A DNA stretch of 64,000 nt, from NCBI GenBank assembly GCA_019638595.1, contig JAHBTJ010000016.1, positions 110,832-174,831 on the forward strand, in the 5' to 3' direction. The notes beneath the pieces are model-generated. The model had not been told where the DNA came from. It saw only the letters and a list, made by a program, of their open reading frames with translations, and ran no database searches. Both the position numbers and the translations under genes were made by a program. The stretch comes from Chitinophagaceae bacterium. Its GTDB lineage: Bacteria > Bacteroidota > Bacteroidia > Chitinophagales > Chitinophagaceae. Position 1 is the stretch's first letter, and the number at the start of each line of letters is the position of its first letter. Shown in pieces: positions 1 through 64,000 of this stretch.

Positions 1-1020
1 ATCGGTGGTTTGGGTGTAGGCGCATCTTCTGTTACAGCGCCCATTTATATATCAGAAATATCGTCTGCCAAAAACCGTGGACGACTGGTGGCGCTTTTCC
101 AGTTTAATGTGGTAACGGGTATACTCATATCGTATTTATCCAACTATATTATTGGCGTTGCCGGCGGCGATCATTCCTGGCGGCTGATGCTCGGCATTAT
201 GGTGATCCCCTCATTGCTTTTCCTGGTATTGTTAAGATTTGTGCCCGAAAGCCCGCGCTGGCTGATACTGCACCATAAAAATATGGAAGATGCGAAAAAC
301 ACCTTACGCATTATTGATCCTGAAAAGTATGAAGCTGAAATTGCCTCCATTATTAAAACCAATGAAGAAAATAAGCATAAGCAGCAGGAAAAATTGTTTT
401 CGTCAAAATACAGGTTACCTATTTTTCTTGCAGTGGTATTTGCCATATTCAACCAGGTGTCGGGCATTAACGCCATTATATATTATGCCCCGCGCATTTT
501 TGAATCTTCCGGCCTCGCTACAGACTCATCACTGCTGTCAAGCGTGGCTATAGGATCAGTAAATCTTTTGTTCACTTTACTGGCAATAAGCTTAATTGAT
601 AAGTTCGGCAGGCGTAAGCTGATGCTCACCGGAACTATCGGGCTGATCGTTACACTTGGTATTGTGGCTTACCTGTTCATGCATCCCTCATCAAACCCTT
701 CTGCTATTGTTGTTTTACTGCTGGCGTATATAGCGTTCTTCGCTATGTCGCAGGGCGCATGTATATGGGTATTTATTTCTGAAATTTTTCCAAATACAGT
801 AAGGGCCAAAGGACAAACACTCGGCAGCCTCACCCATTGGGTGATGGCCGCTGTTATCACGTTCGTTTTTCCCGTGATCAGCGAGAACCTCGGCGAAGGC
901 ATTATCTTCTTTTTCTTTTGCTGCATGATGATACTGCAGTTAGGTTTCGTAATAAAATATATGCCGGAAACCAAAGGTAAGTCGCTCGAAGAGCTGGAAG
1001 CCAATCTTGTTGTACACTAA
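1..1020 (+). CDS. MFS sugar porter (5' end outside window)
   Basis: C-terminal part, about 339 residues, of a major facilitator sugar transporter; the reading frame is open from base 1, so the true start lies upstream. Seen: several hydrophobic helices, the sugar-porter signature PESPRWLI after transmembrane segment 6, a GRRKLML loop motif between segments 8 and 9, and the terminal PETKGKSLEELE motif. These mark the sugar porter family (XylE/GLUT-like), proton symporters of the inner membrane. Its stop lies 10 bases before the ATG of a fructokinase and upstream of SusCD and two GH32 genes, so fructose is the most likely substrate (inference from context). Glucose or xylose cannot be excluded from sequence alone. 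Confidence 0.9.
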   Translation: MGGLGVGASSVTAPIYISEISSAKNRGRLVALFQFNVVTGILISYLSNYIIGVAGGDHSWRLMLGIMVIPSLLFLVLLRFVPESPRWLILHHKNMEDAKNTLRIIDPEKYEAEIASIIKTNEENKHKQQEKLFSSKYRLPIFLAVVFAIFNQVSGINAIIYYAPRIFESSGLATDSSLLSSVAIGSVNLLFTLLAISLIDKFGRRKLMLTGTIGLIVTLGIVAYLFMHPSSNPSAIVVLLLAYIAFFAMSQGACIWVFISEIFPNTVRAKGQTLGSLTHWVMAAVITFVFPVISENLGEGIIFFFFCCMMILQLGFVIKYMPETKGKSLEELEANLVVH

Positions 1021-1030
1021 AAAACTGCTT

Positions 1031-1930
1031 ATGCATTTTACCTGTGTTTGTTTTGGAGAAGTATTATTTGACGTATTGCCGCATGAAATAAAAGCCGGCG
1101 GCGCGCCAATGAACGTAGCGTACCATCTCACTACGCTGGGACATGCCACCACGCTTATTTCCAGGGTAGGAAATGATGCACACGGCAGGGAGCTGACAGC
1201 GATCCTGGAAGAAAAAAAAGTAAACCTGGATTATGTGCAGGTGGATGAAACGCATCCCACCGGTATGGTAATGGCCATTCCTGATGCGGCAGGCGATATG
1301 AAGTATGATATAAAGCAGGGCGCTGCCTGGGATTTTATCAGCCTGGAACCACAACATGAAGTATTGATCCGCAACGCCTCTTATTTTATTTTCGGCAGTC
1401 TTATAACAAGGAATAGCGTTTCCCGTAATACATTGTTCAGCCTGATGGATATACCGGTAACGCGTGTGTTTGATATCAACCTTCGCCCTCCTTTTATTGA
1501 TCAGAAAATCCTGGAATACCAGTTCAGCAAAGCGGATGTTTTAAAAATGAACGAGGAAGAGCTTGATGTAATTACCGGCTGGTATGTGCAATTTAAGGCC
1601 ATTGAAGATAAGGTCAGGTTCTTACAAAACCGCTTCCAGATCCCTGAAATAATCATTACCCGTGGCGCGGAAGGCGCTGTCATCAACAGCCAGGATAGCT
1701 TTTATTATCACAGCGGCTACAAAGTTCGTGTAGCCGATACCGTTGGCAGCGGCGACAGCTTTGTGGCAGGTTACCTGTCGGGTGTTATCAATCATAAAAC
1801 ACCGGAAGAAAGACTGCATTTCGCCTGTGCGCTTGGCGCTTACGTGGCTACGCAAACCGGCGGCTGCCCGGCCTATACTCCCGGGGAAATAGCTGCCTTC
1901 ATGCAATCCGGCAAAGCAATTATTAACTGA
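1031..1930 (+). CDS. PfkB-family fructokinase
   Basis: 299-residue ribokinase/PfkB-type sugar kinase, probably phosphorylating fructose taken up by the preceding transporter. Seen: the N-terminal substrate-binding segment KAGGAPMNVAYHL (about residues 21-33) and the C-terminal PfkB signature DTVGSGDSF with the likely catalytic base Asp242. The frame is open back to a TTG at 1007 that overlaps the transporter, but the ATG at 1031 gives the normal N-terminus (VCFGEVLFDVLP) and is preferred. Ten bases separate it from the transporter stop, so the two are probably cotranscribed. PfkB members also act on ribose, adenosine or KDG; the fructan locus makes fructose the best guess. Confidence 0.9.
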   Translation: MHFTCVCFGEVLFDVLPHEIKAGGAPMNVAYHLTTLGHATTLISRVGNDAHGRELTAILEEKKVNLDYVQVDETHPTGMVMAIPDAAGDMKYDIKQGAAWDFISLEPQHEVLIRNASYFIFGSLITRNSVSRNTLFSLMDIPVTRVFDINLRPPFIDQKILEYQFSKADVLKMNEEELDVITGWYVQFKAIEDKVRFLQNRFQIPEIIITRGAEGAVINSQDSFYYHSGYKVRVADTVGSGDSFVAGYLSGVINHKTPEERLHFACALGAYVATQTGGCPAYTPGEIAAFMQSGKAIIN

Positions 1931-1980
1931 GCATAAACCAACTATTGTATCACATCAATCAAAACTAAAATGATAGAAGT

Positions 1981-4900
1981 ATGAAACAAATCATGACTCT
2001 TGTTTGCCTTTTTATAACCGCCTTTTGTGTTGCACAGCAAAAGCAGGTGAAAGGCACGGTGACCAGCAAAACTGACGGGTCGCCACTCGCAGGTGTGACA
2101 GTTGCAGGAGAAAAAAATGCAACCTCAACCGATGTTTCCGGGAAATTTTCTATTATGGCTGCATTGGGTGAAACGCTCACTTTTTCTTACGTGGGCATGA
2201 AACCGGTATCCGTACAGGTTACGGAAGCTGCTGATTTATCTGTACAAATGGAATCAGCGGCCGTTGAAGGTGAGCAGATTGTTATAGTCGGTTACTCCAC
2301 GCAACGCAAGCAGGATTTAACCGGCGCTGTAGCGGTAGTAGATCTTAACCCTGTAAAAAACAACAGTTCCGGCAATACCATGCAGGCCTTGCAGGGGCGT
2401 GTTGCAGGTTTATATATTGAAAAAGACGGTTCTCCCAACGGGGCGAACAGTAGGATATTGATACGGGGCGCCAATACACTTGGCAATAACGATCCCCTTT
2501 ATATTATAGACGGTGTGCCTACTACCAGGCCGGAAGTATTTCAGAATATAAACCCTGCAAGCATTGCTTCTGTGCAGATACTGAAAGACGCGTCAGCAGA
2601 GTCTATTTACGGCTCACGTGCATCCAATGGCGTAATCATCGTTACAACAAAAAATGGCGGCAATACAGATGGGAAAGTGAATTTCCAATTCAATACAAGC
2701 ATATCCGCGCAGTCTGAAAAATCTATGCGGTTTAAAATGCTTAATACTGTTGACAGGGGTAAGGCGTTGTGGCAGGCTTCTGTTAATGACCGCCAAAATC
2801 CCACGGACGCTTACGGGGAAATATATGATTTTAACTGGAACAATGATTTTGATAATCCTGTGCTTACCAGTGTAACGCCCAAACCTTATGTGGGTGGAGA
2901 CCAGAATACGCCTGTGGGCAATACCGACTGGCAGTCTGTAATGTATAAAACGGGTATTGTTACCAACAATTCACTGATAGCATCTGTAGGCAATAAAAGC
3001 TCCTCACTTGAAATTACCCTGGGGCATGTAAAGAATACCGGCATGCTGCGGTATACCGGTTACCAGCGTATGAATGCAGGCATCAATGCTATTACCCGGG
3101 CTTTTAATGGCAAATTAACTTTCGGTTTGAATATGAATATAGCCAACTCCGATGAAACCCTTACGGCAAGGGACATTGGCGGTGCTTCTACAACTTCTCT
3201 CGCGGTAACCTTAACGCCTACTATCCCGGTGTTTCAGAAAGATGGTGTAACATATGCAGGCCCGTTAGGTGCAGGTTATTCAGACAGGAATAATCCCCTG
3301 CACATGCAATATATCTCCCGGTGGAACAATGCCAACAGGCTAAGCTCTTTCGGAAGTGTATTTGCCGAAATTCAACCTATAAAAAATGTATTCTTTAAAA
3401 CTACTTTAGGAATAGATGATGCGAGGTATAAGAATAAGGTAATCGCACCCACCTTTACGGAAGGTGCGTTGAGCCGTACCACCAATAGCTTAACCTTTGA
3501 TGAAAATCATTATTCAAGTGTCACCTGGTCAAATACCTTACGGTATAACCTGAACCTGCAGGATCACAAATTCAAATTCCTGCTGGGTACTGAATACATC
3601 AGGACTGATCTTGAAACCCGGTTTTCCAGGAAAGAAGGCTTTGCCATTCAGACAGAAGATTATTTTACATTAAGTTCAGGCACGGGTAATACAAGTGTTT
3701 CAGGAGATTTTACCGGCAACAGGCTGTTCTCTCAATTTGCACGCATAGATTATAGTTATACAGATAAATATTTATTAGCGCTTACGGTTCGCCGTGATGG
3801 CTCATCCCGGTTTGGCGCCGATAACCAGTATGGTATTTTCCCGGCAGCATCTGTTGGCTGGCGTATAGACAGGGAAAATTTTATGGCGGACAATAAGATT
3901 TTTTCTGAGCTGAAGCTAAGGTTAGGAGCCGGGCGTGTAGGTAACCAGCAAATTGGCGATCTGGCAAGGTATGCATTGTATTATGCGAGATATGGTACAT
4001 CACAAAACCAGCTTACCCCGGGCTTTTGGGAGCAATACATGAATATCGGTACGGCTTATTCATTATCCGGCGCTAATTCAGGAACGCTCCCTTCAGGGTT
4101 TGTGCAAACACAGGCTGCCAATGCTGCATTAAAATGGGAAACAACTGATGAAATAAATGGAGGTATAGACTTTGCGATACTTGACAATAGAATATTCGGT
4201 TCATTCGACTATTTCTCAAGAAAAACAAGCGGTATTCTTATTATCCCGCCGGTTGCATCAGCGCTTGGAGAAGGACAGCAGAAAGCGGTAAACGGTGCAT
4301 CCAAAAGTAATAGAGGCTGGGAGTTTGTAATTGGCTATAGGGGCGAGCGCACAGGAAATTTCTCTTACAATGTACAGCTCAACTTTGCGCACTTCAGGGA
4401 TAAAATAACAGAGCTGCCGGAAGATGTAAGACCGGCCTATGCAGGCAATTTGCGGAACACCATTATAGGGCATTCTCAATTTGATATATTCGGATATAAA
4501 ACCAACGGGTTATTTCAATCGCAGGCAGAAGTGGATGCGGCGCCTGAGCAAATTGGTGCAGGCCCGGGAAGGATACGTTATGTGGACGATAATAAGGATG
4601 GCGTGATCAGTGATCTTGACAGAACATGGATCGGCACCACATTACCCAAGCTGGAATACGGCGCAAGAATTGATCTCAGCTATAAAAAATTCGATCTCTC
4701 CATTTTTGGCTCAGGTGTGGCCGGTCGTAAGGGCTTTGATGTGTATACTTTGTTTAACAACCTGATGAAGAGCAGGGAAAACGTAGGGCCAGGCGTGTTT
4801 GATGCATGGACTGCGCAACATACAAATACCAATATCCCGGCGCTCACATTAAAAGATAATAACAGTGAAGGACGCACATCGGATTATTTCATTGTAAACA

Positions 4901-5106
4901 CTTCTTATTTTAAAATGCGCAATATCCAGCTTGCTTATAATGTAACAACCGGTGGTTTCTTCTCACGGCTGAGGTTTTTTGCCATGGGAGAAAACCTGTT
5001 CTGGTTCAAAAGCAGGCAATACCAAAGCCCTGATCCGGAAAGGATAGACCTGGATCCTGTGCCCATTCCAAAAACATTCACATTCGGCATTAACGCTTCA
5101 TTTTAA
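1981..5106 (+). CDS. SusC/RagA-type TonB-linked outer membrane transporter
   Basis: 1041-residue SusC-like importer that would carry fructo-oligosaccharides across the outer membrane with the SusD partner that follows 23 bases downstream. Seen: signal peptide (cleavage near residues 18-20, CVAQQ), a carboxypeptidase-regulatory-like beta domain (about 23-85), a TonB-box-like IVIVGYSTQRK (about 100-110), the plug domain including LIRGANTLGNNDPLYIIDGVP and YGSRASNGVIIVTTKNG (to about 225), then a long beta-barrel ending in an aromatic-terminated strand (GINASF). Length is normal for the family. It lies 50 bases after the fructokinase, probably in one operon. Fructan specificity is inferred from the two GH32 genes; the sequence itself only proves the family. 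Confidence 0.95.
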   Translation: MKQIMTLVCLFITAFCVAQQKQVKGTVTSKTDGSPLAGVTVAGEKNATSTDVSGKFSIMAALGETLTFSYVGMKPVSVQVTEAADLSVQMESAAVEGEQIVIVGYSTQRKQDLTGAVAVVDLNPVKNNSSGNTMQALQGRVAGLYIEKDGSPNGANSRILIRGANTLGNNDPLYIIDGVPTTRPEVFQNINPASIASVQILKDASAESIYGSRASNGVIIVTTKNGGNTDGKVNFQFNTSISAQSEKSMRFKMLNTVDRGKALWQASVNDRQNPTDAYGEIYDFNWNNDFDNPVLTSVTPKPYVGGDQNTPVGNTDWQSVMYKTGIVTNNSLIASVGNKSSSLEITLGHVKNTGMLRYTGYQRMNAGINAITRAFNGKLTFGLNMNIANSDETLTARDIGGASTTSLAVTLTPTIPVFQKDGVTYAGPLGAGYSDRNNPLHMQYISRWNNANRLSSFGSVFAEIQPIKNVFFKTTLGIDDARYKNKVIAPTFTEGALSRTTNSLTFDENHYSSVTWSNTLRYNLNLQDHKFKFLLGTEYIRTDLETRFSRKEGFAIQTEDYFTLSSGTGNTSVSGDFTGNRLFSQFARIDYSYTDKYLLALTVRRDGSSRFGADNQYGIFPAASVGWRIDRENFMADNKIFSELKLRLGAGRVGNQQIGDLARYALYYARYGTSQNQLTPGFWEQYMNIGTAYSLSGANSGTLPSGFVQTQAANAALKWETTDEINGGIDFAILDNRIFGSFDYFSRKTSGILIIPPVASALGEGQQKAVNGASKSNRGWEFVIGYRGERTGNFSYNVQLNFAHFRDKITELPEDVRPAYAGNLRNTIIGHSQFDIFGYKTNGLFQSQAEVDAAPEQIGAGPGRIRYVDDNKDGVISDLDRTWIGTTLPKLEYGARIDLSYKKFDLSIFGSGVAGRKGFDVYTLFNNLMKSRENVGPGVFDAWTAQHTNTNIPALTLKDNNSEGRTSDYFIVNTSYFKMRNIQLAYNVTTGGFFSRLRFFAMGENLFWFKSRQYQSPDPERIDLDPVPIPKTFTFGINASF

Positions 5107-5129
5107 AGTAAACAACTAAATATATTGAG

Positions 5130-6836
5130 ATGAAAAATATTTTGAGCATAGCTTTTGTATCTGCACTGCTGCTGAGCACTGCCTGCAAAAAAGCGCTTGA
5201 TTATACTCCTAAGGGCGCGGTGTCATCCAGCGATCTTACTTCGCCCACTGCTGTTGAAGGCCTGGTTACCGCGGCTTATGCAGCCATTGGTAATGGTGAT
5301 ATGATCGGGCCGATATACAGTAAATGGGCCTTTGGTGCGGTTCGTTCTGACGATACTTATAAAGGCGGAGGAGGAACAGGTGATGTAGGTGAAATTGACG
5401 CCATGGAGCATTACAATCTTGTTACGCCCACAATGGATGCTTTTGTATCCCGCACATGGAAGAATCTTTTTAAATCTGTTTCAAGAGCCAATGTAGCATT
5501 GCGTGCCGTGAATGATCTTGATGAAAGCGCTTATCCCCAGAAAAAAATCCGCCAGGGAGAGCTACGCTTTTTGAGGGCGCATAGTTATTTCACTATGAAG
5601 CAGCTTTATAAAAACATTCCCATCTTTGATGAGAATGCGACAGCCGAGGATATCCTGGAAGTATCGAATGACCTGAGCAATGATGAATCGTGGAATAAAA
5701 TAGCAGGTGATTTTCAATTTGCGGTGGATAATTTGCCTGAAACACAATCTGAGATAGGAAGAGCGAATAAATACGCGGCGCAGGCATACCTGGCAAAAGT
5801 AAAATTATACCAGGCTTACGAGCAGGATGAAACGCATCATGTAACCAATATTAATCAGTCAAGGCTGCAGGAAGTGGTAACATTAGCACAAGCGGTTATT
5901 TCTTCCGGTAAATATTACCTTAACGCTGATATAGCAGATAATTTTTTGCCTGAAACAGAAAACAGCGCTGAATCAATTTTTGCTATACAGTTCACTATTA
6001 ATGATGGTACTACCGCAGGCAGGATGAATTTTGAAGACGGGCTGAATTATCCGCATGGCGCACCGCAATATGGATGTTGCGGGTTTAACGCCGCAAGCCA
6101 GAACCTGGTGAATGCACATACTACAGATGCAAATGGCTTACCCAATTTTGAAACATTTAATAACAGCATAGCGAATCTTGGTACGGCCACAGTTGATCCG
6201 AGGTTAGATCATACGGTTGGCATAGACGGACACCCATATAAATACGATAATACAAAACCCTTCAGCAATAGCTGGGTAAGAGACCCCGGTGTGTATGGAA
6301 ACTTTCATACGATGCGCAACCAGCAACTGGCAACAAGCGGTTCTTATTTTAAGCTGGGACCATTTATGGGGAGTGCAAAAAATTATGACGTACTACGATA
6401 TGATGATATTCTTTTAATTCAGGCAGAAGCATATATTGAATTAGGACAACAGGAAAAAGCATTGCCGCTTATTAACCAGGTAAGAGCCAGGGCTGCAGCC
6501 AGTACTGATCGTTTGAAAAAGCTGGATGGCACATTCCCTTCCAGCTATAAAATCCAGGAGTATACATCTGCCGGATGGACACAGGCGTATGCACGTAAGG
6601 CCCTGCAATGGGAACGTCGCCTGGAATTTGCGACTGAAGGCGAACGTTTTTTTGATCTTGTACGTTGGGGTATGGCTGAGCAAACATTGAATGCTTATCT
6701 TACTATTGAAAAAGTGCGCAGGCCATTTTTGGCTACCGCTCATTTTACCGCGGGCAGGGATGAATACTTACCGATCCCGCAATCGGAAATTACGTTTACC
6801 AAGGGATTGTACAAACAAAACCCGGGATATAATTAA
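5130..6836 (+). CDS. SusD/RagB-type glycan-binding lipoprotein
   Basis: 568-residue surface lipoprotein that caps the SusC barrel and captures oligosaccharide. Seen: lipoprotein signal with lipobox LSTAC (Cys19), an N-terminal helical TPR-like SusD region, and the typical C-terminal RagB/SusD segment with ALQWERRLEFATEGERFFDLVRWG around residues 490-515 followed by YLPIPQSEI. The gene starts 23 bases after susC, the usual coupling for these pairs. Ligand, by context, is levan or inulin-type fructan fragments (inference). Length and architecture are normal. Confidence 0.95.
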   Translation: MKNILSIAFVSALLLSTACKKALDYTPKGAVSSSDLTSPTAVEGLVTAAYAAIGNGDMIGPIYSKWAFGAVRSDDTYKGGGGTGDVGEIDAMEHYNLVTPTMDAFVSRTWKNLFKSVSRANVALRAVNDLDESAYPQKKIRQGELRFLRAHSYFTMKQLYKNIPIFDENATAEDILEVSNDLSNDESWNKIAGDFQFAVDNLPETQSEIGRANKYAAQAYLAKVKLYQAYEQDETHHVTNINQSRLQEVVTLAQAVISSGKYYLNADIADNFLPETENSAESIFAIQFTINDGTTAGRMNFEDGLNYPHGAPQYGCCGFNAASQNLVNAHTTDANGLPNFETFNNSIANLGTATVDPRLDHTVGIDGHPYKYDNTKPFSNSWVRDPGVYGNFHTMRNQQLATSGSYFKLGPFMGSAKNYDVLRYDDILLIQAEAYIELGQQEKALPLINQVRARAAASTDRLKKLDGTFPSSYKIQEYTSAGWTQAYARKALQWERRLEFATEGERFFDLVRWGMAEQTLNAYLTIEKVRRPFLATAHFTAGRDEYLPIPQSEITFTKGLYKQNPGYN

Positions 6837-6910
6837 GAACCGTTTATATTTAACAATAATACAGGTATGCTGCAATGCTGCCTGTATTATCACCATCAAA
6901 ATAATAAAAC

Positions 6911-8602
6911 ATGATCAAAAGCCTGCTATACGTATTTCTCCCGTTTTTCCTTGTTTTGCCTGCAGTTGCACAGCAGGCGCCTGCAACTAAAAATATCAGC
7001 ACCTGTTTTACGGCTGAAAAAAAATACCTGGTATTGCCTGTTAAGAACGGTGCACAGAAGCGTAATCTTGAATTATGGGTTGATGGCGTGAATACCCGCT
7101 TTTGGGATATGGAGCTGGCGGAAGACAAACCGGACTGGTATGCTTATATGCGCATTGATGAATGGAAGGGAAAACAAATTGAATTAAGAGTGGATAAAGT
7201 TGCTGCTACTTCAAAAGTATTTGAGCCGGTAATGCAAAGTGATGAGGATACCAATGCCAATGAGTATAAAGAAAAAATGAGGGCGCAGTTCCATTTTTCT
7301 CCCAAACGCGGTTGGACGAACGATCCTAACGGCATGGTATATTTTAACGGCGAGTATCATTTATTCTTTCAGCATAACCCATACGGGCACAACTGGGGTA
7401 ATATGACCTGGGGACATACCGTAAGTAAAGACCTCATACACTGGACAGAGCTGGATGACGCCTTGCATCCCAACCAGGGCGGCCCGGTATTCAGTGGCGG
7501 CGCCGTTGTAGATAAAAATAATACAAGCGGTTTGGGAGAAAATGGAAAACCTGCGATGGTAATATTCCATACCGGTGCAAGAGGCTGGGGGCAGTATATG
7601 GCATGGAGCACAGACGGGCGCAATTTTCAACGGCAGATAGCGGCAGTAGTGCCTCGCATCAATAAAGATAACCGTGATCCTAAAGTGATATGGTATGAGC
7701 CAACTAAAAAATGGGTAATGGTTGTATGGGTGGAAAGAGGAAATAACGAACAGCACAGCATGCAGTTCCTTACTTCGCCTGATCTTAAAAACTGGACGCC
7801 GGCCAGCGTAACATACGGTGGTATTGGCAATGACCGCTATTTGTTTGAATGTCCTGAGTTTTATGAGCTGCCTGTAACAGGAATGGACGGTGTAAAAAAA
7901 TGGGTGCTTACCGGCGCTAATACGGAATATGCTGTCGGCACTTTTGATGGCACGACTTTTACTGAAGAAGAAAAAAAATTACAGAACCAGCACGGCCGTG
8001 ATTTCTATGCGCCGCAAACCTTCAGCGATGAGCCAACAGGCAGGCGGATAGAAATTGGCTGGTGGAGAACCAATACCGCTAAAGGTGAAAATAGTTTCAA
8101 CCAGTCTATGAGCCTGCCATTAGAGCACAAGCTGGTAAAGACCCCGGAAGGCATCAGGCTCACACGTATGCCGGTAAAAGAAGTAGAGAATCTCCGTAGC
8201 GGCAAGGTGTACAGGTTGGGTAATAAAAGCATAAAAGAGAACGGCGCTAATCCATTAAAAGATATCAATATTGAACTGGCGGAATTGCGCATGGATATTA
8301 TACCCGGCAAAGCAAAAGAAGTGAACCTTAATATACGCGGTGTGGATGTAACATACAATGTAATTGATCAGCAATTAGTAGTGGATGGCGTGAAAGCGCC
8401 TGCACCTTTACTGAATGGTAAGCTAAGCTTGCTGATATATGCAGACCGGACGGGACTTGAAATTTTTGCAAATAACGGCTTAATGTTCATGCCTGTTAAT
8501 ATTAATATAGATGACAGCAACCGTTCTTTATCATTATCCGCAAAAGGCGGTACAGCCAAAATTTCAGGACTTGAAGTATACGAATTGAAAAGCATCTGGT
8601 AA
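6911..8602 (+). CDS. GH32 fructan hydrolase with N-terminal accessory domain
   Basis: 563-residue secreted glycoside hydrolase family 32 enzyme (levanase/inulinase/invertase type), cleaving beta-fructosidic bonds. Seen: signal peptide ending near residue 20 (PAVAQQ), an extra N-terminal beta domain (about 28-105) of the kind found before GH32 in Bacteroidota (DUF4980-like), then the five-bladed propeller with nucleophile Asp138 in WTNDPNG, transition-state stabiliser Asp256 in RDPKV and acid/base Glu313 in ECPEF, and a C-terminal beta-sandwich. All three catalytic residues are present. The extra domain separates it from the second GH32 in this locus and suggests a different role, for example surface attack on polymer; endo versus exo action cannot be decided from sequence. 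Confidence 0.93.
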   Translation: MIKSLLYVFLPFFLVLPAVAQQAPATKNISTCFTAEKKYLVLPVKNGAQKRNLELWVDGVNTRFWDMELAEDKPDWYAYMRIDEWKGKQIELRVDKVAATSKVFEPVMQSDEDTNANEYKEKMRAQFHFSPKRGWTNDPNGMVYFNGEYHLFFQHNPYGHNWGNMTWGHTVSKDLIHWTELDDALHPNQGGPVFSGGAVVDKNNTSGLGENGKPAMVIFHTGARGWGQYMAWSTDGRNFQRQIAAVVPRINKDNRDPKVIWYEPTKKWVMVVWVERGNNEQHSMQFLTSPDLKNWTPASVTYGGIGNDRYLFECPEFYELPVTGMDGVKKWVLTGANTEYAVGTFDGTTFTEEEKKLQNQHGRDFYAPQTFSDEPTGRRIEIGWWRTNTAKGENSFNQSMSLPLEHKLVKTPEGIRLTRMPVKEVENLRSGKVYRLGNKSIKENGANPLKDINIELAELRMDIIPGKAKEVNLNIRGVDVTYNVIDQQLVVDGVKAPAPLLNGKLSLLIYADRTGLEIFANNGLMFMPVNINIDDSNRSLSLSAKGGTAKISGLEVYELKSIW

Positions 8603-8648
8603 TAATGTAGCTAACGTTAAGCTAAGCGTGAAACGACAAATGTGAAAT

Positions 8649-8689
8649 GTGAAACGATAAATGTGAGCATCTCACGTCTATCGTTTCAC
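8649..8689. other. Strong intergenic hairpin between the two GH32 genes
   Basis: Perfect 11-bp outer arms GTGAAACGATA (8649-8659) and TATCGTTTCAC (8679-8689) enclose an inner GTGAG/CTCAC stem with a 3-nt loop. There is no T-run after it, so it is more likely an RNA stability or processing element, or a repeat relic, than a classical intrinsic terminator. A partly matching GTGAAACGACA copy precedes it at 8628-8638. Confidence 0.55.
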
Positions 8690-8744
8690 CTCTCAAGGAA
8701 AAGACACAAAATCATTGTTAATTCTAACGTAAAAAAAATATATC

Positions 8745-10253
8745 ATGATTGCAAAAGCTAAATGGTTATTGTTAACCGCCTTTGTTATTTTTTTTCAAAC
8801 ATCATGGAGCCAGAGCGATGCATACACAGATAAGCATCGCCCGCAAATACATTTCTCTCCTAAAAAGGGATGGATGAATGATCCCAACGGGATGGTGTAC
8901 CTCAATGGCAAATATCATTTGTTCTACCAGCACAACCCCGATAAACCGGTTTGGGGGCCCATGCATTGGGGACATGCCGTAAGCACCGATCTTGTACATT
9001 GGGAAGAATTGCCTATTGCTTTATATCCTGATGCACTGGGAACTATTTTCTCAGGCAGCGCGGTGATTGACAAGGACAATACCGCCGGTTTCGGCGCTAA
9101 CGCGATGGTGGCTATTTATACCAGTCATAGCCATGCCATGGAAAAAGACGGTTTTGATAAGATAGAAACACAGAGCATTGCCTACAGTTTGGATGAAGGG
9201 AAAACATGGACAAAGTATAAAGGCAATCCTGTTGTTCCTAATCCCGGTATAAGAGACTTCCGCGATCCTAAGGTGATGTGGTATGAACCTGCGCAAAAAT
9301 GGATCATGACTTTAGCCGTTACGGATCATATTGATTTCTATTCATCACCGGATTTAAAGAACTGGACAAAAGAAAGCGAGTTTGGTAAAAACCTTGGTGC
9401 GCATGGTGGTGTATGGGAATGTCCTGACCTGTTTCCGTTATCACTTAATGGCGAAGAGGTATGGGTGTTGATCGTAAACATCAACCCGGGTGGCCCGAAT
9501 GGCGGATCTGCGGCGCAATATTTTACCGGCAAATTTGATGGTCATGTTTTTACGCCAAACGAAACAGATACCAAATGGATAGATTATGGCCCTGATGATT
9601 ATGCAGGCATTACCTGGTCAAACACCGGCGACAGGAAAATTTTCCTGGGCTGGATGAGCAACTGGATGTACGCTAATGTTGTGCCTACGGAAAAATGGAG
9701 AAGCGCCAATACGATTGCAAGAGACCTGTCAATAGAAAAAGCAGGTGGAAAGTATTTGGTGCGTTCTGTTCCTTCTCCCGAAATAAGCAGGTTGTATACA
9801 AAGAATTATACGGCTAAAAATGTAAAAGTCAAAAACCTGGATGTAACTGCGAAAGCCGGGCAGTTAACGGGTGGGGCAGAATTAAAATTTGATTCAGATG
9901 AACTGAAAGCATTCAATATTGTTTTGTCGAATAATAATGGAGAAAAAGTTGTTATAGGATATGATAAAGCTGCCAATAATTATTTCATTGACAGGTCTGC
10001 TTCGGGCAAATCAGATTTTCATAAAGATTTTACCAATACACTTACAGCGCCCAGGCTTTCGGCTAACAAAAACGCCGATATAATACTGGTGATTGATGAC
10101 GCTTCTGTAGAGCTGTTTGCTGATGGCGGGTTATCAGTGATGACTGCTATCTTTTTCCCGCAATCAAATTATACAGATATTACTATTACATCAACGGAAA
10201 AGCTGACGATAAAGAACCTGGTGTTTAATCATCTCAATAGTGCCTGGAAGTGA
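8745..10253 (+). CDS. GH32 fructan hydrolase (levanase/invertase type)
   Basis: 502-residue secreted GH32 enzyme. Seen: signal peptide (about residues 1-22, FFQTSWSQ), beta-propeller with nucleophile Asp46 in WMNDPNG, Asp174 in RDPKV and acid/base Glu225 in WECPD, then a C-terminal beta-sandwich (about 350-502). The catalytic set is complete and the protein starts almost directly with the catalytic domain, unlike its neighbour. It follows the first GH32 by 142 bases containing a hairpin, so it may be expressed at a different level from the same transcript. Likely releases fructose from fructo-oligosaccharides for the kinase and transporter at the start of the locus (inference). Confidence 0.94.
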   Translation: MIAKAKWLLLTAFVIFFQTSWSQSDAYTDKHRPQIHFSPKKGWMNDPNGMVYLNGKYHLFYQHNPDKPVWGPMHWGHAVSTDLVHWEELPIALYPDALGTIFSGSAVIDKDNTAGFGANAMVAIYTSHSHAMEKDGFDKIETQSIAYSLDEGKTWTKYKGNPVVPNPGIRDFRDPKVMWYEPAQKWIMTLAVTDHIDFYSSPDLKNWTKESEFGKNLGAHGGVWECPDLFPLSLNGEEVWVLIVNINPGGPNGGSAAQYFTGKFDGHVFTPNETDTKWIDYGPDDYAGITWSNTGDRKIFLGWMSNWMYANVVPTEKWRSANTIARDLSIEKAGGKYLVRSVPSPEISRLYTKNYTAKNVKVKNLDVTAKAGQLTGGAELKFDSDELKAFNIVLSNNNGEKVVIGYDKAANNYFIDRSASGKSDFHKDFTNTLTAPRLSANKNADIILVIDDASVELFADGGLSVMTAIFFPQSNYTDITITSTEKLTIKNLVFNHLNSAWK

Positions 10254-10571
10254 TGGTCAGCTCCCGCAAATATATATCGTCTCCGGTTGTAATCGCCGGA
10301 GGCGATAAGATAGTGATGCGAAGCGAGGACGCTTCGCATAGCGAGGTTTAGTGCTGACGCAAAAACAAAATAATCTTATACACTGCGATCCCGCTCGCAC
10401 AAGCATTTGATTTAAATGAATATTGCAGCGGGAGAAGCAGTCCCCGCAACAGGAAACATGCAGACCTGCAAGGCTGGATTCTCCGCTGCAGCGATCACCA
10501 GGAAAGCGAACTAAACCTATGAGGTTTGCAGCGCAGCTATGCAACCCGGCAAACCTCATAGGTTTGAGTAC
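10254..10571. other. 318-bp gene-free region with three hairpins between convergent genes
   Basis: No credible ORF. It holds a 12-bp stem at 10275-10307 (TATCG-T-CTCCGG against CCGGAG-G-CGATA, one wobble pair), a perfect 10-bp stem with a 4-nt loop at 10316-10339 (ATGCGAAGCG/CGCTTCGCAT), and the 53-bp palindromic element at 10513-10565. These probably end transcription from both sides, although none has a long T-run. Confidence 0.5.
10513..10565. repeat. 53-bp REP-like palindromic element, copy 1
   Basis: Perfect 17-bp inverted arms AAACCTATGAGGTTTGC (10513-10529) and its complement (10549-10565) around a 19-nt GC-rich loop. Each arm is itself nearly palindromic. Two related copies lie at 20264-20314 and 31952-32004. 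This copy is inverted relative to copy 3, judged by the loop sequence. It sits between the 3' ends of two convergent genes. Confidence 0.75.
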
Positions 10572-11249
10572 TCATCCCACATGCTGATATACCGCGAACA
10601 GCTTCCAGAACATCATCGGCTTTTTAAAATCGAACCTGTGTTTCTGAAATTCATTTAATACCAGTTCAACCTGTGTTTGCTTCACCTCGTATTTTCCTAT
10701 CATCATTTCTCTTTCCCCGGTATATAAGCCAATTTTATGCTGGCAAAGGTGAATGTTCTGCTGTGTTACTTCTTCAAAGATCAATACATCGTGCATTTGG
10801 TAATCGGGAAGTGATTCATGGTGAGGAATACTATTATTAAATGTTAACGCTACCAGGTTTTTATTACTGGTTTCGGGTAAGACCAGTTTTGGAAAAGCAT
10901 TCCATTCGTTGAACTGCAGCTCCTGGTAGCAGCATTTCATGTATATATTATCATTAATAAAAGGCACTTCGCGCAACTGCAGCCTGATGATATGATTTTC
11001 CTCCCCGGCCAGCTTATCCCCGTTAAACTTCAGTATTTCATTGATGGTGATGCTCTGGGTAATAAAATGATCCAGCGGTATGCCAAAATAATTGGCAATA
11101 CGGATAACGGTTTCGATGCGTGGTTCCGCCCTGTTTTCCTCGTAAGAAGATATGTTTCCCCGTGTAAGCTCAAACAAATCTGCAAAAGCCTGCTGACTTA
11201 AGCCTTTGGTTGTTCGTATCTTTTTGATATTGGCTCCGATCTTTGTCAT
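10572..11249 (-). CDS. XRE-family transcriptional regulator
   Basis: 225-residue regulator. Seen: an N-terminal helix-turn-helix of the Cro/CI type (about residues 4-60, including GLSQQAFADLFELTRGNISSYEENRAEP), followed by an unassigned C-terminal region of about 150 residues without a recognisable peptidase motif. The frame is open to a TTG at 11258, but the ATG at 11249 fits the HTH start and the promoter position. It is divergent from the PspA/flotillin module, and a perfect palindrome lies between the two starts, so it most likely controls that module and itself (inference). Its TATATTTG box ends only 6 nt before the ATG, implying a leaderless or nearly leaderless mRNA. Confidence 0.85.
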   Translation of the reverse strand: MTKIGANIKKIRTTKGLSQQAFADLFELTRGNISSYEENRAEPRIETVIRIANYFGIPLDHFITQSITINEILKFNGDKLAGEENHIIRLQLREVPFINDNIYMKCCYQELQFNEWNAFPKLVLPETSNKNLVALTFNNSIPHHESLPDYQMHDVLIFEEVTQQNIHLCQHKIGLYTGEREMMIGKYEVKQTQVELVLNEFQKHRFDFKKPMMFWKLFAVYQHVG

Positions 11250-11255
11250 GACATG

Positions 11256-11286
11256 CAAATATAGTTGTAAATTTTTTTATCACAAA
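11256..11286 (-). promoter_or_regulatory. Promoter of the XRE regulator
   Basis: Minus strand: TTTG at 11286-11283, 19-nt spacer, TATATTTG at 11263-11256. This matches the Bacteroidota consensus TTTG-N19-TAnnTTTG exactly. Transcription would begin at about 11250, within a base or two of the ATG. Confidence 0.65.
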
Positions 11287-11308
11287 TGCAAATATTTTTT
11301 GCATTTGT
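11282..11308. promoter_or_regulatory. Palindromic operator in the divergent promoter region
   Basis: Perfect inverted repeat ACAAATGCAA (11282-11291) and TTGCATTTGT (11299-11308) with a 7-nt AT spacer. The left arm contains the -33 TTTG of the regulator promoter. The right arm overlaps the candidate -33 of the module promoter. It is the natural binding site for the adjacent XRE dimer (inference). Confidence 0.65.
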
Positions 11309-11329
11309 CATTTTGGTTTTGTAGATTTG
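11298..11329 (+). promoter_or_regulatory. Promoter of the YbjN-PspA-flotillin module
   Basis: TAGATTTG at 11322-11329 fits TAnnTTTG exactly; the best -33 match is TTTG at 11298-11301 with a 20-nt spacer, inside the palindrome. The next gene starts at 11354, leaving a 5' leader of roughly 18 nt. Confidence 0.5.
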
Positions 11330-11353
11330 TTCAACTAAGACGAAAACAAGCCG

Positions 11354-11746
11354 ATGGACTATATCAACACCATAGAACAGTTTGCTACAAAGCTCAATTG
11401 CCGGATCGTATATAAAAACGAACAGCATGGCATACTTAAAATTGACAACGAATCCGATGGCATCCATAACCTCATCATTGGCATTGCCCCGCCTATTTTA
11501 ATAATGGAGCAATTCCTGTTTTCGTTCCGGGCGGATAATACGGAAATGTTCAAGCGGTTATTACAAAAAAACAGGGATACTATTCACGGTGCGTTTGTAA
11601 TAAATGAAGAAGGCGATAAAGTGCTGTTCAGGTATACCATGCAGATTGAGCATATCAGTTTCAACGAATTTGAAGGAGCCATTAATTCGTTGGGTTTGCT
11701 GATGAGCGAGTATGCACAGGAGATCATTGATTTTTCAAAGAGATAA
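11354..11746 (+). CDS. YbjN-like small protein
   Basis: 130-residue soluble alpha/beta protein without signal peptide or membrane segment. The pattern (an N-terminal helix, a strand pair, LIIGIAPPILIMEQFLFSF, HGAFVINEEGDKVLFRYTMQIEH, a C-terminal helix) resembles YbjN/type-III-chaperone-like folds that are often annotated near PspA genes. I cannot name a catalytic residue and none is expected. It is the first gene of the five-gene run that includes PspA and flotillin, and sits 46 bases upstream of the pspA-like gene. A chaperone or adaptor role is inference; assignment to the YbjN superfamily is moderate. Confidence 0.75.
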   Translation: MDYINTIEQFATKLNCRIVYKNEQHGILKIDNESDGIHNLIIGIAPPILIMEQFLFSFRADNTEMFKRLLQKNRDTIHGAFVINEEGDKVLFRYTMQIEHISFNEFEGAINSLGLLMSEYAQEIIDFSKR

Positions 11747-11792
11747 AGGGTATATATAAAATAATAATTGTAAATCATTAAAATAATTGAAT

Positions 11793-12506
11793 ATGAATAT
11801 CTTTAAAAGACTTTTCAGGATCGGCCAGGCCGAAATACACGCAGCGGTAGAGAAAATGGAAGATCCTGTAAAAATGACGGAACAGGGCCTGCGTGAATTG
11901 CGTGAAGACCTGGTGGAAGCTACCGAGGCTTATGCTAAAGTAAAAGCCCTTGCCATACGTACCGAAAATGAGCAGGCGTTATGCCAGAAAGAATCCATGA
12001 ACTATGCGGAAAAAGCCATCCTGATCATGCAGAAGGCGCAGACAGGGCAGGTGGAAATAGGAAAAGCAGAGGACCTGGCAAGAGAAGCGTTGTCATTACG
12101 CAGGAAGTTCTATGCTGAATCGGAGGAGTTGGGCAACCAGGTGGTATCCCTCCGGCAGTCTTCCAGGGAAATGCTGAGAAATACTGAAGTGCTGAAGGAG
12201 AATCTTGAGAAATGGGAAAAAGAGCTGAAGACATTAAAAGCGAGGGTAAAGGTAAGTAAAGCTACCGAACAGGTGAACAAACAGTTGGCGCAACTCGATA
12301 ATAACGGCACTATTGCCATGCTGGAGCGGATGAAGGCAAAAGTGGAGGATCAGGAAGCATTGTCGAAAGCCTATGGTGAAATTGCCCACGCCAAGAATAA
12401 TTTAAAGGACGAATTGAACAATATTTTAAAGGATGATTCTTTATCAATAGAAAAGGATCTGAAAGCGATAAAAGAAAAGCTCGGTATTTCGGAAAATCCA
12501 CAATAA
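11793..12506 (+). CDS. PspA/IM30 family protein
   Basis: 237-residue, almost wholly helical coiled-coil protein of the phage shock protein A/Vipp1 family, which builds ESCRT-III-like polymers on the cytoplasmic face of the inner membrane and protects it under stress. Seen: the family N-terminus MNIFKRLFRIGQAEIHAAVEKMEDP, where the amphipathic helix 0 binds membrane and PVKM precedes the long hairpin, then charged heptads to about residue 190. The frame is open to a TTG at 11787, but ATG 11793 gives the conserved start. Genes on both sides encode membrane-associated partners; the next starts 3 bases after its stop. No pspBC or sigma-54 features are visible, so control is not of the enterobacterial type. 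Confidence 0.92.
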   Translation: MNIFKRLFRIGQAEIHAAVEKMEDPVKMTEQGLRELREDLVEATEAYAKVKALAIRTENEQALCQKESMNYAEKAILIMQKAQTGQVEIGKAEDLAREALSLRRKFYAESEELGNQVVSLRQSSREMLRNTEVLKENLEKWEKELKTLKARVKVSKATEQVNKQLAQLDNNGTIAMLERMKAKVEDQEALSKAYGEIAHAKNNLKDELNNILKDDSLSIEKDLKAIKEKLGISENPQ

Positions 12507-12509
12507 GCT

Positions 12510-13208
12510 ATGTCAGAATTTGTTAAGCTACTGTTCCATCCTTTAAGTAATGCCATAATGACGGTTTTGTCCGGCATTACAGCGCTGTACTGGATATTCA
12601 CTTTTATTGCCGGAGATTTCTTTGGCGGTGATACGGACGTGGATGTTGACCTGCATGTGCATGGGGCTGATATAGACACCGATGTGGACGGGGATACTGA
12701 TCTGAACGATTCAGTGGGAGATAAGCCGTTTTTCCAGAAAGCTTTGGAATATGTGAATATAGGCAAAGTGCCTTTTATGGTAGTGTTCAGCACGTTTAAG
12801 TTCATTGCCTGGATCGTAACATTAACTTCATCCGTGGCGTTAGGCCTGGCGAGCTGGGGCTGGAAATCCGTATTTATTTTAATACCCGTGTTTTTTGTAG
12901 CGTTTATCATTACCCGTTATGCTACAAAGCCATTGGTTAAAGTATATCATGCTATGGGTTATAACGGAGAAGAAGGTCATGATTTAATGGGGCGTATTGC
13001 AAAAATGCGGTCTACCATTTCGGGCAATACCATCGGCGCGGCAGAGCTGGTAATAGGCAGCGATGTGATACGGGTGAATGTACAAAGTAAAACCGGTGAA
13101 GTGCTGGAGTATAACGCAGATGTGATGATATCGGATGAGTCGCCTGATAAAAAGTATTACATGGTGGTGAAGGAAGTGACATTGAGCAATTTGAAATTAG
13201 ATATGTGA
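12510..13208 (+). CDS. YqiJ-like OB-fold membrane protein with Asp-rich segment
   Basis: 232 residues. Seen: hydrophobic helices at about 14-35, 88-112 and 117-138, and a soluble C-terminal beta domain (about 150-232) resembling the OB fold of NfeD/YqiJ proteins, which are genetically paired with flotillins (yqiJ-yqiK in E. coli). Between helix 1 and helix 2 lies a strongly acidic stretch (about 36-71, 13 Asp) with alternating Asp such as DTDVDVD and DIDTDVDGDTD, which looks able to bind divalent cations (inference). It starts 3 bases after the PspA-like gene and precedes the flotillin by 135 bases. Together with the flotillin it probably forms a membrane microdomain complex. Confidence 0.82.
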   Translation: MSEFVKLLFHPLSNAIMTVLSGITALYWIFTFIAGDFFGGDTDVDVDLHVHGADIDTDVDGDTDLNDSVGDKPFFQKALEYVNIGKVPFMVVFSTFKFIAWIVTLTSSVALGLASWGWKSVFILIPVFFVAFIITRYATKPLVKVYHAMGYNGEEGHDLMGRIAKMRSTISGNTIGAAELVIGSDVIRVNVQSKTGEVLEYNADVMISDESPDKKYYMVVKEVTLSNLKLDM

Positions 13209-13284
13209 GATTTGACATGGAGAGGCGGTGGCAGGTATGAGGCTTAAATATCTAAAGCAACAAAAAACGGATCGTATTCCTGTA

Positions 13285-13325
13285 CTATAATTTCAAATTT
13301 CAAATCAAAAATTTCAAATAACAAA
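13285..13325. repeat. AAATTTCAAATC low-complexity intergenic repeat
   Basis: Tandem-like ATTTCAAATTTCAAATCAAAAATTTCAAAT text in the 135-bp gap before the flotillin gene. Similar text occurs at 28888-28917 and 57625-57655. It is AT-rich, non-coding and of unknown function. Confidence 0.5.
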
Positions 13326-13343
13326 TCTCTAAACTAAAAAACT

Positions 13344-15374
13344 ATGGGAGCATTCGGCGGCATAACCTTACTGCTTATAGGAGGAGTTGTTTTCCTCATA
13401 TTTATTATTCTCTTCGCTTTTGCCACATTTTACAAAAAAATACCGCAGGGCAAAGCGATCGTACGTACCGGTGTTGGCGGTGGTAAAGTAGCCTTTAATA
13501 AAGGCATGTATGTTATTCCTATTCTCCACAAAATGGAGATCATGGATATATCGGTGAAAAAATTACAAATTGATCGCATGTCGAACGAAGGATTGATTTG
13601 TAAGGATAATATCCGCGCCGATATTAAAGTGGCTTTTTTTGTTCGCGTAAATAAGAACGTGGATGATGTGTTAAATGTGGCGCAGGCCATTGGCACCGAA
13701 AGAGCCAGCGATGTGGATACCTTACGCAATCTTTTTGAAGCAAAATTTTCCGAAGCGTTAAAAACAGTAGGTAAGAAATTTGATTTTATCGAGCTATACG
13801 AAGCCCGCCGCGAATTCAGGACCGAGATATTGAATATTATTGGTACGGATCTGAACGGTTATATATTAGATGACTGCGCTATAGATTATCTGGAACAAAC
13901 CGATATCAGCTATCTCAGCCCGCAGAACATCCTTGATGCGCAGGGTATCAAAAAAATTACCGAGTTGACCGCCGAACAAAATATCAAGGCAAATTTCATT
14001 AAACGCGAAGAAGAAAAGGTGATCAAAAAGCAGAATGTGGAAGCGCGTGAAGCGATACTGGAATTAGAGCGCCAGATGGCGGAGAAAGAAGAGAAGCAAA
14101 AAAGGGAGATTGATAATATCCGCTCCCGTGAAAACGCAGAAATTATAAAAGTGCGGGAAGAAGAAAGACTGAGAGCGCAAACTGTGCGCATACAAACCGA
14201 TGAATCGCTTGCCGTACAGGAAGAGAATAAGTTGCGCCAGATCATTATCGCTGAAAAAAACAAGCAAAGAACCGACGCAGTGGAAACGGAGAGGGTGGAA
14301 AAAGACCGCGCGCTGGAGCAAACGGAACGTGAGAAGATCGTTACGCTTGCACAGATAGAAAAAGAAAAGACGGTTGAAGTGGAGCGCAAGAATATACAGG
14401 ATGTGATCAAAGAGCGTGTGCGCCTGGAGAAAGGAGTGGTGGAAGAGCAGCAGGGTGTAAAGGATATCGAAGCTTTCCGTGCAGTAGAGCGTGAAAAAAC
14501 AGTAGGTATTACACAGGCGAGCCGCCAGGCGGAAGAAAAATTGATTTATACCGTGAAAGCAGCCGAAGCAGACAAAAAGGCCGCAGAAGAAAAGGCGAAG
14601 CAGTTGTTGATAGATGCAGAGGCGAAAAAAGAAGCAGCGGTGAAGCAGGCGGAGGCCCGTAAGATTTTAGCGGAGGCACAGGCGCGCGAAGAAGCTACGC
14701 TTGGTTTGTCTGAAGCAGAAGTAATGATGGCAAAAGCGGAGGCTGCCGAAAGACAGGGAACAGTGGATGCTACCGTAATTGAAAAAATAGCGGAAGCAAA
14801 ACGCAAAGAAGGTTTAACGCAGGCGGAAGTAACCAAAGAAAAGGCATTAGCGGAAGCGGCAGGTATTGAAGAAAAAGCGGAAGCAATGAAAAAGCTGGAT
14901 GCGGTAGGTAAAGATCACGAAGAATTTAAGCTGTTGCTGCAGAAAGAAAAAGATATCGCGTTGGCGCAGATCCACATTCAGAAAGATATTGCGGATGCAC
15001 AGGCCGATGTGCTGGCCGAGGCATTGAAATCTGCCAATATTGATATAGTGGGTGGTGAAACAATGTTCTTCCAGAATATTATTAACCAGATTTCAAATGC
15101 CAAAGGATTTGACAGGCTGATCAATGAAAGTGAGAACGCTTCTCAGATAAAAACGGCTTTGATTGGCGATGGTTCCAACAGTGGCGATTTGCTGCAGCGC
15201 ATCAGGGAGTTTGCAGATAAATATGGCGTTTCAACCAATGATATCAAGAACCTTACGATATCAAGCCTTATTTTGAAAATGCAGCAAAAAAGCTCGGAAG
15301 GGGACAGGTCTTCGTTATTAAACCTGGCTAACCTGGCAAGCAGCCTTGGACTATCCAACAAGAAGCTGGGGTAG
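13344..15374 (+). CDS. Flotillin-like SPFH/Band 7 protein
   Basis: 676-residue membrane-anchored scaffold of the YqiK/FloT type, which organises membrane microdomains. Seen: N-terminal transmembrane helix (about 7-30), SPFH/Band 7 domain (about 31-200), then a very long Glu/Lys/Ala-rich coiled coil (about 210-560) and a C-terminal domain without repeats (about 560-676, containing IDIVGGETMFFQNI). It is longer than typical bacterial flotillins (about 500-550), mostly through the coiled coil. It follows the YqiJ-like partner and is 22 bases upstream of the giant ATPase, so the five genes probably act together at the membrane. The family call is firm; the process served is inference. Confidence 0.92.
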   Translation: MGAFGGITLLLIGGVVFLIFIILFAFATFYKKIPQGKAIVRTGVGGGKVAFNKGMYVIPILHKMEIMDISVKKLQIDRMSNEGLICKDNIRADIKVAFFVRVNKNVDDVLNVAQAIGTERASDVDTLRNLFEAKFSEALKTVGKKFDFIELYEARREFRTEILNIIGTDLNGYILDDCAIDYLEQTDISYLSPQNILDAQGIKKITELTAEQNIKANFIKREEEKVIKKQNVEAREAILELERQMAEKEEKQKREIDNIRSRENAEIIKVREEERLRAQTVRIQTDESLAVQEENKLRQIIIAEKNKQRTDAVETERVEKDRALEQTEREKIVTLAQIEKEKTVEVERKNIQDVIKERVRLEKGVVEEQQGVKDIEAFRAVEREKTVGITQASRQAEEKLIYTVKAAEADKKAAEEKAKQLLIDAEAKKEAAVKQAEARKILAEAQAREEATLGLSEAEVMMAKAEAAERQGTVDATVIEKIAEAKRKEGLTQAEVTKEKALAEAAGIEEKAEAMKKLDAVGKDHEEFKLLLQKEKDIALAQIHIQKDIADAQADVLAEALKSANIDIVGGETMFFQNIINQISNAKGFDRLINESENASQIKTALIGDGSNSGDLLQRIREFADKYGVSTNDIKNLTISSLILKMQQKSSEGDRSSLLNLANLASSLGLSNKKLG

Positions 15375-15396
15375 GCTGATAAATTCTTTTTAACGT

Positions 15397-18300
15397 ATGG
15401 CAGGTACTGAACACAACACGGCAGCGATACTGGATTCCGGCACGTATGAAATCATCCGCAACCGGTTACATGAGCAACGCCTGGATCTGTTGCAACGTTT
15501 AGCAAAACTGAATGCGGCGCGTAAGGAGATATTCAATTCATCCGGCTTTCAACTGATCGCTAACCAGCGTATAACTACAGAGAACAATGGCGTGGCAAGG
15601 GGTATTATGGCCTTTGGCGATCTTACCATTTTTGCCTACAATGTGCATTTTGGTTTGCGTGAAGATATTAAGCTGAGCGATGTGTTCAGCATCTACAAGT
15701 TTACCGATAACTATTTTGAGCCGCAGCCGTTGACGCTTATTGAAGACACCAATTTTATTACCGACTTTACCAACCTGTATAAATACTACCGTGATTCCAT
15801 CTTCGCCAATTTCAGGAAGACCGAGCACTATTTATACATGATCTTCCAGACCAGTAAAAACCCTGACGACAGGAAGGCTTTTAAATGGCTGATAAAAAAT
15901 GGCACGCTCACATACATGGATGACCGCAGCATTCATGAAGTAAGAAAAACGCCGCAGCATGATTTCCAGTGGATAAAAACCGATCTCAGCAATCGCCGCC
16001 TCGGCATCCATCCGCATATATCCATCCTTGATAAAGTATTTATTGAAGCGCTTAACGGGGACATTACTTTTAAGATCGAGAATAATACAGATACCGGCAA
16101 AGGTATCTATTCAGAGCCGGTGCTGAACAGGGATCAGCAACTGGACGACGCTGAATATCATTACGCTGATCTCGGTAACCTGATCGCTTTAAAAATAAAG
16201 CCTTACCAGGAAGATTTCCGTTCTTATATTTTTAATGTGCGTACAAAGCAGGTAATGTCAATCCCCATGCTGCTGAATGCCGGCATCCTGTTGCCGGATA
16301 ACCAGGGAGTCATCTTTCCTAATGGTTACTACCTTCAGAATGGCGAGCACAAGATATTTGAGTCTGACATAACCGACCTTGAGTTTATACGCAGCATTGC
16401 TTCACCCAACGGCGAAGATTTTTTATATATATTTTACCAGCGAACTACCAATACGTATGTGCTGATGTCGTATAACATGATCGTGCAGCAGGTGGAAACG
16501 CCCATTATCTGTAACGGCTTTACCGTATTTGATGATGGCACGCTGGTGTATTTCCGTTCGGAAAATGAAGCGGTGCGTCATCACCAGGTGCAGATATGGC
16601 AAACGCCCTATACGGCAGTGCTGGAAGAAAATAAAGCGATGGCCGGCAATGTACTGTATAAAATAGGGAATAAAGATATTGTAAGCGCCATGAGCGAATG
16701 CCAGGAAGTGATACAACTGCTGCAAAAGGAAGATAGCTATGAAGATTTGTATGAAGACATTCATAAAAGGGCGAACGACATTATTGATTCCTATTTCTGG
16801 ATAAAGGATGCCGCTACATTTGACCTGGCGGTTCCGTTAACGCAGATAAGAGATATAGCCAGTACTGCCATTGATGAATTTGCGAAAGTGCAGGCCCAGC
16901 GTCAGCATGCCCGTGATGTATTGACGGCTATGCATAAACGTGTGGACGGCCTGGTAATAGATATAAAGAACGCGTCTGTTACTTCTCTTGACCAACTGGT
17001 ACACCTGCTTGCGGCTACCCGCAGCATGCAGGGCGCTGTAATTGACCTGCTGAATGTTAAGTATGTGGATGTGCAGGCAGTAAACAGCTTGAAGGAAACC
17101 CTGCAACAGTATAATACTTCATTGTCGCAGGATACCATACAGTTTTTATTGAAGGATGAGGCCCTTGCTCCTTACGAGGAAAAAGTGGTGCAGCAGAAAC
17201 AGGTGGTAACCACGGTTACAAAGGTAATAGATGCGCAGGCGATTGAAGAAGCGGTAAAAGCCATTGCCGCCGAGCTGGAAATGCTGATTGATATACTCAA
17301 CAGTCTTAAAATTGAGGATACTACTCAAACCACAAAGATCGTAGAAAAGATATCATTGATATTCGCTTCGCTGAATGAAGTGAAAGCAGACCTGGTACGG
17401 ACGACTACGGCTTTGCGCACCAAAGAATCTACCGGTGAGTTCTATGCGCAGTTAACGCTGCTCGACCAAAGCATTGTTAACTTTCTCGATCTTTCCGATT
17501 CTCCTGAAAAATGCGAAGATTATTTTACAAAGATCAGCATACAGATTGAAGAGCTGGAAAGCAAGTTTGCAGACTTTGAAGCGTTTGTTACAAAAATTGC
17601 CGATAAGCGCGATGAGGTGATCAAAGCCTTTACCGGCAAAAAGGAATTGCTGATCGCTCAGATCAATAAGCGTACGGCTTCGCTGGAGCAGATAGGTATC
17701 CGGGTACTGAAAAATATTGAGAACAAAGCGCAATCGTTCAACGACAAGGAGAGCATTTACGCGTTTTTCTCTACCGACCTGATGATTGATAAGGTGCGTA
17801 GCCTTGTAAGCGACTTAAAAGCATTGGGCGATGTGGCCAAGGCGGAAAACCTGGAGAACCTGGTAAAAGTGACGCAGGAAAATGCATTGCGGAGCTTAAA
17901 AGATAAAACAGAGCTGTTTGTTGATGGCCAGAATATCATTGCGCTTGGCAGCTATAAGTTCGTAGTGAACAAGCAGGTGCTCAACTTAACTATAGTCCGC
18001 AGAAATGACCAGTTGTTTTATCACCTGATCGGCACCAGTTTTTACAAGCAGGTTACTGCTGAAGCATTGTATCAATATAAAGCCATATGGGAGCAGGAGC
18101 TGATCTCTGAGAATAATGCTGTATACCGTTCGGAATACCTGGCTTACCAGGCTTATATGGAAAGCAACTTGCAGAACGGGCATTGGGATGAGGAAGCTTT
18201 CATTAATGAAAAAACCGAGCGTGATTATGCGGCTGCTTACCTCAAGGGAGTGCATAATGCCGATGCGTTGTTAATATACCGGGGATTGAAAAAGCTGCAG

Positions 18301-20241
18301 GAGGAGTTAGGGATACTGCAATACGCACCACCTGTACGCGTGGCTGCCTGGTTGTTCTGGTTCCAACTGGAAGATGCGGCCAGGCAAAAATTGCAGCAGC
18401 TCATCACCGCCGCTCATGCCATACAGGAAAGCTTTCCGCAGAGCCGGCAGTTTGCTTTTGTAGAGAAAGGAATAGCGGAGCAATACCAGCATGCCGCCAT
18501 AGCGTATCAAAAGGTACCGGCGCAGGAAGTAGCTGTATACCTGTATAACGAATTTGCTGCTTCTAAGAATTTTACTGTCAGCCGGCAGGCTTTGCAGCTT
18601 AAAAAAGAATTTAAAGCATTTCTGCAGTCAAAAAAACGAACAGATATTTTTCAGCAGGAAGTAAACAATACCGGTTTTAATATTGCCGAACGTTTTTACC
18701 TGGTGCAGGGCTGGCTGCTGGCGTTCATGCAAATACAGCCGGAGGGAACAGATCAGCAATACGTAGATGAAGCTGTTTGCTTATTGTTGTTTAAAGACCA
18801 CCAGTACAGGGAAAGAGCCGCATCGGATACATTGAGCATTGAAGGGTTGAAAGGAACCCATGCTGTAATCCGGGAGGGAAAATACGAGCTGAACTTTCAC
18901 GGGTTTATGAAGAAAATGCAGGAGTATTACGTGCAAATGGTGCCTGCCTATACAGCCTTCAACGGGTTAAAAGAGCAGTTGATCCGGAGCTACAGGCAGC
19001 AGTTAAAAATAGGCGAGTTTGAGCCCAAGGTGCTGACTTCGTTTGTACGTAACCGGTTGATCAACGAAATATATTTTCCGTTAATAGGCGCTAATCTTGC
19101 CAAACAGGTAGGCGCCGCGGGGGATGATAAACGAACTGCGAGAATGGGCATGCTGCTGCTGGTTTCTCCACCAGGATATGGTAAGACCACCCTGATGGAA
19201 TACCTGTCTAAAACCATGGGCCTGCATTTTGTAAAGATCAATGCACCCACCATCGGTCATACTATCACTTCTATTGATCCCGTGGAAGCCACCACTTCAG
19301 GCGCCAGGGAAGAGCTGAAAAAAATAAACCTGGCCTTTGAGATGGCGGATAATGTGATGCTGTATATAGACGATATACAACATTGCAGCGCGGAATTTCT
19401 GCAGAAGTTTATTTCGCTGGCAGACGGTCAGCGTAAAATGGACGGCATATTTGAGGGAGAAAGCAAGACCTATGATTTGCGTGGTAAACGTTTTTGCGTG
19501 GTAATGGCAGGCAACCCGTATACGGAAAGCGGGGAACAGTTTAAAATCCCGGATATGCTGGCCAACCGTGCCGATGTGTATAACCTGGGTGATGTGATTG
19601 GTAACTCGGGTTATTTGTTCAATCTTAGCCTGGTTGAAAATTCGGTTGCCGAAAACCGTTACCTGCAGCGCATTGCCGGGCGAAGTATTGAAGATTTGTA
19701 CAAACTGATCACCTATATAGAAAGCGAAAGCGATATGCTGCCTGAGCCGGAAGGCAATTATAACCAGCAGGAAATAGAAGACGCGATCGCGGTATTGAAA
19801 AATATATTACGCATACGCGGCATTGTTATAAAAGTTAACCAACAATATATAGCCAGCGCGGCAATGAAGGATGCTTATCGTACTGAACCGCCGTTTAAAT
19901 TGCAGGGTTCTTACCGTAATATGAACAAGATGGCTGCTACAGTAGTGCCGCTGATGAACGGGGAAGAGATCAACACGCTTATCCGTTCTCACTACGAAGG
20001 GGAATCTCAAACCCTTACTTCCGATGCGGAAGCCAACCTGCTGAAGCTGAAAGAAATTGCGGGACTGCTTACTCCGGAAGAAACGGAACGCTGGAACAGT
20101 ATTAAAGAAACATTCAGGAAGAACAACAAATTCGGAGGACTGGAAGCCGGTGATACTACCGGGCAGGTGTTGCAGCAGTTGAGCTCATTTAACGAGCACC
20201 TGGAAGCGATTGCAAAGGCGATGAGAGGGAAGGGGCTGTGA
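15397..20241 (+). CDS. Giant DUF3686/AAA ATPase ('DNA repair ATPase' family)
   Basis: 1614 residues. Seen: a large N-terminal region (about 1-480) rich in beta structure that fits DUF3686, a central helical/coiled-coil region (about 480-860), a further helical part, and a C-terminal AAA module with Walker A PPGYGKTT (1258-1265, Lys1263) and Walker B VMLYIDD (1320-1326), then sensor-like VVMAGNP (about 1369). Databases label this family as an ATPase involved in DNA repair, but I see no nuclease, helicase or DNA-binding motif, and the neighbours (PspA, flotillin, YqiJ-like) point to membrane work. The ATPase could remodel PspA or flotillin assemblies, as Vps4 does for ESCRT-III (inference). It is the last gene of the run; a palindromic repeat follows. 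Confidence 0.85.
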   Translation: MAGTEHNTAAILDSGTYEIIRNRLHEQRLDLLQRLAKLNAARKEIFNSSGFQLIANQRITTENNGVARGIMAFGDLTIFAYNVHFGLREDIKLSDVFSIYKFTDNYFEPQPLTLIEDTNFITDFTNLYKYYRDSIFANFRKTEHYLYMIFQTSKNPDDRKAFKWLIKNGTLTYMDDRSIHEVRKTPQHDFQWIKTDLSNRRLGIHPHISILDKVFIEALNGDITFKIENNTDTGKGIYSEPVLNRDQQLDDAEYHYADLGNLIALKIKPYQEDFRSYIFNVRTKQVMSIPMLLNAGILLPDNQGVIFPNGYYLQNGEHKIFESDITDLEFIRSIASPNGEDFLYIFYQRTTNTYVLMSYNMIVQQVETPIICNGFTVFDDGTLVYFRSENEAVRHHQVQIWQTPYTAVLEENKAMAGNVLYKIGNKDIVSAMSECQEVIQLLQKEDSYEDLYEDIHKRANDIIDSYFWIKDAATFDLAVPLTQIRDIASTAIDEFAKVQAQRQHARDVLTAMHKRVDGLVIDIKNASVTSLDQLVHLLAATRSMQGAVIDLLNVKYVDVQAVNSLKETLQQYNTSLSQDTIQFLLKDEALAPYEEKVVQQKQVVTTVTKVIDAQAIEEAVKAIAAELEMLIDILNSLKIEDTTQTTKIVEKISLIFASLNEVKADLVRTTTALRTKESTGEFYAQLTLLDQSIVNFLDLSDSPEKCEDYFTKISIQIEELESKFADFEAFVTKIADKRDEVIKAFTGKKELLIAQINKRTASLEQIGIRVLKNIENKAQSFNDKESIYAFFSTDLMIDKVRSLVSDLKALGDVAKAENLENLVKVTQENALRSLKDKTELFVDGQNIIALGSYKFVVNKQVLNLTIVRRNDQLFYHLIGTSFYKQVTAEALYQYKAIWEQELISENNAVYRSEYLAYQAYMESNLQNGHWDEEAFINEKTERDYAAAYLKGVHNADALLIYRGLKKLQEELGILQYAPPVRVAAWLFWFQLEDAARQKLQQLITAAHAIQESFPQSRQFAFVEKGIAEQYQHAAIAYQKVPAQEVAVYLYNEFAASKNFTVSRQALQLKKEFKAFLQSKKRTDIFQQEVNNTGFNIAERFYLVQGWLLAFMQIQPEGTDQQYVDEAVCLLLFKDHQYRERAASDTLSIEGLKGTHAVIREGKYELNFHGFMKKMQEYYVQMVPAYTAFNGLKEQLIRSYRQQLKIGEFEPKVLTSFVRNRLINEIYFPLIGANLAKQVGAAGDDKRTARMGMLLLVSPPGYGKTTLMEYLSKTMGLHFVKINAPTIGHTITSIDPVEATTSGAREELKKINLAFEMADNVMLYIDDIQHCSAEFLQKFISLADGQRKMDGIFEGESKTYDLRGKRFCVVMAGNPYTESGEQFKIPDMLANRADVYNLGDVIGNSGYLFNLSLVENSVAENRYLQRIAGRSIEDLYKLITYIESESDMLPEPEGNYNQQEIEDAIAVLKNILRIRGIVIKVNQQYIASAAMKDAYRTEPPFKLQGSYRNMNKMAATVVPLMNGEEINTLIRSHYEGESQTLTSDAEANLLKLKEIAGLLTPEETERWNSIKETFRKNNKFGGLEAGDTTGQVLQQLSSFNEHLEAIAKAMRGKGL

Positions 20242-20263
20242 GCTGTCAGCATTGGCGGTTGAA

Positions 20264-20314
20264 GAACCTATGTGGTTTGCCGCCCGGCCTTCGGCGCTGC
20301 AAACCTAACGGTTT
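20264..20314. repeat. REP-like palindromic element, copy 2 (degenerate)
   Basis: Arms GAACCTATGTGGTTTGC (20264-20280) and GCAAACCTAACGGTTT (from 20299) are related to copies 1 and 3 but with mismatches. The 18-nt loop is GC-rich and itself partly self-complementary. It lies between convergent genes, and its right edge overlaps the stop codon of the minus-strand gene at 20313. Confidence 0.65.
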
Positions 20315-20768
20315 ATATATCCTGAATAGTGTTTGTTTTTTTGCTGTATACATTCATTAACCTTTCAATTTCCTGTGGCGGCTTTTCGAGCCAGTTAAGG
20401 CTGATATTTTCCTTGTGCGTACCGGTTTCTATTGTTAAAGAATATCCACCATTATCTTCAGGCTTTTCAATTTTCCAGTTGGTTATCTCTCTCCAGCTAA
20501 AACTGAACGGTTTGCCTTTTTTGTAAATTATAAACTCATTATCAGTAAATACCAGTACGGGATCCTTATTTAATAGGGTTCGCCAGGATCCGAACAGAAA
20601 ATAAGCAAATAAGGCAAATCCTGCTATATTCACCATTTTAGCGGTATTATTGTTTTTATATTCATCTGACAGGAATATATAAGCCGTTGTTCCAATTAAG
20701 ATCATTATTCCCAAAAACAGGAATAGGAAAAGCATTTTTTTTACATATCTGATTGCTACAGGCTGCAT
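20313..20768 (-). CDS. STM3941-like small membrane protein
   Basis: 151 residues. Seen: two hydrophobic helices (about 10-33 and 44-64) followed by a cytoplasmic PH-like beta domain with VFTDNEFIIYKKGKPFSFSWREITNWKIE (about 73-101). This layout, two helices then 'local environment read-out' strands with a Trp-Arg/Ser-Glu-Ile segment, matches the STM3941 family of unknown function. No catalytic motif. The stop codon falls within palindromic repeat copy 2. It is isolated from clear operon partners. Family assignment is moderate; I infer no function. Confidence 0.7.
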   Translation of the reverse strand: MQPVAIRYVKKMLFLFLFLGIMILIGTTAYIFLSDEYKNNNTAKMVNIAGFALFAYFLFGSWRTLLNKDPVLVFTDNEFIIYKKGKPFSFSWREITNWKIEKPEDNGGYSLTIETGTHKENISLNWLEKPPQEIERLMNVYSKKTNTIQDI

Positions 20769-20982
20769 ATTAATTTCATTTGCATTTATTCTTCTATCCG
20801 GCTTTTAAATCTTTCGAAAACGATGTCTTCCATTTTTAAAATTTGGAAATGAAATTATATAAAGTTCTCTTAGTAACTGGCGTTTGCTGCATGAAGGGGG
20901 TATATATAATTATTTATACCTCTATAGTAAGTGTATCACCCGGGTAGGGTTGAGGCTGAAAAGCCGTTGACCCCTGCAGTTT

Positions 20983-21378
20983 TTATATTACTGCAACGCC
21001 CTCTATTTCCACCAGCATATCCGGTGTAAAAAGGCCGTTTACACTTATAAGGGTAAGCGCCGTATCCGGAAAATTGTATACTTCCTTTGCTGCAGTAGTG
21101 CCTTCTATTATGTGCTGCATCATAGTTACATTCCAGTTAACCACGTAAAAAGTTACTTTAACGATGTTTCTTACATCTGCCCCTGCGGCTGTGCAGGCAT
21201 GCCCCATATTAACCAACGCGTTTTTAATCTGGTCTGATAAGCCGGGAGGCAACGTTCCTTTTTCATCGGCGCCTACCTGTCCTGAAAGAAATACAATTTT
21301 ACCGGTTTCGGCTACAGTTGCATGACAGTAACCAGTAGGGGCGGGTGCGCCCGGGATGTTGTGATGAGTAATGTTCAT
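20983..21378 (-). CDS. RidA-like (YjgF/UK114) protein lacking the deaminase Arg
   Basis: 131-residue trimeric Rid-family protein. Seen: KIVFLSGQVGADEKG, an amphipathic region NALVNMGHACTAAGADVRNIVKVTFYVVN, and C-terminal MLVEIEGVAVI, the normal order of the fold. True RidA enzymes hydrolyse 2-iminobutyrate/2-aminoacrylate made by threonine dehydratase and need the Arg of the FPARSCVEV segment (Arg105 in E. coli). Here the aligned segment reads FPDTALTLISV, with no Arg. It is therefore probably one of the other Rid subgroups. It is cotranscribed or adjacent to the AraC gene upstream (70 bases apart). A substrate cannot be named. Confidence 0.88.
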   Translation of the reverse strand: MNITHHNIPGAPAPTGYCHATVAETGKIVFLSGQVGADEKGTLPPGLSDQIKNALVNMGHACTAAGADVRNIVKVTFYVVNWNVTMMQHIIEGTTAAKEVYNFPDTALTLISVNGLFTPDMLVEIEGVAVI

Positions 21379-21448
21379 ACTGTTATTTTTATTTCAAAAC
21401 TATAACAGCAGCTTTTGCGGAAATTGTAAATACGCGACATTCTGTTTT

Positions 21449-22246
21449 CTACAGGTAATCGGTCTGCGCGTTGCAGGATGGACTATATTCAATTTTACCG
21501 GGATTGATCCCTGTAAAATTGGCTACCTCTTTTATAAAGTGCGATTGATCGTAATACTCGTACTGATAGCACAGGTCAGTGAGATTGCCATACTTTCCTT
21601 TTTCAATATCCTGCAATACAAACTGCATTTTCTGTATCCTTGAAAAATAGCCCGGGCTTAGGCCGGTGCGTTCTATAAAATTTCTTTCCAGTTGCCTGGG
21701 GCTTAAGCATGTAAGGCCGGCAAGCTCCTTTACGGTTGTAATGCCTTTTTTTTGCAAAATATTTTCAATACAGTAATCTATCCTGCTTTCATTGCTGTTG
21801 CCCAGATGTGCGGATAAGAACTTTTCAATTATTGCAATACGGCCAGGCATGTCGTCAATCGAAAAGATTTCATTTTCCAACAGGTGTGTATGGGTCGTCC
21901 ATATATCCCTTATATCAATTACCTGGTTGGCAAAGCCTTTTATATTTCCGTTTACAAAACGGTAAAAGCCGTCAGGTTTAAATTTTACGCCTATAAATTC
22001 CGTTCTTTTTCCCGGCTGTATTTCAATAAAGCTGGTAAGCGGCCCCTGAATAAAAGATCGGTGGCTGATCAACCCATTTTCCTGTTTCATAATATGGAAA
22101 GGATCGCCAAAATGTATATGAAGCTCAATGCTGCCATCCGGTATTTTTTTCTTTAACAGGGGCGATGAGGCTGCTTCATTAATGTAATAATAATGAGCAA
22201 TAAATGCTGCAAGCTGCGGAGATGGTGAAAATATCTGTACAGACAT
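21449..22246 (-). CDS. AraC-family transcriptional regulator
   Basis: 265 residues. Seen: an N-terminal cupin-like sensing domain of the DUF6597 type (about 1-130, with KKIPDGSIELHIHFGDP and KPDGFYRFVNG) and a C-terminal double helix-turn-helix (about 165-255) containing TVKELAGLTCLSPRQLERNFIERTGLSPGYFSRI and LTDLCYQYEYYDQSHFIKEVANFTGINPGKI. The same-strand neighbour downstream encodes a Rid-family protein, a possible target (inference). The effector is unknown. Confidence 0.9.
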   Translation of the reverse strand: MSVQIFSPSPQLAAFIAHYYYINEAASSPLLKKKIPDGSIELHIHFGDPFHIMKQENGLISHRSFIQGPLTSFIEIQPGKRTEFIGVKFKPDGFYRFVNGNIKGFANQVIDIRDIWTTHTHLLENEIFSIDDMPGRIAIIEKFLSAHLGNSNESRIDYCIENILQKKGITTVKELAGLTCLSPRQLERNFIERTGLSPGYFSRIQKMQFVLQDIEKGKYGNLTDLCYQYEYYDQSHFIKEVANFTGINPGKIEYSPSCNAQTDYL

Positions 22247-22327
22247 TGTACTGCTGTTTGTTATAAATGTACTGAAATTTGCAGTATTGTAAATAAAAGA
22301 GCAGGCACCTGGAAAGGAGCTTGCTCT

Positions 22328-22987
22328 TTAAAATATTACATTGGTAAAAGACTGAATAAATGTTTTTATCTCATCGCCCGTTAATACGCCCAGCACGCCG
22401 GTAACTACAAACTGCACACCTACACAAAGAATAATAAAGCCCATGATCTTGGTCATGGCATGTAAACCATTTACACCCAATAGTTTTACCAAACGGGCGG
22501 AAGAACGTAAAATAAAATATACAATAAGCGCTACAACCAGTATGCCCAAAGCAATGTATATATAATCCATCCATGATCCCCTGGCAATTGAGCTCATGCC
22601 AATAACAACAGAAATAGCTCCGGGACCGCTAAGGCTTGGCATAGCCAGCGGCGTAAATGAAATATCTCTTTTGGTTGCCGCTTCCGCTCTTTCAGCGTCT
22701 GTATGTTCCGTGTCCTTTGGCTTCAACATGCCCAATCCCACGCCCGAAACCAGTATGCCGCCTGCTATGCGCATGCCGGGTAATGATAATCCGAAAAATT
22801 TCATAATGAATGTGCCGGCTACCAGGAAAACCAATAAAATGCCGCACATATATATTACACCTTTTTTTGCCTGGTTGTTTCTTTCCGCATTGCTATAACC
22901 TTCGGTAAGCGATATGAACAGAGGGGCGGTACTGAAGGGATTTACAATGGGCAGTAGTGCTGCTATAGTACCGAAAATCAATTCCAT
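22328..22987 (-). CDS. MarC family inner membrane protein
   Basis: 219 residues with six predicted hydrophobic helices. Seen: N-terminal FGTIAALLPIVNPFSTAPLFISLTEG, the conserved Asn-Pro of helix 1, then MRIAGGILVSGVGLGML and MPSLSGPGAISVVIGMS, which together define the MarC/YhgN (UPF0056) family. Members are NAAT-like membrane proteins of uncertain transport role; an early link to multiple antibiotic resistance is not supported. The protein is full length. It stands alone, 81 bases from the AraC gene. Confidence 0.9.
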   Translation of the reverse strand: MELIFGTIAALLPIVNPFSTAPLFISLTEGYSNAERNNQAKKGVIYMCGILLVFLVAGTFIMKFFGLSLPGMRIAGGILVSGVGLGMLKPKDTEHTDAERAEAATKRDISFTPLAMPSLSGPGAISVVIGMSSIARGSWMDYIYIALGILVVALIVYFILRSSARLVKLLGVNGLHAMTKIMGFIILCVGVQFVVTGVLGVLTGDEIKTFIQSFTNVIF

Positions 22988-23107
22988 GCCTAACGCTTTG
23001 AATTATCTGAAATAAAGCGGCGAAGGTAAAATATCTGATCGTTTTGCACAACATTCCGGAAAGGGAAAGCGTGCAAAAAAGTTCCATTTAAAATAGAACG
23101 TTACTGA

Positions 23108-23899
23108 TCAAATGACGCTTACTGTTTTTTCCAGGAATGGCTTTAGTTCTTCCAGGGAATTTACAACTTTTACAATTTTTCCTGTTTTGTCAATAAGTAA
23201 GTGCGTGGGGTACATGGAGATGTTTAAGCTGTCTTGCATATAAGCCTCTGCTTCAGGCACCACGGTATATGTAAGTGGTCTGGTTTTCAGAAATTCTATA
23301 AGCTCCTTTTTTTTATCAATGGCAAGACTTACAAAAACGATGTCATTCCTGCCGGAATATTCATCAACCAGCTTATTGCAATCCGGAAATTCTTTAACGC
23401 AGGCTACACAACTGATAAACCAGCATTTTAAAACCATTGTTTTTCCCCGGGTGGAAGTATTGGTATAGTTGATTCCATTCAGATCGGTAAAGCTGAATGA
23501 AGGGATTTCTTTTCCTTCCATTTTATAATGTCCCATTTCAATTTCCGCCAGGTGCGCTACCGTACTGGCAATATTCTTGTTTTCACTGTTAAGTACATGT
23601 AGTTTATAAACCGGTTGCCCCCTGAATAATTTAATTTTAAATGCTACCCTGTTTCCCTGCATCAAATTATTTAAGAAGGTTGCTTTGTCAAGCGTTGCGG
23701 AGTCAACATCCAATCCAATAAAATCGGCAGATAGCGGAACGTTATAATAAACATAATTATACCAGGTAGTATAATCTTTTAGTATACTGGCAGTATCAAC
23801 TTTGAATGTTTGGCTTTGAGCATCGGGTTGTTCCTGATCGCCCGTGTTATTACACGATAATAAAAGCAATGCGAATGATACGGTTAAAGCAAATTTCAT
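23108..23899 (-). CDS. TlpA-like thioredoxin-fold lipoprotein
   Basis: 263 residues. Seen: lipoprotein signal with lipobox LLLLSC (Cys16), an N-terminal accessory beta region (about 30-140), then a redoxin domain with the active site WFISCVACVKEF (CxxC as Cys-Val-Ala-Cys, about residues 167-170) and MYPTHLLIDKTGKIV with the cis-Pro. Such envelope thiol-disulfide proteins reduce or isomerise disulfides or serve cytochrome maturation. The substrate is unknown. No Ccm or Dsb partner is nearby. Length fits Bacteroidota TlpA-like lipoproteins. Confidence 0.85.
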   Translation of the reverse strand: MKFALTVSFALLLLSCNNTGDQEQPDAQSQTFKVDTASILKDYTTWYNYVYYNVPLSADFIGLDVDSATLDKATFLNNLMQGNRVAFKIKLFRGQPVYKLHVLNSENKNIASTVAHLAEIEMGHYKMEGKEIPSFSFTDLNGINYTNTSTRGKTMVLKCWFISCVACVKEFPDCNKLVDEYSGRNDIVFVSLAIDKKKELIEFLKTRPLTYTVVPEAEAYMQDSLNISMYPTHLLIDKTGKIVKVVNSLEELKPFLEKTVSVI

Positions 23900-24017
23900 T
23901 CTATGGTTAATTATGGATTATTGATTGGGGGAAGAATAGGCATTTATGAAGGTAATCATTTTGGAGCATATATGTATGCCGTGGGCTTCCGCCAGCATAC
24001 TTTTGTTGTGCATACTT

Positions 24018-24533
24018 TTAGTAAGTAACGCGGTAAGTCATTACAAGGTTAACATTTATTGTGTGATATGTAAAGTGAAACGGACTAAGCCCGTCTTGTT
24101 CATGCTTTTTATTTGCATATAGTTTTCCGTTTTCCACTACAAAAATTGAATAATGCCCTGCCGGGATATCTGCTTGAAAAAAGCCATTCTCATCTGTGTG
24201 CACTTGTGTTACAAGCTGTGTATTAAGAGAGTCGAAAAAATTACCATAGGGGTTACCCGGTACTGCATCATTAACGGTTGAATATTGATAAATTTTCACA
24301 GTCCGCTCTGCGGGGCAATGTTGTATACTGGGGGCATGATATGAAATTGTGGGCATGTAATCTCCTTCGGCAAACGAAACAGTACCCCATACGCCCTGGG
24401 GTATAGTTATTTTTTTTGCATTGCTAACATATACTTGTTGAATATCGCAATCAATAGGTGTAAAGCTGTTGCTGTCCTTCCGGCATCCAATAAAAAGCAG
24501 TGTGAAGGAGCAAACATTTAAGGTTTTTCTCAT
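24018..24533 (-). CDS. Hypothetical small lipoprotein
   Basis: 171 residues. The frame is open back to 24635, but an ATG at 24533 begins a clear lipoprotein signal (MRKTLNVCSFTLLFIGC, Cys17), so that start is chosen. The mature part looks all-beta, with a carboxypeptidase-regulatory-like segment (ENGFFQADIPAGHYSIFVVENGKLYANK, about 115-142). No catalytic motif is visible and I do not recognise the family. It lies 98 bases downstream of the end of the longer helical-repeat gene on the same strand. Confidence 0.65.
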   Translation of the reverse strand: MRKTLNVCSFTLLFIGCRKDSNSFTPIDCDIQQVYVSNAKKITIPQGVWGTVSFAEGDYMPTISYHAPSIQHCPAERTVKIYQYSTVNDAVPGNPYGNFFDSLNTQLVTQVHTDENGFFQADIPAGHYSIFVVENGKLYANKKHEQDGLSPFHFTYHTINVNLVMTYRVTY

Positions 24534-24631
24534 GCCATGAGTTTTTTGTCTGACATCCCTGACAGGAAGAACGTTGCTCATTGCCTGGGTATTATACCCT
24601 GCACCCTGCCTCAAACTGTAAACCATACACT

Positions 24632-26197
24632 TCAAACCTGTTTCGCTCTCGTATCCTGCTGGGCTTTCTGGAATTTCTGGCGCATGATCTCCTGTACCGG
24701 TACATTCTTTATTTTGCTTTCCAGCCAGGATATGATATCCAGGTACATGAACGATCGGCTTTCTAACGGGTTATCTTTGTATTTCTCGAGCTTATTCTTC
24801 AATGCGGTGAAAGCGGTTTTAACCTGCTTTTTATCGAGGTGGAACGATTTACGCAAAAAGCGGAATATCTCTTCTTCCACCACGCTCAGGTTTTGCATTT
24901 TGGCCATAAAGCGGTATACCGATTTAATGAGGTATTCCAGCAGGTCGTAGTTACCCAGCTCATAATGCGCTATCAGGTGCAGCAGGCGGGAGTAGCATTG
25001 CAGGTCGGTGCGCAGGTCAACCTTCCAGTTAATGATGCGGTTAAGATATTCAATGGCTTTTTCATTGTCGCCGCTGCCAAAATACAGGCAGGCTATCTTG
25101 TAATAAAATACCAGCACCCGGTGGCGGTCCATCTTCAAACGGTACTCCTGTATCTTGTTTTCAATTTCAGGCACCAGCTTCAGTCCTTCAGTAAAGCTGC
25201 CTTCCAAAAAATGTTTGTTCAGCTTGGCTACATACAAATAAATAAACGATTGAGTACGGTTATTGTCGTTGCTGTTGGCTTCTTTTGATTGGTAAAACGC
25301 TTCAAATTGCTTAAGCGTACAGTTGAACTTATCGTAATTCAGCAGTACAAAGTGCGCGTTCAGCAAATTGTGCATTCCTTTAATGTAAAGCTGTGTGTCT
25401 ACGCCTTTCATATAGGGTTCTTTTTCAAAAGCGTCTACCCATTTTTGGCAATAGCGGTAATACATCAGCAGGTCCTGCAAAATAAAGCCATACCATGCAT
25501 AGCATTCATACAGGTAATGCCTGGCATAAAATGTATAGTAATGCTCTGTGTTTTTGGGCAGGTTGCTTTCAAAAAAAGCTTTTACGGCAATGCGTTCCTT
25601 TTCATCGCGGGCATGCCCCATTTTAATATACCAGCTATACAATTGCAGCGACAGGTTGGAGAGCCGCCCGATCATGGTAATACGGTCGGTAATATCGGCT
25701 ACTTCTTTCGATAATATTTCCGCCCGGTTCTCAATGCTCCTGGTAATATACAATGCCTCTATTTTCTTTTCAAACATCAGTGCCTGCAGCCAATAGGTAA
25801 GCTGGTGATAGGTTTTGGCATCCTGTTTAATACGGTCGAGCGTTTTAAGGCTTTGCAGGTATAAACCCTTGTTATACAGTATACGAGCGTAATCCATTAG
25901 CTCATGCAGTTGCAATTGTATATTATTGTCATCCTTTAAAATACGCAGGCTGGCCATGATCTGGCGGTACAGGGCGGCTTTAAGGTTCGATAGCTGCTGC
26001 TTTTTAATATCGGGGTTTTTCTTCAGTAAAGCCTCCTCATCGTAATCTTCCAGCTTGTCAAGCGCGTCGAACAACTGCACCGTTTTCATATCCGGCGTGG
26101 TTGCATTGCGCTGTACAAATAGCTTAAAATTGCGTTTTTCAGCCTTTTCAAGCGATTTTATTAGCTGGAATAATTCATCTGTCGATCGTTTGGGCAT
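24632..26197 (-). CDS. Hypothetical helical-repeat (TPR-like) protein
   Basis: 521 residues, almost wholly alpha-helical, with no signal peptide or membrane span. Seen: a charged start (MPKRSTDELFQLIKSLEKAEKRNFKLFVQR), then helix pairs with the spacing and small/aromatic pattern of TPR-type repeats through about residue 450, rich in Tyr, Leu and Lys. It probably acts as a cytoplasmic scaffold, but nothing in the sequence names a partner. It is divergent from leuA across 209 bases. Not recognised beyond being a common type of long hypothetical protein in this group. Confidence 0.7.
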   Translation of the reverse strand: MPKRSTDELFQLIKSLEKAEKRNFKLFVQRNATTPDMKTVQLFDALDKLEDYDEEALLKKNPDIKKQQLSNLKAALYRQIMASLRILKDDNNIQLQLHELMDYARILYNKGLYLQSLKTLDRIKQDAKTYHQLTYWLQALMFEKKIEALYITRSIENRAEILSKEVADITDRITMIGRLSNLSLQLYSWYIKMGHARDEKERIAVKAFFESNLPKNTEHYYTFYARHYLYECYAWYGFILQDLLMYYRYCQKWVDAFEKEPYMKGVDTQLYIKGMHNLLNAHFVLLNYDKFNCTLKQFEAFYQSKEANSNDNNRTQSFIYLYVAKLNKHFLEGSFTEGLKLVPEIENKIQEYRLKMDRHRVLVFYYKIACLYFGSGDNEKAIEYLNRIINWKVDLRTDLQCYSRLLHLIAHYELGNYDLLEYLIKSVYRFMAKMQNLSVVEEEIFRFLRKSFHLDKKQVKTAFTALKNKLEKYKDNPLESRSFMYLDIISWLESKIKNVPVQEIMRQKFQKAQQDTRAKQV

Positions 26198-26287
26198 CGT
26201 AATAAGAATTCTTTAAAACCCGCTATGGTAAAGGGTTTTATGTTTAAAAGCTGCTTTTACACAGTGTAATATGCCGTTTAAAATGGT

Positions 26288-26318
26288 TTTTATTACCTGT
26301 GTTGAGCCGGTAAATTCG
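26288..26318 (+). promoter_or_regulatory. Candidate leuA promoter
   Basis: TAAATTCG at 26311-26318 with TTTT at 26288-26291, spacer 19 nt. The -7 box matches the TAnnTTCG form seen at the ilv and thr promoters; the -33 box deviates by one base. The predicted leader of about 80 nt shows no Leu-rich reading frame. Confidence 0.4.
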
Positions 26319-26406
26319 CTCAGGTTATGCAAATTTCCAATTTTATTGCAACTGAATGAACGATTTATCCACCAAATGCTGCTATGTAATCATCTAAAAT
26401 CCGGCT

Positions 26407-27579
26407 ATGTCACAAAACAAGAAGATATTTATATTTGATACTACCCTGCGGGATGGTGAACAGGTTCCGGGCTGTAAATTAAATGCCAGCGAAAAAATTG
26501 AGCTGGCGGTGGCTCTTGAAAACCTGGGGGTGGATATTATTGAAGCGGGTTTCCCTGTTTCGAGCCCCGGCGATTTTGAATCGGTGCAGAACATATCGAA
26601 GGTAATTAAAAACGCTACGGTATGCGGACTTACAAGGGCGGTAAAAAAAGACATTGAAGTAGCAGGCGAGGCGTTGAAAGGAGCCAAACGCCCGCGTATC
26701 CATACCGGGATAGGCGTGTCGGATCTGCACATTACTACCAAGTTTAATACCACCCGCGAAGAAATTTTAAACAGAGCGGTGGAGGCCGTAAAATACGCCA
26801 GGAGCTTTGTAGACGATGTGGAATTTTACGGTGAAGACGCCGGCCGCGCCGACCTGGAATTTTTGGCCAGGGTAGTGGAAGCGGTAATAAACGCGGGAGC
26901 AACCGTAGTAAATATTCCCGATACTACGGGATATTGCCTTCCGCATCAATATGGGGAAAAGATAGCGTATCTTATTAATAATGTACCGAATGTTGATAAA
27001 GCCATACTTTCGTGCCACTGTCATAACGATTTAGGACTGGCAACCGCCAACTCCATTGCAGGGGTAATTAACGGGGCAAGGCAAATTGAATGCACCATCA
27101 ACGGTTTGGGCGAAAGAGCGGGCAATACTTCACTGGAAGAAGTGGTGATGATTATTAAGCAACATGAGTCGCTGGGGCTGTATACCGATATCAAAGCGGA
27201 ACAATTGAACCCTATCAGCAGGCTGGTAGCCGATACCATGCGCATGCCGGTGCAGCCCAATAAGGCGATCGTAGGCAGCAATGCCTTCGCACATTCATCG
27301 GGTATTCACCAGGATGGATTTTTGAAGAATGCCGAAAACTATGAAATTATACGGCCTGAACAGGTTGGAGCCGACAGCTCAAAAATTGTATTAACGGCCA
27401 GAAGCGGGCGTTCGGCCCTGGCTCACCGGTTCCAGAAACTGGGATACAATTTCAACCGCAATGATATTGATACATTGTACCAGGCTTTTTTACAGGTAGC
27501 CGACATCAAGAAAGAAGTGGGAGATGGTGATCTGAAGGAATTGGCTGCTAAATTTTATCCGGAAGTAGCAATTGCATAA
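26407..27579 (+). CDS. leuA: 2-isopropylmalate synthase (short form)
   Basis: 390-residue LeuA, condensing acetyl-CoA with 2-oxoisovalerate, the first step of leucine synthesis. Seen: TIM-barrel start [14 protein letters not shown] (about 10-23), the metal-binding HxH as His204/His206 in [15 protein letters not shown], and [13 protein letters not shown] (about 296-308). The protein ends near residue 390, so the C-terminal LeuA dimer/allosteric domain of about 120 residues found in 510-520-residue forms is absent. Leucine feedback inhibition is therefore not expected (inference). leuB follows at 196 bases; leuC and leuD are not in the window. A homocitrate or citramalate synthase is less likely given the leuB and ilv neighbours. 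Confidence 0.9.
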
Positions 27580-27622
27580 TAAGCAGATGTTTTCTCATGA
27601 TGCGTTAAGCACTCTGGTTGGC

Positions 27623-27655
27623 GTGGCGCTCTGGCGTCACGCTTCATTTTAAACT
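27623..27655 (+). other. Hairpin in the leuA-leuB gap
   Basis: The 195-bp gap contains GCGTG...CACGC arms around a short GC-rich core. A T-rich stretch (TTCATTTT) follows, so it could be a weak terminator or attenuating hairpin. The rest of the gap shows nothing else clear. Confidence 0.35.
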
Positions 27656-27774
27656 ATCCTTTAGCCTGTGCTTTGCAAGGTTGGGTAACTGGTACTGTAA
27701 AAGTTTTAGAGAACTATACGCAACAGCGTTGCAGGCCGGTCTGCATCCTTTATCCGCTACCCGTAATGTTAATT

Positions 27775-28890
27775 ATGAAAAAGAGTATCGCAGTTATTTT
27801 TGGTGATGGTATTGGTCCCGAGGTTACACAGCAATCAATGAATGTGTTGAATGCTGTAGCCAAAACCTTTGGTCACGAATTTGAATATACATATAACCTG
27901 ATGGGTGCTGTAGCTATAGACCAAACAGGTAACCCCCTGCCCGATGAAACCATTGAAGCCTGCCTGGGCAGCGATGCTGTATTGTTCGGCGCTATCGGCC
28001 ACCCCAAATACGATAACGATCCTGCTGCAAAGGTGCGGCCGGAACAGGGCTTGCTAAAGCTGCGCAAAGCGCTTGGGTTATATGCCAATATCCGCCCGGT
28101 AACAACCTACCCTTCGTTGCAGCATCTGTCGCCGTTAAAGGCAAAGAACCTGGCGGGAGTAAATTTTGTCATCTTCCGTGAGCTTACCGGGGGAATTTAT
28201 TTTGGCAAAAAAGAACTGAACGAAGAAAAAAACCAGGCTTCGGACGATTGTGTGTACACGCGGGTAGAAATAGAACGCATTAGCCGCCTGGCTTTTACCT
28301 ACGCGCAGCAAAGAAGTAAAAAGCTTACACTGGTGGATAAAGCCAATGTGCTGGAAACCTCCAGGCTGTGGCGAAGGGTAGTGCAGGATATTGCGCATGA
28401 TTACAGCGATGTATCTGTGGATTATATGTTTGTTGACAATGCCGCCATGCAGCTTATCATCAACCCAAAACAGTTCGATGTAATATTAACGGAAAACATG
28501 TTCGGAGATATTATCAGCGATGAGGCCAGCGTAATAGCCGGTTCGCTGGGTCTGCTTCCTTCAGCTTCTGTTGGCAATGGCACCGCGTTGTTTGAGCCTA
28601 TTCATGGCTCTTATCCGCAGGCTGCCGGTAAAGACATAGCTAACCCGTTGGGCTCTATCCTGTCGGCCGCTATGCTGCTTGATCATTTTGGACTGAATAG
28701 TGAAGCGGCTTTGGTACGCGAAGCGGTAGACTGGACACTGAAGCACAATTTTGTTACAAAAGATATTGACCCGGTAAATTTTTATTCTACCGGCACCATC
28801 GGGGAGCTGATCTGCGAGTATGTAGGCAATAAAGTGCCGGGTGAAATACACCAAACGAATGTAGAGTTGAGAAAATCAACGATAATCTAA
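27775..28890 (+). CDS. leuB: 3-isopropylmalate dehydrogenase
   Basis: 371-residue NAD-dependent oxidative decarboxylase of the leucine pathway. Seen: N-terminal IAVIFGDGIGPEV, the substrate loop LLKLRKALGLYANIRP, the catalytic Tyr/Lys region FTYAQQRSKKLTLVDKANVL, and the Asp-rich metal site NMFGDIISDEASVIAGSLGLLPSAS with the nucleotide segment FEPIHGSYPQAAGKDIANP. The frame is open to 27673, but the canonical N-terminus begins at ATG 27775 (an in-frame ATG at 27766 is the alternative). Length is normal. It is followed by the ilv leader region. Confidence 0.95.
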   Translation: MKKSIAVIFGDGIGPEVTQQSMNVLNAVAKTFGHEFEYTYNLMGAVAIDQTGNPLPDETIEACLGSDAVLFGAIGHPKYDNDPAAKVRPEQGLLKLRKALGLYANIRPVTTYPSLQHLSPLKAKNLAGVNFVIFRELTGGIYFGKKELNEEKNQASDDCVYTRVEIERISRLAFTYAQQRSKKLTLVDKANVLETSRLWRRVVQDIAHDYSDVSVDYMFVDNAAMQLIINPKQFDVILTENMFGDIISDEASVIAGSLGLLPSASVGNGTALFEPIHGSYPQAAGKDIANPLGSILSAAMLLDHFGLNSEAALVREAVDWTLKHNFVTKDIDPVNFYSTGTIGELICEYVGNKVPGEIHQTNVELRKSTII

Positions 28891-28923
28891 TTTGAAATTT
28901 AAAATTTAAAATCAAAATAGTTC

Positions 28924-28954
28924 TTTGTTTTTTTGTTAGTGAAATGTATATTCG
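28924..28954 (+). promoter_or_regulatory. Promoter of the ilv leader/operon
   Basis: TTTG at 28924-28927, 19-nt spacer, TATATTCG at 28947-28954 (one mismatch to TAnnTTTG). The leader-peptide ATG is 20 nt downstream at 28975. The thr leader promoter has the same architecture. Confidence 0.6.
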
Positions 28955-28974
28955 CACATAATTACATTTCACGT

Positions 28975-29073
28975 ATGTTGAAGAGCAGCATATCAAATAT
29001 TGTCAGCAGCACAGTCCTTGTGGTGGTTGTCATTATTATTCCTGCAACTCAGGGAGGTGTAATTTGTATATAA
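28975..29073 (+). CDS. ilv operon leader peptide (attenuator)
   Basis: A 32-residue ORF between a promoter and an intrinsic terminator, upstream of ilvE. It reads MLKSSISNIVSS, then TVLVVVVIII, then PATQGGVICI. Half of the residues are Leu, Val or Ile, and residues 14-22 are an unbroken Val-Leu-Val4-Ile3 run. This is the classical form of a branched-chain amino acid leader peptide, in which ribosome stalling on scarce Val/Leu/Ile-tRNA lets transcription continue. The product itself should have no function beyond its translation. Too short for ordinary gene calling; the codon content and position between promoter and terminator support it. Confidence 0.85.
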   Translation: MLKSSISNIVSSTVLVVVVIIIPATQGGVICI

Positions 29074-29094
29074 AATAAATATTGAAAAATATAT

Positions 29095-29128
29095 AAACCC
29101 GCCTCTCCGACAGGCGGGTTTTTTGTTT
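29095..29128 (+). terminator. ilv attenuator terminator
   Basis: Stem AAACCCGCCT (29095-29104) and AGGCGGGTTT (29112-29121), a perfect 10 bp, with a 7-nt loop and a following TTTGTTTT run. It lies 21 bases after the leader stop and 38 bases before ilvE. GGGAGG at 29052-29057 can pair with CCTCTCC at 29102-29108 (one wobble, one bulge), a candidate antiterminator that would break the stem. Confidence 0.85.
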
Positions 29129-29166
29129 TATGGGAATAATAATTTCAACATTTTAAATCAAACACA

Positions 29167-30093
29167 ATGGCTTCTTATTACAATGATGCGACGGTAATTT
29201 TTTTGAATGGTTCTTTCGTAAAAGCCGCAGAGGCAAAAATGGATTTCTATAGTCAGTCGCTGCACTACGGTTATTCGGTTTTTGAAGGCATTCGTTCTTA
29301 TAAAACAGAAAAAGGCGATACGAAAATATTCAAACCCGCAGAGCATTATGAGCGCTTGAAAAATTCCGCCCGGGCAATGAATCTGCCTTATGCGTGGAAT
29401 ACAGATGAATTGATTGCTGCTACATACGAAGTATTGAAACGCAACAACATCCGGGACGCTTACATACGTCCCGTAGTATATGCTCCGGCAAATATGAGTT
29501 TTGTGGTGAATACAGAATCGTTCATTGTAATTGAAGCATGGGAAATGGCGCCTTTCCTGGGAGATAAATTGTTGCGGGTAATGACATCTTCTTTTCAGCG
29601 CCCTAACCCGAAAGGATTTAAGATAGAAGCAAAAGCTGCCGGGCACTATGTAAATTCCATATTGGCCAGCCAGGACGCAAAAGCAAAAGGGTTTGACGAA
29701 GCGCTCTTAACAGATATGAATGATAATATAGCGGAAGGTCCGGGTGCTAATATGTTTTTTGAAAAAGATGGCAAATTGGTTACGCCGCCTCCGGGAAATA
29801 TTTTACCGGGCATCACCCGGGCAACTGTTTTTGAGATTTGTAAAAAGTTGGGAATAGCGGTGGAAGAAAGATTGTTTAAAGCAGATGAACTGAAAAACGC
29901 TGACGCCGCTTTTTATTGTGGCACGGCCGCTGAAGTAGTTGGTTGGGAAAGCCTGGATAACGTGAAGTTCAAGAAAAACTGGAATGAAACAGTGAGTAAA
30001 ATAGTGCAGGCTGCTTATGCGAATTTGATTATTGAAAAGGAATTTGAGCCGCCAATACAAGCAGGTGCACGAAGAAAAGAGATCCATGCATAA
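29167..30093 (+). CDS. ilvE: Branched-chain amino acid aminotransferase
   Basis: 308-residue class IV PLP aminotransferase that makes Val, Ile and Leu from their keto acids with glutamate. Seen: SLHYGYSVFEGIRSYKT (about 31-47), PLP Lys156 in EAKAAGHYVNSILA, Glu in DNIAEGPGANMFFEKDG and the phosphate-binding LPGITRATVFEI. Length is normal. It is the first structural gene after the ilv attenuator, and ilvD starts 134 bases later. A D-amino-acid aminotransferase of the same fold is unlikely given the operon. Confidence 0.94.
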   Translation: MASYYNDATVIFLNGSFVKAAEAKMDFYSQSLHYGYSVFEGIRSYKTEKGDTKIFKPAEHYERLKNSARAMNLPYAWNTDELIAATYEVLKRNNIRDAYIRPVVYAPANMSFVVNTESFIVIEAWEMAPFLGDKLLRVMTSSFQRPNPKGFKIEAKAAGHYVNSILASQDAKAKGFDEALLTDMNDNIAEGPGANMFFEKDGKLVTPPPGNILPGITRATVFEICKKLGIAVEERLFKADELKNADAAFYCGTAAEVVGWESLDNVKFKKNWNETVSKIVQAAYANLIIEKEFEPPIQAGARRKEIHA

Positions 30094-30122
30094 TAGAAGG
30101 TAGAAGGCTAAAGGTAAAGGGG

Positions 30123-30161
30123 ATAGGGAATACTGTTTCGACCTCGTACGTTCTTCCCTAT
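30123..30161. other. Imperfect inverted repeat in the ilvE-ilvD gap
   Basis: ATAGGGAA (30123-30130) and TTCCCTAT (30154-30161) lie in a 134-bp gap that also contains loosely complementary AAGGCTAAAGG/CCTTACACCCTT text. No T-run. Possibly a repeat relic or RNA-processing site. Confidence 0.35.
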
Positions 30162-30227
30162 GCCTTACACCCTTCATCCTCAACCTTATTGAAAAAAAGT
30201 TTGTAAAGAAGAATAACAATAAACAAA

Positions 30228-31907
30228 ATGGCAGAATTAAATAAGTTTTCAAAAGTATTAACGCAGGATGAAACACAGCCTGCGGCGCAGGCAATGCTAT
30301 ATGGTATTGGGTTAACGGAAAATGATATGAAGAAAGCGCAGGTAGGTATAGCCAGCATGGGCTACGATGGAAACACCTGTAATATGCATTTGAACGACCT
30401 GGCGCAGGTTGTTAAACAGGGTGTATGGGATAATGACCTGGTGGGTTTGATCTTTAATACCATTGGCATCAGCGATGGAATAAGCAATGGTACAGATGGT
30501 ATGCGTTACTCTTTGGTAAGCCGCGATCTGATTGCCGACAGCATTGAATCGGTATGTGGTGGCTTTTATTATGACGGGTTGATCGCGATACCCGGTTGTG
30601 ATAAAAATATGCCAGGTTGTATAATGGCAATGGGCCGTTTAAACCGCCCCTCGATAATGGTATACGGCGGCACTATTGCGCCGGGGCATTACAAAGGTCA
30701 GGAGTTGAATATTATTTCAGCGTTTGAAGCATTAGGGCAAAAAATTGCAGGTAAGCTTGAAGACGGAGATTTTAAAGAGATCGTAAAGCATTCCTGTCCG
30801 GGCGCGGGCGCATGTGGTGGTATGTATACAGCCAATACTATGGCAAGCGCCATCGAAGCATTGGGCATGAGCCTGCCTTATTCTTCAAGCAACCCTGCCA
30901 TAAGCGATGATAAGAAAAAGGAATGCTTTGATGCCGGTAAAGCCATAAAAGTTTTACTTGAAAAAGATATTAAGCCCAGGGATATCATGACGAAAAAAGC
31001 ATTTGAAAATGCGATAACCGTCATCATGATATTAGGCGGAAGTACAAACGCGGTATTGCATCTTATTGCAATGGCAAGAAGTGTGGGCATTGCATTAACG
31101 CAGGATGACTTTCAGGCGATAAGCGATAAAACGCCGGTACTGGCTGATTTTAAACCCAGCGGAAAATACCTGATGCAGGAGCTGCACTCACACGGAGGTA
31201 TACCCGCGGTAATGAAATATTTGTTGAACAAAGGTTTATTGCACGGCGATTGTTTAACCGTTACCGGCAAAACATTGGCTGAAAACCTTAAGGACATTAC
31301 AGAGATCAGTTTTGAAACACAGGATATTTTGTATCCTTTAGAGAAACCTTTAAAAGCAACAGGTCATCTTCAGATATTATATGGCAATCTTGCCGAAAAA
31401 GGAAGCGTTGCAAAAATTTCCGGTAAAGAAGGTGAGCGCTTTGAAGGCCCGGCAAGGGTGTTTGACGGTGAAAAGAAATTGATCGAAGGCATATCATCAG
31501 GCAAAGTAAAACCAGGTGATGTGGTGGTAATTATAAATGAGGGCCCCAAAGGTGCGCCCGGTATGCCTGAAATGCTGAAGCCGACATCTGCTATCATTGG
31601 CGCAGGCTTAGGTAAATCCGTGGCATTGATCACCGACGGCAGGTTCAGCGGCGGAACGCATGGTTTTGTGGTGGGGCACATAACGCCTGAATCATACGAA
31701 GGCGGCCTGATTGGTTTGGTTGAAGATGATGATATTATTGAACTGGATGCCGTTAAAAATACCATCACCCTCAAAGTGCCGGACGAAGTAATTGCCGAAA
31801 GAAGAAAACGCTGGACAAAACCCGAATTAAAAGTGAAAAGCGGCGTATTATATAAATATGCAAAATTGGTTAAAGACGCCAGCGAAGGTTGTGTAACCGA
31901 TGAATAG
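30228..31907 (+). CDS. ilvD: Dihydroxy-acid dehydratase
   Basis: 559-residue Fe-S dehydratase that converts dihydroxy acids to 2-keto acids for Val and Ile/Leu synthesis. Seen: three likely cluster ligands, Cys51 (GNTCNMHL), Cys124 (GCDKNMPG) and Cys196 (GAGACGG), the spacing known for [2Fe-2S] dehydratases, and the C-terminal active-site region [18 protein letters not shown]. Length is exactly typical. Second structural gene of the ilv operon. A palindromic repeat and an ORF6N gene follow before ilvB. Confidence 0.96.
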
Positions 31908-31951
31908 GGTGGGATTTTTGATTTTATGATTTCTGATTTGTATGTATAAAT

Positions 31952-32004
31952 GAACCTATAAGGTTTGCCGGGCGGCTATCCAGCGCTGCAAACCTTATAG
32001 GTTT
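31952..32004. repeat. REP-like palindromic element, copy 3
   Basis: Arms GAACCTATAAGGTTTGC (31952-31968) and GCAAACCTTATAGGTTT (31988-32004) differ only at the outermost base pair and flank a 19-nt loop; 53 bp in all, as in copy 1. It lies inside the ilv operon, 45 bases after ilvD and 23 bases before the ORF6N gene, so it could act as a partial terminator or mRNA-stabilising hairpin there. Confidence 0.75.
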
Positions 32005-32027
32005 ATCAACCATGAAAAATAACACCC

Positions 32028-32612
32028 ATGCAATTACAGGTCATTCAGAATAAAATCTATGAAATACGCGGGCAGAGGGTAATGCTGGATTTTGATTTGG
32101 CGGAATTGTATAATGTGGAGACGAGGATTTTTAACCAGGCCGTAAAAAGAAATATAGAAAGCTTTCCTGCAGAATTTATGTTTCAGTTGACAAGAACAGA
32201 ATGGAGGCTGATGAGGTCACAATTTGTGACCTCATATTCACAAGATGCTGATAATCAGATTGATGGATCATCACAAAATGTGATGATGGCTCAAAGAAAG
32301 AGAAGAAAAGACTTGCTTCCCTACGCCTTCACCGAACACGGCGTAACCATGCTGGCCAGCGTACTGAAAAGCCCGGTAGCGAGGAAGATGAATATAGCGA
32401 TAGTGAAAGCTTTTATCGCCATGCGGAAAATGATGATACAATATGCGGAAGTGATAAAAGTAATAGATGATTTGAAGGAACGAATAGAGGGGCATGACGC
32501 CCAGTTGAACCAGATCTACGATGCTTTGGAAACCATGCTCGATAAAAAAGTGGAAGAAGAAAACAAGCAGAGAGAATGGAAAGACCGCGAACGAATAGGA
32601 TTTAAGAAATAA
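32028..32612 (+). CDS. ORF6N domain protein (phage-related)
   Basis: 194 residues. Seen: the ORF6N signature near the N-terminus (VIQNKIYEIRGQRVMLDFDLAELYNVETRIFNQAVKRN), an FMFQLTRTEW segment (about 49-58), and LPYAFTEHGVTMLASVLKSPVA (about 98-119), followed by a helical, Lys/Glu-rich tail. ORF6N proteins are DNA-binding relatives of KilA-N/Bro proteins from phages and are common as cargo in Bacteroidota. It is inserted between ilvD and ilvB, 32 bases before ilvB, with a palindromic repeat just upstream. No role in amino-acid synthesis is known; it looks like an acquired gene that now rides on the ilv transcript (inference). Confidence 0.88.
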   Translation: MQLQVIQNKIYEIRGQRVMLDFDLAELYNVETRIFNQAVKRNIESFPAEFMFQLTRTEWRLMRSQFVTSYSQDADNQIDGSSQNVMMAQRKRRKDLLPYAFTEHGVTMLASVLKSPVARKMNIAIVKAFIAMRKMMIQYAEVIKVIDDLKERIEGHDAQLNQIYDALETMLDKKVEEENKQREWKDRERIGFKK

Positions 32613-32644
32613 CAATAATTATGTAAATCAAAATTGAAAGTACC

Positions 32645-34420
32645 ATGAGTAGCGCAACTGAATTAATGAAAAAGAAAAAATCAGCGAGTACAGAAACTTC
32701 AACACAACCAAAAGGTAAGGTCAACGCTCAAACTTCGATAAGCGGGAGCGTGGCAGTGTTGGAAGCATTGGTAGCAGAAGGGGTCACTGATTTTTTTGGT
32801 TATCCCGGCGGCGCTATTATGCCCATATATGATGCGTTATATGATTATACAGATACGCTCAATCACATACTCGTTCGTCACGAGCAGGGGGGAATACATG
32901 CTGCGCAGGGCTATGCGCGTACCTCCGGCAAGGTAGGTGTGGTGTTTGCAACCAGCGGACCCGGTGCTACCAACCTGGTAACCGGTTTGGCTGATGCGCA
33001 AATTGATAGTACGCCGTTGGTTTGTATAACGGGGCAGGTATTTGCACATCTGCTCGGTACAGATGCATTCCAGGAAACAGATGTGATCAATATTACCACG
33101 CCTGTTACCAAATGGAATTACCAGGTAACAGATGCCAGCGAAATCCCGGCGGCGCTTGCTAAAGCATTTTATATAGCAAAAACAGGCCGACCGGGCCCGG
33201 TATTGATTGATATTACCAAGAACGCGCAGGTGCAGAAATTCGATTACCAGGGTTATGAACCTTGTACACATATCCGCAGCTATCGCCCAAAGCCAATTGT
33301 TCGGAAAGAATATATACAGGCAGCGGCTGAATTGATCAATAAAGCGGAAAAACCATTTGTGTTGTTGGGACAGGGTGTTATTTTAGGAGAAGCCGAAAAA
33401 GAGTTTAAAGCTTTTATTGAAAAAGGAGGAATACCAACTGCGGCTACGGTGTTGGGGCTTAGTGCATTGCCAACAGATCACCCGTTGCATACAGGTATGC
33501 TTGGTATGCATGGAAACTACGGCCCGAACGTGCTTACCAATGAATGTGATGTATTGATTGCCATAGGTATGCGTTTTGATGATCGTGTAACAGGCCGTCT
33601 TGATAAATATGCCAAGCAGGCTAAAGTCATTCATTTGGATATTGATCCTGCTGAAATTGATAAGAACGTGCAGGCAACCGTACCGGTTTGGGGTGATTGC
33701 AAAGAAACCCTGCCCATGTTAACAGCATTAATTGAGAAAAAAGAGCATACGGAATGGTTAAATAAATTCAGGAAGATGCGGGCTGAAGAAGAGGATGTGG
33801 TGATTAACCCGGAATTGCATCCCAAAGGTGAAGTGATGACAATGGGAGAGGTGCTGGATGTGCTGAATGAGCTTACAAAAGGTGATGCCGTTATAGTAAC
33901 GGATGTTGGTCAGCACCAGATGGTAGCCTGCCGTTATGCAAAATTCAATAAAACAAGAAGCAATGTAACATCCGGCGGATTGGGCACAATGGGCTTTGCA
34001 TTACCGGCAGCTATCGGCGCTAAGTTTGGTGCAAAAAACCGCCAGGTAGTAGCCATCATTGGCGATGGCGGTTTCCAGATGACATTACAGGAACTCGGTA
34101 CGATCATGCAGTTTGACGTTGATGTAAAAATCATCATCCTCAATAACAATTTTCTTGGCATGGTACGCCAGTGGCAACAGCTATTTCATGATAAGCGGTA
34201 TTCTTTTGTGAATATTACCAGCCCCGATTTTGTAATGGTAGCCCGGGGCTATGACATTGAAGGGAAAAGCATTTCAAAAAGGGAAGAGCTGAAATCAGCC
34301 TTACAGGAAATGCTGGAGCATAAAGGGTCGTACCTGCTGGAAATAATGGTAGGTAAAGAAAATAACGTGTTCCCGATGGTGCCACAGGGTTGCGGTGTAG
34401 CGGAGATCAGGTTGAAATAG
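32645..34420 (+). CDS. ilvB: Acetolactate synthase large subunit
   Basis: 591-residue ThDP-dependent enzyme that makes acetolactate or acetohydroxybutyrate. Seen: the ThDP Glu region FGYPGGAIMPIYDAL and HILVRHEQGGIHAAQGYAR (about 60-95), the FAD/central domain, and the ThDP/Mg motif GDGGFQMTLQELGTIMQFDVDVKIIILNN (about 475-505). The N-terminus has a Lys/Ser/Thr-rich extension (about residues 1-30) before the conserved domain. ilvN is not adjacent: a methyltransferase gene lies between them, starting 9 bases after the ilvB stop. Confidence 0.96.
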   Translation: MSSATELMKKKKSASTETSTQPKGKVNAQTSISGSVAVLEALVAEGVTDFFGYPGGAIMPIYDALYDYTDTLNHILVRHEQGGIHAAQGYARTSGKVGVVFATSGPGATNLVTGLADAQIDSTPLVCITGQVFAHLLGTDAFQETDVINITTPVTKWNYQVTDASEIPAALAKAFYIAKTGRPGPVLIDITKNAQVQKFDYQGYEPCTHIRSYRPKPIVRKEYIQAAAELINKAEKPFVLLGQGVILGEAEKEFKAFIEKGGIPTAATVLGLSALPTDHPLHTGMLGMHGNYGPNVLTNECDVLIAIGMRFDDRVTGRLDKYAKQAKVIHLDIDPAEIDKNVQATVPVWGDCKETLPMLTALIEKKEHTEWLNKFRKMRAEEEDVVINPELHPKGEVMTMGEVLDVLNELTKGDAVIVTDVGQHQMVACRYAKFNKTRSNVTSGGLGTMGFALPAAIGAKFGAKNRQVVAIIGDGGFQMTLQELGTIMQFDVDVKIIILNNNFLGMVRQWQQLFHDKRYSFVNITSPDFVMVARGYDIEGKSISKREELKSALQEMLEHKGSYLLEIMVGKENNVFPMVPQGCGVAEIRLK

Positions 34421-34429
34421 TTGACACGA

Positions 34430-35140
34430 ATGACACAGAAATCAACCATAGAAGAAATAAGAACGCGTTTTGATAACGATGTGGAGCGGTTTTCCAATCT
34501 TGATACCGGCCAGGTATCTACTATTGACGCTACTATCTCTCTGGAGCTGATAACAGAAGCGGCGAAAAGGATTGAGCCTGCGGCTACGCATCTTTTAGAT
34601 GTAGGCTGTGGCGCGGGTAACTATACGCTGAAGATGCTACAAAAATTACCAGGGCTTAACTGTACATTGGTAGATCTGAGCAGGCCCATGCTGGATAAAG
34701 CGTTTGAAAGGGTTTCGCAACAAACCAATGGAATTGTAAAAACAGTGCAGGGCGATATCAGGGAAGTTTTTTTACCGGAAAATCATTTTGATATTATACT
34801 CGCTGGTGCGGTGCTCCATCATTTGCGTGACGATGAGGATTGGGAAATTACTTTCAGGAAGTTATACAGCTTATTGAAACCCGGTGGCTGTTTGATGATA
34901 TCTGACCTGGTGATACAGGAAACAACAGCAATCAGCGAATATACCTGGGAGCGCTATGGTGATTATCTTGAAAGCATAAGCGGAAAGGATTATCGCCGGA
35001 AAGTATTGGAATATGTTGATAAAGAAGATTCGCCGCGTTCTGTAACTTACCAGATGGAGCTCATGAAAAAAGTAGGATTCCGCTCTACCGATATACTACA
35101 CAAGAACATGTGTTTTGCGGCTTTTGGTGGAATAAAATAA
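34430..35140 (+). CDS. Class I SAM-dependent methyltransferase
   Basis: 236 residues. Seen: SAM-binding motif I LLDVGCGAGNYTLKML (about 56-71), acidic post-I residue in TLVDLSRPMLDKA, motif IV-like FDIILAGAVLHHL (about 118-130) and LLKPGGCLMISDLV. The frame is open to a TTG at 34421; ATG 34430 is preferred. It lies between the two acetolactate synthase subunit genes, 9 bases after ilvB and 23 before ilvN, so it must be cotranscribed with them. The substrate is unknown; the fold and helical C-terminus fit a small-molecule methyltransferase. No known step of branched-chain amino acid synthesis needs one. Confidence 0.85.
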   Translation: MTQKSTIEEIRTRFDNDVERFSNLDTGQVSTIDATISLELITEAAKRIEPAATHLLDVGCGAGNYTLKMLQKLPGLNCTLVDLSRPMLDKAFERVSQQTNGIVKTVQGDIREVFLPENHFDIILAGAVLHHLRDDEDWEITFRKLYSLLKPGGCLMISDLVIQETTAISEYTWERYGDYLESISGKDYRRKVLEYVDKEDSPRSVTYQMELMKKVGFRSTDILHKNMCFAAFGGIK

Positions 35141-35163
35141 TCAAACAAAAAAGAATTAAGACA

Positions 35164-35751
35164 ATGAAACAGGAATTTACCATAACAGTGTATACCGAAA
35201 ATCATATTGGCCTGCTCAACCGCATTGCTATTATGTTTTCACGCAGGAAAATAAATATTGAAAGCCTGAATACTTCTCCCTCTGAGGTGGAAGGCATACA
35301 CCGCTTTACTATTGTGATTCACGAAGTGGAAGACGTGGTGAAAAAGCTGGTTCGCCAGATCGAAAAGCAGGTGGAAGTGCTGAAAGCATATTATAATAAT
35401 AATGATGAAATAGTATGGCAGGAGCTGGCATTATATAAGGTTTCTACTGATAAAGTTATTGAAGATGTTAAAGTGGAAAGGTTATTACGCCAGTATGGTG
35501 CAAGAGCTGTAGTGATCCGTAAAGACTATACGGTATTTGAAACCTCGGGGCACAGGGAAGAAATAGACAAGCTTACCGAAGTGCTGGGTCCGCTTGGATT
35601 GATTGAATTTGTGCGCAGCGCAAGAGTGGCTATTATTAACGCCAGCAGCGGATTTTATGAAAAGCTCCGGGAGTTTGAAGAAGAAAAGCCGGGGTCCGAA
35701 ATAGTAGAGAACGAATTTTTGGATAAGCAGGATGAGGTGTTTTCGATGTAG
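35164..35751 (+). CDS. ilvN: Acetolactate synthase regulatory (small) subunit
   Basis: 195 residues. Seen: N-terminal ACT domain (FTITVYTENHIGLLNRIAIMFSRRKINIESLN, about 4-35) that binds the feedback amino acid, followed by the family's second domain with RQYGARAVVIRKDYTVFETSGHREEIDKLTEVLGPLGLIEFVRSARVAI. The frame is open upstream into the methyltransferase (35110), but ATG 35164 gives the standard start. It stimulates IlvB and confers valine inhibition. A 216-bp gap with an internal promoter separates it from ilvC. Confidence 0.95.
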   Translation: MKQEFTITVYTENHIGLLNRIAIMFSRRKINIESLNTSPSEVEGIHRFTIVIHEVEDVVKKLVRQIEKQVEVLKAYYNNNDEIVWQELALYKVSTDKVIEDVKVERLLRQYGARAVVIRKDYTVFETSGHREEIDKLTEVLGPLGLIEFVRSARVAIINASSGFYEKLREFEEEKPGSEIVENEFLDKQDEVFSM

Positions 35752-35795
35752 GGGAGGAGCGGCCAGGTATCAGGAGTCAGCTATCAGGTAGTTAC

Positions 35796-35878
35796 GGGTT
35801 ACAGGTTTCAGGTACTCAAACTACACGCCTGTTGTCTGAAAATCCAGAGGCTTGAAACTCCAACCTGCAACCTGAATT
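35796..35878. repeat. GGTTACAGGTTTCAGG dispersed repeat, ilvN-ilvC gap
   Basis: GGGTTACAGGTTTCAGGTACTCAAACTAC followed by partly complementary GAAACTCCAACCTGCAACCTGAA. Related copies occur at 37029-37098, 46994-47040, 55004-55026 and, inverted, 57676-57690. Always intergenic. Confidence 0.55.
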
Positions 35879-35906
35879 TGATCAAGGATAAGTTTACAGG
35901 ATATAT

Positions 35907-35914
35907 TACTTTTG
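35907..35914 (+). promoter_or_regulatory. Internal promoter (-7 box) of ilvC
   Basis: TACTTTTG fits TAnnTTTG exactly and is followed by CG, as in many promoters of this group. No clean TTTG lies 19-20 nt upstream. Predicted start about 47 nt before ilvC, so ilvC may be transcribed separately from the attenuated operon. Confidence 0.45.
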
Positions 35915-35967
35915 CGACCTAAAACAATTTTCCAATTTTCAACATATCAAACTTTCAAACTAATAAC

Positions 35968-37017
35968 ATGGCAAAATTAAATTTCGGCGGCGTTGAGGAA
36001 AACGTAGTAACGCGTGAAGAATTTCCGTTAAGCAAAGCCCAGGAAGTATTAAAAAATGAAACGATTGCAGTGATCGGGTATGGTGTTCAGGGCCCCGGAC
36101 AGGCGTTGAACCAGAGAGATAACGGTATCAATGTAATTGTTGGTCAGCGTAAAAACTCTAAAACATGGGATAAAGCTGTGAAAGATGGTTTTGTTCCCGG
36201 GGAAAGTTTGTTTGAAATAGAAGAAGCATTGCAAAAAGGTACTATTATCTGCTACCTGCTAAGCGATGCGGCTCAAATTGAATTATGGCCTACCGTAAAA
36301 AAACATCTTACTGCCGGTAAAGCATTGTATTTCTCTCACGGCTTCGGTATAACTTTTAACGAGCAAACCGGTATCGTTCCTCCTAAAGATGTAGACGTAT
36401 TTTTGGTAGCACCAAAAGGTTCAGGTACATCATTACGCCGTATGTTTTTACAGGGTCGCGGATTGAACAGCAGCTATGCTATCTTCCAGGATGCAACCGG
36501 AAAAGCAAAAGACAGGGTAATTGCCCTGGGTATTGCTGTAGGCAGCGGTTACCTGTTTGAAACAGACTTCAAAAAAGAGGTATACAGCGATCTTACCGGT
36601 GAGCGTGGTACTTTAATGGGCGCTATACAAGGTATTTTTGCCGCTCAATACCAGGTATTGCGCGATAAAGGACATACCCCTTCTGAAGCATTCAACGAAA
36701 CTGTGGAAGAGCTTACACAATCATTAATGCCGCTGGTGGCGGAAAATGGTATGGACTGGATGTATGCCAACTGTTCAACCACTGCACAGCGCGGTGCATT
36801 GGATTGGTGGAAAAAGTTCCGCGATGCTACAGCCCCGGTATTCAAAGAATTATACGAAAGTGTAGCTACCGGTAAAGAATCTCAGCGCTCTATTGACAGC
36901 AACAGCAAAGCCGACTACCGCGAAAAGCTCGAAGAAGAATTAAAAGAGCTGCGCGAAAGCGAAATGTGGCAGGCAGGCAAAACCGTAAGGAGCCTGCGGC
37001 CAGAAAACCAGAAATAA
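35968..37017 (+). CDS. ilvC: Ketol-acid reductoisomerase
   Basis: 349-residue NAD(P)H-dependent isomeroreductase of the Val/Ile pathway. Seen: Rossmann start TIAVIGYGVQGPGQALNQRDNG (about 31-52), the cofactor loop GQRKNSKTW, HGFGITF and DVDVFLVAPKGSGTSLR, then the metal-binding C-terminal domain with SDLTGERGTLMGAIQGIF (about 209-226). It is slightly longer than the 330-residue class I enzymes, as in other Bacteroidota; the segment after APKG (SGTSLRRMFLQGRGLNSSYA) differs from the proteobacterial form, which is a lineage trait. It has its own candidate promoter. Confidence 0.95.
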   Translation: MAKLNFGGVEENVVTREEFPLSKAQEVLKNETIAVIGYGVQGPGQALNQRDNGINVIVGQRKNSKTWDKAVKDGFVPGESLFEIEEALQKGTIICYLLSDAAQIELWPTVKKHLTAGKALYFSHGFGITFNEQTGIVPPKDVDVFLVAPKGSGTSLRRMFLQGRGLNSSYAIFQDATGKAKDRVIALGIAVGSGYLFETDFKKEVYSDLTGERGTLMGAIQGIFAAQYQVLRDKGHTPSEAFNETVEELTQSLMPLVAENGMDWMYANCSTTAQRGALDWWKKFRDATAPVFKELYESVATGKESQRSIDSNSKADYREKLEEELKELRESEMWQAGKTVRSLRPENQK

Positions 37018-37028
37018 GGTGTAAGCAG

Positions 37029-37098
37029 TGAGTTACAGGTTTCAGGTTACAAGTTTCAGGTACTCAAACTACAAACCTGTAACCTGCCACTTGAAACC
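37029..37098. repeat. GGTTACAGGTTTCAGG dispersed repeat, ilvC-ilvA gap
   Basis: Fills the gap before ilvA: two tandem GTTACARGTTTCAGGT units, the same ACTCAAACTAC spacer as the copy in the ilvN-ilvC gap, then the complementary ACCTGTAACCTGCCACTTGAAACC. Foldable into a hairpin. Confidence 0.55.
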
Positions 37099-37104
37099 AT
37101 AAAG

Positions 37105-38391
37105 ATGAAAGACGAAAATAAAAACGAAACGATAAAGCAAAGCCTTCCTGTTTGGTCAGGAAGGCTTCTTTTTGCCCGGGCAGCCCAAAAGCTTAAAAAT
37201 GTAGTTGCCAGAACTCCCCTGGCTTATAACCTGAATTTTTCTAAAAAATATGGCTGCGATGTATATTTTAAACGGGAAGATCTACAGGTAGTGCGTTCTT
37301 ATAAATTACGCGGTGCATACAATATGATATCTTCCTTAACCCCCGAACAGCAGCAAAGAGGAGTGGTTTGCGCCAGCGCAGGCAACCATGCGCAGGGCTT
37401 TGCTTATAGCTGCAAAAAGCTCAATATAAAGGGTGTCATCTTCATGCCCGTTATCACCCCCAAACAAAAAATAACCCAAACGAAAATGTTTGGCGAAGAC
37501 AATATTGAAATAAAGCTGGTGGGCGATACTTTTGATGATTGCGCGGTAGCCGCTAAATCGTATACGGAAGAGCATGCGATGATATTTATTCCCCCCTTTG
37601 ATGATTACAGCATTATTGAAGGGCAGGGTACCGTAGCAGTGGAAATACTGGAAGATGAAAAGGATATTGATTATGTATTTGTGCCTGTGGGCGGCGGCGG
37701 ATTGGTAGCAGGAGTAGGAGCATATTTCAAACTGTTTAGTCCGCGAACAAAAATTATTGGGGTAGAGCCGGAAGGGGCGCCTTCTATGAAAGAGGCGTTG
37801 AAAGCCGGTGAGCCGGTAACCCTGCCTGCTATTGACAGGTTTGTAGACGGTGCCGCTGTTAAACGCATAGGCGATATTAGTTTTGAGATTGCCAAAGACG
37901 TGCTGGATGATGTATTGCTGGTGCCGGAGGGAAAGATTTGCACTACTATTTTGAAGTTATATAATGAAGACGCCATTGTGGTGGAGCCTGCCGGAGCCTT
38001 ATCCATTGCGGCGCTGGATGCCTATGCCGATAAGATCAGGGGCAAAAAAGTGGTTTGTATTATCAGTGGCAGCAATAATGATATAGACCGGATGCCCGAA
38101 ATAAAGGAGCGTTCGTTGCAGTACGAAGGATTGAAGCATTACTTCCTGGTAAGCTTTGCCCAGCGCCCCGGCGCGTTAAAGGAGTTTGTAAACAATGTGC
38201 TGGGAGAACGGGATGATATTACCCGTTTTGAATACATGCAGAAAACCAACAAGGAAGCGGGACCGGCACTGGTGGGCATTGAATTACAGAACAAAAACGA
38301 TTATATAAGATTGATCGAAAATATGAAGCGATACCAGGTAAACTTTTCTGAGATCAATAAAGATGACCGGCTGCTTTCTTACCTGGTGTGA
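37105..38391 (+). CDS. ilvA: Threonine dehydratase (threonine ammonia-lyase)
   Basis: 428-residue PLP enzyme that deaminates threonine to 2-oxobutyrate, the first isoleucine-specific step. Seen: PLP Lys67 in SYKLRGAYNM, the substrate Asn loop CASAGNHAQGFA (about 91-102), the glycine-rich phosphate loop VPVGGGGLVAG (about 193-203), and a C-terminal single ACT-like regulatory domain (about 340-428, FLVSFAQRPGALKEFVNNVLG). The first 23 codons contain a perfect terminator-like hairpin (37140-37174). No later in-frame ATG precedes the conserved KLKNVVARTPL, so the start is kept. Last gene of the ilv cluster. Confidence 0.95.
   Translation: MKDENKNETIKQSLPVWSGRLLFARAAQKLKNVVARTPLAYNLNFSKKYGCDVYFKREDLQVVRSYKLRGAYNMISSLTPEQQQRGVVCASAGNHAQGFAYSCKKLNIKGVIFMPVITPKQKITQTKMFGEDNIEIKLVGDTFDDCAVAAKSYTEEHAMIFIPPFDDYSIIEGQGTVAVEILEDEKDIDYVFVPVGGGGLVAGVGAYFKLFSPRTKIIGVEPEGAPSMKEALKAGEPVTLPAIDRFVDGAAVKRIGDISFEIAKDVLDDVLLVPEGKICTTILKLYNEDAIVVEPAGALSIAALDAYADKIRGKKVVCIISGSNNDIDRMPEIKERSLQYEGLKHYFLVSFAQRPGALKEFVNNVLGERDDITRFEYMQKTNKEAGPALVGIELQNKNDYIRLIENMKRYQVNFSEINKDDRLLSYLV
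37140..37174 (+). terminator. Terminator-like hairpin inside the ilvA 5' coding region
   Basis: Perfect 11-bp stem AAGCCTTCCTG (37140-37150) / CAGGAAGGCTT (37157-37167), 6-nt loop, then CTTTTTG. An A-rich stretch precedes it. It has every sequence mark of an intrinsic terminator but lies in codons 12-23 of ilvA, so translation could modulate it. Confidence 0.7.
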
Positions 38392-38415
38392 TATGAAAGA
38401 AACCATTTAAATGCG

Positions 38416-38472
38416 CAATTGTTGTTAGTAAAGCCGGACTTGTTGCTCAAGCTCAACCCAAACAACAGCGTT
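38416..38472. repeat. 57-bp direct repeat, left copy, flanking the hydrolase
   Basis: Ungapped match, 44 of 57 bases by eye, to 40072-40128 in the same orientation. It contains GTTGC...CTCAAC arms and an outer TGTTGTT/AACAACA inverted repeat, so it can form an imperfect cruciform. The two copies bracket 1.6 kb holding one AT-rich gene. Confidence 0.6.
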
Positions 38473-38483
38473 ATTAGCAGCAG

Positions 38484-39845
38484 TCAATTCGTTTTTATTT
38501 TTATGTTTGTTACCCAAAGAGCTTTTCTGTCAAATGTTGAAGTAAAGTTTTTTAAGAGAAATGTTTTGTCAGCCGTGATCTTTTTATTAAATACTTCTTT
38601 TCCATTAACCTTTACAATTACAGGATTTTGAAGATTAACCATTACCGGACTAATAAATAATTCAATCTCTTTTATTTGCGATGAATTTATTTCAAAAATA
38701 TTATTGTTATAGTAAGCTTTGACAGCAATGCTTTTATTCAAGTCATAATAAAGGTCATTCATATAAATCTTATCTCTTTTATTATATAATTTCGTATTAA
38801 GCTCTGCTTGCCATTGATTTTTTTCTAAAGCCATGTCAAATTGTGTAACACGAAGCCAGTCGCAAGTGCTATAATTAGGATCACTCATTTCCCATGTAAT
38901 GCTCTTTTGAAAAGGGTTTCTACTAATCCCCTTCATCCATTCATAACCGTAAGGCAAATCAATTTGTAAATGTTTATCGTAATGTTGATAGCCGATATAT
39001 TCTTTATATAAAACAGGACTGTTTAAAGAATCCAAAATTTTCATTATTAAACGTGTTTGTTGAATGGGTCTTAAATCGTCTAAATCAGAATGAACTAAAT
39101 ATAAAGGACGATTTAGTGTATTTCTTAAATATGTGTCATGGCTGGAAATTGTAGTAAGCATAGAATTGTAAATAACAAAACCTGCAAATGTAGATGGATT
39201 ATAAATTTCAAGCGCAAAAGCGCCATCAGAACCATCTGAATGTCCGAACGCAAAAACTTTATCATCGTTAATATTTAAAACTTGCTTTAATTGATTAATG
39301 ATAGCAACAAGAGTTTGATAAGTGGGATTGGTTTTATTTCTGTCGCCTCTTCCATTAAATCTGTTAACTACCCAATCAAAGTTTATCTTGCCATCGGAAT
39401 TAGGCCCATAGCTGTCAGCGTAAGGTCGGATAATAATAAAATTTTGCTTCGAAAAATAATTATAGAATAAATCCTCATCTGTGGCTGTATCTTTATAAGC
39501 ATCTTTGAAACTACTTAATACAACTGCACCATGTAAGATTAATACTGCTGGTGATGGAACATTATTTTGATAGTTTTCAGGGATATAAATTTTTAATGGA
39601 ATAGTTCCAAAAACAGAATCTTTATAAAGAAATAAATACCATTTTTTAGTGTCTTTGATTATAGGATATTGATTCCAGTTAGATAAAATATTATAAGCCG
39701 AATCATCATTGATATCTGGGTTGTTGCTTATACTTTGAATTTGTTTTTTGAAAGCCTCATTTTCACCTGGCAGGTTATTAAGTGTTTGCCCATAAGATAT
39801 GAAAGAAATGAGCACAAAGAATTGAAAGGAAATCAATTTAGTCAT
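38484..39845 (-). CDS. Secreted alpha/beta hydrolase-type esterase
   Basis: 453 residues. Seen: signal peptide (MTKLISFQFFVLISFISYG, cleavage near Gln20), alpha/beta hydrolase core with PAVLILHGAVVLS (about 98-110) and the nucleophile elbow FGHSDGSDGA (Ser in GHSDG, about residue 202), a late Asp region PLYLVHSDLDDLRP and His in YQHYDKH, then a C-terminal beta domain of about 120 residues. Resembles esterases of the LpqC/PHB depolymerase type, but the substrate is unknown. The gene is visibly more AT-rich than its neighbours and lies between two copies of a 57-bp direct repeat, both signs of acquisition (inference). Confidence 0.8.
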   Translation of the reverse strand: MTKLISFQFFVLISFISYGQTLNNLPGENEAFKKQIQSISNNPDINDDSAYNILSNWNQYPIIKDTKKWYLFLYKDSVFGTIPLKIYIPENYQNNVPSPAVLILHGAVVLSSFKDAYKDTATDEDLFYNYFSKQNFIIIRPYADSYGPNSDGKINFDWVVNRFNGRGDRNKTNPTYQTLVAIINQLKQVLNINDDKVFAFGHSDGSDGAFALEIYNPSTFAGFVIYNSMLTTISSHDTYLRNTLNRPLYLVHSDLDDLRPIQQTRLIMKILDSLNSPVLYKEYIGYQHYDKHLQIDLPYGYEWMKGISRNPFQKSITWEMSDPNYSTCDWLRVTQFDMALEKNQWQAELNTKLYNKRDKIYMNDLYYDLNKSIAVKAYYNNNIFEINSSQIKEIELFISPVMVNLQNPVIVKVNGKEVFNKKITADKTFLLKNFTSTFDRKALWVTNIKIKTN

Positions 39846-40204
39846 GATTGAAATTTAAACGCAGGTTATTAATTACGGTCAACCCATCAATAGCGGTTAC
39901 AAGGCAGGTATATCAAAAGATGTAAATATATTATATATAAATGTAATAAATAATTTTTCAGTTTACAAAACGCCTTGGGAACTTTTACCGCTCCTTTTCA
40001 TCGCCTCATCCGGTATGCAGCCTTTTGCTCACAGGCTAATAGTTAAATGTTTTAATAAACAGTAGCGATTCCAATTGTTGTTGGTGAAGCCTGACACGTT
40101 GCACACACTCAACACCAACAGCAATGTTTAGGCTTCTAATATTTTTTAAGGCTGTGATTTACTTTTTGTATCTTTATTTGGCTATAAGTAAATGAATTAT
40201 TGAT
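39846..40204. other. 359-bp gene-free, AT-rich spacer with the right direct repeat
   Basis: No credible ORF. It contains the right copy of the 57-bp repeat (40072-40128) and, just after it, AGGCTTC complementary to GAAGCCT inside the repeat. Otherwise AT-rich, with TATATATT tracts; it presumably holds the promoters of the flanking divergent genes. Confidence 0.5.
40072..40128. repeat. 57-bp direct repeat, right copy
   Basis: Partner of 38416-38472. TTGTTGTTGGTG near its start pairs with CACCAACAGCAA near its end (one mismatch). An inner GTTGCACACACTCAAC is also self-complementary at its ends. GCCTGAC and the following GTTTAGGC recall the outer sites of integron attC sequences, but the 45-nt spacing is short for attC. 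Confidence 0.55.
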
Positions 40205-40393
40205 ATGGCAGAGATTACACTAAAATTTGATGCAAAAAATACACTTGCTAAAAAAACATTAGATTATATTCTTTCTCTTGGAGTTTTCACAAAAGTTTCG
40301 GGAATAGAACAGGCTCTTAATGACGAAAAAAACGGAAAAATAAACCACTACGAGAACAGTAAGGATTTGTTTCAAAAGGTGCTTGGCAAATAA
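40205..40393 (+). CDS. Putative type II antitoxin
   Basis: 62-residue protein starting MAEITLKFDAKNTLAKKTLDY. Its stop overlaps the start of the next gene by one base (TAATG), the coupling usual for toxin-antitoxin pairs, and that gene encodes a RelE/YafQ-type toxin relative. Seen: an N-terminal strand pattern and a helical tail rich in Lys/Asn, compatible with a small RelE-partner antitoxin. The sequence alone does not name the antitoxin family; the call rests on size and on the partner. AT-rich like the rest of this islet. Confidence 0.65.
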   Translation: MAEITLKFDAKNTLAKKTLDYILSLGVFTKVSGIEQALNDEKNGKINHYENSKDLFQKVLGK

Positions 40394-40663
40394 TGTATCA
40401 ATTAAAAACTACCCATAGATTTGATAAAAGCCTGAAACTTTGCAGGAAAAGAGGTTACGATTTGAGTTTGTTGCAGGAAGTGATAGACTTGCTCCAGAAA
40501 ACAGGGAACCTTCCCGGAAAATACAAACCGCATAAATTGACTGGAAATTTTAAAGATTGTTGGAGTGCCATATAAAACCCGATTGGCTCTTGATTTGGAA
40601 ACAAAAGACAATAAGCTTATCTTATTGCTTTTAGATACAGGTACACACAGCGACTTGTTTTAA
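40393..40663 (+). pseudogene. YafQ/RelE-type toxin, frameshifted
   Basis: The first 60 codons read as a RelE-superfamily mRNA interferase of the YafQ type (TTHRFDKSLKLCRKRGYDLSLLQEVIDLL, then GNLPGKYKPHKLTGNFKDCW). The frame then stops early. Continuing in the second frame gives ECHIKPDWLLIWKQ and in the third DNKLILLLLDTGTHSDLF, the standard C-terminus, ending at TAA 40661-40663. Two single-base losses, one at a GG run near 40562 and one at an AAAA run near 40605, explain this. Either the toxin is dead, or the two homopolymer sites are sequencing errors. Confidence 0.75.
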
Positions 40664-40882
40664 ATATATAACGAAATAATCATATAAAATTTTCCGAGAT
40701 CAATCAGATATCCGGTTACACTCATATCCTGTATAATTTGATATTCACATCTTCCCGTTTTTTTTGAACATGGTATATTTTTTCCTGTTTTTTTTTGTAT
40801 TTTTACTCTCTTGCCTGCCACATGATTAGAAAAATTTTACTTTTTTCTATCTTTTTTGATTTTTATTTAAATATTCCTTTTT

Positions 40883-43800
40883 ATGGTTAGTAATGGCTTG
40901 TACAAACCTGAGTTTGAGCACGATTCCTGTGGTGTAGGTTTTGTAGCCAGCATCAAGGGCAATAAGTCGCACCAGATCATTTCAGACGCGCTCACAATTC
41001 TTGAGAATATGGAGCATAGGGGAGCCTGCGGTTGCGAAAGCAATACAGGCGATGGGGCGGGTATCATGATCCAGATCCCCCATGAGTTCTTTTTTGCCGA
41101 GTGTGTGAAGCTGGGTGTGCACCTGCCTGCTTTCGGACGATACGGGGTAGGGGTCATCTTTTTCCCGAAAGAGATCAGGCTTCGTGAAGAATGCAGGGAG
41201 ATTTTTGCCCGTGCCGCCGAAAAGCTGGGGCTGGAGATACTTACTTATCGCAAGATTCCTGTAAATACAGCAGGTATTGGCGCCACTGCTTTATCGGTAG
41301 AGCCCGAAATGGAACATGTGTTCATTGCATGCCCCGACCATATTCAGGATCCGGAGGATTTTGAAAGAAAACTATTTGTTCTCAGGAACTACGCTGCTCA
41401 CACTATCAATAATACGGTAAAGAAAGACGCTATAGGATTTTATATTCCTTCGCTTTCGTATAAAACCGTTACCTATAAAGGACAGCTTACCAGCGGCCAG
41501 GTACGCCATTATTTTACCGATCTTACCAATAAAAGGGTGGTAAGCGCTTTTGGTTTGGTACATTCCCGGTTTGCTACCAATACCTTTCCTTCGTGGAAGC
41601 TGGCGCAACCGTTCCGTTTTATAGCGCATAACGGGGAGATCAATACATTGCAGGGCAACCTGAACTGGCTGAAAACGAGTGAAAAAGGATTTTCTTCTCC
41701 CTATTTTACCAAAGAAGAAATGGATATGCTGCTGCCGATCGTTTCGAACGGGCTTTCGGATTCCGCATGTCTTGATAATATGGTTGAGCTGCTTACATTA
41801 TCCGGGCGTTCTTTACCCCATGTAATGATGATGCTCATTCCCGAAGCATGGGATGGTAACGATAAAATGGATCCTGCCAAAAGAGCGTTTTATGAATATC
41901 ATGCCGCTATCATGGAACCCTGGGATGGCCCGGCTTCCATATCGTTTACCGATGGAAGGATCATTGGCGCCACACTCGACAGGAACGGGCTCCGTCCTTC
42001 GCGTTTTTGCGTAACTCACGATGAGCGGGTGATCATGGCTTCCGAAACGGGTGCTTTGCCTGTAGATCCGCGTATTGTAAAAAGCTATGGCAGGCTGCAG
42101 CCGGGTAAAATGTTCGTGGTGGATATGGAGCAGGGAAGGATTATCAGCGATGAAGAGCTGAAGCAGGATATCTGCAACCGCAAGCCTTACAGCGACTGGC
42201 TGAATCAATATAAAATACGCCTTGAAGAACTGGATTCTCCGCGCGTAACCTTTACGCATCTTTCGGAAGAATCTGTTTTCAAATACCAGAAAGCTTTTGG
42301 TTACAGCACCGAAGACGTAGAGAACCTGATCAGGCCCATGGCGATTGATGCTAAAGAGCCTGTAGGCTCAATGGGAACAGATGTGCCTTTAGCTGTGCTC
42401 TCCGACCAGCCGCAGCACCTTAGCAGCTATTTTAAGCAACTGTTTGCGCAGGTTACCAATCCTCCCATTGATCCCATCAGGGAAAGGCTGGTGATGAGCC
42501 TTGCTTCCTATGTGGGCAATAATGGCAACCTGCTGGCGGAAGATCCCAGGCATTGTCACGCCGTGTCGTTAAAGCAGCCTATCCTTACCAGTACGGAGCT
42601 TGAAAAGTTAAGAAGTATTGATACCGGCATCTTCCAGGCGAAAACATTACAGTGTTATTTCAGGGCAGATGGTAAGCCCGGTTCTCTCAAAGCCGGTATT
42701 GACCGCCTTTGCCGCTACGCGGTAGACGCGGTAGAGGATGGCTTTGAAGTGATCATACTTTCTGACCGTGCTATAGATTCCGACCATGCGGCTATTCCTT
42801 CGCTGCTGGCGGTATCTTCTGTGCACCATCATCTCATCCGTAAAGGCTACCGCGGCCAGGTAGGCATTGTGGTAGAGGCCGGCGATGTTTGGGAAGTACA
42901 TCATTTTGCCTGCCTGATAGGCTTTGGCGCAACGGCTATTAATCCTTACCTGGCGCTGGCAACCATCCGTACCATGAAAGCCATCAAGAGGTGGGAAACA
43001 GAGCAGGAGTGGGAGACTTTACGCAAGAATTATGTAAAAGCGGTTTGTGACGGCTTGCTGAAGGTGTTCTCTAAAATGGGGATATCTACATTGCAGAGCT
43101 ACCAGGGCGCCCAAATATTTGAAATACTTGGCTTGAACCGGGATGTAGTAAACAAATGCTTTACAGGCGCCGTAAGCCGTATTGAAGGTATGGGGCTTGA
43201 TGAAATAGCCAAAGAAGCATTGGCGAAGCACACACTCGCTTTCAACCAGAAAAAAATACCTGTTGACCGCCTGGCGGTAGGCGGAATATACCAATGGAAA
43301 AGAAAAGGGGAATTCCATCTTTTCAATCCCCAAACCATTCACCTGCTGCAGTATTCAACAAGGATGAATGATTACGGTACTTTTAAAAAGTACAGCAAAA
43401 CCGTGAACGACCAGGGCGAAAAGGCCTGTACGCTCAGGAGCTTATTCAGGTTTAAAAGTAACCGGCCTTCTGTTCCTGTTGACGAAGTAGAGCCGGCTGA
43501 AAATATATACAGGCGTTTTGCCACTGGAGCCATGTCTTTCGGCTCTATTTCGTGGGAGGCGCATACCACGCTTGCTATTGCCATGAACCGCCTGGGCGGT
43601 AAAAGCAATACCGGCGAAGGCGGTGAAGACGAAAGGCGCTATGATCCGCTGCCCAACGGCGATTCAATGCGCTCTGCCATTAAGCAGGTGGCTTCTGCAC
43701 GCTTTGGGGTAACCAGCCAGTACCTTACAGAGGCTAACGAGCTGCAGATCAAAATGGCGCAGGGTGCAAAACCCGGTGAAGGCGGGCAGTTGCCGGGAGA

Positions 43801-45394
43801 TAAGGTGGATGACTGGATTGGAAGGGTACGCCATTCCACACCGGGTGTAGGTCTGATCTCTCCACCACCTCATCACGATATTTATTCCATTGAAGATCTT
43901 GCACAATTAATATATGATCTTAAAAACGCTAACCGCGCGGCACGCATCAACGTTAAGCTGGTGTCGAAAGCCGGTGTTGGCACTATTGCCGCCGGTGTTG
44001 CCAAAGCAAAAGCCGATGTGATCCTGATAGCGGGCTTTGACGGAGGTACAGGCGCTTCACCCATCAGCTCTATCAAACATGCGGGTTTACCCTGGGAATT
44101 AGGTTTGGCGGAAAGTCACCAGACGCTTGTAAAAAACCGCTTAAGAAGCCGTGTAGTATTGCAGGCCGACGGGCAAATGAAAACAGGGCGCGATATTGCT
44201 ATAGCAACCTTACTGGGTGCAGAAGAATGGGGAGTGGCTACTGCGGCGCTGGTAGTGGAAGGGTGCATTATGATGCGTAAATGTCATCTTAATACCTGTC
44301 CTGTAGGTGTTGCCACCCAGGATCCTGAATTAAGAAAAAGGTTTACGGGCGATGCGGATCACGTAGTGAATTTCTTCAGATTCATTACCCAGGAGCTGCG
44401 TGAGATCATGGCTGAGCTGGGCTTCAGAACGATCAATGAAATGGTAGGGCAGGTAGATTGCCTGGAAAGAAGGGAAGGTGTAACCCACTGGAAGTACGGG
44501 AAATTAGATCTCTCACCTGTTCTTTACAAGGAGCCTGCCTCCGACTCTACAGGCTTGTATTGCCAGGAGGAGCAGGATCATGGATTGTCTGAGGTGCTTG
44601 ACTGGCAGTTGCTTAAAAAGGCAAAACCCGCTATTGATAATAAGGAGCGTGTATACGGAGAGTGTAAGATCAGGAATACGGATCGTACCGCGGGAACCAT
44701 TCTTTCTAACGAGATCACTAAAAAATACAAAGCGGCAGGATTGCCTGAAGATACCATACACTTTAAGTTCAATGGAACTGCGGGACAGAGCTTTGGGGCA
44801 TTTAATGCCAAAGGTGTTACGTTGGAGCTGGAGGGAGATGCGAACGACTATTTTGGTAAGGGACTGAGCGGCGCACGGCTGATCATCTATCCTTCTAAAG
44901 AAGCGGGCTTTGTACCTGAAGAGAATATCATTATAGGTAACGTTGCTTTTTATGGCGCTACATCGGGCGAAGCTTTTATAAGAGGTAAGGCCGGCGAACG
45001 TTTCTGTGTGAGGAACTCAGGCGCCAATGCTGTAGTGGAAGGTGTAGGGGATCATGGTTGTGAATATATGACCGGAGGAAGGGTAGTAATACTGGGTGAT
45101 ACCGGAAGGAATTTTGCGGCCGGGATGAGTGGTGGTATCGCGTATGTGTATGATGTGAAAGGAGAATTTGCCAATAACTGTAACCCCGAAATGATTGATC
45201 TGGATCCGGTGGTGAACGGAGAATCGGAAGAGTTGCACGATATGATATCCAGGCATTACGCGTATACAGGCAGCACGGTTGCCAAGTTCATACTGGGTGA
45301 TTTTGAAAACCAGCTCAGGAACTTCGTAAAAGTATATCCCAAAGATTATAAGAAGGCGCTGCAAAAAGCGAAACTGAAAGTGGAGGGACAGTAA
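40883..45394 (+). CDS. gltB: Glutamate synthase large subunit
   Basis: 1503-residue enzyme that makes two glutamates from glutamine and 2-oxoglutarate. Seen: a 15-residue propeptide before the expected catalytic Cys16 (HDSCGVGFVASI), the class II amidotransferase domain (about 16-430), the central domain, the FMN-binding synthase domain (about 850-1230) with AGVGTIAAGVAKAKAD and GFDGGTGASP, the Cys-rich [3Fe-4S] motif CHLNTCPVGVATQ, and a C-terminal GXGXG beta-helix domain (about 1260-1480). Length is normal. gltD follows at 42 bases. The 219-bp T-rich region upstream lacks a clear promoter match; I see no leader ORF there. Confidence 0.97.
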   Translation: MVSNGLYKPEFEHDSCGVGFVASIKGNKSHQIISDALTILENMEHRGACGCESNTGDGAGIMIQIPHEFFFAECVKLGVHLPAFGRYGVGVIFFPKEIRLREECREIFARAAEKLGLEILTYRKIPVNTAGIGATALSVEPEMEHVFIACPDHIQDPEDFERKLFVLRNYAAHTINNTVKKDAIGFYIPSLSYKTVTYKGQLTSGQVRHYFTDLTNKRVVSAFGLVHSRFATNTFPSWKLAQPFRFIAHNGEINTLQGNLNWLKTSEKGFSSPYFTKEEMDMLLPIVSNGLSDSACLDNMVELLTLSGRSLPHVMMMLIPEAWDGNDKMDPAKRAFYEYHAAIMEPWDGPASISFTDGRIIGATLDRNGLRPSRFCVTHDERVIMASETGALPVDPRIVKSYGRLQPGKMFVVDMEQGRIISDEELKQDICNRKPYSDWLNQYKIRLEELDSPRVTFTHLSEESVFKYQKAFGYSTEDVENLIRPMAIDAKEPVGSMGTDVPLAVLSDQPQHLSSYFKQLFAQVTNPPIDPIRERLVMSLASYVGNNGNLLAEDPRHCHAVSLKQPILTSTELEKLRSIDTGIFQAKTLQCYFRADGKPGSLKAGIDRLCRYAVDAVEDGFEVIILSDRAIDSDHAAIPSLLAVSSVHHHLIRKGYRGQVGIVVEAGDVWEVHHFACLIGFGATAINPYLALATIRTMKAIKRWETEQEWETLRKNYVKAVCDGLLKVFSKMGISTLQSYQGAQIFEILGLNRDVVNKCFTGAVSRIEGMGLDEIAKEALAKHTLAFNQKKIPVDRLAVGGIYQWKRKGEFHLFNPQTIHLLQYSTRMNDYGTFKKYSKTVNDQGEKACTLRSLFRFKSNRPSVPVDEVEPAENIYRRFATGAMSFGSISWEAHTTLAIAMNRLGGKSNTGEGGEDERRYDPLPNGDSMRSAIKQVASARFGVTSQYLTEANELQIKMAQGAKPGEGGQLPGDKVDDWIGRVRHSTPGVGLISPPPHHDIYSIEDLAQLIYDLKNANRAARINVKLVSKAGVGTIAAGVAKAKADVILIAGFDGGTGASPISSIKHAGLPWELGLAESHQTLVKNRLRSRVVLQADGQMKTGRDIAIATLLGAEEWGVATAALVVEGCIMMRKCHLNTCPVGVATQDPELRKRFTGDADHVVNFFRFITQELREIMAELGFRTINEMVGQVDCLERREGVTHWKYGKLDLSPVLYKEPASDSTGLYCQEEQDHGLSEVLDWQLLKKAKPAIDNKERVYGECKIRNTDRTAGTILSNEITKKYKAAGLPEDTIHFKFNGTAGQSFGAFNAKGVTLELEGDANDYFGKGLSGARLIIYPSKEAGFVPEENIIIGNVAFYGATSGEAFIRGKAGERFCVRNSGANAVVEGVGDHGCEYMTGGRVVILGDTGRNFAAGMSGGIAYVYDVKGEFANNCNPEMIDLDPVVNGESEELHDMISRHYAYTGSTVAKFILGDFENQLRNFVKVYPKDYKKALQKAKLKVEGQ

Positions 45395-45436
45395 ATAATA
45401 TTCAATCTAATACTTTAATTCCGGAAGAAATATACA

Positions 45437-46948
45437 ATGGGAAAGCCAACAGGATTTTTAGAGTTTACACGTGAGTTACCTGGTAAAAAACCAGTTGCCG
45501 AAAGGTTACAGAATTACAATGAGTTTACTGAGCGTTTTGCGGAGCAGGAATTAACCAAACAGGCGGCGCGTTGCATGAACTGCGGCGTTCCATTTTGCCA
45601 TAGCCATACCGGTTGTCCGCTGGGAAATGTGATTCCGGAATTCAATGACGCGGTATATCGTAAAAGCTGGCGTGAGGCGTACGATATTCTTACTTCTACC
45701 AATAATTTTCCGGAGTTTACCGGGCGTATTTGTCCTGCACCTTGCGAAAGTGCCTGTGTGCTGGGTATTAACCAGCCCCCGGTTGCGATCGAAGAAATAG
45801 AAAAGCATATCATAGAGATCGCTTTTGAAAAAGGGTTTGTGCAGCCACGCACACCCAATGTACGCACGGGCAAAAAGGTAGCGGTTGTTGGTTCCGGTCC
45901 TGCCGGGCTGGCTGCTGCGGCCCAGTTAAATTATGCCGGTCATTTGGTTACCGTGTTCGAAAGAGACGACGCTCCGGGTGGATTATTACGGTATGGCATA
46001 CCCGATTTTAAGCTTGAAAAATGGACGATAGACCGCAGGGTGGAAATAATGAAGCAGGAAGGCGTAGAGTTTAAATGTAATGCCAATGTAGGAGTAAATG
46101 TAAGCATCAACAGCCTGTTGCGTGAATACAATGCGATCGTATTGTCCGGAGGGTCCACAAAGCCCAGGGATCTTCCTGTTCCGGGCCGCGATTTAAAGGG
46201 CGTTTATTTTGCCATGCAGTTCCTGAAGCAGCAAAATAAGCGTAACGCTAAAAAAGATCCGTTGGCGAACGCGCATATAGAAAGCAATATATTGCCTGAA
46301 GAGGTAAAAGCTACAGGTAAAAATGTAGTGGTAATTGGTGGAGGCGATACCGGCAGCGACTGTGTTGGTACATCTAACAGGCACGGAGCCAAAACGGTTA
46401 CACAGTTTGAATTAATGCCTAAGCCGCCAGGCGCACGTACTACTTTTATGCCCTGGCCCACTTATCCCATGCTGCTAAAAACATCTACTTCGCACGACGA
46501 GGGTTGCGAAAGATTTTGGGCCATAGCTACCAAAGAATTTGTAGGCGATGGAAAGGGTAATTTAAAAGCGCTCAAAATTGTTGACCTGGAATGGAAGTTC
46601 TCGCAGGACGAAAGACCTTCGGGCTTTGTGGAAGTGCCGGGCAGCGAAAGGGAACTGCCTTGCGAGCTCGCGTTGCTGGCAATGGGTTTTGTACATCCGC
46701 AGCACGAAGGTATGCTGGATGAACTGGAGACTGAATATGATGAACGAGGCAATGTAAAAGCTACGGAACGTAATTATCAAACCAATATACCCAAAATTTT
46801 CGCGGCAGGCGATATGCGCCGTGGTCAGTCGCTGGTAGTATGGGCTATCAGCGAAGGACGCGAATGCGCGAGAAAAGTGGATGAATTCCTCATGGGCTCT
46901 TCGGTGCTCGAAACCAAAGATTCGTCTTTGCTGGCATTGTCGGTGTGA
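45437..46948 (+). CDS. gltD: Glutamate synthase small subunit
   Basis: 503-residue FAD/NAD(P)H oxidoreductase that feeds electrons to GltB. Seen: N-terminal Fe-S region CMNCGVPFCHSHTGCPLGN (about 49-67) with later CPAPCESAC, the FAD site VAVVGSGPAGLAAAAQLNYAG (about 149-169), the NADPH site VVVIGGGDTGSDCVGTS (about 297-313), and the C-terminal FAD segment KIFAAGDMRRGQSLVVWAISEGRECA. Length is normal. Forms an operon with gltB. Confidence 0.96.
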   Translation: MGKPTGFLEFTRELPGKKPVAERLQNYNEFTERFAEQELTKQAARCMNCGVPFCHSHTGCPLGNVIPEFNDAVYRKSWREAYDILTSTNNFPEFTGRICPAPCESACVLGINQPPVAIEEIEKHIIEIAFEKGFVQPRTPNVRTGKKVAVVGSGPAGLAAAAQLNYAGHLVTVFERDDAPGGLLRYGIPDFKLEKWTIDRRVEIMKQEGVEFKCNANVGVNVSINSLLREYNAIVLSGGSTKPRDLPVPGRDLKGVYFAMQFLKQQNKRNAKKDPLANAHIESNILPEEVKATGKNVVVIGGGDTGSDCVGTSNRHGAKTVTQFELMPKPPGARTTFMPWPTYPMLLKTSTSHDEGCERFWAIATKEFVGDGKGNLKALKIVDLEWKFSQDERPSGFVEVPGSERELPCELALLAMGFVHPQHEGMLDELETEYDERGNVKATERNYQTNIPKIFAAGDMRRGQSLVVWAISEGRECARKVDEFLMGSSVLETKDSSLLALSV

Positions 46949-46993
46949 GAAGGTTGCAAGTTTCGGGTTTGAAGTTGGGGATTTGAGATTTGA

Positions 46994-47040
46994 TGGCTGT
47001 TGCAGGTTACAAGTTTCAGGTTTGCTTACTCAACTATAAA
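46994..47040. repeat. GGTTACAAGTTTCAGG dispersed repeat, gltD-lipB gap
   Basis: GCAGGTTACAAGTTTCAGGTTTGCTTACTCAACTATAAACC; the same family as the repeats in the ilvN-ilvC and ilvC-ilvA gaps. Flanked by low-complexity ACCATAAACAAC text. Confidence 0.5.
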
Positions 47041-47131
47041 CCATAAACAACAAACCATAAACTGGCTGCTGATGGCTGAAAGCTCACCGCCCATAACCCA
47101 CCGCTCCCTAAAATCCGGTAACTTCGCAGGT

Positions 47132-47899
47132 ATGAAGCAGGTTTATTTTGAAGATCTTGGTCTCACTTCTTATAAAAAAGCCTGGGATTACCAGGAGCAG
47201 TTATTACAGCAAAATGTGCAGGCGAAGATAAAGGCCAGTACCGCAACTACTATTTCACCCATTCCTGTAAACAATACGATATCCAACATTGCGGAAGGAG
47301 ATAATGTGAGTGTTACACGGCACCATTTTTTGCTGTGTGAACATCCGCCGGTGTATACATTGGGTAAGAGCGGCCATGTAGAAAATGTATTGATCTCAGA
47401 AGATGAAAGGCAGGCCAAAGGCATCGAATATTATCAAACCAACAGGGGAGGGGATATTACTTTCCACGGCCCCGGGCAAATTGTTGGATACCCCATTCTT
47501 GACCTGGAAAAATATTATACAGACATTGGAAAATATCTCCGTAACCTGGAAGAGGTAATTATACAAACACTTGCTCATTATAACATACAAGGAGAACGTT
47601 CACCTGGAGAAACAGGTGTGTGGATTGAGCCCGGCATTAAGGGAAAGGAACGGAAGATCTGCGCAATGGGTGTGCGTTGCAGCAGGTGGATCACGATGCA
47701 CGGATTTGCGCTGAATGTAAATACCAACCTCGGTTATTTTACGCAAATCATCCCTTGCGGCATTGTTGATAAGCAGGTTACATCTATAGAAAAGGAGCTG
47801 GGCTATAACCCCGGGATAGAAAATGTGAAAGCAATATTGAAAAGCTGCTTTGAAAATGTATTTGATTGCAGCCTGGTCAGCGCACACCAGGATCTTTAG
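47132..47899 (+). CDS. lipB: Lipoyl(octanoyl) transferase
   Basis: 255-residue enzyme moving octanoyl groups from ACP to lipoyl domains. Seen: EHPPVYTLGKSGHVENVL (about 70-87), the RGGDITFHGPGQIVGYPILDL motif (about 106-126), the catalytic Lys in ERKICAMGVRCSRWITMHGFALNVN (about 172-196) and the acyl-thioester Cys in IIPCGI (about 207-212). The frame is open to 47000, but ATG 47132 starts the conserved YFEDLGLTSYKKAWDYQEQL. An insert of about 25 residues (about 31-55) is present between helix 1 and the barrel. The 3' end overlaps the convergent gene by 23 bases. Confidence 0.93.
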   Translation: MKQVYFEDLGLTSYKKAWDYQEQLLQQNVQAKIKASTATTISPIPVNNTISNIAEGDNVSVTRHHFLLCEHPPVYTLGKSGHVENVLISEDERQAKGIEYYQTNRGGDITFHGPGQIVGYPILDLEKYYTDIGKYLRNLEEVIIQTLAHYNIQGERSPGETGVWIEPGIKGKERKICAMGVRCSRWITMHGFALNVNTNLGYFTQIIPCGIVDKQVTSIEKELGYNPGIENVKAILKSCFENVFDCSLVSAHQDL

Positions 47900-48821
47900 G
47901 AATGAGGATTTTATTTTTTTCCTTCAGCACATCATTTTCGTACAGCTCAAACTTAAACCAACCCGATCGCATAAAATTCGATTTGTCAACGATCACAATT
48001 TGCTCCCGTATGCTGTTCAGTTGAAACAGGTTGCTGCCATCTTCTTCTAAAAACTTTATCTTAAAATGGCTCTGTTTGCCTGCAGGAAGAACAATTGTAA
48101 CATTGCCTTCGCTGTTGGTAAAAATAAAGCTGGAAGGCTTGTATACCTGTACATTGGTTACCTGCGTAGTATTATCGTTTAAGCTCAGCCCGTCGCTTCT
48201 TTTTTTATTGGACGTTTTTATTGACTCCCGATCGTATTTTTTGGCAACTGTTTCTTCCTCTACAGGAGCAGTTTCAACAGGCTTTGGCACAGCAGCTACC
48301 GGTGTTTCTTTCTTTTCAGGTTGTTCTGTTACCGTAGTGCCAGCAGTAACACCCGCCGTTGTAGTGCCAGGTTCTTTTACCGGTATATTATTACTGTTTA
48401 GCGCTGCTGTTTCTTTTACAGGAGCTTTACTAACAGGGGCTGTTTTATCGGGTGTTGCAGCTTTTACAACCGGTGGCGGCGGATGCTGCGATTTCTGCGA
48501 TTTACTGAAAACATATTTACCGCTGTCGAGCAGGATATACAATTTATAGAAGGAGGTGGTATCTGGCGCGTTGTTGTCGAGAAATCCATTGGTTACAGAA
48601 GTAGGATCGGGGAGGGTAAGTATGGTTTTAAAACCTTTTAAGCTGTCGGAGGAGCGCTGGATGCTCAATTGTTTTATCACTGGAAAATTATTCACCCAGC
48701 TCAGGATCACTTTTCCATTCCTGTTCACCACCGTAAACGCGGGCAATGTATCTTGAGCCTTCGCCGGATACTCCATCAGCATACATGCAGCAAAAAAAAC
48801 AAATCCTGCGAAAAGTTTCAT
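47877..48821 (-). CDS. Secreted protein with FN3-like domain and Pro/Thr-rich linker
   Basis: 314 residues. Seen: signal peptide (cleavage near AKAQ, residues 20-23), an N-terminal fibronectin type III-like beta domain (about 28-105: VILSWVN, IQRSSD, FYKLYILL), a long Pro/Thr/Val/Lys-rich low-complexity linker (about 110-205) and a C-terminal beta region (about 220-314) with VYKPSSFIFTNSEGNVTIVLP. No catalytic motif. An envelope or surface-associated structural role is inference. Its 3' end overlaps lipB tail to tail, and the desulfhydrase gene lies upstream on the same strand. Confidence 0.75.
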   Translation of the reverse strand: MKLFAGFVFFAACMLMEYPAKAQDTLPAFTVVNRNGKVILSWVNNFPVIKQLSIQRSSDSLKGFKTILTLPDPTSVTNGFLDNNAPDTTSFYKLYILLDSGKYVFSKSQKSQHPPPPVVKAATPDKTAPVSKAPVKETAALNSNNIPVKEPGTTTAGVTAGTTVTEQPEKKETPVAAVPKPVETAPVEEETVAKKYDRESIKTSNKKRSDGLSLNDNTTQVTNVQVYKPSSFIFTNSEGNVTIVLPAGKQSHFKIKFLEEDGSNLFQLNSIREQIVIVDKSNFMRSGWFKFELYENDVLKEKNKILIPKDPGVR

Positions 48822-48879
48822 AGTGATAGTCTGCGACTTTATTTTCAGAGAATATGCATTACAAAGATAATACTACACT

Positions 48880-49794
48880 TTATTCAAAATATTTTAATAC
48901 TCCCGGCGCTAATGAACCATTTCCCTGTAAACCGCCTGAATGAACAGCCAGTATACCGGAGCCTGCAGGGAAAAGATCCTTGCTGATCATATCAAAAATA
49001 CCATACATCATTTTTCCGGTGTACACAAAGTCAAGGGGAATACGGTGCTCCCTGTAAAAATTATTCATCCATTCAATCAGCGTATCCGTATACCTGGCAT
49101 ATCCCCCAAAATGATATTCGTTTACAAGATAAAAACGCCCGGGTAAAGAACGATTTAAGAGGAGTTCTATTTCAGTGGAGAGCGAATTATTATTTTTCAT
49201 AGAGCTGATACCCAGTATTTGCTGGCTATCAGTTGTTTTATGGATCAATCCTGCAATGGTGGTACCGGTTCCTACCGCCGCAATAATATGAGAGTATTTA
49301 CTTATATCTGTAGTTTCTAATATTTCGGAAGCTCCCTTAACTCCCGGTTGCCCAAATCCTCCTTCTGGAACAACATAGGCTTTCCCAACATTTCCGGGGT
49401 TTGTATATGCTGATATGTTTCTTTTATACCGGTTATAATCTGTCCTGGAAAGAAATTGTAACAACATACCGCTTGAGCGGGCGGCTTGTAATGTGTGCGA
49501 CCATACCTGCGGTTCCTCTCCCCTTATTAACCCGGTAGATTGAAATCCGTGCAATTTTGCAGCGTAAGCCGTAGCTGCTATATGATTGGAGTATGCGCCG
49601 CCAAAAGTAACGATCCTGTCACAGCCTTTTAATCGGGCGTTCTGCAGGTAGTATTTTAGCTTAAACCACTTGTTACCGGAAATAACAGGGTGGATTTTGT
49701 CGAGGCGAAGAACGTCAACCGTAACCTGTTTTGAAAGAGTCGTGAGGCTTTTCAATCTTTCTGTGGTTATATTTTGAATATCAATGGTATTCAA
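48880..49794 (-). CDS. D-cysteine desulfhydrase / ACC deaminase homologue
   Basis: 304-residue fold-type II PLP enzyme. Seen: PLP Lys in ISGNKWFKLKYYLQNA (about residues 41-47), TFGGAYSNHIAATAYAAKLHG (about 64-84) with the substrate Ser/Asn/His, and AAVGTGTTIAGL phosphate loop (about 172-183). This is the 1-aminocyclopropane-1-carboxylate deaminase/D-cysteine desulfhydrase family, slightly short (usual 320-340). Substrate preference cannot be set from sequence; most bacterial members prefer D-cysteine. Lies 72 bases upstream of the end of sdhB on the same strand. Confidence 0.88.
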   Translation of the reverse strand: MNTIDIQNITTERLKSLTTLSKQVTVDVLRLDKIHPVISGNKWFKLKYYLQNARLKGCDRIVTFGGAYSNHIAATAYAAKLHGFQSTGLIRGEEPQVWSHTLQAARSSGMLLQFLSRTDYNRYKRNISAYTNPGNVGKAYVVPEGGFGQPGVKGASEILETTDISKYSHIIAAVGTGTTIAGLIHKTTDSQQILGISSMKNNNSLSTEIELLLNRSLPGRFYLVNEYHFGGYARYTDTLIEWMNNFYREHRIPLDFVYTGKMMYGIFDMISKDLFPAGSGILAVHSGGLQGNGSLAPGVLKYFE

Positions 49795-49866
49795 AATAGT
49801 TTATTTTGATTTGCTAAAGCAGGTATCGGAACTGGATAGTATGCGGGTGTTGCTGATAATATACCG

Positions 49867-50616
49867 TTATTTGTCTATGACGGCCGCGGCATTTAAATAT
49901 TCTTTGTTAAGGCGTGCAATATTATCCAGCGATATTTCTTTAGGACAAACCGCTTCGCATGCTCCCGTATTGGTGCAGGAACCAAATCCTTCTTTGTCCA
50001 TTTGGGCAATCATATTTAATACACGGGTTTTCTTTTCAGGTACGCCCTGGGGCAATAAGGCCAGGTGCGAAACTTTGGCAGATACGAACAGCATGGCAGA
50101 ACTGTTTTTACAGGCTGCCACACAGGCTCCGCAACCTATACACGCAGCAGCAGCGAATGCCTGATCGGCTTTTTCTTTTTCAATGGGAATATTATTTCCA
50201 TCCTGCGCGTTGCCGGTATTCACGGAAATAAAACCTCCTGCCTGTATAATACGGTCGAAGGCATTTCGGTCAACCGTCAGGTCTTTCAATACCGGGAATG
50301 CGTTGGCGCGCCAGGGTTCTACCACAATCGTGTCTCCGTCTTTAAAGGCACGCATGTGCAACTGGCAGGTAGTGGTGCCGTGCCAGGGACCATGCGGGCG
50401 TCCGTTGATATACATAGAACACATACCACAAATACCTTCACGGCAGTCGTGGTCAAAAGCGATCGGCTCTTTTCCTTCTTCAATCAGTTGTTCATTCAGC
50501 ACATCAAACATTTCCAGGAAAGACATTTCCGAAGAAATATTCTTTACATGATAGGTTTCAAAACGTCCTCTTTCGCTTTTGTTTTTCTGCTTCCACACTT
50601 TAAGTGTGAGATTCAT
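49867..50616 (-). CDS. sdhB: Succinate dehydrogenase/fumarate reductase iron-sulfur subunit
   Basis: 249 residues (254 if the upstream ATG at 50631 is used; the [11 protein letters not shown] start at 50616 matches the family). Carries electrons from SdhA to the membrane subunit. Seen: [2Fe-2S] ligands in [17 protein letters not shown] and the following CQLH, [4Fe-4S] motif [12 protein letters not shown] (about 140-151) and the [3Fe-4S] motif [15 protein letters not shown] (about 198-212). Unusually, sdhA and sdhB are separated by two extra genes. Confidence 0.94.
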
Positions 50617-50635
50617 ATTATAGTGTTCCATGCAA

Positions 50636-51028
50636 TTAAGCAGTATTTTTATTTCTCAAATAATTTAAATAATCTTTATATGGTATCCTTCGTTTCCCCA
50701 AAGGCTTCTGATTGTACCAATATATCCACGCATTCACAGACTTCCCGGATCTTAGTTTTACTCTTTTTTTCTTCCTTGAAAACTCTTCACCCTCATATTT
50801 GTCTAAAACCTTTAATACTTTTTCAGGATCATTTAAAACGAATACATCTCCAATTACTTCGTCGTCTGTATTTTCTTTAATTGCTCCCGGGTATTTTCCT
50901 ATATCATATAACGATGCTGTAACCTTTGCCTGTCCTAAGTAGGTAATATCATTCGCAACCTTTTCCTTTAGTTTAAGGTTATAATTCTTTCTTAAAGTGC
51001 CATATGTAAATAAATAATCTCTCTGCAT
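50636..51028 (-). CDS. Gamma-glutamylcyclotransferase-like (AIG2/GGCT) protein
   Basis: 130 residues. Seen: the family's N-terminal [11 protein letters not shown] (YGTLR motif, residues 9-13), [15 protein letters not shown], and the acidic Glu in [13 protein letters not shown] (about 76-88) expected of the catalytic base, then AWIYWYN. Members cleave gamma-glutamyl amines or peptides. It lies between sdhA and sdhB on the same strand, with a second small gene, and is lower in GC than the sdh genes. It is probably an insertion into the operon; a functional link to succinate dehydrogenase is not known. Confidence 0.85.
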
Positions 51029-51035
51029 TTTAAGG

Positions 51036-51470
51036 CTAAATTTTATCTAGCAAATTTCGCAATTTTTCAAATCCATAATCATAGTTATGTACCCAGGTCA
51101 TACATTTCTCTGAATTCTTAATTTTGTTTAAATAGTATTCAAAAAGGTTTTTAACATCTGTTAACTTTAGTTGCCTGTCAACCTCCAGGGTTGCAATGAA
51201 TTCAAAGAAATTCAAATAGTCCGCAACTTTTTCTTCATCTTCAGATACTGTAGCATCCAGGTTGATTTTATTATCAATTTCTCCCGACTCAATCCATCTT
51301 CGCACCTCTTTAAACTCTTTTTTCTCGTAAAATTTTTCAAATAACGCTTTCAACCACTCTGCCCTTTTTGTTCTTGTTTGTTGCCTGTAGTTTAATGCTG
51401 CAATAAAAACACCTGTTGCCGCAACAACTTTTGCAAGAATATCAATCCAATCTTTTAAAGATTGATTCAT
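51036..51470 (-). CDS. Hypothetical small membrane-anchored protein in the sdh operon
   Basis: 144 residues. Seen: one N-terminal transmembrane helix (about 9-26, DILAKVVAATGVFIAALNY) followed by a basic turn (RQQTRTKRAEWLK) and a helical, charged cytoplasmic domain with FYEKKEFKEVRRWIESGEID. The layout recalls DUF4760-like proteins, but I cannot assign a family with confidence. It starts 4 bases after sdhA ends and precedes the GGCT gene by 7 bases. AT-rich compared with sdhA. Confidence 0.65.
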   Translation of the reverse strand: MNQSLKDWIDILAKVVAATGVFIAALNYRQQTRTKRAEWLKALFEKFYEKKEFKEVRRWIESGEIDNKINLDATVSEDEEKVADYLNFFEFIATLEVDRQLKLTDVKNLFEYYLNKIKNSEKCMTWVHNYDYGFEKLRNLLDKI

Positions 51471-51474
51471 ACTA

Positions 51475-53451
51475 TTATTTATAATTTCTTTGCGTTGGCT
51501 TGATCACCTCGTAATCCAAAGGTTCCTTATTCAGGCTCCAGTCGCTATCACCTTTGTACTCCCATGCAGATACATACATAAACTTATCATCATGGCGAAG
51601 CGCTTCTCCATCAGGTGTCTGGCTTTCTTCACGAAAATGCCCTCCACAACTTTCGGCCCTTTCCAGTGCATCTTTACACATTAATTCGCCCAGTTCAATA
51701 AAATCAGCCACCCTGTTGGCTTTATCCAGCTCAGGATTCATTTCATTGATCTCCCCGGGAATGCGTACATCGCTCCAGAATTCTTTTTTCAGCGCCCGTA
51801 TTTCTTCAATAGCTTCTTTTAAACCCTGTTCGTTGCGCGCCATGCCGCATTTGTTCCACATGATCCTGCCTAAACGTTTATGAAAACTTTCAACAGATTG
51901 TTTCCCTTTAATGTTCATCAGGGTATTGATCCTTTCCCTTACAGCATTTTCGGCGGCTTCAAAAGCTTTGTGGCTAGTGGGTATCGGCTTGGTAGCAATT
52001 TCGTCTGCCAGGTAATTGCCAATGGTATAGGGAATAACAAAATAACCGTCTGCTAATCCCTGCATTAAGGCAGACGCGCCCAACCGGTTGGCTCCGTGGT
52101 CACTGAAATTGCATTCGCCCAAAGCATATAAGCCTTTCACCGATGTCATCAATTCATAATCCACCCATAAGCCACCCATGGTATAGTGCACAGCGGGGTA
52201 AATACGCATGGGCACTTCATACGGATTTTCACCGGTTATCTTTTCATACATATCGAACAGGTTGCCATACTCTTCTTTCACCACTTCCTTGCCCAAACGT
52301 ACCAGGGTATCCATATCGGGGTTTTCTATTCCCTGTTTGCCAGCTTCTGTTTTGCCGTATTTGTTGATGAGATTGTATTTAAAGTCGAGGTATACCGCCT
52401 GTTTGGTAGTGCCCACACCATAACCGGCATCGCATCTTTCTTTAGCAGCCCTTGATGCCACATCGCGGGGAACCAGGTTTCCAAATGCAGGATATCTTCT
52501 TTCCAGGTAATAATCCCTTTCCTCTTCCGGTATATCGTTCGCCTTCCGGTTATCATCTTTCTTTTTCGGTACCCATATACGCCCGTCGTTACGCAGCGAT
52601 TCCGACATCAGCGTTAGCTTCGACTGGTGGTCACCGGTTACGGGTATACAAGTAGGATGGATTTGTGTAAAGCAGGGATTGCCAAAATAGGCGCCTTTTT
52701 TATGTGCCTTCCACGCGGCTGTTGCATTACTACCCATGGCATTGGTGGAAAGATAAAATACGTTTCCGTATCCTCCGGTACACAATAATACCGTATGGCC
52801 GAAATGTCTTTCCAGTTCTCCTGTTACCAGGTTGCGGCATATAATGCCTCTCGTTTTCCCGTCAATAATTACCAGGTCCAGCATTTCATGGCGGGTGTAC
52901 ATGGTTACATTGCCCAGGGCTACCTGTCTTTCCAGCGCCTGGTAAGCACCTATCAGCAATTGCTGCCCTGTTTGCCCGGCAGCATAAAAAGTTCTTTTAA
53001 CCTGCGTGCCGCCGAAAGAGCGGTTGTTCAGCAGCCCTCCATATTCCCTTGCAAATGGAACTCCCTGGGCCACACATTGGTCAATGATGTTCACGCTTAC
53101 TTCTGCCAGGCGATGCACATTCGCTTCACGTGCGCGGTAATCGCCTCCTTTAACGGTATCATAAAAAAGCCGGAAAACAGAGTCGCCGTCGTTCTGGTAA
53201 TTTTTAGCAGCGTTGATTCCGCCCTGTGCGGCAATGGAGTGCGCCCTGCGGGGTGAATCCTGGAAACAATATGCTTTTACCCGGTAGCCCAGCTCACCCA
53301 GGGATGCTGCCGCGGAAGCACCCGCCAGCCCGGTACCCACTACAATAATTTCCAGCTTACGTTTGTTCGCAGGGTTTACCAGCTTCACATGTCCTTTATA
53401 GTCATTCCATTTTTGCTCCAGTGGTCCCGCAGGTATTTTTGAATCCAACAT
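51475..53451 (-). CDS. sdhA: Succinate dehydrogenase/fumarate reductase flavoprotein
   Basis: 658-residue FAD subunit that oxidises succinate (or reduces fumarate). Seen: FAD dinucleotide motif [23 protein letters not shown] (about 29-51), the covalent-FAD region [20 protein letters not shown] (His in RRAHS, Gly-rich, about 65-87), the substrate-loop [14 protein letters not shown] (His and Thr, about 264-277), the [39 protein letters not shown] stretch (about 415-452), and the C-terminal RxSGGHFR-like [10 protein letters not shown]. Length is typical of the Bacteroidota/epsilon type. Middle gene of sdhC-sdhA-x-x-sdhB. Confidence 0.96.
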
Positions 53452-53540
53452 AGTATAACTATACTTTGTTTAAATGAACTTTTTTGTTTTACAAACCGGT
53501 CAATATCCACTCATCTCTTACCACTTATCACGTGCTGTTG

Positions 53541-54242
53541 TTATTGTATCCATCCAAAATGCATGGATATGGGCATCATAGCAAAAGTGAAAGGAACGAT
53601 TATGGAAAAGGCAACTCCGGTTGCTTTTACAATTCTTACATAACGCTGGTTGTGCAGGCCCAACGTACGGAAAGCACTATTAAAGCCATGCAACAAATGG
53701 TATGCAAGCGAAATGCATCCCAGCACATACAATATCACCACAAACAGCGACTGAAATACAGTAATCATTTCCGCATATAAATTATGGTATTCCTTACCGT
53801 CATAATTTACGGGGGGTAATGGCTGAATATCAGCAATACCGCCCAGCCGGCTGGGTGTCCAGAAATGATAGATGTGCATTATAAGAAATAAAAGGATAAG
53901 TGTGCCCAGCAGGCCCATACTGCGACTGTACCATTTGCTGCCCCTGTTTCCCAATGGAACCTGGTACCCGATGCTTCTTTTGCTCCTGTTATCCAGCTCC
54001 AGTACAATACCCTGTATAATGTGCAGGATGATACCAACGAAAAGGCCTACTTCCGCTATGCGTATTACCACCGTAGAGCCCATAAAATGAGCGGCTTTAT
54101 TGAACATTTCGCCGTTGTCGTTAGCCCATATGCAGGCGTTCAGTCCAACATGTACTATCAAAAAAGCGATCAGAGACACGCCTGTAAGCGCCATTATAAA
54201 TTTTTTGCCTACAGACGACGTGAAGAGTTGTTTCCAGGTCAT
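53541..54242 (-). CDS. sdhC: Succinate dehydrogenase cytochrome b subunit
   Basis: 233-residue membrane anchor with about five transmembrane helices, the single-subunit, two-haem type used with menaquinone. Seen: LIAFLIVHVGLNACIWA (helix with His, about 23-40), VGLFVGIILHIIQGIVLEL (His, about 67-85), the loop to LGTLILLFLIMHIYHFW (about 112-130) and LAYHLLHGFNSAF (about 178-190); these His residues are candidate haem ligands. First gene of the operon, with an exact -7 box upstream. Confidence 0.93.
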   Translation of the reverse strand: MTWKQLFTSSVGKKFIMALTGVSLIAFLIVHVGLNACIWANDNGEMFNKAAHFMGSTVVIRIAEVGLFVGIILHIIQGIVLELDNRSKRSIGYQVPLGNRGSKWYSRSMGLLGTLILLFLIMHIYHFWTPSRLGGIADIQPLPPVNYDGKEYHNLYAEMITVFQSLFVVILYVLGCISLAYHLLHGFNSAFRTLGLHNQRYVRIVKATGVAFSIIVPFTFAMMPISMHFGWIQ

Positions 54243-54272
54243 ATCACAAGAAGTGGTTAATTAGAATCCCTG

Positions 54273-54280
54273 CAAAAGTA
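54273..54280 (-). promoter_or_regulatory. -7 box of the sdh operon promoter
   Basis: Minus strand TACTTTTG, an exact TAnnTTTG match, followed by CAG. It gives a predicted start about 24 nt before sdhC. The -33 region shows only GATTTTTATG-like sequence, not a clean TTTG. Confidence 0.5.
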
Positions 54281-54318
54281 ACACAGAAACGCTCATAAAA
54301 ATCACATTATTGCTTTTT

Positions 54319-54885
54319 TTAAACATCTAACCGCTTTAAAAGCGTGTCGTTGATGATCTGAAAAAGGTGCTGAGGCTGCAGGGTACGCCAGTTGGGGAAA
54401 TCCATCAGCTCTACATACCGGTGCAGTTTTGCCTTTTTAAAATCATATTGCGACTGCTCCGGCATATTGAGTATTACCGCCCATCCGTCCTCCTCGCTCA
54501 ACTCCTGGAACCAGTCTTCGTAGTAGCTGTCGTCGCTGCTGTGGAAATTGAGTACATTATCGGCAATAAGGATAAATTTTTTGATGCCTTCGTAAAAAAG
54601 CACATCCGTTACTTCGCGCCGCAGGGTTTGTATATCGTTTTCAATAGCGTCATTCCACTCCCCGATCAATTCTATTATGGCGTACCCCTGCTCATAGTCT
54701 GCATACAGAATTTTCATATACAGGGTTCGTGAGCCAAATTCATCCCACTGGGGGTGTATATAATAGTTATATATGGTTTGGGAGTATACAAATTCACTAT
54801 ACTCGCGCCCGTAAAACGGCGAACGCGGATCTGTATTGGATGTATACAAATGCTGCCAGTTATAAAATGGTTCTATATCGTGCAT
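54319..54885 (-). CDS. Hypothetical protein
   Basis: 188 residues if read from ATG 54885; the frame is open to 54972 but the extra 29 codons lie in repeat-like text. Seen: a Tyr/Trp/acid-rich N-terminus (HDIEPFYNWQHLY), an alpha/beta core with TLYMKILYADYEQGYAIIELIGEWND and VLFYEGIKKFILIADNVLNF, and an acidic loop DDSYYEDWF. The strand-helix alternation recalls small STAS-like or Smf-like folds but no motif is decisive, so no function is proposed. It lies upstream of the sdh promoter on the same strand. Confidence 0.65.
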   Translation of the reverse strand: MHDIEPFYNWQHLYTSNTDPRSPFYGREYSEFVYSQTIYNYYIHPQWDEFGSRTLYMKILYADYEQGYAIIELIGEWNDAIENDIQTLRREVTDVLFYEGIKKFILIADNVLNFHSSDDSYYEDWFQELSEEDGWAVILNMPEQSQYDFKKAKLHRYVELMDFPNWRTLQPQHLFQIINDTLLKRLDV

Positions 54886-55003
54886 ACAGGCTTCTCCTGC
54901 TGCAAATATCGAAGATTTAGTGTTTATAGTTTGAAGTTTATTGTTAGGGGAACTACAAAGACTCCGAGGCACAAGAAAAGTGGTAAGTGATAGTTTGTTT
55001 GTT

Positions 55004-55026
55004 GCAGGTTACAGGTTTCAGGTTAG
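55004..55026. repeat. GGTTACAGGTTTCAGG dispersed repeat, 54.9-55.1 kb gap
   Basis: GCAGGTTACAGGTTTCAGGTTAG in the 227-bp gap between the hypothetical gene and thrC. Same family as the repeats in the ilvN-ilvC, ilvC-ilvA and gltD-lipB gaps. Confidence 0.5.
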
Positions 55027-55112
55027 TGTTCGGGATATTTGCAAGTGCTAAATTGAAAACCGGAAAAAGGAGAAATACTTTATACTCACTCTTTGAAAAG
55101 CAAGGGTTGTGC

Positions 55113-56468
55113 TCAGATATCCTCCCCCTGTCCGAATGATTCGTTCAGGCGGGCTTCGGGGAGGCCGGGAGGGGCTGCCATTAAATACTCGCTCAGCAAT
55201 TCATATGCTGCATCCATTTCAATGCTATGTTTTTTAAGTGGTAATATTTGCCGGATAGCCTCCGGTACAGGAACCGCTTCATTAATAACAGGCTCTACCA
55301 CATCATAAAATTTTACAGGATGCGCTGTTTCAAGAAAAACCCCTTTATCGCCTGCATGTTCACCAAGATAGCGCTGCAAGGCAAGATAGCCTACCGCGCC
55401 ATGCGGATCGGTCAAATAGCCGGTTTCCTTTTTTACCTGTTGCAGCGTGGCTTTGGTTTCTTCATCAGTAATGGTATAGCCTGAGAGTATTTTTTTAAGA
55501 TCAATAAAATTATTATTGAAAAGCTCCAGCACCCTTACAAAATTGCTGGGGTTGCCTACATCCATTGCGTTGGATAAGGTGGCTACGGCAGGACGAACTT
55601 CATAGTTGCCGTTATCCAAAAACCTTGGCACTACATTATTGGCATTGCAGGCAGCTATGAAATGCTTTACGGGCAAACCGGAAATAAACGCCAGCATACC
55701 CGCACAGATATTACCAAAGTTCCCGCTTGGTACGCATATTACAGGTGGAGCATCTTTTTGCTGCCATTGCTTGTACGCGAAAAAATAATAAAACTGTTGC
55801 GGCAACCAACGGGCTACGTTTATGGAGTTGGCAGAAGTGAGGAATATTTTCTTTGTGAGCTCAGCGTCGGCAAAAGCCTGTTTCACCATTTGCTGACAGT
55901 CATCAAATGTTCCTTTTACTTCAATAGCTGTTATATTTTTCCCCAGCGTGGTCAACTGTTTTTCCTGTACCGAGCTCACCTTTCCCGAAGGATATAAGAT
56001 CACCACCTCTACTCCTTCCACACCATAGAATCCATTGGCTACGGCGCCGCCGGTATCGCCCGAAGTGGCTACCAGCACCGTTACTTTTTCTCTCTCCTTT
56101 TTAGCAAAATAACCCAGGCAACGGCTCATGAACCGGGCACCTACATCTTTAAACGCAAGGGTAGGTCCATGAAAAAGCTCAAGGGAATATATATCGTTTG
56201 TTAGCTTTACAAGCGGAATGGGAAAATCAATCGTTTCTTTCACAATGCCTCGTAAATCGGCTTCCGCAATATCTTCACCCACGTAAGGCCGTATCACGTC
56301 AAAAGCTATTTGCTCATTCGATTTTTCTTCAATGCTATCTATCCAGCTTTTATCGAGCTTTGGTAAAGATTTGGGGAAATACAAACCCTTATCAGGCGCC
56401 TGTCCTTTGATGGTGGCTTCTTTAAAGCTAACTTCAGGCGATTGGTTATTTAAGCTGTAGTATTTCAT
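55113..56468 (-). CDS. thrC: Threonine synthase
   Basis: 451-residue PLP enzyme converting O-phosphohomoserine to threonine. Seen: N-terminal MKYYSLNNQSPEVSFKEAT typical of the ThrC fold, the PLP Lys in ELFHGPTLAFKDVGARFMSR (about residues 102-121), ATSGDTGGAVANGF (about 134-147), CVPSGNFGNICAGM, and VATLSNAMDVGNPSNFVR. Length is normal. Last gene of the thrA-thrB-thrC run, 45 bases after thrB. Confidence 0.96.
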   Translation of the reverse strand: MKYYSLNNQSPEVSFKEATIKGQAPDKGLYFPKSLPKLDKSWIDSIEEKSNEQIAFDVIRPYVGEDIAEADLRGIVKETIDFPIPLVKLTNDIYSLELFHGPTLAFKDVGARFMSRCLGYFAKKEREKVTVLVATSGDTGGAVANGFYGVEGVEVVILYPSGKVSSVQEKQLTTLGKNITAIEVKGTFDDCQQMVKQAFADAELTKKIFLTSANSINVARWLPQQFYYFFAYKQWQQKDAPPVICVPSGNFGNICAGMLAFISGLPVKHFIAACNANNVVPRFLDNGNYEVRPAVATLSNAMDVGNPSNFVRVLELFNNNFIDLKKILSGYTITDEETKATLQQVKKETGYLTDPHGAVGYLALQRYLGEHAGDKGVFLETAHPVKFYDVVEPVINEAVPVPEAIRQILPLKKHSIEMDAAYELLSEYLMAAPPGLPEARLNESFGQGEDI

Positions 56469-56513
56469 TCTAACGCTGACTGAGATTTTTAAAATTTGAA
56501 TTGGGATAGCCTT

Positions 56514-57464
56514 TTATTTAACTATCTTAACCCCTTGCGTATTTACTGTTGTTACATAGGTATGATAAGCAATTCCCGTAGCCGCATATACATCCTTCAT
56601 GGCGTTTTCCACTGCCAGTGCCGTTGCTTCATCTTTGCTCAGCATAAATATGGAAGGTCCCGAACCGGATATACCGCCACCCAGGGCGCCCGCTTCCAGG
56701 CTTTTTGCCTTTACTTCAGCAAACGCGGGAATGAGTATACTTCTTACCGGCTCTATCAATACATCTTCCAGCGATCTGCCGATAAGCTCATAATCACTTT
56801 TTATTAAACCGGCTACCAGTCCCGCTATATTGCCCCATTGCCTGATGGCATCTTTCAGCAATATCTGCTTTTTTAGTATCTGCCTGGCATCTTCGGTACG
56901 CACTTCAATTTGCGGATGTACCACGGTTACATATAGCGGCGGGGAGGGTACACTGATGATATCAAGCGGCATAATACTTCTTATTAATGTAACGCCGCCC
57001 ATAATACAGGGTGTAATATTATCCGCATGTTTTACGCCCGATGCCAGCTTTTCACCAAACATCGCCATCTGCACAAGCTCATTATTATTGAATATATTAC
57101 CCAGCAAATGATTGGCTGCTACCACAGCACCCGCTGAGCTTGCAGCGCTTGAACCAACACCGCTTCCGGGCTTAATGCGTTTTTCAATGGTAATATCAAA
57201 GCCTGTTTTCCTGTGTAACCGTTCTATCATTTCCAGCAGGGCTACACCTGCAACATTTTTTTGCGGCTCCACCGGTAATCCATAGCTGTCTACATTATGT
57301 ATAACAACCGTAGGCTCTTCAATCAACTGTATGGTCATTATATCGTAAGGATCGTTCAATGCCAGCCCCAGTACATCAAATCCACATACCATGTTGGCCA
57401 CTGTACCCGGTGCATGTACGGTTACCGATTTCCCCCGGGCCTTATTTATTGCGTCGTCTAACAT
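56514..57464 (-). CDS. thrB: Homoserine kinase
   Basis: 316-residue GHMP-family kinase. Seen: N-terminal VTVHAPGTVANMVCGFDVLGLAL (about 14-36), the ATP motif IKPGSGVGSSAASSAGAVVAAN (about 96-117), and the C-terminal GALGGGISGSGPSIFML (about 269-285). Length is typical. It phosphorylates homoserine from ThrA for ThrC. The gap to thrA is 258 bases of repeat-like text, so thrA-thrB coupling may be looser than thrB-thrC. Confidence 0.95.
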   Translation of the reverse strand: MLDDAINKARGKSVTVHAPGTVANMVCGFDVLGLALNDPYDIMTIQLIEEPTVVIHNVDSYGLPVEPQKNVAGVALLEMIERLHRKTGFDITIEKRIKPGSGVGSSAASSAGAVVAANHLLGNIFNNNELVQMAMFGEKLASGVKHADNITPCIMGGVTLIRSIMPLDIISVPSPPLYVTVVHPQIEVRTEDARQILKKQILLKDAIRQWGNIAGLVAGLIKSDYELIGRSLEDVLIEPVRSILIPAFAEVKAKSLEAGALGGGISGSGPSIFMLSKDEATALAVENAMKDVYAATGIAYHTYVTTVNTQGVKIVK

Positions 57465-57722
57465 TTGATATTTAATATTTGAGATGTTCCTCCCGGGATT
57501 TATTGTTTGTTGTTTATTATTTATAGTTCAGCAAAATAGCTGTCAGCAATCAGCTATCAAATTTATAGTTTGTGGTTTGTAGTTGGCTATCGGTTGTCAG
57601 CTTTTAGCTATGAGCTATGAGTAATTTCAAATCTCAAATTTCAAATCAAAAATCCCCAAACCCGAAATCAGCAATCTCCTGTAACCTGTAACTCGCAATC
57701 AACTTCCCCACGCCTTCCACCT
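57465..57722. repeat. 258-bp repeat-rich gap between thrA and thrB
   Basis: Made of low-complexity repeated words: AGCTATCAAATTTATAGTTTGTGGTTTGTAG, ATTTCAAATCTCAAATTTCAAATC and an inverted GGTTACAGG copy (CCTGTAACCTGTAACTC, from about 57679). No ORF and no clear terminator. Confidence 0.5.
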
Positions 57723-60167
57723 TCACTGCGCTGTGGCTCTTATTATATCCGCGAACACACCCGATGCGGTTACTTCCGCCCCGGCTCCGGCGCCTTTCAC
57801 TACCAATGGCTGCAGCGGGTAACGTTCTGTATAAAACAATACTACATTATCTTTTCCATATAAATGATACAGGTCATGCTCCGGCGCTATATGCTGCAAA
57901 CCTACAGACGCTTTGCCATTTTCATATTTTGCTACAAATTTCAGCTTACAGTTTTTCGCTACAGCTTCATCGTATAATTTTTTAAAATGCGCTTCCTGCT
58001 TTTTCATTTCTGCATAAAAAGCAGCTACATCGCCTTCCATACAACTGCCGGGTAAAAAACCGTTGCAGCTAATATCTTCCATTTCCAGTTGAGCACCCGA
58101 TTCACGCGCCAGGATCATGATCTTACGCATTACGTCCTTACCGCTCAGGTCGAGTCTTGGATCGGGTTCTGTATATCCTTCTTCCTGTGCCTGCTTTACC
58201 ACTTCCGCAAAAGTTTTTTCGCCGTTGTAATTGTTAAATACAAAGTTCAGGGTGCCGCTTAAAACCGCTTCAATACGATTGATCTTATCGCCGCTGCGCA
58301 TAAGATCGTTTAAAGTGCCGATTACAGGAAGCGCAGCGCCTACATTGGTTTCAAACAGGAACAGGCAATTATAGGAACGGGCCGTATCCTTCAACTTTTT
58401 ATAATAAACATAATTTGAAGATGCTGCTATTTTGTTGCAGGCTACCACCGATACGCTTTTTTGCAGCAACCGGTCGTAAACCGATGCTACGGAATCGCTG
58501 GCTGTGATGTCTACAAAAATAGAATTGCGTGAATTTTTGCTGAGGATGATGTTGACAAACTCATCTATGTTTGCAGACTCGCCTCCCTGCAGTTTTTCCT
58601 GCCAGTGGTTAAAATCAATTCCATTGTCATCAATGATCATTTTCCGGCTGTTGGCAAGTCCCACTACTTTCACGTTCAGGCGCAGGTGCTGACTTAACCA
58701 GCTCTGTTGCTGCTTTAATTGCTGCAGCAGCTTACTGCCTACGTTGCCGGTACCGGCAATAAAGAGGTTGATTTGCCGGTAAGTGGTTTCAAAAAATTCT
58801 TCGTGCAGGATATTGATGGCTTTTCTTACATCTTTGGTGGCTACTACCGCGGAAATATTTCTTTCCGACGATCCCTGGGCAATCGCACGCACATTTACAC
58901 CATTACGCCCTAATGCTCCAAACATTTTTCCGCTGATACCCGGGTGACTTTTCATGTTTTCGCCCACCAGCGCCACAATGGAAAGATCTTTTTCGATGGC
59001 GAGGGGTTGTACTCTTTCCATGGTGATCTCATCGGCGAAGGTATGGTCTACAACTTCTTTGGCTTTTTGCGCGAAAGGAGTTTCTACGCCTACACATATA
59101 GAGTGTTCCGACGATCCCTGTGTAATGAGGATAACATTGATCTGCGCCTGTGAAAGGGCTTCGAACAAACGTCTTGAAAAACCAGGCACACCTACCATGC
59201 CGCTTCCTTCCAGGCTCAGCAGCGTTATATTGCTGATACTGGAAATACCCCTGATAGCGTTACCGTTAGGGGCAGCCGTTTTTCCTATAACGGTTCCGTG
59301 GTCGTTGGGAGCAAAAGTGTTTTTGATCACTACCGGGATGCCTTTGCCTAATACCGGTTGTATGGTGGGCGGGTACAATACTTTGGCGCCAAAGTGAGAA
59401 AGCTCCATGGCTTCCTGGTACGATATGGAAGAAATAACTTTAGCTCCGCTTACCCAGCGCGGGTCTGCAGTCATCATACCCGATACGTCTGTCCATATTT
59501 CTAGTTGCTTCGCATTCACAGCCGCGGCCAGTATAGCGGCGGTATAATCCGATCCGCCCCTGCCCAACGTAGTTGTTTCGTTATTGTCGCTTGCGGCTAT
59601 AAAGCCCGGAATAATAACGAGCTGCTCTTTCCATGTAGGTATAAAATCATGAATAAGCGCTTTTGTTGCTGCGGCATTTACAACAGCATTCCCAAAGTTG
59701 GTATTGGTCTGGATGAGCTTCCGGGTGTCTTTCCAAAGCGTTTCAATACCCGCGTTGTTAAAAGCGGCGGCAATCATTTGCGATGACAACAGTTCTCCAA
59801 AGCTTACAATGCGGTCTTTAGTGCGCGAAGAAAGCTCACCCAGCAGGAAAACCCCGTTACAAACATCTTCAATTTCATTGCACATTTTTTTTACCAGGCT
59901 CAGTACGCTGCTTTGATGTTGTACCGGGATCAGTTGCTTTACCGTATCCAGGTGCCTTTGTTCAATGCGTAACAGCTCTTCCTTAAACAGCTCGTTTGAC
60001 TGTGCCGCCAGTTGGCCTGCATTTAACAAAGCGTCTGTGGTGCCTCCCATTGCCGATACTACCACAATGGTTTTCTCCTTTTCCAGCCGCTCTTTTACGA
60101 TCCCGATCACCTTTTTTATATTATCAGCGCTTCCAACTGAAGTACCGCCGAATTTCAACACCTGCAT
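57723..60167 (-). CDS. thrA: Bifunctional aspartokinase / homoserine dehydrogenase
   Basis: 814-residue fusion catalysing the first and third steps of the threonine branch. Seen: aspartokinase start MQVLKFGGTSVGSADNIKK with GRGGSDYTAAILAAAV (about 215-230), a pair of ACT domains (about 310-460), then the homoserine dehydrogenase Rossmann motif LFIAGTGNVGSKLLQQL (about 464-480), GALPVIGTLNDLMRSGDKI and the substrate motif GYTEPDPRLDLSGKDVMRK (about 682-700). Length matches E. coli ThrA (820). The frame opens 14 codons earlier, but ATG 60167 gives the canonical start. A Thr/Ile-rich leader ORF precedes it on the same strand. Confidence 0.96.
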   Translation of the reverse strand: MQVLKFGGTSVGSADNIKKVIGIVKERLEKEKTIVVVSAMGGTTDALLNAGQLAAQSNELFKEELLRIEQRHLDTVKQLIPVQHQSSVLSLVKKMCNEIEDVCNGVFLLGELSSRTKDRIVSFGELLSSQMIAAAFNNAGIETLWKDTRKLIQTNTNFGNAVVNAAATKALIHDFIPTWKEQLVIIPGFIAASDNNETTTLGRGGSDYTAAILAAAVNAKQLEIWTDVSGMMTADPRWVSGAKVISSISYQEAMELSHFGAKVLYPPTIQPVLGKGIPVVIKNTFAPNDHGTVIGKTAAPNGNAIRGISSISNITLLSLEGSGMVGVPGFSRRLFEALSQAQINVILITQGSSEHSICVGVETPFAQKAKEVVDHTFADEITMERVQPLAIEKDLSIVALVGENMKSHPGISGKMFGALGRNGVNVRAIAQGSSERNISAVVATKDVRKAINILHEEFFETTYRQINLFIAGTGNVGSKLLQQLKQQQSWLSQHLRLNVKVVGLANSRKMIIDDNGIDFNHWQEKLQGGESANIDEFVNIILSKNSRNSIFVDITASDSVASVYDRLLQKSVSVVACNKIAASSNYVYYKKLKDTARSYNCLFLFETNVGAALPVIGTLNDLMRSGDKINRIEAVLSGTLNFVFNNYNGEKTFAEVVKQAQEEGYTEPDPRLDLSGKDVMRKIMILARESGAQLEMEDISCNGFLPGSCMEGDVAAFYAEMKKQEAHFKKLYDEAVAKNCKLKFVAKYENGKASVGLQHIAPEHDLYHLYGKDNVVLFYTERYPLQPLVVKGAGAGAEVTASGVFADIIRATAQ

Positions 60168-60208
60168 ATTTTGTTTTTTTGAACTAGAAGTTATTAGATA
60201 ATGATCCA

Positions 60209-60228
60209 ATTCATCCTGCCTGATGAAT
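60209..60228 (-). other. Hairpin between the thr leader and thrA
   Basis: ATTCATC (60209-60215) and GATGAAT (60222-60228), 7-bp stem, 6-nt loop. No U-run follows on the RNA. It can compete with pairing of the upstream CATCC (near 60247) to GGATG, so it is a candidate switching hairpin of the thr leader. Confidence 0.5.
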
Positions 60229-60265
60229 GTAGCTGATTGCCCATGGGATGATATGCATAACGATT

Positions 60266-60281
60266 ACCCTCACACGAGGGT
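60266..60281 (-). other. Hairpin over the stop codon of the thr leader
   Basis: ACCCTC/GAGGGT, 6-bp stem with a 4-nt loop, spanning the last codons and TGA of the leader ORF (60270-60272). Ribosome position on the preceding Thr run would decide whether it forms. Confidence 0.5.
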
Positions 60282-60371
60282 TGTAATGGTTGTTGTGGTA
60301 ATGATGGTACTTATTACAGCGGTATTTGCGGTAATAAAGGCCGATGATGTATTTGAATATAGCAGTACCAT
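60270..60371 (-). CDS. thr operon leader peptide (thrL-like)
   Basis: 33-residue ORF on the minus strand, 102 bases upstream of thrA. It begins MVLLYSNTSSAFITANTAV and ends ISTIITTTTITTLV: 10 Thr and 5 Ile in all, densest at the end. The terminal run closely resembles the Thr/Ile run of the enterobacterial thrL peptide, a known attenuator of thrABC. It lies between a promoter of the TTTG-N19-TAnnTTCG type and foldable RNA. No U-tract terminator follows, so the exact mechanism is open. The plus strand of the same DNA gives a Val-rich ORF, which is a shadow. Confidence 0.82.
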   Translation of the reverse strand: MVLLYSNTSSAFITANTAVISTIITTTTITTLV

Positions 60372-60388
60372 TTCACTTATGATGGCGC

Positions 60389-60419
60389 CGAAGGTAAAAC
60401 AGAATTAATCAATTACAAA
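60389..60419 (-). promoter_or_regulatory. Promoter of the thr leader/operon
   Basis: Minus strand TTTG at 60419-60416, 19-nt spacer, TACCTTCG at 60396-60389 (one mismatch to TAnnTTTG). The leader ATG is 17 nt downstream. Same spacing and -7 form as the ilv leader promoter. Confidence 0.6.
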
Positions 60420-60563
60420 TAAAATATTAAAAAACCTTCGGTACATCCTTTTTTTTTAACTAATTTCATGCGCTCATTTATCGCTTGCTTGTCCAAATTA
60501 AATACACTGCTTTAGGGCGGTAGGCTAATAGTTCATCAAATCAATACTTAGTAATATCAACTC

Positions 60564-63143
60564 ATGGCAAGCTTATCAACGGCATCGCTAACGCAATTCC
60601 AAAACCTGGTAGGGCGTAAATTTCAATTATACAACAGTCTTTTTACTTCCCTGCCTTTTCATCGTATTGAGAAAACGGGCATTCTTTTATCGCTGCTGCT
60701 AAGCTATTGCGAAGAAGGATATGCCAATGAGCAAAGCCCGTCTCAAATCATTGATGGCTTTTTCAGTAAACATACCTCTTTTACCGAGAAGGAAGAAAAG
60801 CTGGATTTATTGTTCCGGTTCGTGCAGTATGCGGAGCGCCAGGTGGTACTTTTCGATGCCCTGGAAGATGCGGCTTTTACTACTGTAAATGATATGAATG
60901 GCCCGGGTACCTTAAAAAGCCTGCAGTCGGAAGTAATACAGTTCGGAAAAGAAAAGGAGCTGCAGCAAAAGGCCGAAACCTTTAATATACGCCTTGTGCT
61001 TACGGCGCATCCCACGCAGTTTTACCCGGGAGCGGTGCTGGGCATTATACATGATTTAACAAGGGCCATTGCTGAAAATAATATTAACCAGATCAACATG
61101 TACCTGCAGCAATTGGGGAAAACGCCCTTTTTCAAGCAACAAAAGCCCACGCCTTTTGATGAGGCGGTAAGCCTGATCTGGTACCTGGAAAATGTATTTT
61201 ATCCCGCGGCGGGCCGGATCATAGCCAATATTAAAACCAATATGCCCGAAGTGGTGTCGCCGTCTAACCCTATTATACGCATGGGCTTTTGGCCGGGAGG
61301 CGACAGGGATGGGAACCCGTTCGTAAAATCCGCCACTACGCAAAAAGTAGCGGGCGCCTTGCGCGAAAGTATCCTGAAATCGTACTACCTGGATGTAAGG
61401 CGATTAAAACGCCGGCTTACATTCAAAGGCGTTGATACTCCCTTGCAGGAACTGGAGACCAAGCTGTACAATAATGTTTTTATACCTGGTCATATCAGCG
61501 ATCTTACCAAGGAAGAAATACTCGATACCCTCAATGGCATCCGGGAAACATTGCTCGTTCAGCATAATGGCTTATTTGTTGAACTGGTGGAGAACCTGAT
61601 CAATAAAGTAGAGGTATTCGGGTTGTTTTTCGCATCGCTTGATCTGCGCCAGGATAGCAGCGTACATACTAAAATACTGGATGAAATTGCCGCTAAAGCC
61701 AGTGTATTGCCTGCAAACTATACATCGCTGTCTCCGTCCGAAAAGATCGGGGCGCTGATAAATGTATCAGGAACCGCCGATCCGGAAATACTTACCGATG
61801 AAGTGCATAAGGATACGCTTTGCGTAATGCAGGCTTTAAAGCAAATACAGGCAGCCAATGGAGTGGAGGGCAGCGACCGTTATATTATCAGCCAGTGTAA
61901 CAGCGCGCTGAGCGCTATTGAAGTGTATGGTCTTTTTTTAATGAGCGGATGGAAAGCTGAAGAGCTTACCGTGGATATTGTTCCTTTGTTTGAAACAATA
62001 GATGACCTGGAGCACGCCGCTTCTATTATGGAAGAGCTGTATACCCTGCCCCAATACAGGCAACACCTGGAGCGCAGAAAGAACAAACAGACGATTATGC
62101 TTGGTTTTTCGGATGGTACCAAAGATGGCGGCTACCTGATGGCAAACTGGAGCATTTATAAGGCGAAGGAAGCGCTTACTGCCATATCAAGACAGTATGG
62201 TATAAATGTAGTGTTTTTTGATGGCAGGGGAGGTCCCCCGGCACGGGGTGGCGGTAAAACGCATAAGTTTTACGCGTCGCTGGGCAAGAATATCGCTAAC
62301 GAAGAAATTCAGCTCACCATACAGGGACAAACCGTGAGCTCTAATTTCGGCACTATAGATTCTGCCCAGTTCAATATTGAGCAACTGATTAACGCGGGCA
62401 TTTCCAACGATCTTTTTGCATCGCAGAAGCTGGCGCTTAAGGACGCAGAAAAGGAATTGATACAGCAATTGTCTGAAATAAGTCTTGACTCCTATATAGA
62501 TCTGAAAAATCATCCTTATTTCCTGGAATACCTGGGGCATGCAAGTCCGTTACGGTTTTATGCGGAAACCAATATAGGCAGCCGCCCTGCCAAAAGAGGC
62601 GCGTCGGGTAAGCTTTCCCTGAAGGATCTTCGTGCTATTCCTTTTGTAGGCGCCTGGAGCCAGTTGAAGCAGAATGTAACGGGTTATTATGGCGTGGGCA
62701 CTGCGTTTAAAGCGATGGAGGAGCAGGGAAGATGGGAAGAGGTTAAACATTTATACGATCACTCCACCTTTTTTAAAACATTGGTAGGCAACTGCGAGAT
62801 GTCTATGAAGAAGTGTTTCTTCCCGATGACAACATTTCTCTCCAGGCATCCGCTGTATGGCGAGCTGTGGAATAAAATTTATAATGAATACGAGCTTACC
62901 AAAAAGTATATTTTTAAATTAACCGGTAAAAATGAATTAATGGCCGATTACCCTGTTGAACAATTATCGGTACAAATGCGGGAACGTATTGTATTACCGC
63001 TTGTTACTATACAGCAGTATGCCATTACAAAAGTGCGTGAAATGGAAGAAGCGAAGCTTCAGTCTCCCCATAAAAAAACGTATGAAAAGCTGGTGATGCG
63101 CTGTTCATTCGGTATTATTAATGCGGGAAGAAATTCGGCGTAG
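60564..63143 (+). CDS. ppc: Phosphoenolpyruvate carboxylase
   Basis: 859-residue enzyme making oxaloacetate from PEP and bicarbonate, the aspartate precursor. Seen: catalytic His in LTAHPTQFYPG (about 146-156), GFWPGGDRDGNPFV (about 243-256), LGFSDGTKDGGYLMANW (about 513-529), FFDGRGGPPARGGGKTHKF (about 552-570) and the C-terminal RCSFGIINAGRNSA. The second and third motifs differ from the enterobacterial forms (SDSGKDAGR and FHGRGGTVGRGGG), a divergence that appears to be a Bacteroidota-type variant. Slightly shorter than the E. coli enzyme (883). Divergent from the thr operon with 396 bases to the thrA start. Confidence 0.94.
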   Translation: MASLSTASLTQFQNLVGRKFQLYNSLFTSLPFHRIEKTGILLSLLLSYCEEGYANEQSPSQIIDGFFSKHTSFTEKEEKLDLLFRFVQYAERQVVLFDALEDAAFTTVNDMNGPGTLKSLQSEVIQFGKEKELQQKAETFNIRLVLTAHPTQFYPGAVLGIIHDLTRAIAENNINQINMYLQQLGKTPFFKQQKPTPFDEAVSLIWYLENVFYPAAGRIIANIKTNMPEVVSPSNPIIRMGFWPGGDRDGNPFVKSATTQKVAGALRESILKSYYLDVRRLKRRLTFKGVDTPLQELETKLYNNVFIPGHISDLTKEEILDTLNGIRETLLVQHNGLFVELVENLINKVEVFGLFFASLDLRQDSSVHTKILDEIAAKASVLPANYTSLSPSEKIGALINVSGTADPEILTDEVHKDTLCVMQALKQIQAANGVEGSDRYIISQCNSALSAIEVYGLFLMSGWKAEELTVDIVPLFETIDDLEHAASIMEELYTLPQYRQHLERRKNKQTIMLGFSDGTKDGGYLMANWSIYKAKEALTAISRQYGINVVFFDGRGGPPARGGGKTHKFYASLGKNIANEEIQLTIQGQTVSSNFGTIDSAQFNIEQLINAGISNDLFASQKLALKDAEKELIQQLSEISLDSYIDLKNHPYFLEYLGHASPLRFYAETNIGSRPAKRGASGKLSLKDLRAIPFVGAWSQLKQNVTGYYGVGTAFKAMEEQGRWEEVKHLYDHSTFFKTLVGNCEMSMKKCFFPMTTFLSRHPLYGELWNKIYNEYELTKKYIFKLTGKNELMADYPVEQLSVQMRERIVLPLVTIQQYAITKVREMEEAKLQSPHKKTYEKLVMRCSFGIINAGRNSA

Positions 63144-63193
63144 AGGAAGCGTAGCCGCCGGGAGTGATAATTGTATTATAGTCGTTAATTTAC

Positions 63194-63223
63194 AAAAGCC
63201 ATCCATAGAAATGGACGGCTTTA
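63194..63223. terminator. Bidirectional terminator between ppc and porin gene
   Basis: AAAGCCATCCAT (63195-63206) and ATGGACGGCTTT (63211-63222), 11 of 12 pairs, 4-nt loop; A-rich on the left and T-rich on the right, so usable from both convergent genes. Confidence 0.65.
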
Positions 63224-63350
63224 GCGATTAATTGCTCCCGTGTAAAACGCTTGCTCCTGTTTTTATATGCCTGTTAAATATGAGTCGTTTTATGATCCTT
63301 TCTTTCCTGTAATCGGCATCTTCTCTGCGATCAGTGATCGTCCTTATTTT

Positions 63351-64000
63351 CTAAAAGTTAAAAACAGCTGCCACAAGGAAAGATCCCGTGCTTTTTGCCT
63401 GCACCCCGTTATGTTTTGTGAATAGAGGGTCTTTGGCGCTGTCTAAGCGGAATTCGGGAATGATTATTAAATTCTGAACAGGTTTAATATTAAAAGAGAG
63501 GGTAGTCTGGAAAATACCTGCGCCGAAAAGCGGGTAAACATCGTCATCTTCATCCGTGTAAGTAATTACCCCTTTCCTGTCGTCAAAATATTCCCCGCGA
63601 AGCGTTAATCCGAATTTTTTTGTGGGATCAACGTTCAGGTAAATTGCCGAGCCCCACCATGAACCGGAGCTGCCACCCTGCGGTTTATAAAATTTTACCG
63701 TTCCGTCATATCCTACGCTGAACTGATCAGAAAACGTAGCGGTAGCGGTTAATCCTACCTGGTTATTGGCGGCGTTATCCAAATCCTTCCCGCCCACATA
63801 ATTCAGGAAAGCGCTGAATTGATCAAAACTGGCGCTGAATTGCCCGAGGATAAATTTTTTGGAAAATCCTGCACTGATATAATCGTTGGGATCGGCTATT
63901 CCTAACATCAGCCCAAAATGTTCACCCAGTCCGAAATCTGCCTTAACACCCGTATGCGAGAACGGCCCGTAGGAAAACATATAGCTCATGCTGTAGTTGC
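63351..64000 (-). CDS. Outer membrane beta-barrel porin (5' end outside window)
   Basis: C-terminal part, about 216 residues. The reading frame continues past the end of the window (codons before the internal ATG at 63989 read N-Y-S), so that ATG is not the true start. Seen: alternating amphipathic strands (YMFSYGPFSHTGVKADFGL, QVGLTATATFSDQFSVGYDG, KKFGLTLRGEYFDDRKG), and a C-terminal strand ending in Phe (FLVAAVFNF), typical of outer membrane barrels of the OmpL-like bbp2 type. The substrate is unknown. It is convergent with ppc and shares a terminator. Confidence 0.8.
   Translation of the reverse strand, partial: NYSMSYMFSYGPFSHTGVKADFGLGEHFGLMLGIADPNDYISAGFSKKFILGQFSASFDQFSAFLNYVGGKDLDNAANNQVGLTATATFSDQFSVGYDGTVKFYKPQGGSSGSWWGSAIYLNVDPTKKFGLTLRGEYFDDRKGVITYTDEDDDVYPLFGAGIFQTTLSFNIKPVQNLIIIPEFRLDSAKDPLFTKHNGVQAKSTGSFLVAAVFNF

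Follow-up and report, generated by a model that had tools for sequence, protein, structure and literature searches.

The question raised by this locus is how a ribosome translating a threonine-rich leader peptide could govern a threonine operon when no terminator of the usual kind can be recognised in the leader. In the window, by which we mean the whole stretch of 64,000 nucleotides that was analysed, the minus strand carries a short leader ORF followed by thrA, thrB and thrC, in this order, and 102 nt separate the leader stop codon from thrA (Table 1). A sequence-only reading of this DNA had proposed a thrL-like Thr/Ile leader before thrA, with a promoter-like site 17 nt ahead of a 33-codon ORF. 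The coordinates on the minus strand were confirmed, and the leader itself was borne out, since the Thr/Ile run, the hairpin at the stop codon and the position relative to the operon are conserved in the family and beyond. The site matches what we take to be the Bacteroidota-type promoter consensus, TTTG-N19-TACCTTCG, and 28 of 107 relatives have a site that scores at least 9, compared with 5.0% of shuffles. A short ORF with many codons for the end product lies before a biosynthetic operon, and a hairpin overlaps its stop codon, as expected of a ribosome-mediated attenuator, a form of control that is textbook knowledge for Proteobacteria. From sequence comparison, we consider it highly probable (about 0.85) that this is a threonine/isoleucine-sensing leader peptide gene controlling thrABC by ribosome-mediated attenuation, and we infer that the leader responds to threonine.

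Table 1. Features of the thr leader and operon, in positions of the window
Feature	Position	Strand	Basis or remark
Promoter-like site, Bacteroidota type	60389..60419	-	TTTG 60419-60416, N19, TACCTTCG 60396-60389, then 17 nt to ORF; exact match, score 10/10
Leader ORF, 33 codons, MVLLYSNTSSAFITANTAVISTIITTTTITTLV	60270..60371	-	ATG 60371, TGA 60272-60270; peptide end ...STIITTTTITTLV
P1, leader start ATGGTAC (60371-60365) with GTACCAT (60310-60304) at start of Thr run	60304..60371	-	fold and swap test; encloses H0
H0, hairpin within ORF, TTATTAC (60337-60331) / GTAATAA (60317-60311)	60311..60337	-	fold
Thr/Ile codon run, last 12 codons, TIITTTTITTLV	60273..60308	-	7 Thr in window; same peptide in L035
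H1, hairpin at leader stop codon, ACCCTC-gtgt-GAGGGT	60266..60281	-	covariation
Box CATATCATC, consensus CATATYAYC (CAUAUYAYC in RNA)	60247..60255	-	10 nt after H1 in window
H2, small hairpin, GGGC-loop-GCT	60231..60242	-	GG(G)C..GCY pattern
H3, hairpin, ATTCATC-aggcag-GATGAAT	60209..60228	-	sequence varies among relatives
thrA, bifunctional aspartate kinase / homoserine dehydrogenase I	57723..60167	-	NCBIfam NF006959, 1031.8 bits vs cut-off 726; ATG at 60167
thrB, homoserine kinase	56514..57464	-	NCBIfam NF002288 and TIGR00191
thrC, threonine synthase	55113..56468	-	NCBIfam TIGR00260

thrA was found in 103 of 147 genomes of the family, and we counted the 83 upstream regions that had been fetched, included the gene start and reached 45% identity or more across the first 300 residues; nine loci below 45% identity were left out of an upstream comparison, and L002 and L004 are paralogues in the window's own genome. 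At least five Thr per 12 codons occur in 66 of these 83 regions, against 1.1% of shuffles, and at least seven, near the ORF end, in 34, against 0.00% of 1660 dinucleotide shuffles. By eye, 13 of the 17 regions below the five-Thr threshold do contain a leader, located further upstream in three (L127, L130 and L134) and with three or four Thr in ten, whereas one is truncated (L117) and three have none; that is, inspection found no leader in three of 82 informative regions (L146, L149 and L164). Cultured relatives that carry the element include Paraflavitalea pollutisoli (L041), Pseudoflavitalea rhizosphaerae (L053) and Flavihumibacter profundi (L063). When model R2 was applied to 12 genomes, with 150 first-look candidates scored per genome, 11 gave a single strong match, at the thrA leader (E 1.6e-19 to 1.0e-7); model sequences had come from six of the 11 and from none of the other five. 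All matches away from the thrA leader had E 0.005 or weaker, and the window's own leader scored only E 0.018.

If the peptide matters, the Thr/Ile codons should be kept better than their neighbours, as the sequence-only reading had pointed out. This holds for the window and L035, in which the last 12 codons differ at three third positions yet specify an identical peptide, whereas the N-terminal half has diverged, but the contrast is weaker over 11 close pairs: DNA identity is 97% within the run and 91% before it, and the changed codons in the run comprise four non-synonymous and seven synonymous ones, which counts against the attenuator reading. The unfiltered set of 19 pairs, some of which are out of register, gives 53 non-synonymous and 21 synonymous changed codons in the run.

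For the RNA structures, 149 distinct upstream regions were filtered for Thr codons, a CC..GG dyad and the box, which 124 passed; dropping by hand those with a misplaced-looking box or hairpin (L015, L044, L025, L028, L089, L100, L112, L163 and L124) and removing near-identical rows left 107 aligned sequences. It should be noted that the box and the dyad are filter criteria and that the GG motif helped to choose the box, so that their presence in the 107 is no independent evidence; such evidence comes from covariation, the spread of spacings and a second copy of the box. In the swap tests each window pair was swapped 12 times, with 325 pairs in one scan and 639 in another, and over so many pairs a single z near -3 means little.

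The hairpin that the sequence-only reading had placed over the leader stop codon is H1, and the two hairpins it had described between the leader ORF and thrA are present as H1 and H3. H1 occurs in 107/107 aligned relatives, its dyad being an entry criterion, in 65 distinct sequences, and the comparison of native with swapped arms (z -16.1) indicates that it covaries. The box follows H1 at a distance of 6-10 nt in 105 of 107 relatives; since it served as the alignment anchor, its own conservation is no independent count. Swap tests and a comparison with the thrA start gave no pairing partner for the box that is conserved across relatives, and a second copy lies inside the leader ORF of many of them. 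A reading of the box region as a second coding ORF was rejected because the spacing between box and GGGC shifts by a single base between L009 and L038. The H2 pattern is found in 90 of 107 relatives, against 5% of mononucleotide shuffles, and its loop-closing pair is complementary in 61 of these 90, against 41 +/- 4, which indicates covariation; its folding energy is no better than that of shuffles. H3 gives a swap z of -4.1 and a hairpin score of 10.03, against 8.79 +/- 0.27 for shuffled sequences. The alternation of H3 with an upstream CATCC, which had also been suggested, did not prove to be a conserved feature: a swap test with up to 105 relatives did not place it among the best 9 of 105 window pairs. 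Upstream, P1 (swap z about -4) appears in the minimum-energy fold of the window's leader, with 60370-60365 paired to 60305-60310, and H0 reaches a swap z of -5.9 and a paired t of -14.1 for energy; over the 107 sequences, the P1 and H0 region is more stable than shuffles (paired t -10.6).

As judged from sequence, the thr leader is without a conserved intrinsic terminator. That no U-tract terminator is visible had been stated in the sequence-only reading and agrees with our pattern scan of 59900-60600, which finds 0, and a test for intrinsic terminators is passed by five of 123 thr leaders, every one through H1. The ilv leader in the window carries a U-run terminator according to a program call, and the his and trp leaders carry U-run terminators in 6/6 genomes each, by eye, the window's own genome among them. 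Like the thr leader, the ilv, his and trp leaders of this genome have peptides rich in the end product of their operon, but unlike it they end in U-run terminators. Nor did the 107 sequences provide an antiterminator: the H1 loop and 3' arm gave z +0.5 against H2 and 0.0 against H3. For ilv, his and trp this genome relies on textbook attenuators that end in a U run, and for thr on an apparently terminator-free version, which is conserved in the family and present in further families and a second class. This lets one ask directly how attenuation runs without a terminator.

In our judgement a canonical intrinsic terminator does not provide the readout of the thr attenuator, which is perhaps a hairpin-stabilised pause combined with Rho. 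When charged tRNA-Thr or tRNA-Ile is scarce, the leading ribosome would stall in the Thr/Ile run and H1 would stay folded; when charged tRNAs are ample, the ribosome would reach the stop codon within H1, hold H1 open and then depart. Its position would set the fate of the polymerase, which would either proceed into thrA or be terminated, most likely by Rho, the likeliest candidate because no U-run terminator was found. H1 and the box 6-10 nt behind it are arranged much as in an RNA polymerase pause that a hairpin stabilises. Of this mechanism, the Rho and pause steps carry the most doubt, and we put them forward tentatively, at less than even odds.

A variant is a Rho-dependent attenuator like tna and mgtL, which are Rho-dependent leader switches: a stalled ribosome would cover the C-rich Thr run and, once it leaves, Rho would load on that run and stop a polymerase paused behind H1 or H2. 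We regard this as a fair-sized minority possibility. It is consistent with the lack of an intrinsic terminator in both the window scan and the leader test, and with the composition of 54 nt near the leader stop, in which C makes up 29% and G 12%, compared with background values of 18% and 20%; such a C-rich, G-poor stretch suits Rho loading, yet it also follows from the Thr codons, and base composition is not diagnostic. Rho activity is described in a report on Bacteroides thetaiotaomicron (PMC13269538).

A broader view would be that the thr leader represents a distinct and old attenuator class that extends over two or more classes of the phylum and has a ribosome on Thr/Ile codons control the stop-codon hairpin and the pause-like CAUAUYAYC box, and thereby Rho, with neither an intrinsic terminator nor an antiterminator and with a second box copy early in many leader ORFs; at present this generalisation seems to us somewhat doubtful.

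Unlikely, in our judgement, is a classical attenuator with a weak, degenerate terminator, formed by H2 and a GUUUUU-like stretch or by H3 and a U-enriched tail, for which the 3' arm of H1 would be the antiterminator. By eye, a terminator arm, GGGCUUAC or AGGCUUAC, occupies the equivalent position in his leaders from the same genomes, T amounts to 41-54% at five positions after H2 and averages about 0.46 after the 19 best H3 hairpins, against a background of 0.35, and in L030 a G and six U come after an H2 of 5 bp. However, the five leaders that pass the terminator test never do so through H2 or H3, and H2 is no more stable than shuffles. The pairing of the H1 3' arm with H2 is good in single species (L041 and L012, -11.3 kcal/mol), but it does not covary, and we rejected it as an antiterminator.

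Translational control, in which structure at the thrA start would couple thrA translation to that of the leader, appears quite improbable. The sequence-only reading had allowed for it, and locally it has support: the minimum-energy fold of the window pairs GCATAT of the box (60256-60251) with ATATGC at the thrA start (60169-60164), and between the thrA start and the box region (-16..1) there is weak covariation (z -3.1, 0.45 kcal/mol). Among relatives the picture differs: the thrA start reads ATATG in only 36 of 124 while the box is kept regardless, for which reason CAUAU x AUAUG pairing was discarded as a general mechanism, the best z within -50..+69 of the thrA start is -1.5, and the leader stop lies 102 nt from thrA. 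A functionless chance run of low-complexity ACN/ATN codons is very improbable, for one short ORF alone could arise randomly, but not readily the Thr-rich runs seen in 34 of 83 upstream regions and in none of the shuffles, together with a covarying hairpin and near-fixed spacing.

The attenuator proposed here shares with the enterobacterial thr operon attenuator thrL, the Thr_leader of Rfam, a short Thr/Ile-rich leader peptide gene right before thrA of thrABC. It differs in that no intrinsic U-run terminator before thrA, no exclusive, covarying antiterminator and no Rfam match were found, and in the addition of a conserved box and H2 and the pairing of the leader start with Thr codons. Searches of Rfam, including Thr_leader and Bacteroid-trp (RF01692), gave no match at the gathering threshold or at E up to 10 over 60100-60500, and NCBIfam returned nothing relevant for three leader peptides. 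The CAUAUYAYC box and H2 offer a defined target, without an Rfam match in the window, for work on pausing and Rho. Bacteroidetes are reportedly mentioned in Vitreschak 2004, and a thr leader of Bacteroidota may therefore have been described earlier; our literature search showed, among the matches listed, no paper on one. The Bacteroid-trp RNA (RF01692), a proposed cis-regulator, is likewise an amino-acid operon leader element in Bacteroidota, but concerns tryptophan (PMC2864571, PMC6414381). For Flavobacterium psychrophilum, too, strong clues have been described that leader peptides attenuate amino-acid operons; the conserved 5' elements without Rfam hits include pheA and hisG, and section 19 of that report does not name thr (PMC9723704).

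Outside the family, thr leaders were found in other families and in a second class of the phylum. The screen covered 69 upstream regions hand-chosen from 154 genomes with thrA, and none of five screened regions of family f2 had a leader. The locus L209 of family f9, below the threshold of this screen and not called in the terminator test, shows a leader, a terminator and a region 2-region 3 pairing by eye only. The loci of family f3 (L239-L243) have a Thr/Ile leader before thrA relatives, as in the window, but unlike it they carry U-run terminators (5/5) and, by eye, a complementary leader segment, and have no box. With 33 codons, the leader gene of the window is short enough that gene finders may miss it. 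As a side observation, its Thr run gave a swap z of -3.6 against bases 46-63 of thrA, one of those single values that mean little over so many window pairs.

The Thr/Ile-rich open reading frame (ORF) preceding thrABC is best read as the leader of an attenuator that would respond to threonine and isoleucine. The promoter-like site, the ORF, the hairpins H1 and H3 and thrA had all been placed by the sequence-only reading, and we re-found them at their positions on the minus strand. The thrA gene is followed by genes for homoserine kinase and threonine synthase (NCBIfam).

Features of the thrA leader region and of the ilv attenuator in the window
Feature	Position	Strand	Remark
Promoter-like site TTTG-N19-TACCTTCG	60419-60389	minus	
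Leader ORF	60371-60270	minus	33 codons
H1	60281-60266	minus	hairpin across leader stop
H2	60242-60231	minus	small hairpin GGGC..GCT; absent from the sequence-only reading
H3	60228-60209	minus	hairpin named by the sequence-only reading
thrA	ATG at 60167	minus	bifunctional aspartate kinase/homoserine dehydrogenase I (NCBIfam)
ilv attenuator	28975-29125	plus	leader peptide, hairpin and U run
ilv leader ORF	28975-29073	plus	peptide MLKSSISNIVSSTVLVVVVIIIPATQGGVICI
ilv hairpin and U run	29095-29121	plus	10-bp hairpin

Scoring the Thr codons per 12 codons near the ORF end in 83 thrA upstream regions of the Chitinophagaceae gave at least 5 in 66 of them (1.14% of shuffles), at least 6 in 53 (0.06%) and at least 7 in 34 (0.00% of 1660 shuffles). 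A leader is visible by eye in 13 of the 17 regions below 5, three lying beyond the scanned 260 nt, further upstream, and ten having 3-4 Thr; one other region (L117) ends at a contig end, and inspection by eye found no leader in L146, L149 and L164 (3/83). Both other listed genomes of the same genus (L006 and L007) have the leader.

The expectation that the Thr/Ile codons are kept while their surroundings drift was borne out for the window and its relative L035, whose thrA genes are 90% identical: the last 12 leader codons encode the same peptide, TIITTTTITTLV, despite three third-position changes, and the N-terminal half of the leader differs. Codon-level selection outside this pair has modest support, given that DNA identity in 11 close pairs is 97% in the run and 91% in the segment before it (94% from H1 to H2, 91% in the pre-thrA spacer), with 7 synonymous and 4 non-synonymous changes in 132 run codons, and that 19 unfiltered pairs, some with shifted runs, show 21 and 53, respectively.

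The RNA structure was compared in 107 sequences prefiltered for Thr codons, a CC..GG dyad and the motif CATATYAYC (box), the choice of box being guided in part by a GG motif, so that presence of the dyad and the box is not independent evidence. H1 occurs in 65 sequence variants (e.g., ACAACCC-GTTAA-GGGTTGT, ACAATCCGC-TAA-GCGGATTGT and ACTCCGC-AGTA-GCGGAGT), with a z of -16.1 for native versus swapped arms and a mean z of -3.16 for folding energy against shuffles, and the box starts 6-10 nt past it in 105/107. The H2 pattern GG(G)C..GCY is present in 90/107 (5% of shuffles) and its loop-closing pair covaries (61/90 versus 41 +/- 4); its energy shows no excess over shuffles in this set. H3 varies in sequence among relatives (swap z -4.1), and swap signals were also obtained for hairpin H0 within the leader ORF (z -5.9) and for P1, in which the start of the leader is base-paired to that of the Thr run (z about -4); the minimum-energy fold of the window contains both, as TTATTAC/GTAATAA and ATGGTAC/GTACCAT, respectively. 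Many relatives have a second CATATYAY copy early in the leader ORF, at roughly -65 to -138 relative to the box (exact in 40/107 versus 2.6 expected; at most one mismatch in 77/107 versus 32.3). The Thr run against thrA bases 46-63 gave a swap z of -3.6 (0.5 kcal/mol) in relatives, possibly by chance among 414 window pairs.

The ilv element, which precedes an ilvE-type gene, is a textbook attenuator, in which, by eye, GGAGGUG of the leader can pair with CGCCUCU of the terminator. His-rich leaders precede hisG (L280-L285; MITNTHHHHHYLPNR in the window's own genome) and WWW leaders (WWWH) precede trpE (L286-L291; own genome MKNSANQYWWWHTNSYRGL) in 6/6 genomes each, all with U-run terminators by eye, own genome included; the L281 his leader has CATATTAT immediately before its terminator. 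For ilvD, an Ile/Val-rich leader lies directly upstream in 2/6 genomes (L277 and L279). The window's genome thus employs textbook attenuation at other operons, from which the thr leader deviates in its downstream part. A pattern scan of 59900-60600 found no U-run terminator, in agreement with the sequence-only reading; when a stem of 6 or more, 3 or more GC pairs and 6 or more T in 8 were required, a stricter criterion, 5/123 thr leaders passed, always via H1, and the swap test in relatives found no covarying antiterminator.

Since neither a terminator nor an antiterminator was found, yet H1 and the box are kept at near-fixed spacing, we favour a mechanism in which polymerase would pause at H1 and the box, and Rho would terminate the paused complex. 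The spacing presumably resembles that of hairpin-stabilised pauses. Translational control of thrA through pairing at its start would suit the window's own fold, in which the box pairs with that start, but only 36/124 relatives have a matching ATATG start and covariation with it is weak (z -3.1, 0.45 kcal/mol).

Among the papers listed in literature searches, none dealt with a Bacteroidota thr leader; the literature consulted included PMC9723704 (Flavobacterium psychrophilum leader candidates), PMC2864571 and PMC6414381 (Bacteroid-trp RNA), PMC4833913 and PMC13269538 (Rho in Bacteroides thetaiotaomicron). Across the phylum, thrA was found in 154/198 genomes, and 69 upstream regions from 20 families were screened, with 4 or more Thr and 7 or more Thr+Ile per 12 codons as the threshold. 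Leaders were found in families f5 (12/16, 11 with box), f4 (1/1, with box) and f22, of another class (6/12, 6 with box), and in the Chitinophagaceae (3/4, 2 with box); f3 has 5/5 with no box and f8 6/6 with a box-like match in one. The remaining families gave 0/25 (f2 0/5, f9 0/2, others 0/18) at this threshold, which overlooks some leaders, as L206, L209 and L229 have one by eye. Leaders also occur at named Flavobacteriaceae and Chryseobacterium loci. The f3 leaders have a hairpin and then a U run in 5/5; by eye, L209 (f9) has, besides a long TTTTT-bearing hairpin, a stop-hairpin 3' arm, CGGGCTGC, that matches GCAGCCCG. The window's own genome contains another thrA start (L003), likewise preceded by a Thr leader, which runs off the end of contig C19; its leader peptide is identical to that of L035, and it may stem from a contaminating close relative, the assembly listing 1.61% contamination.
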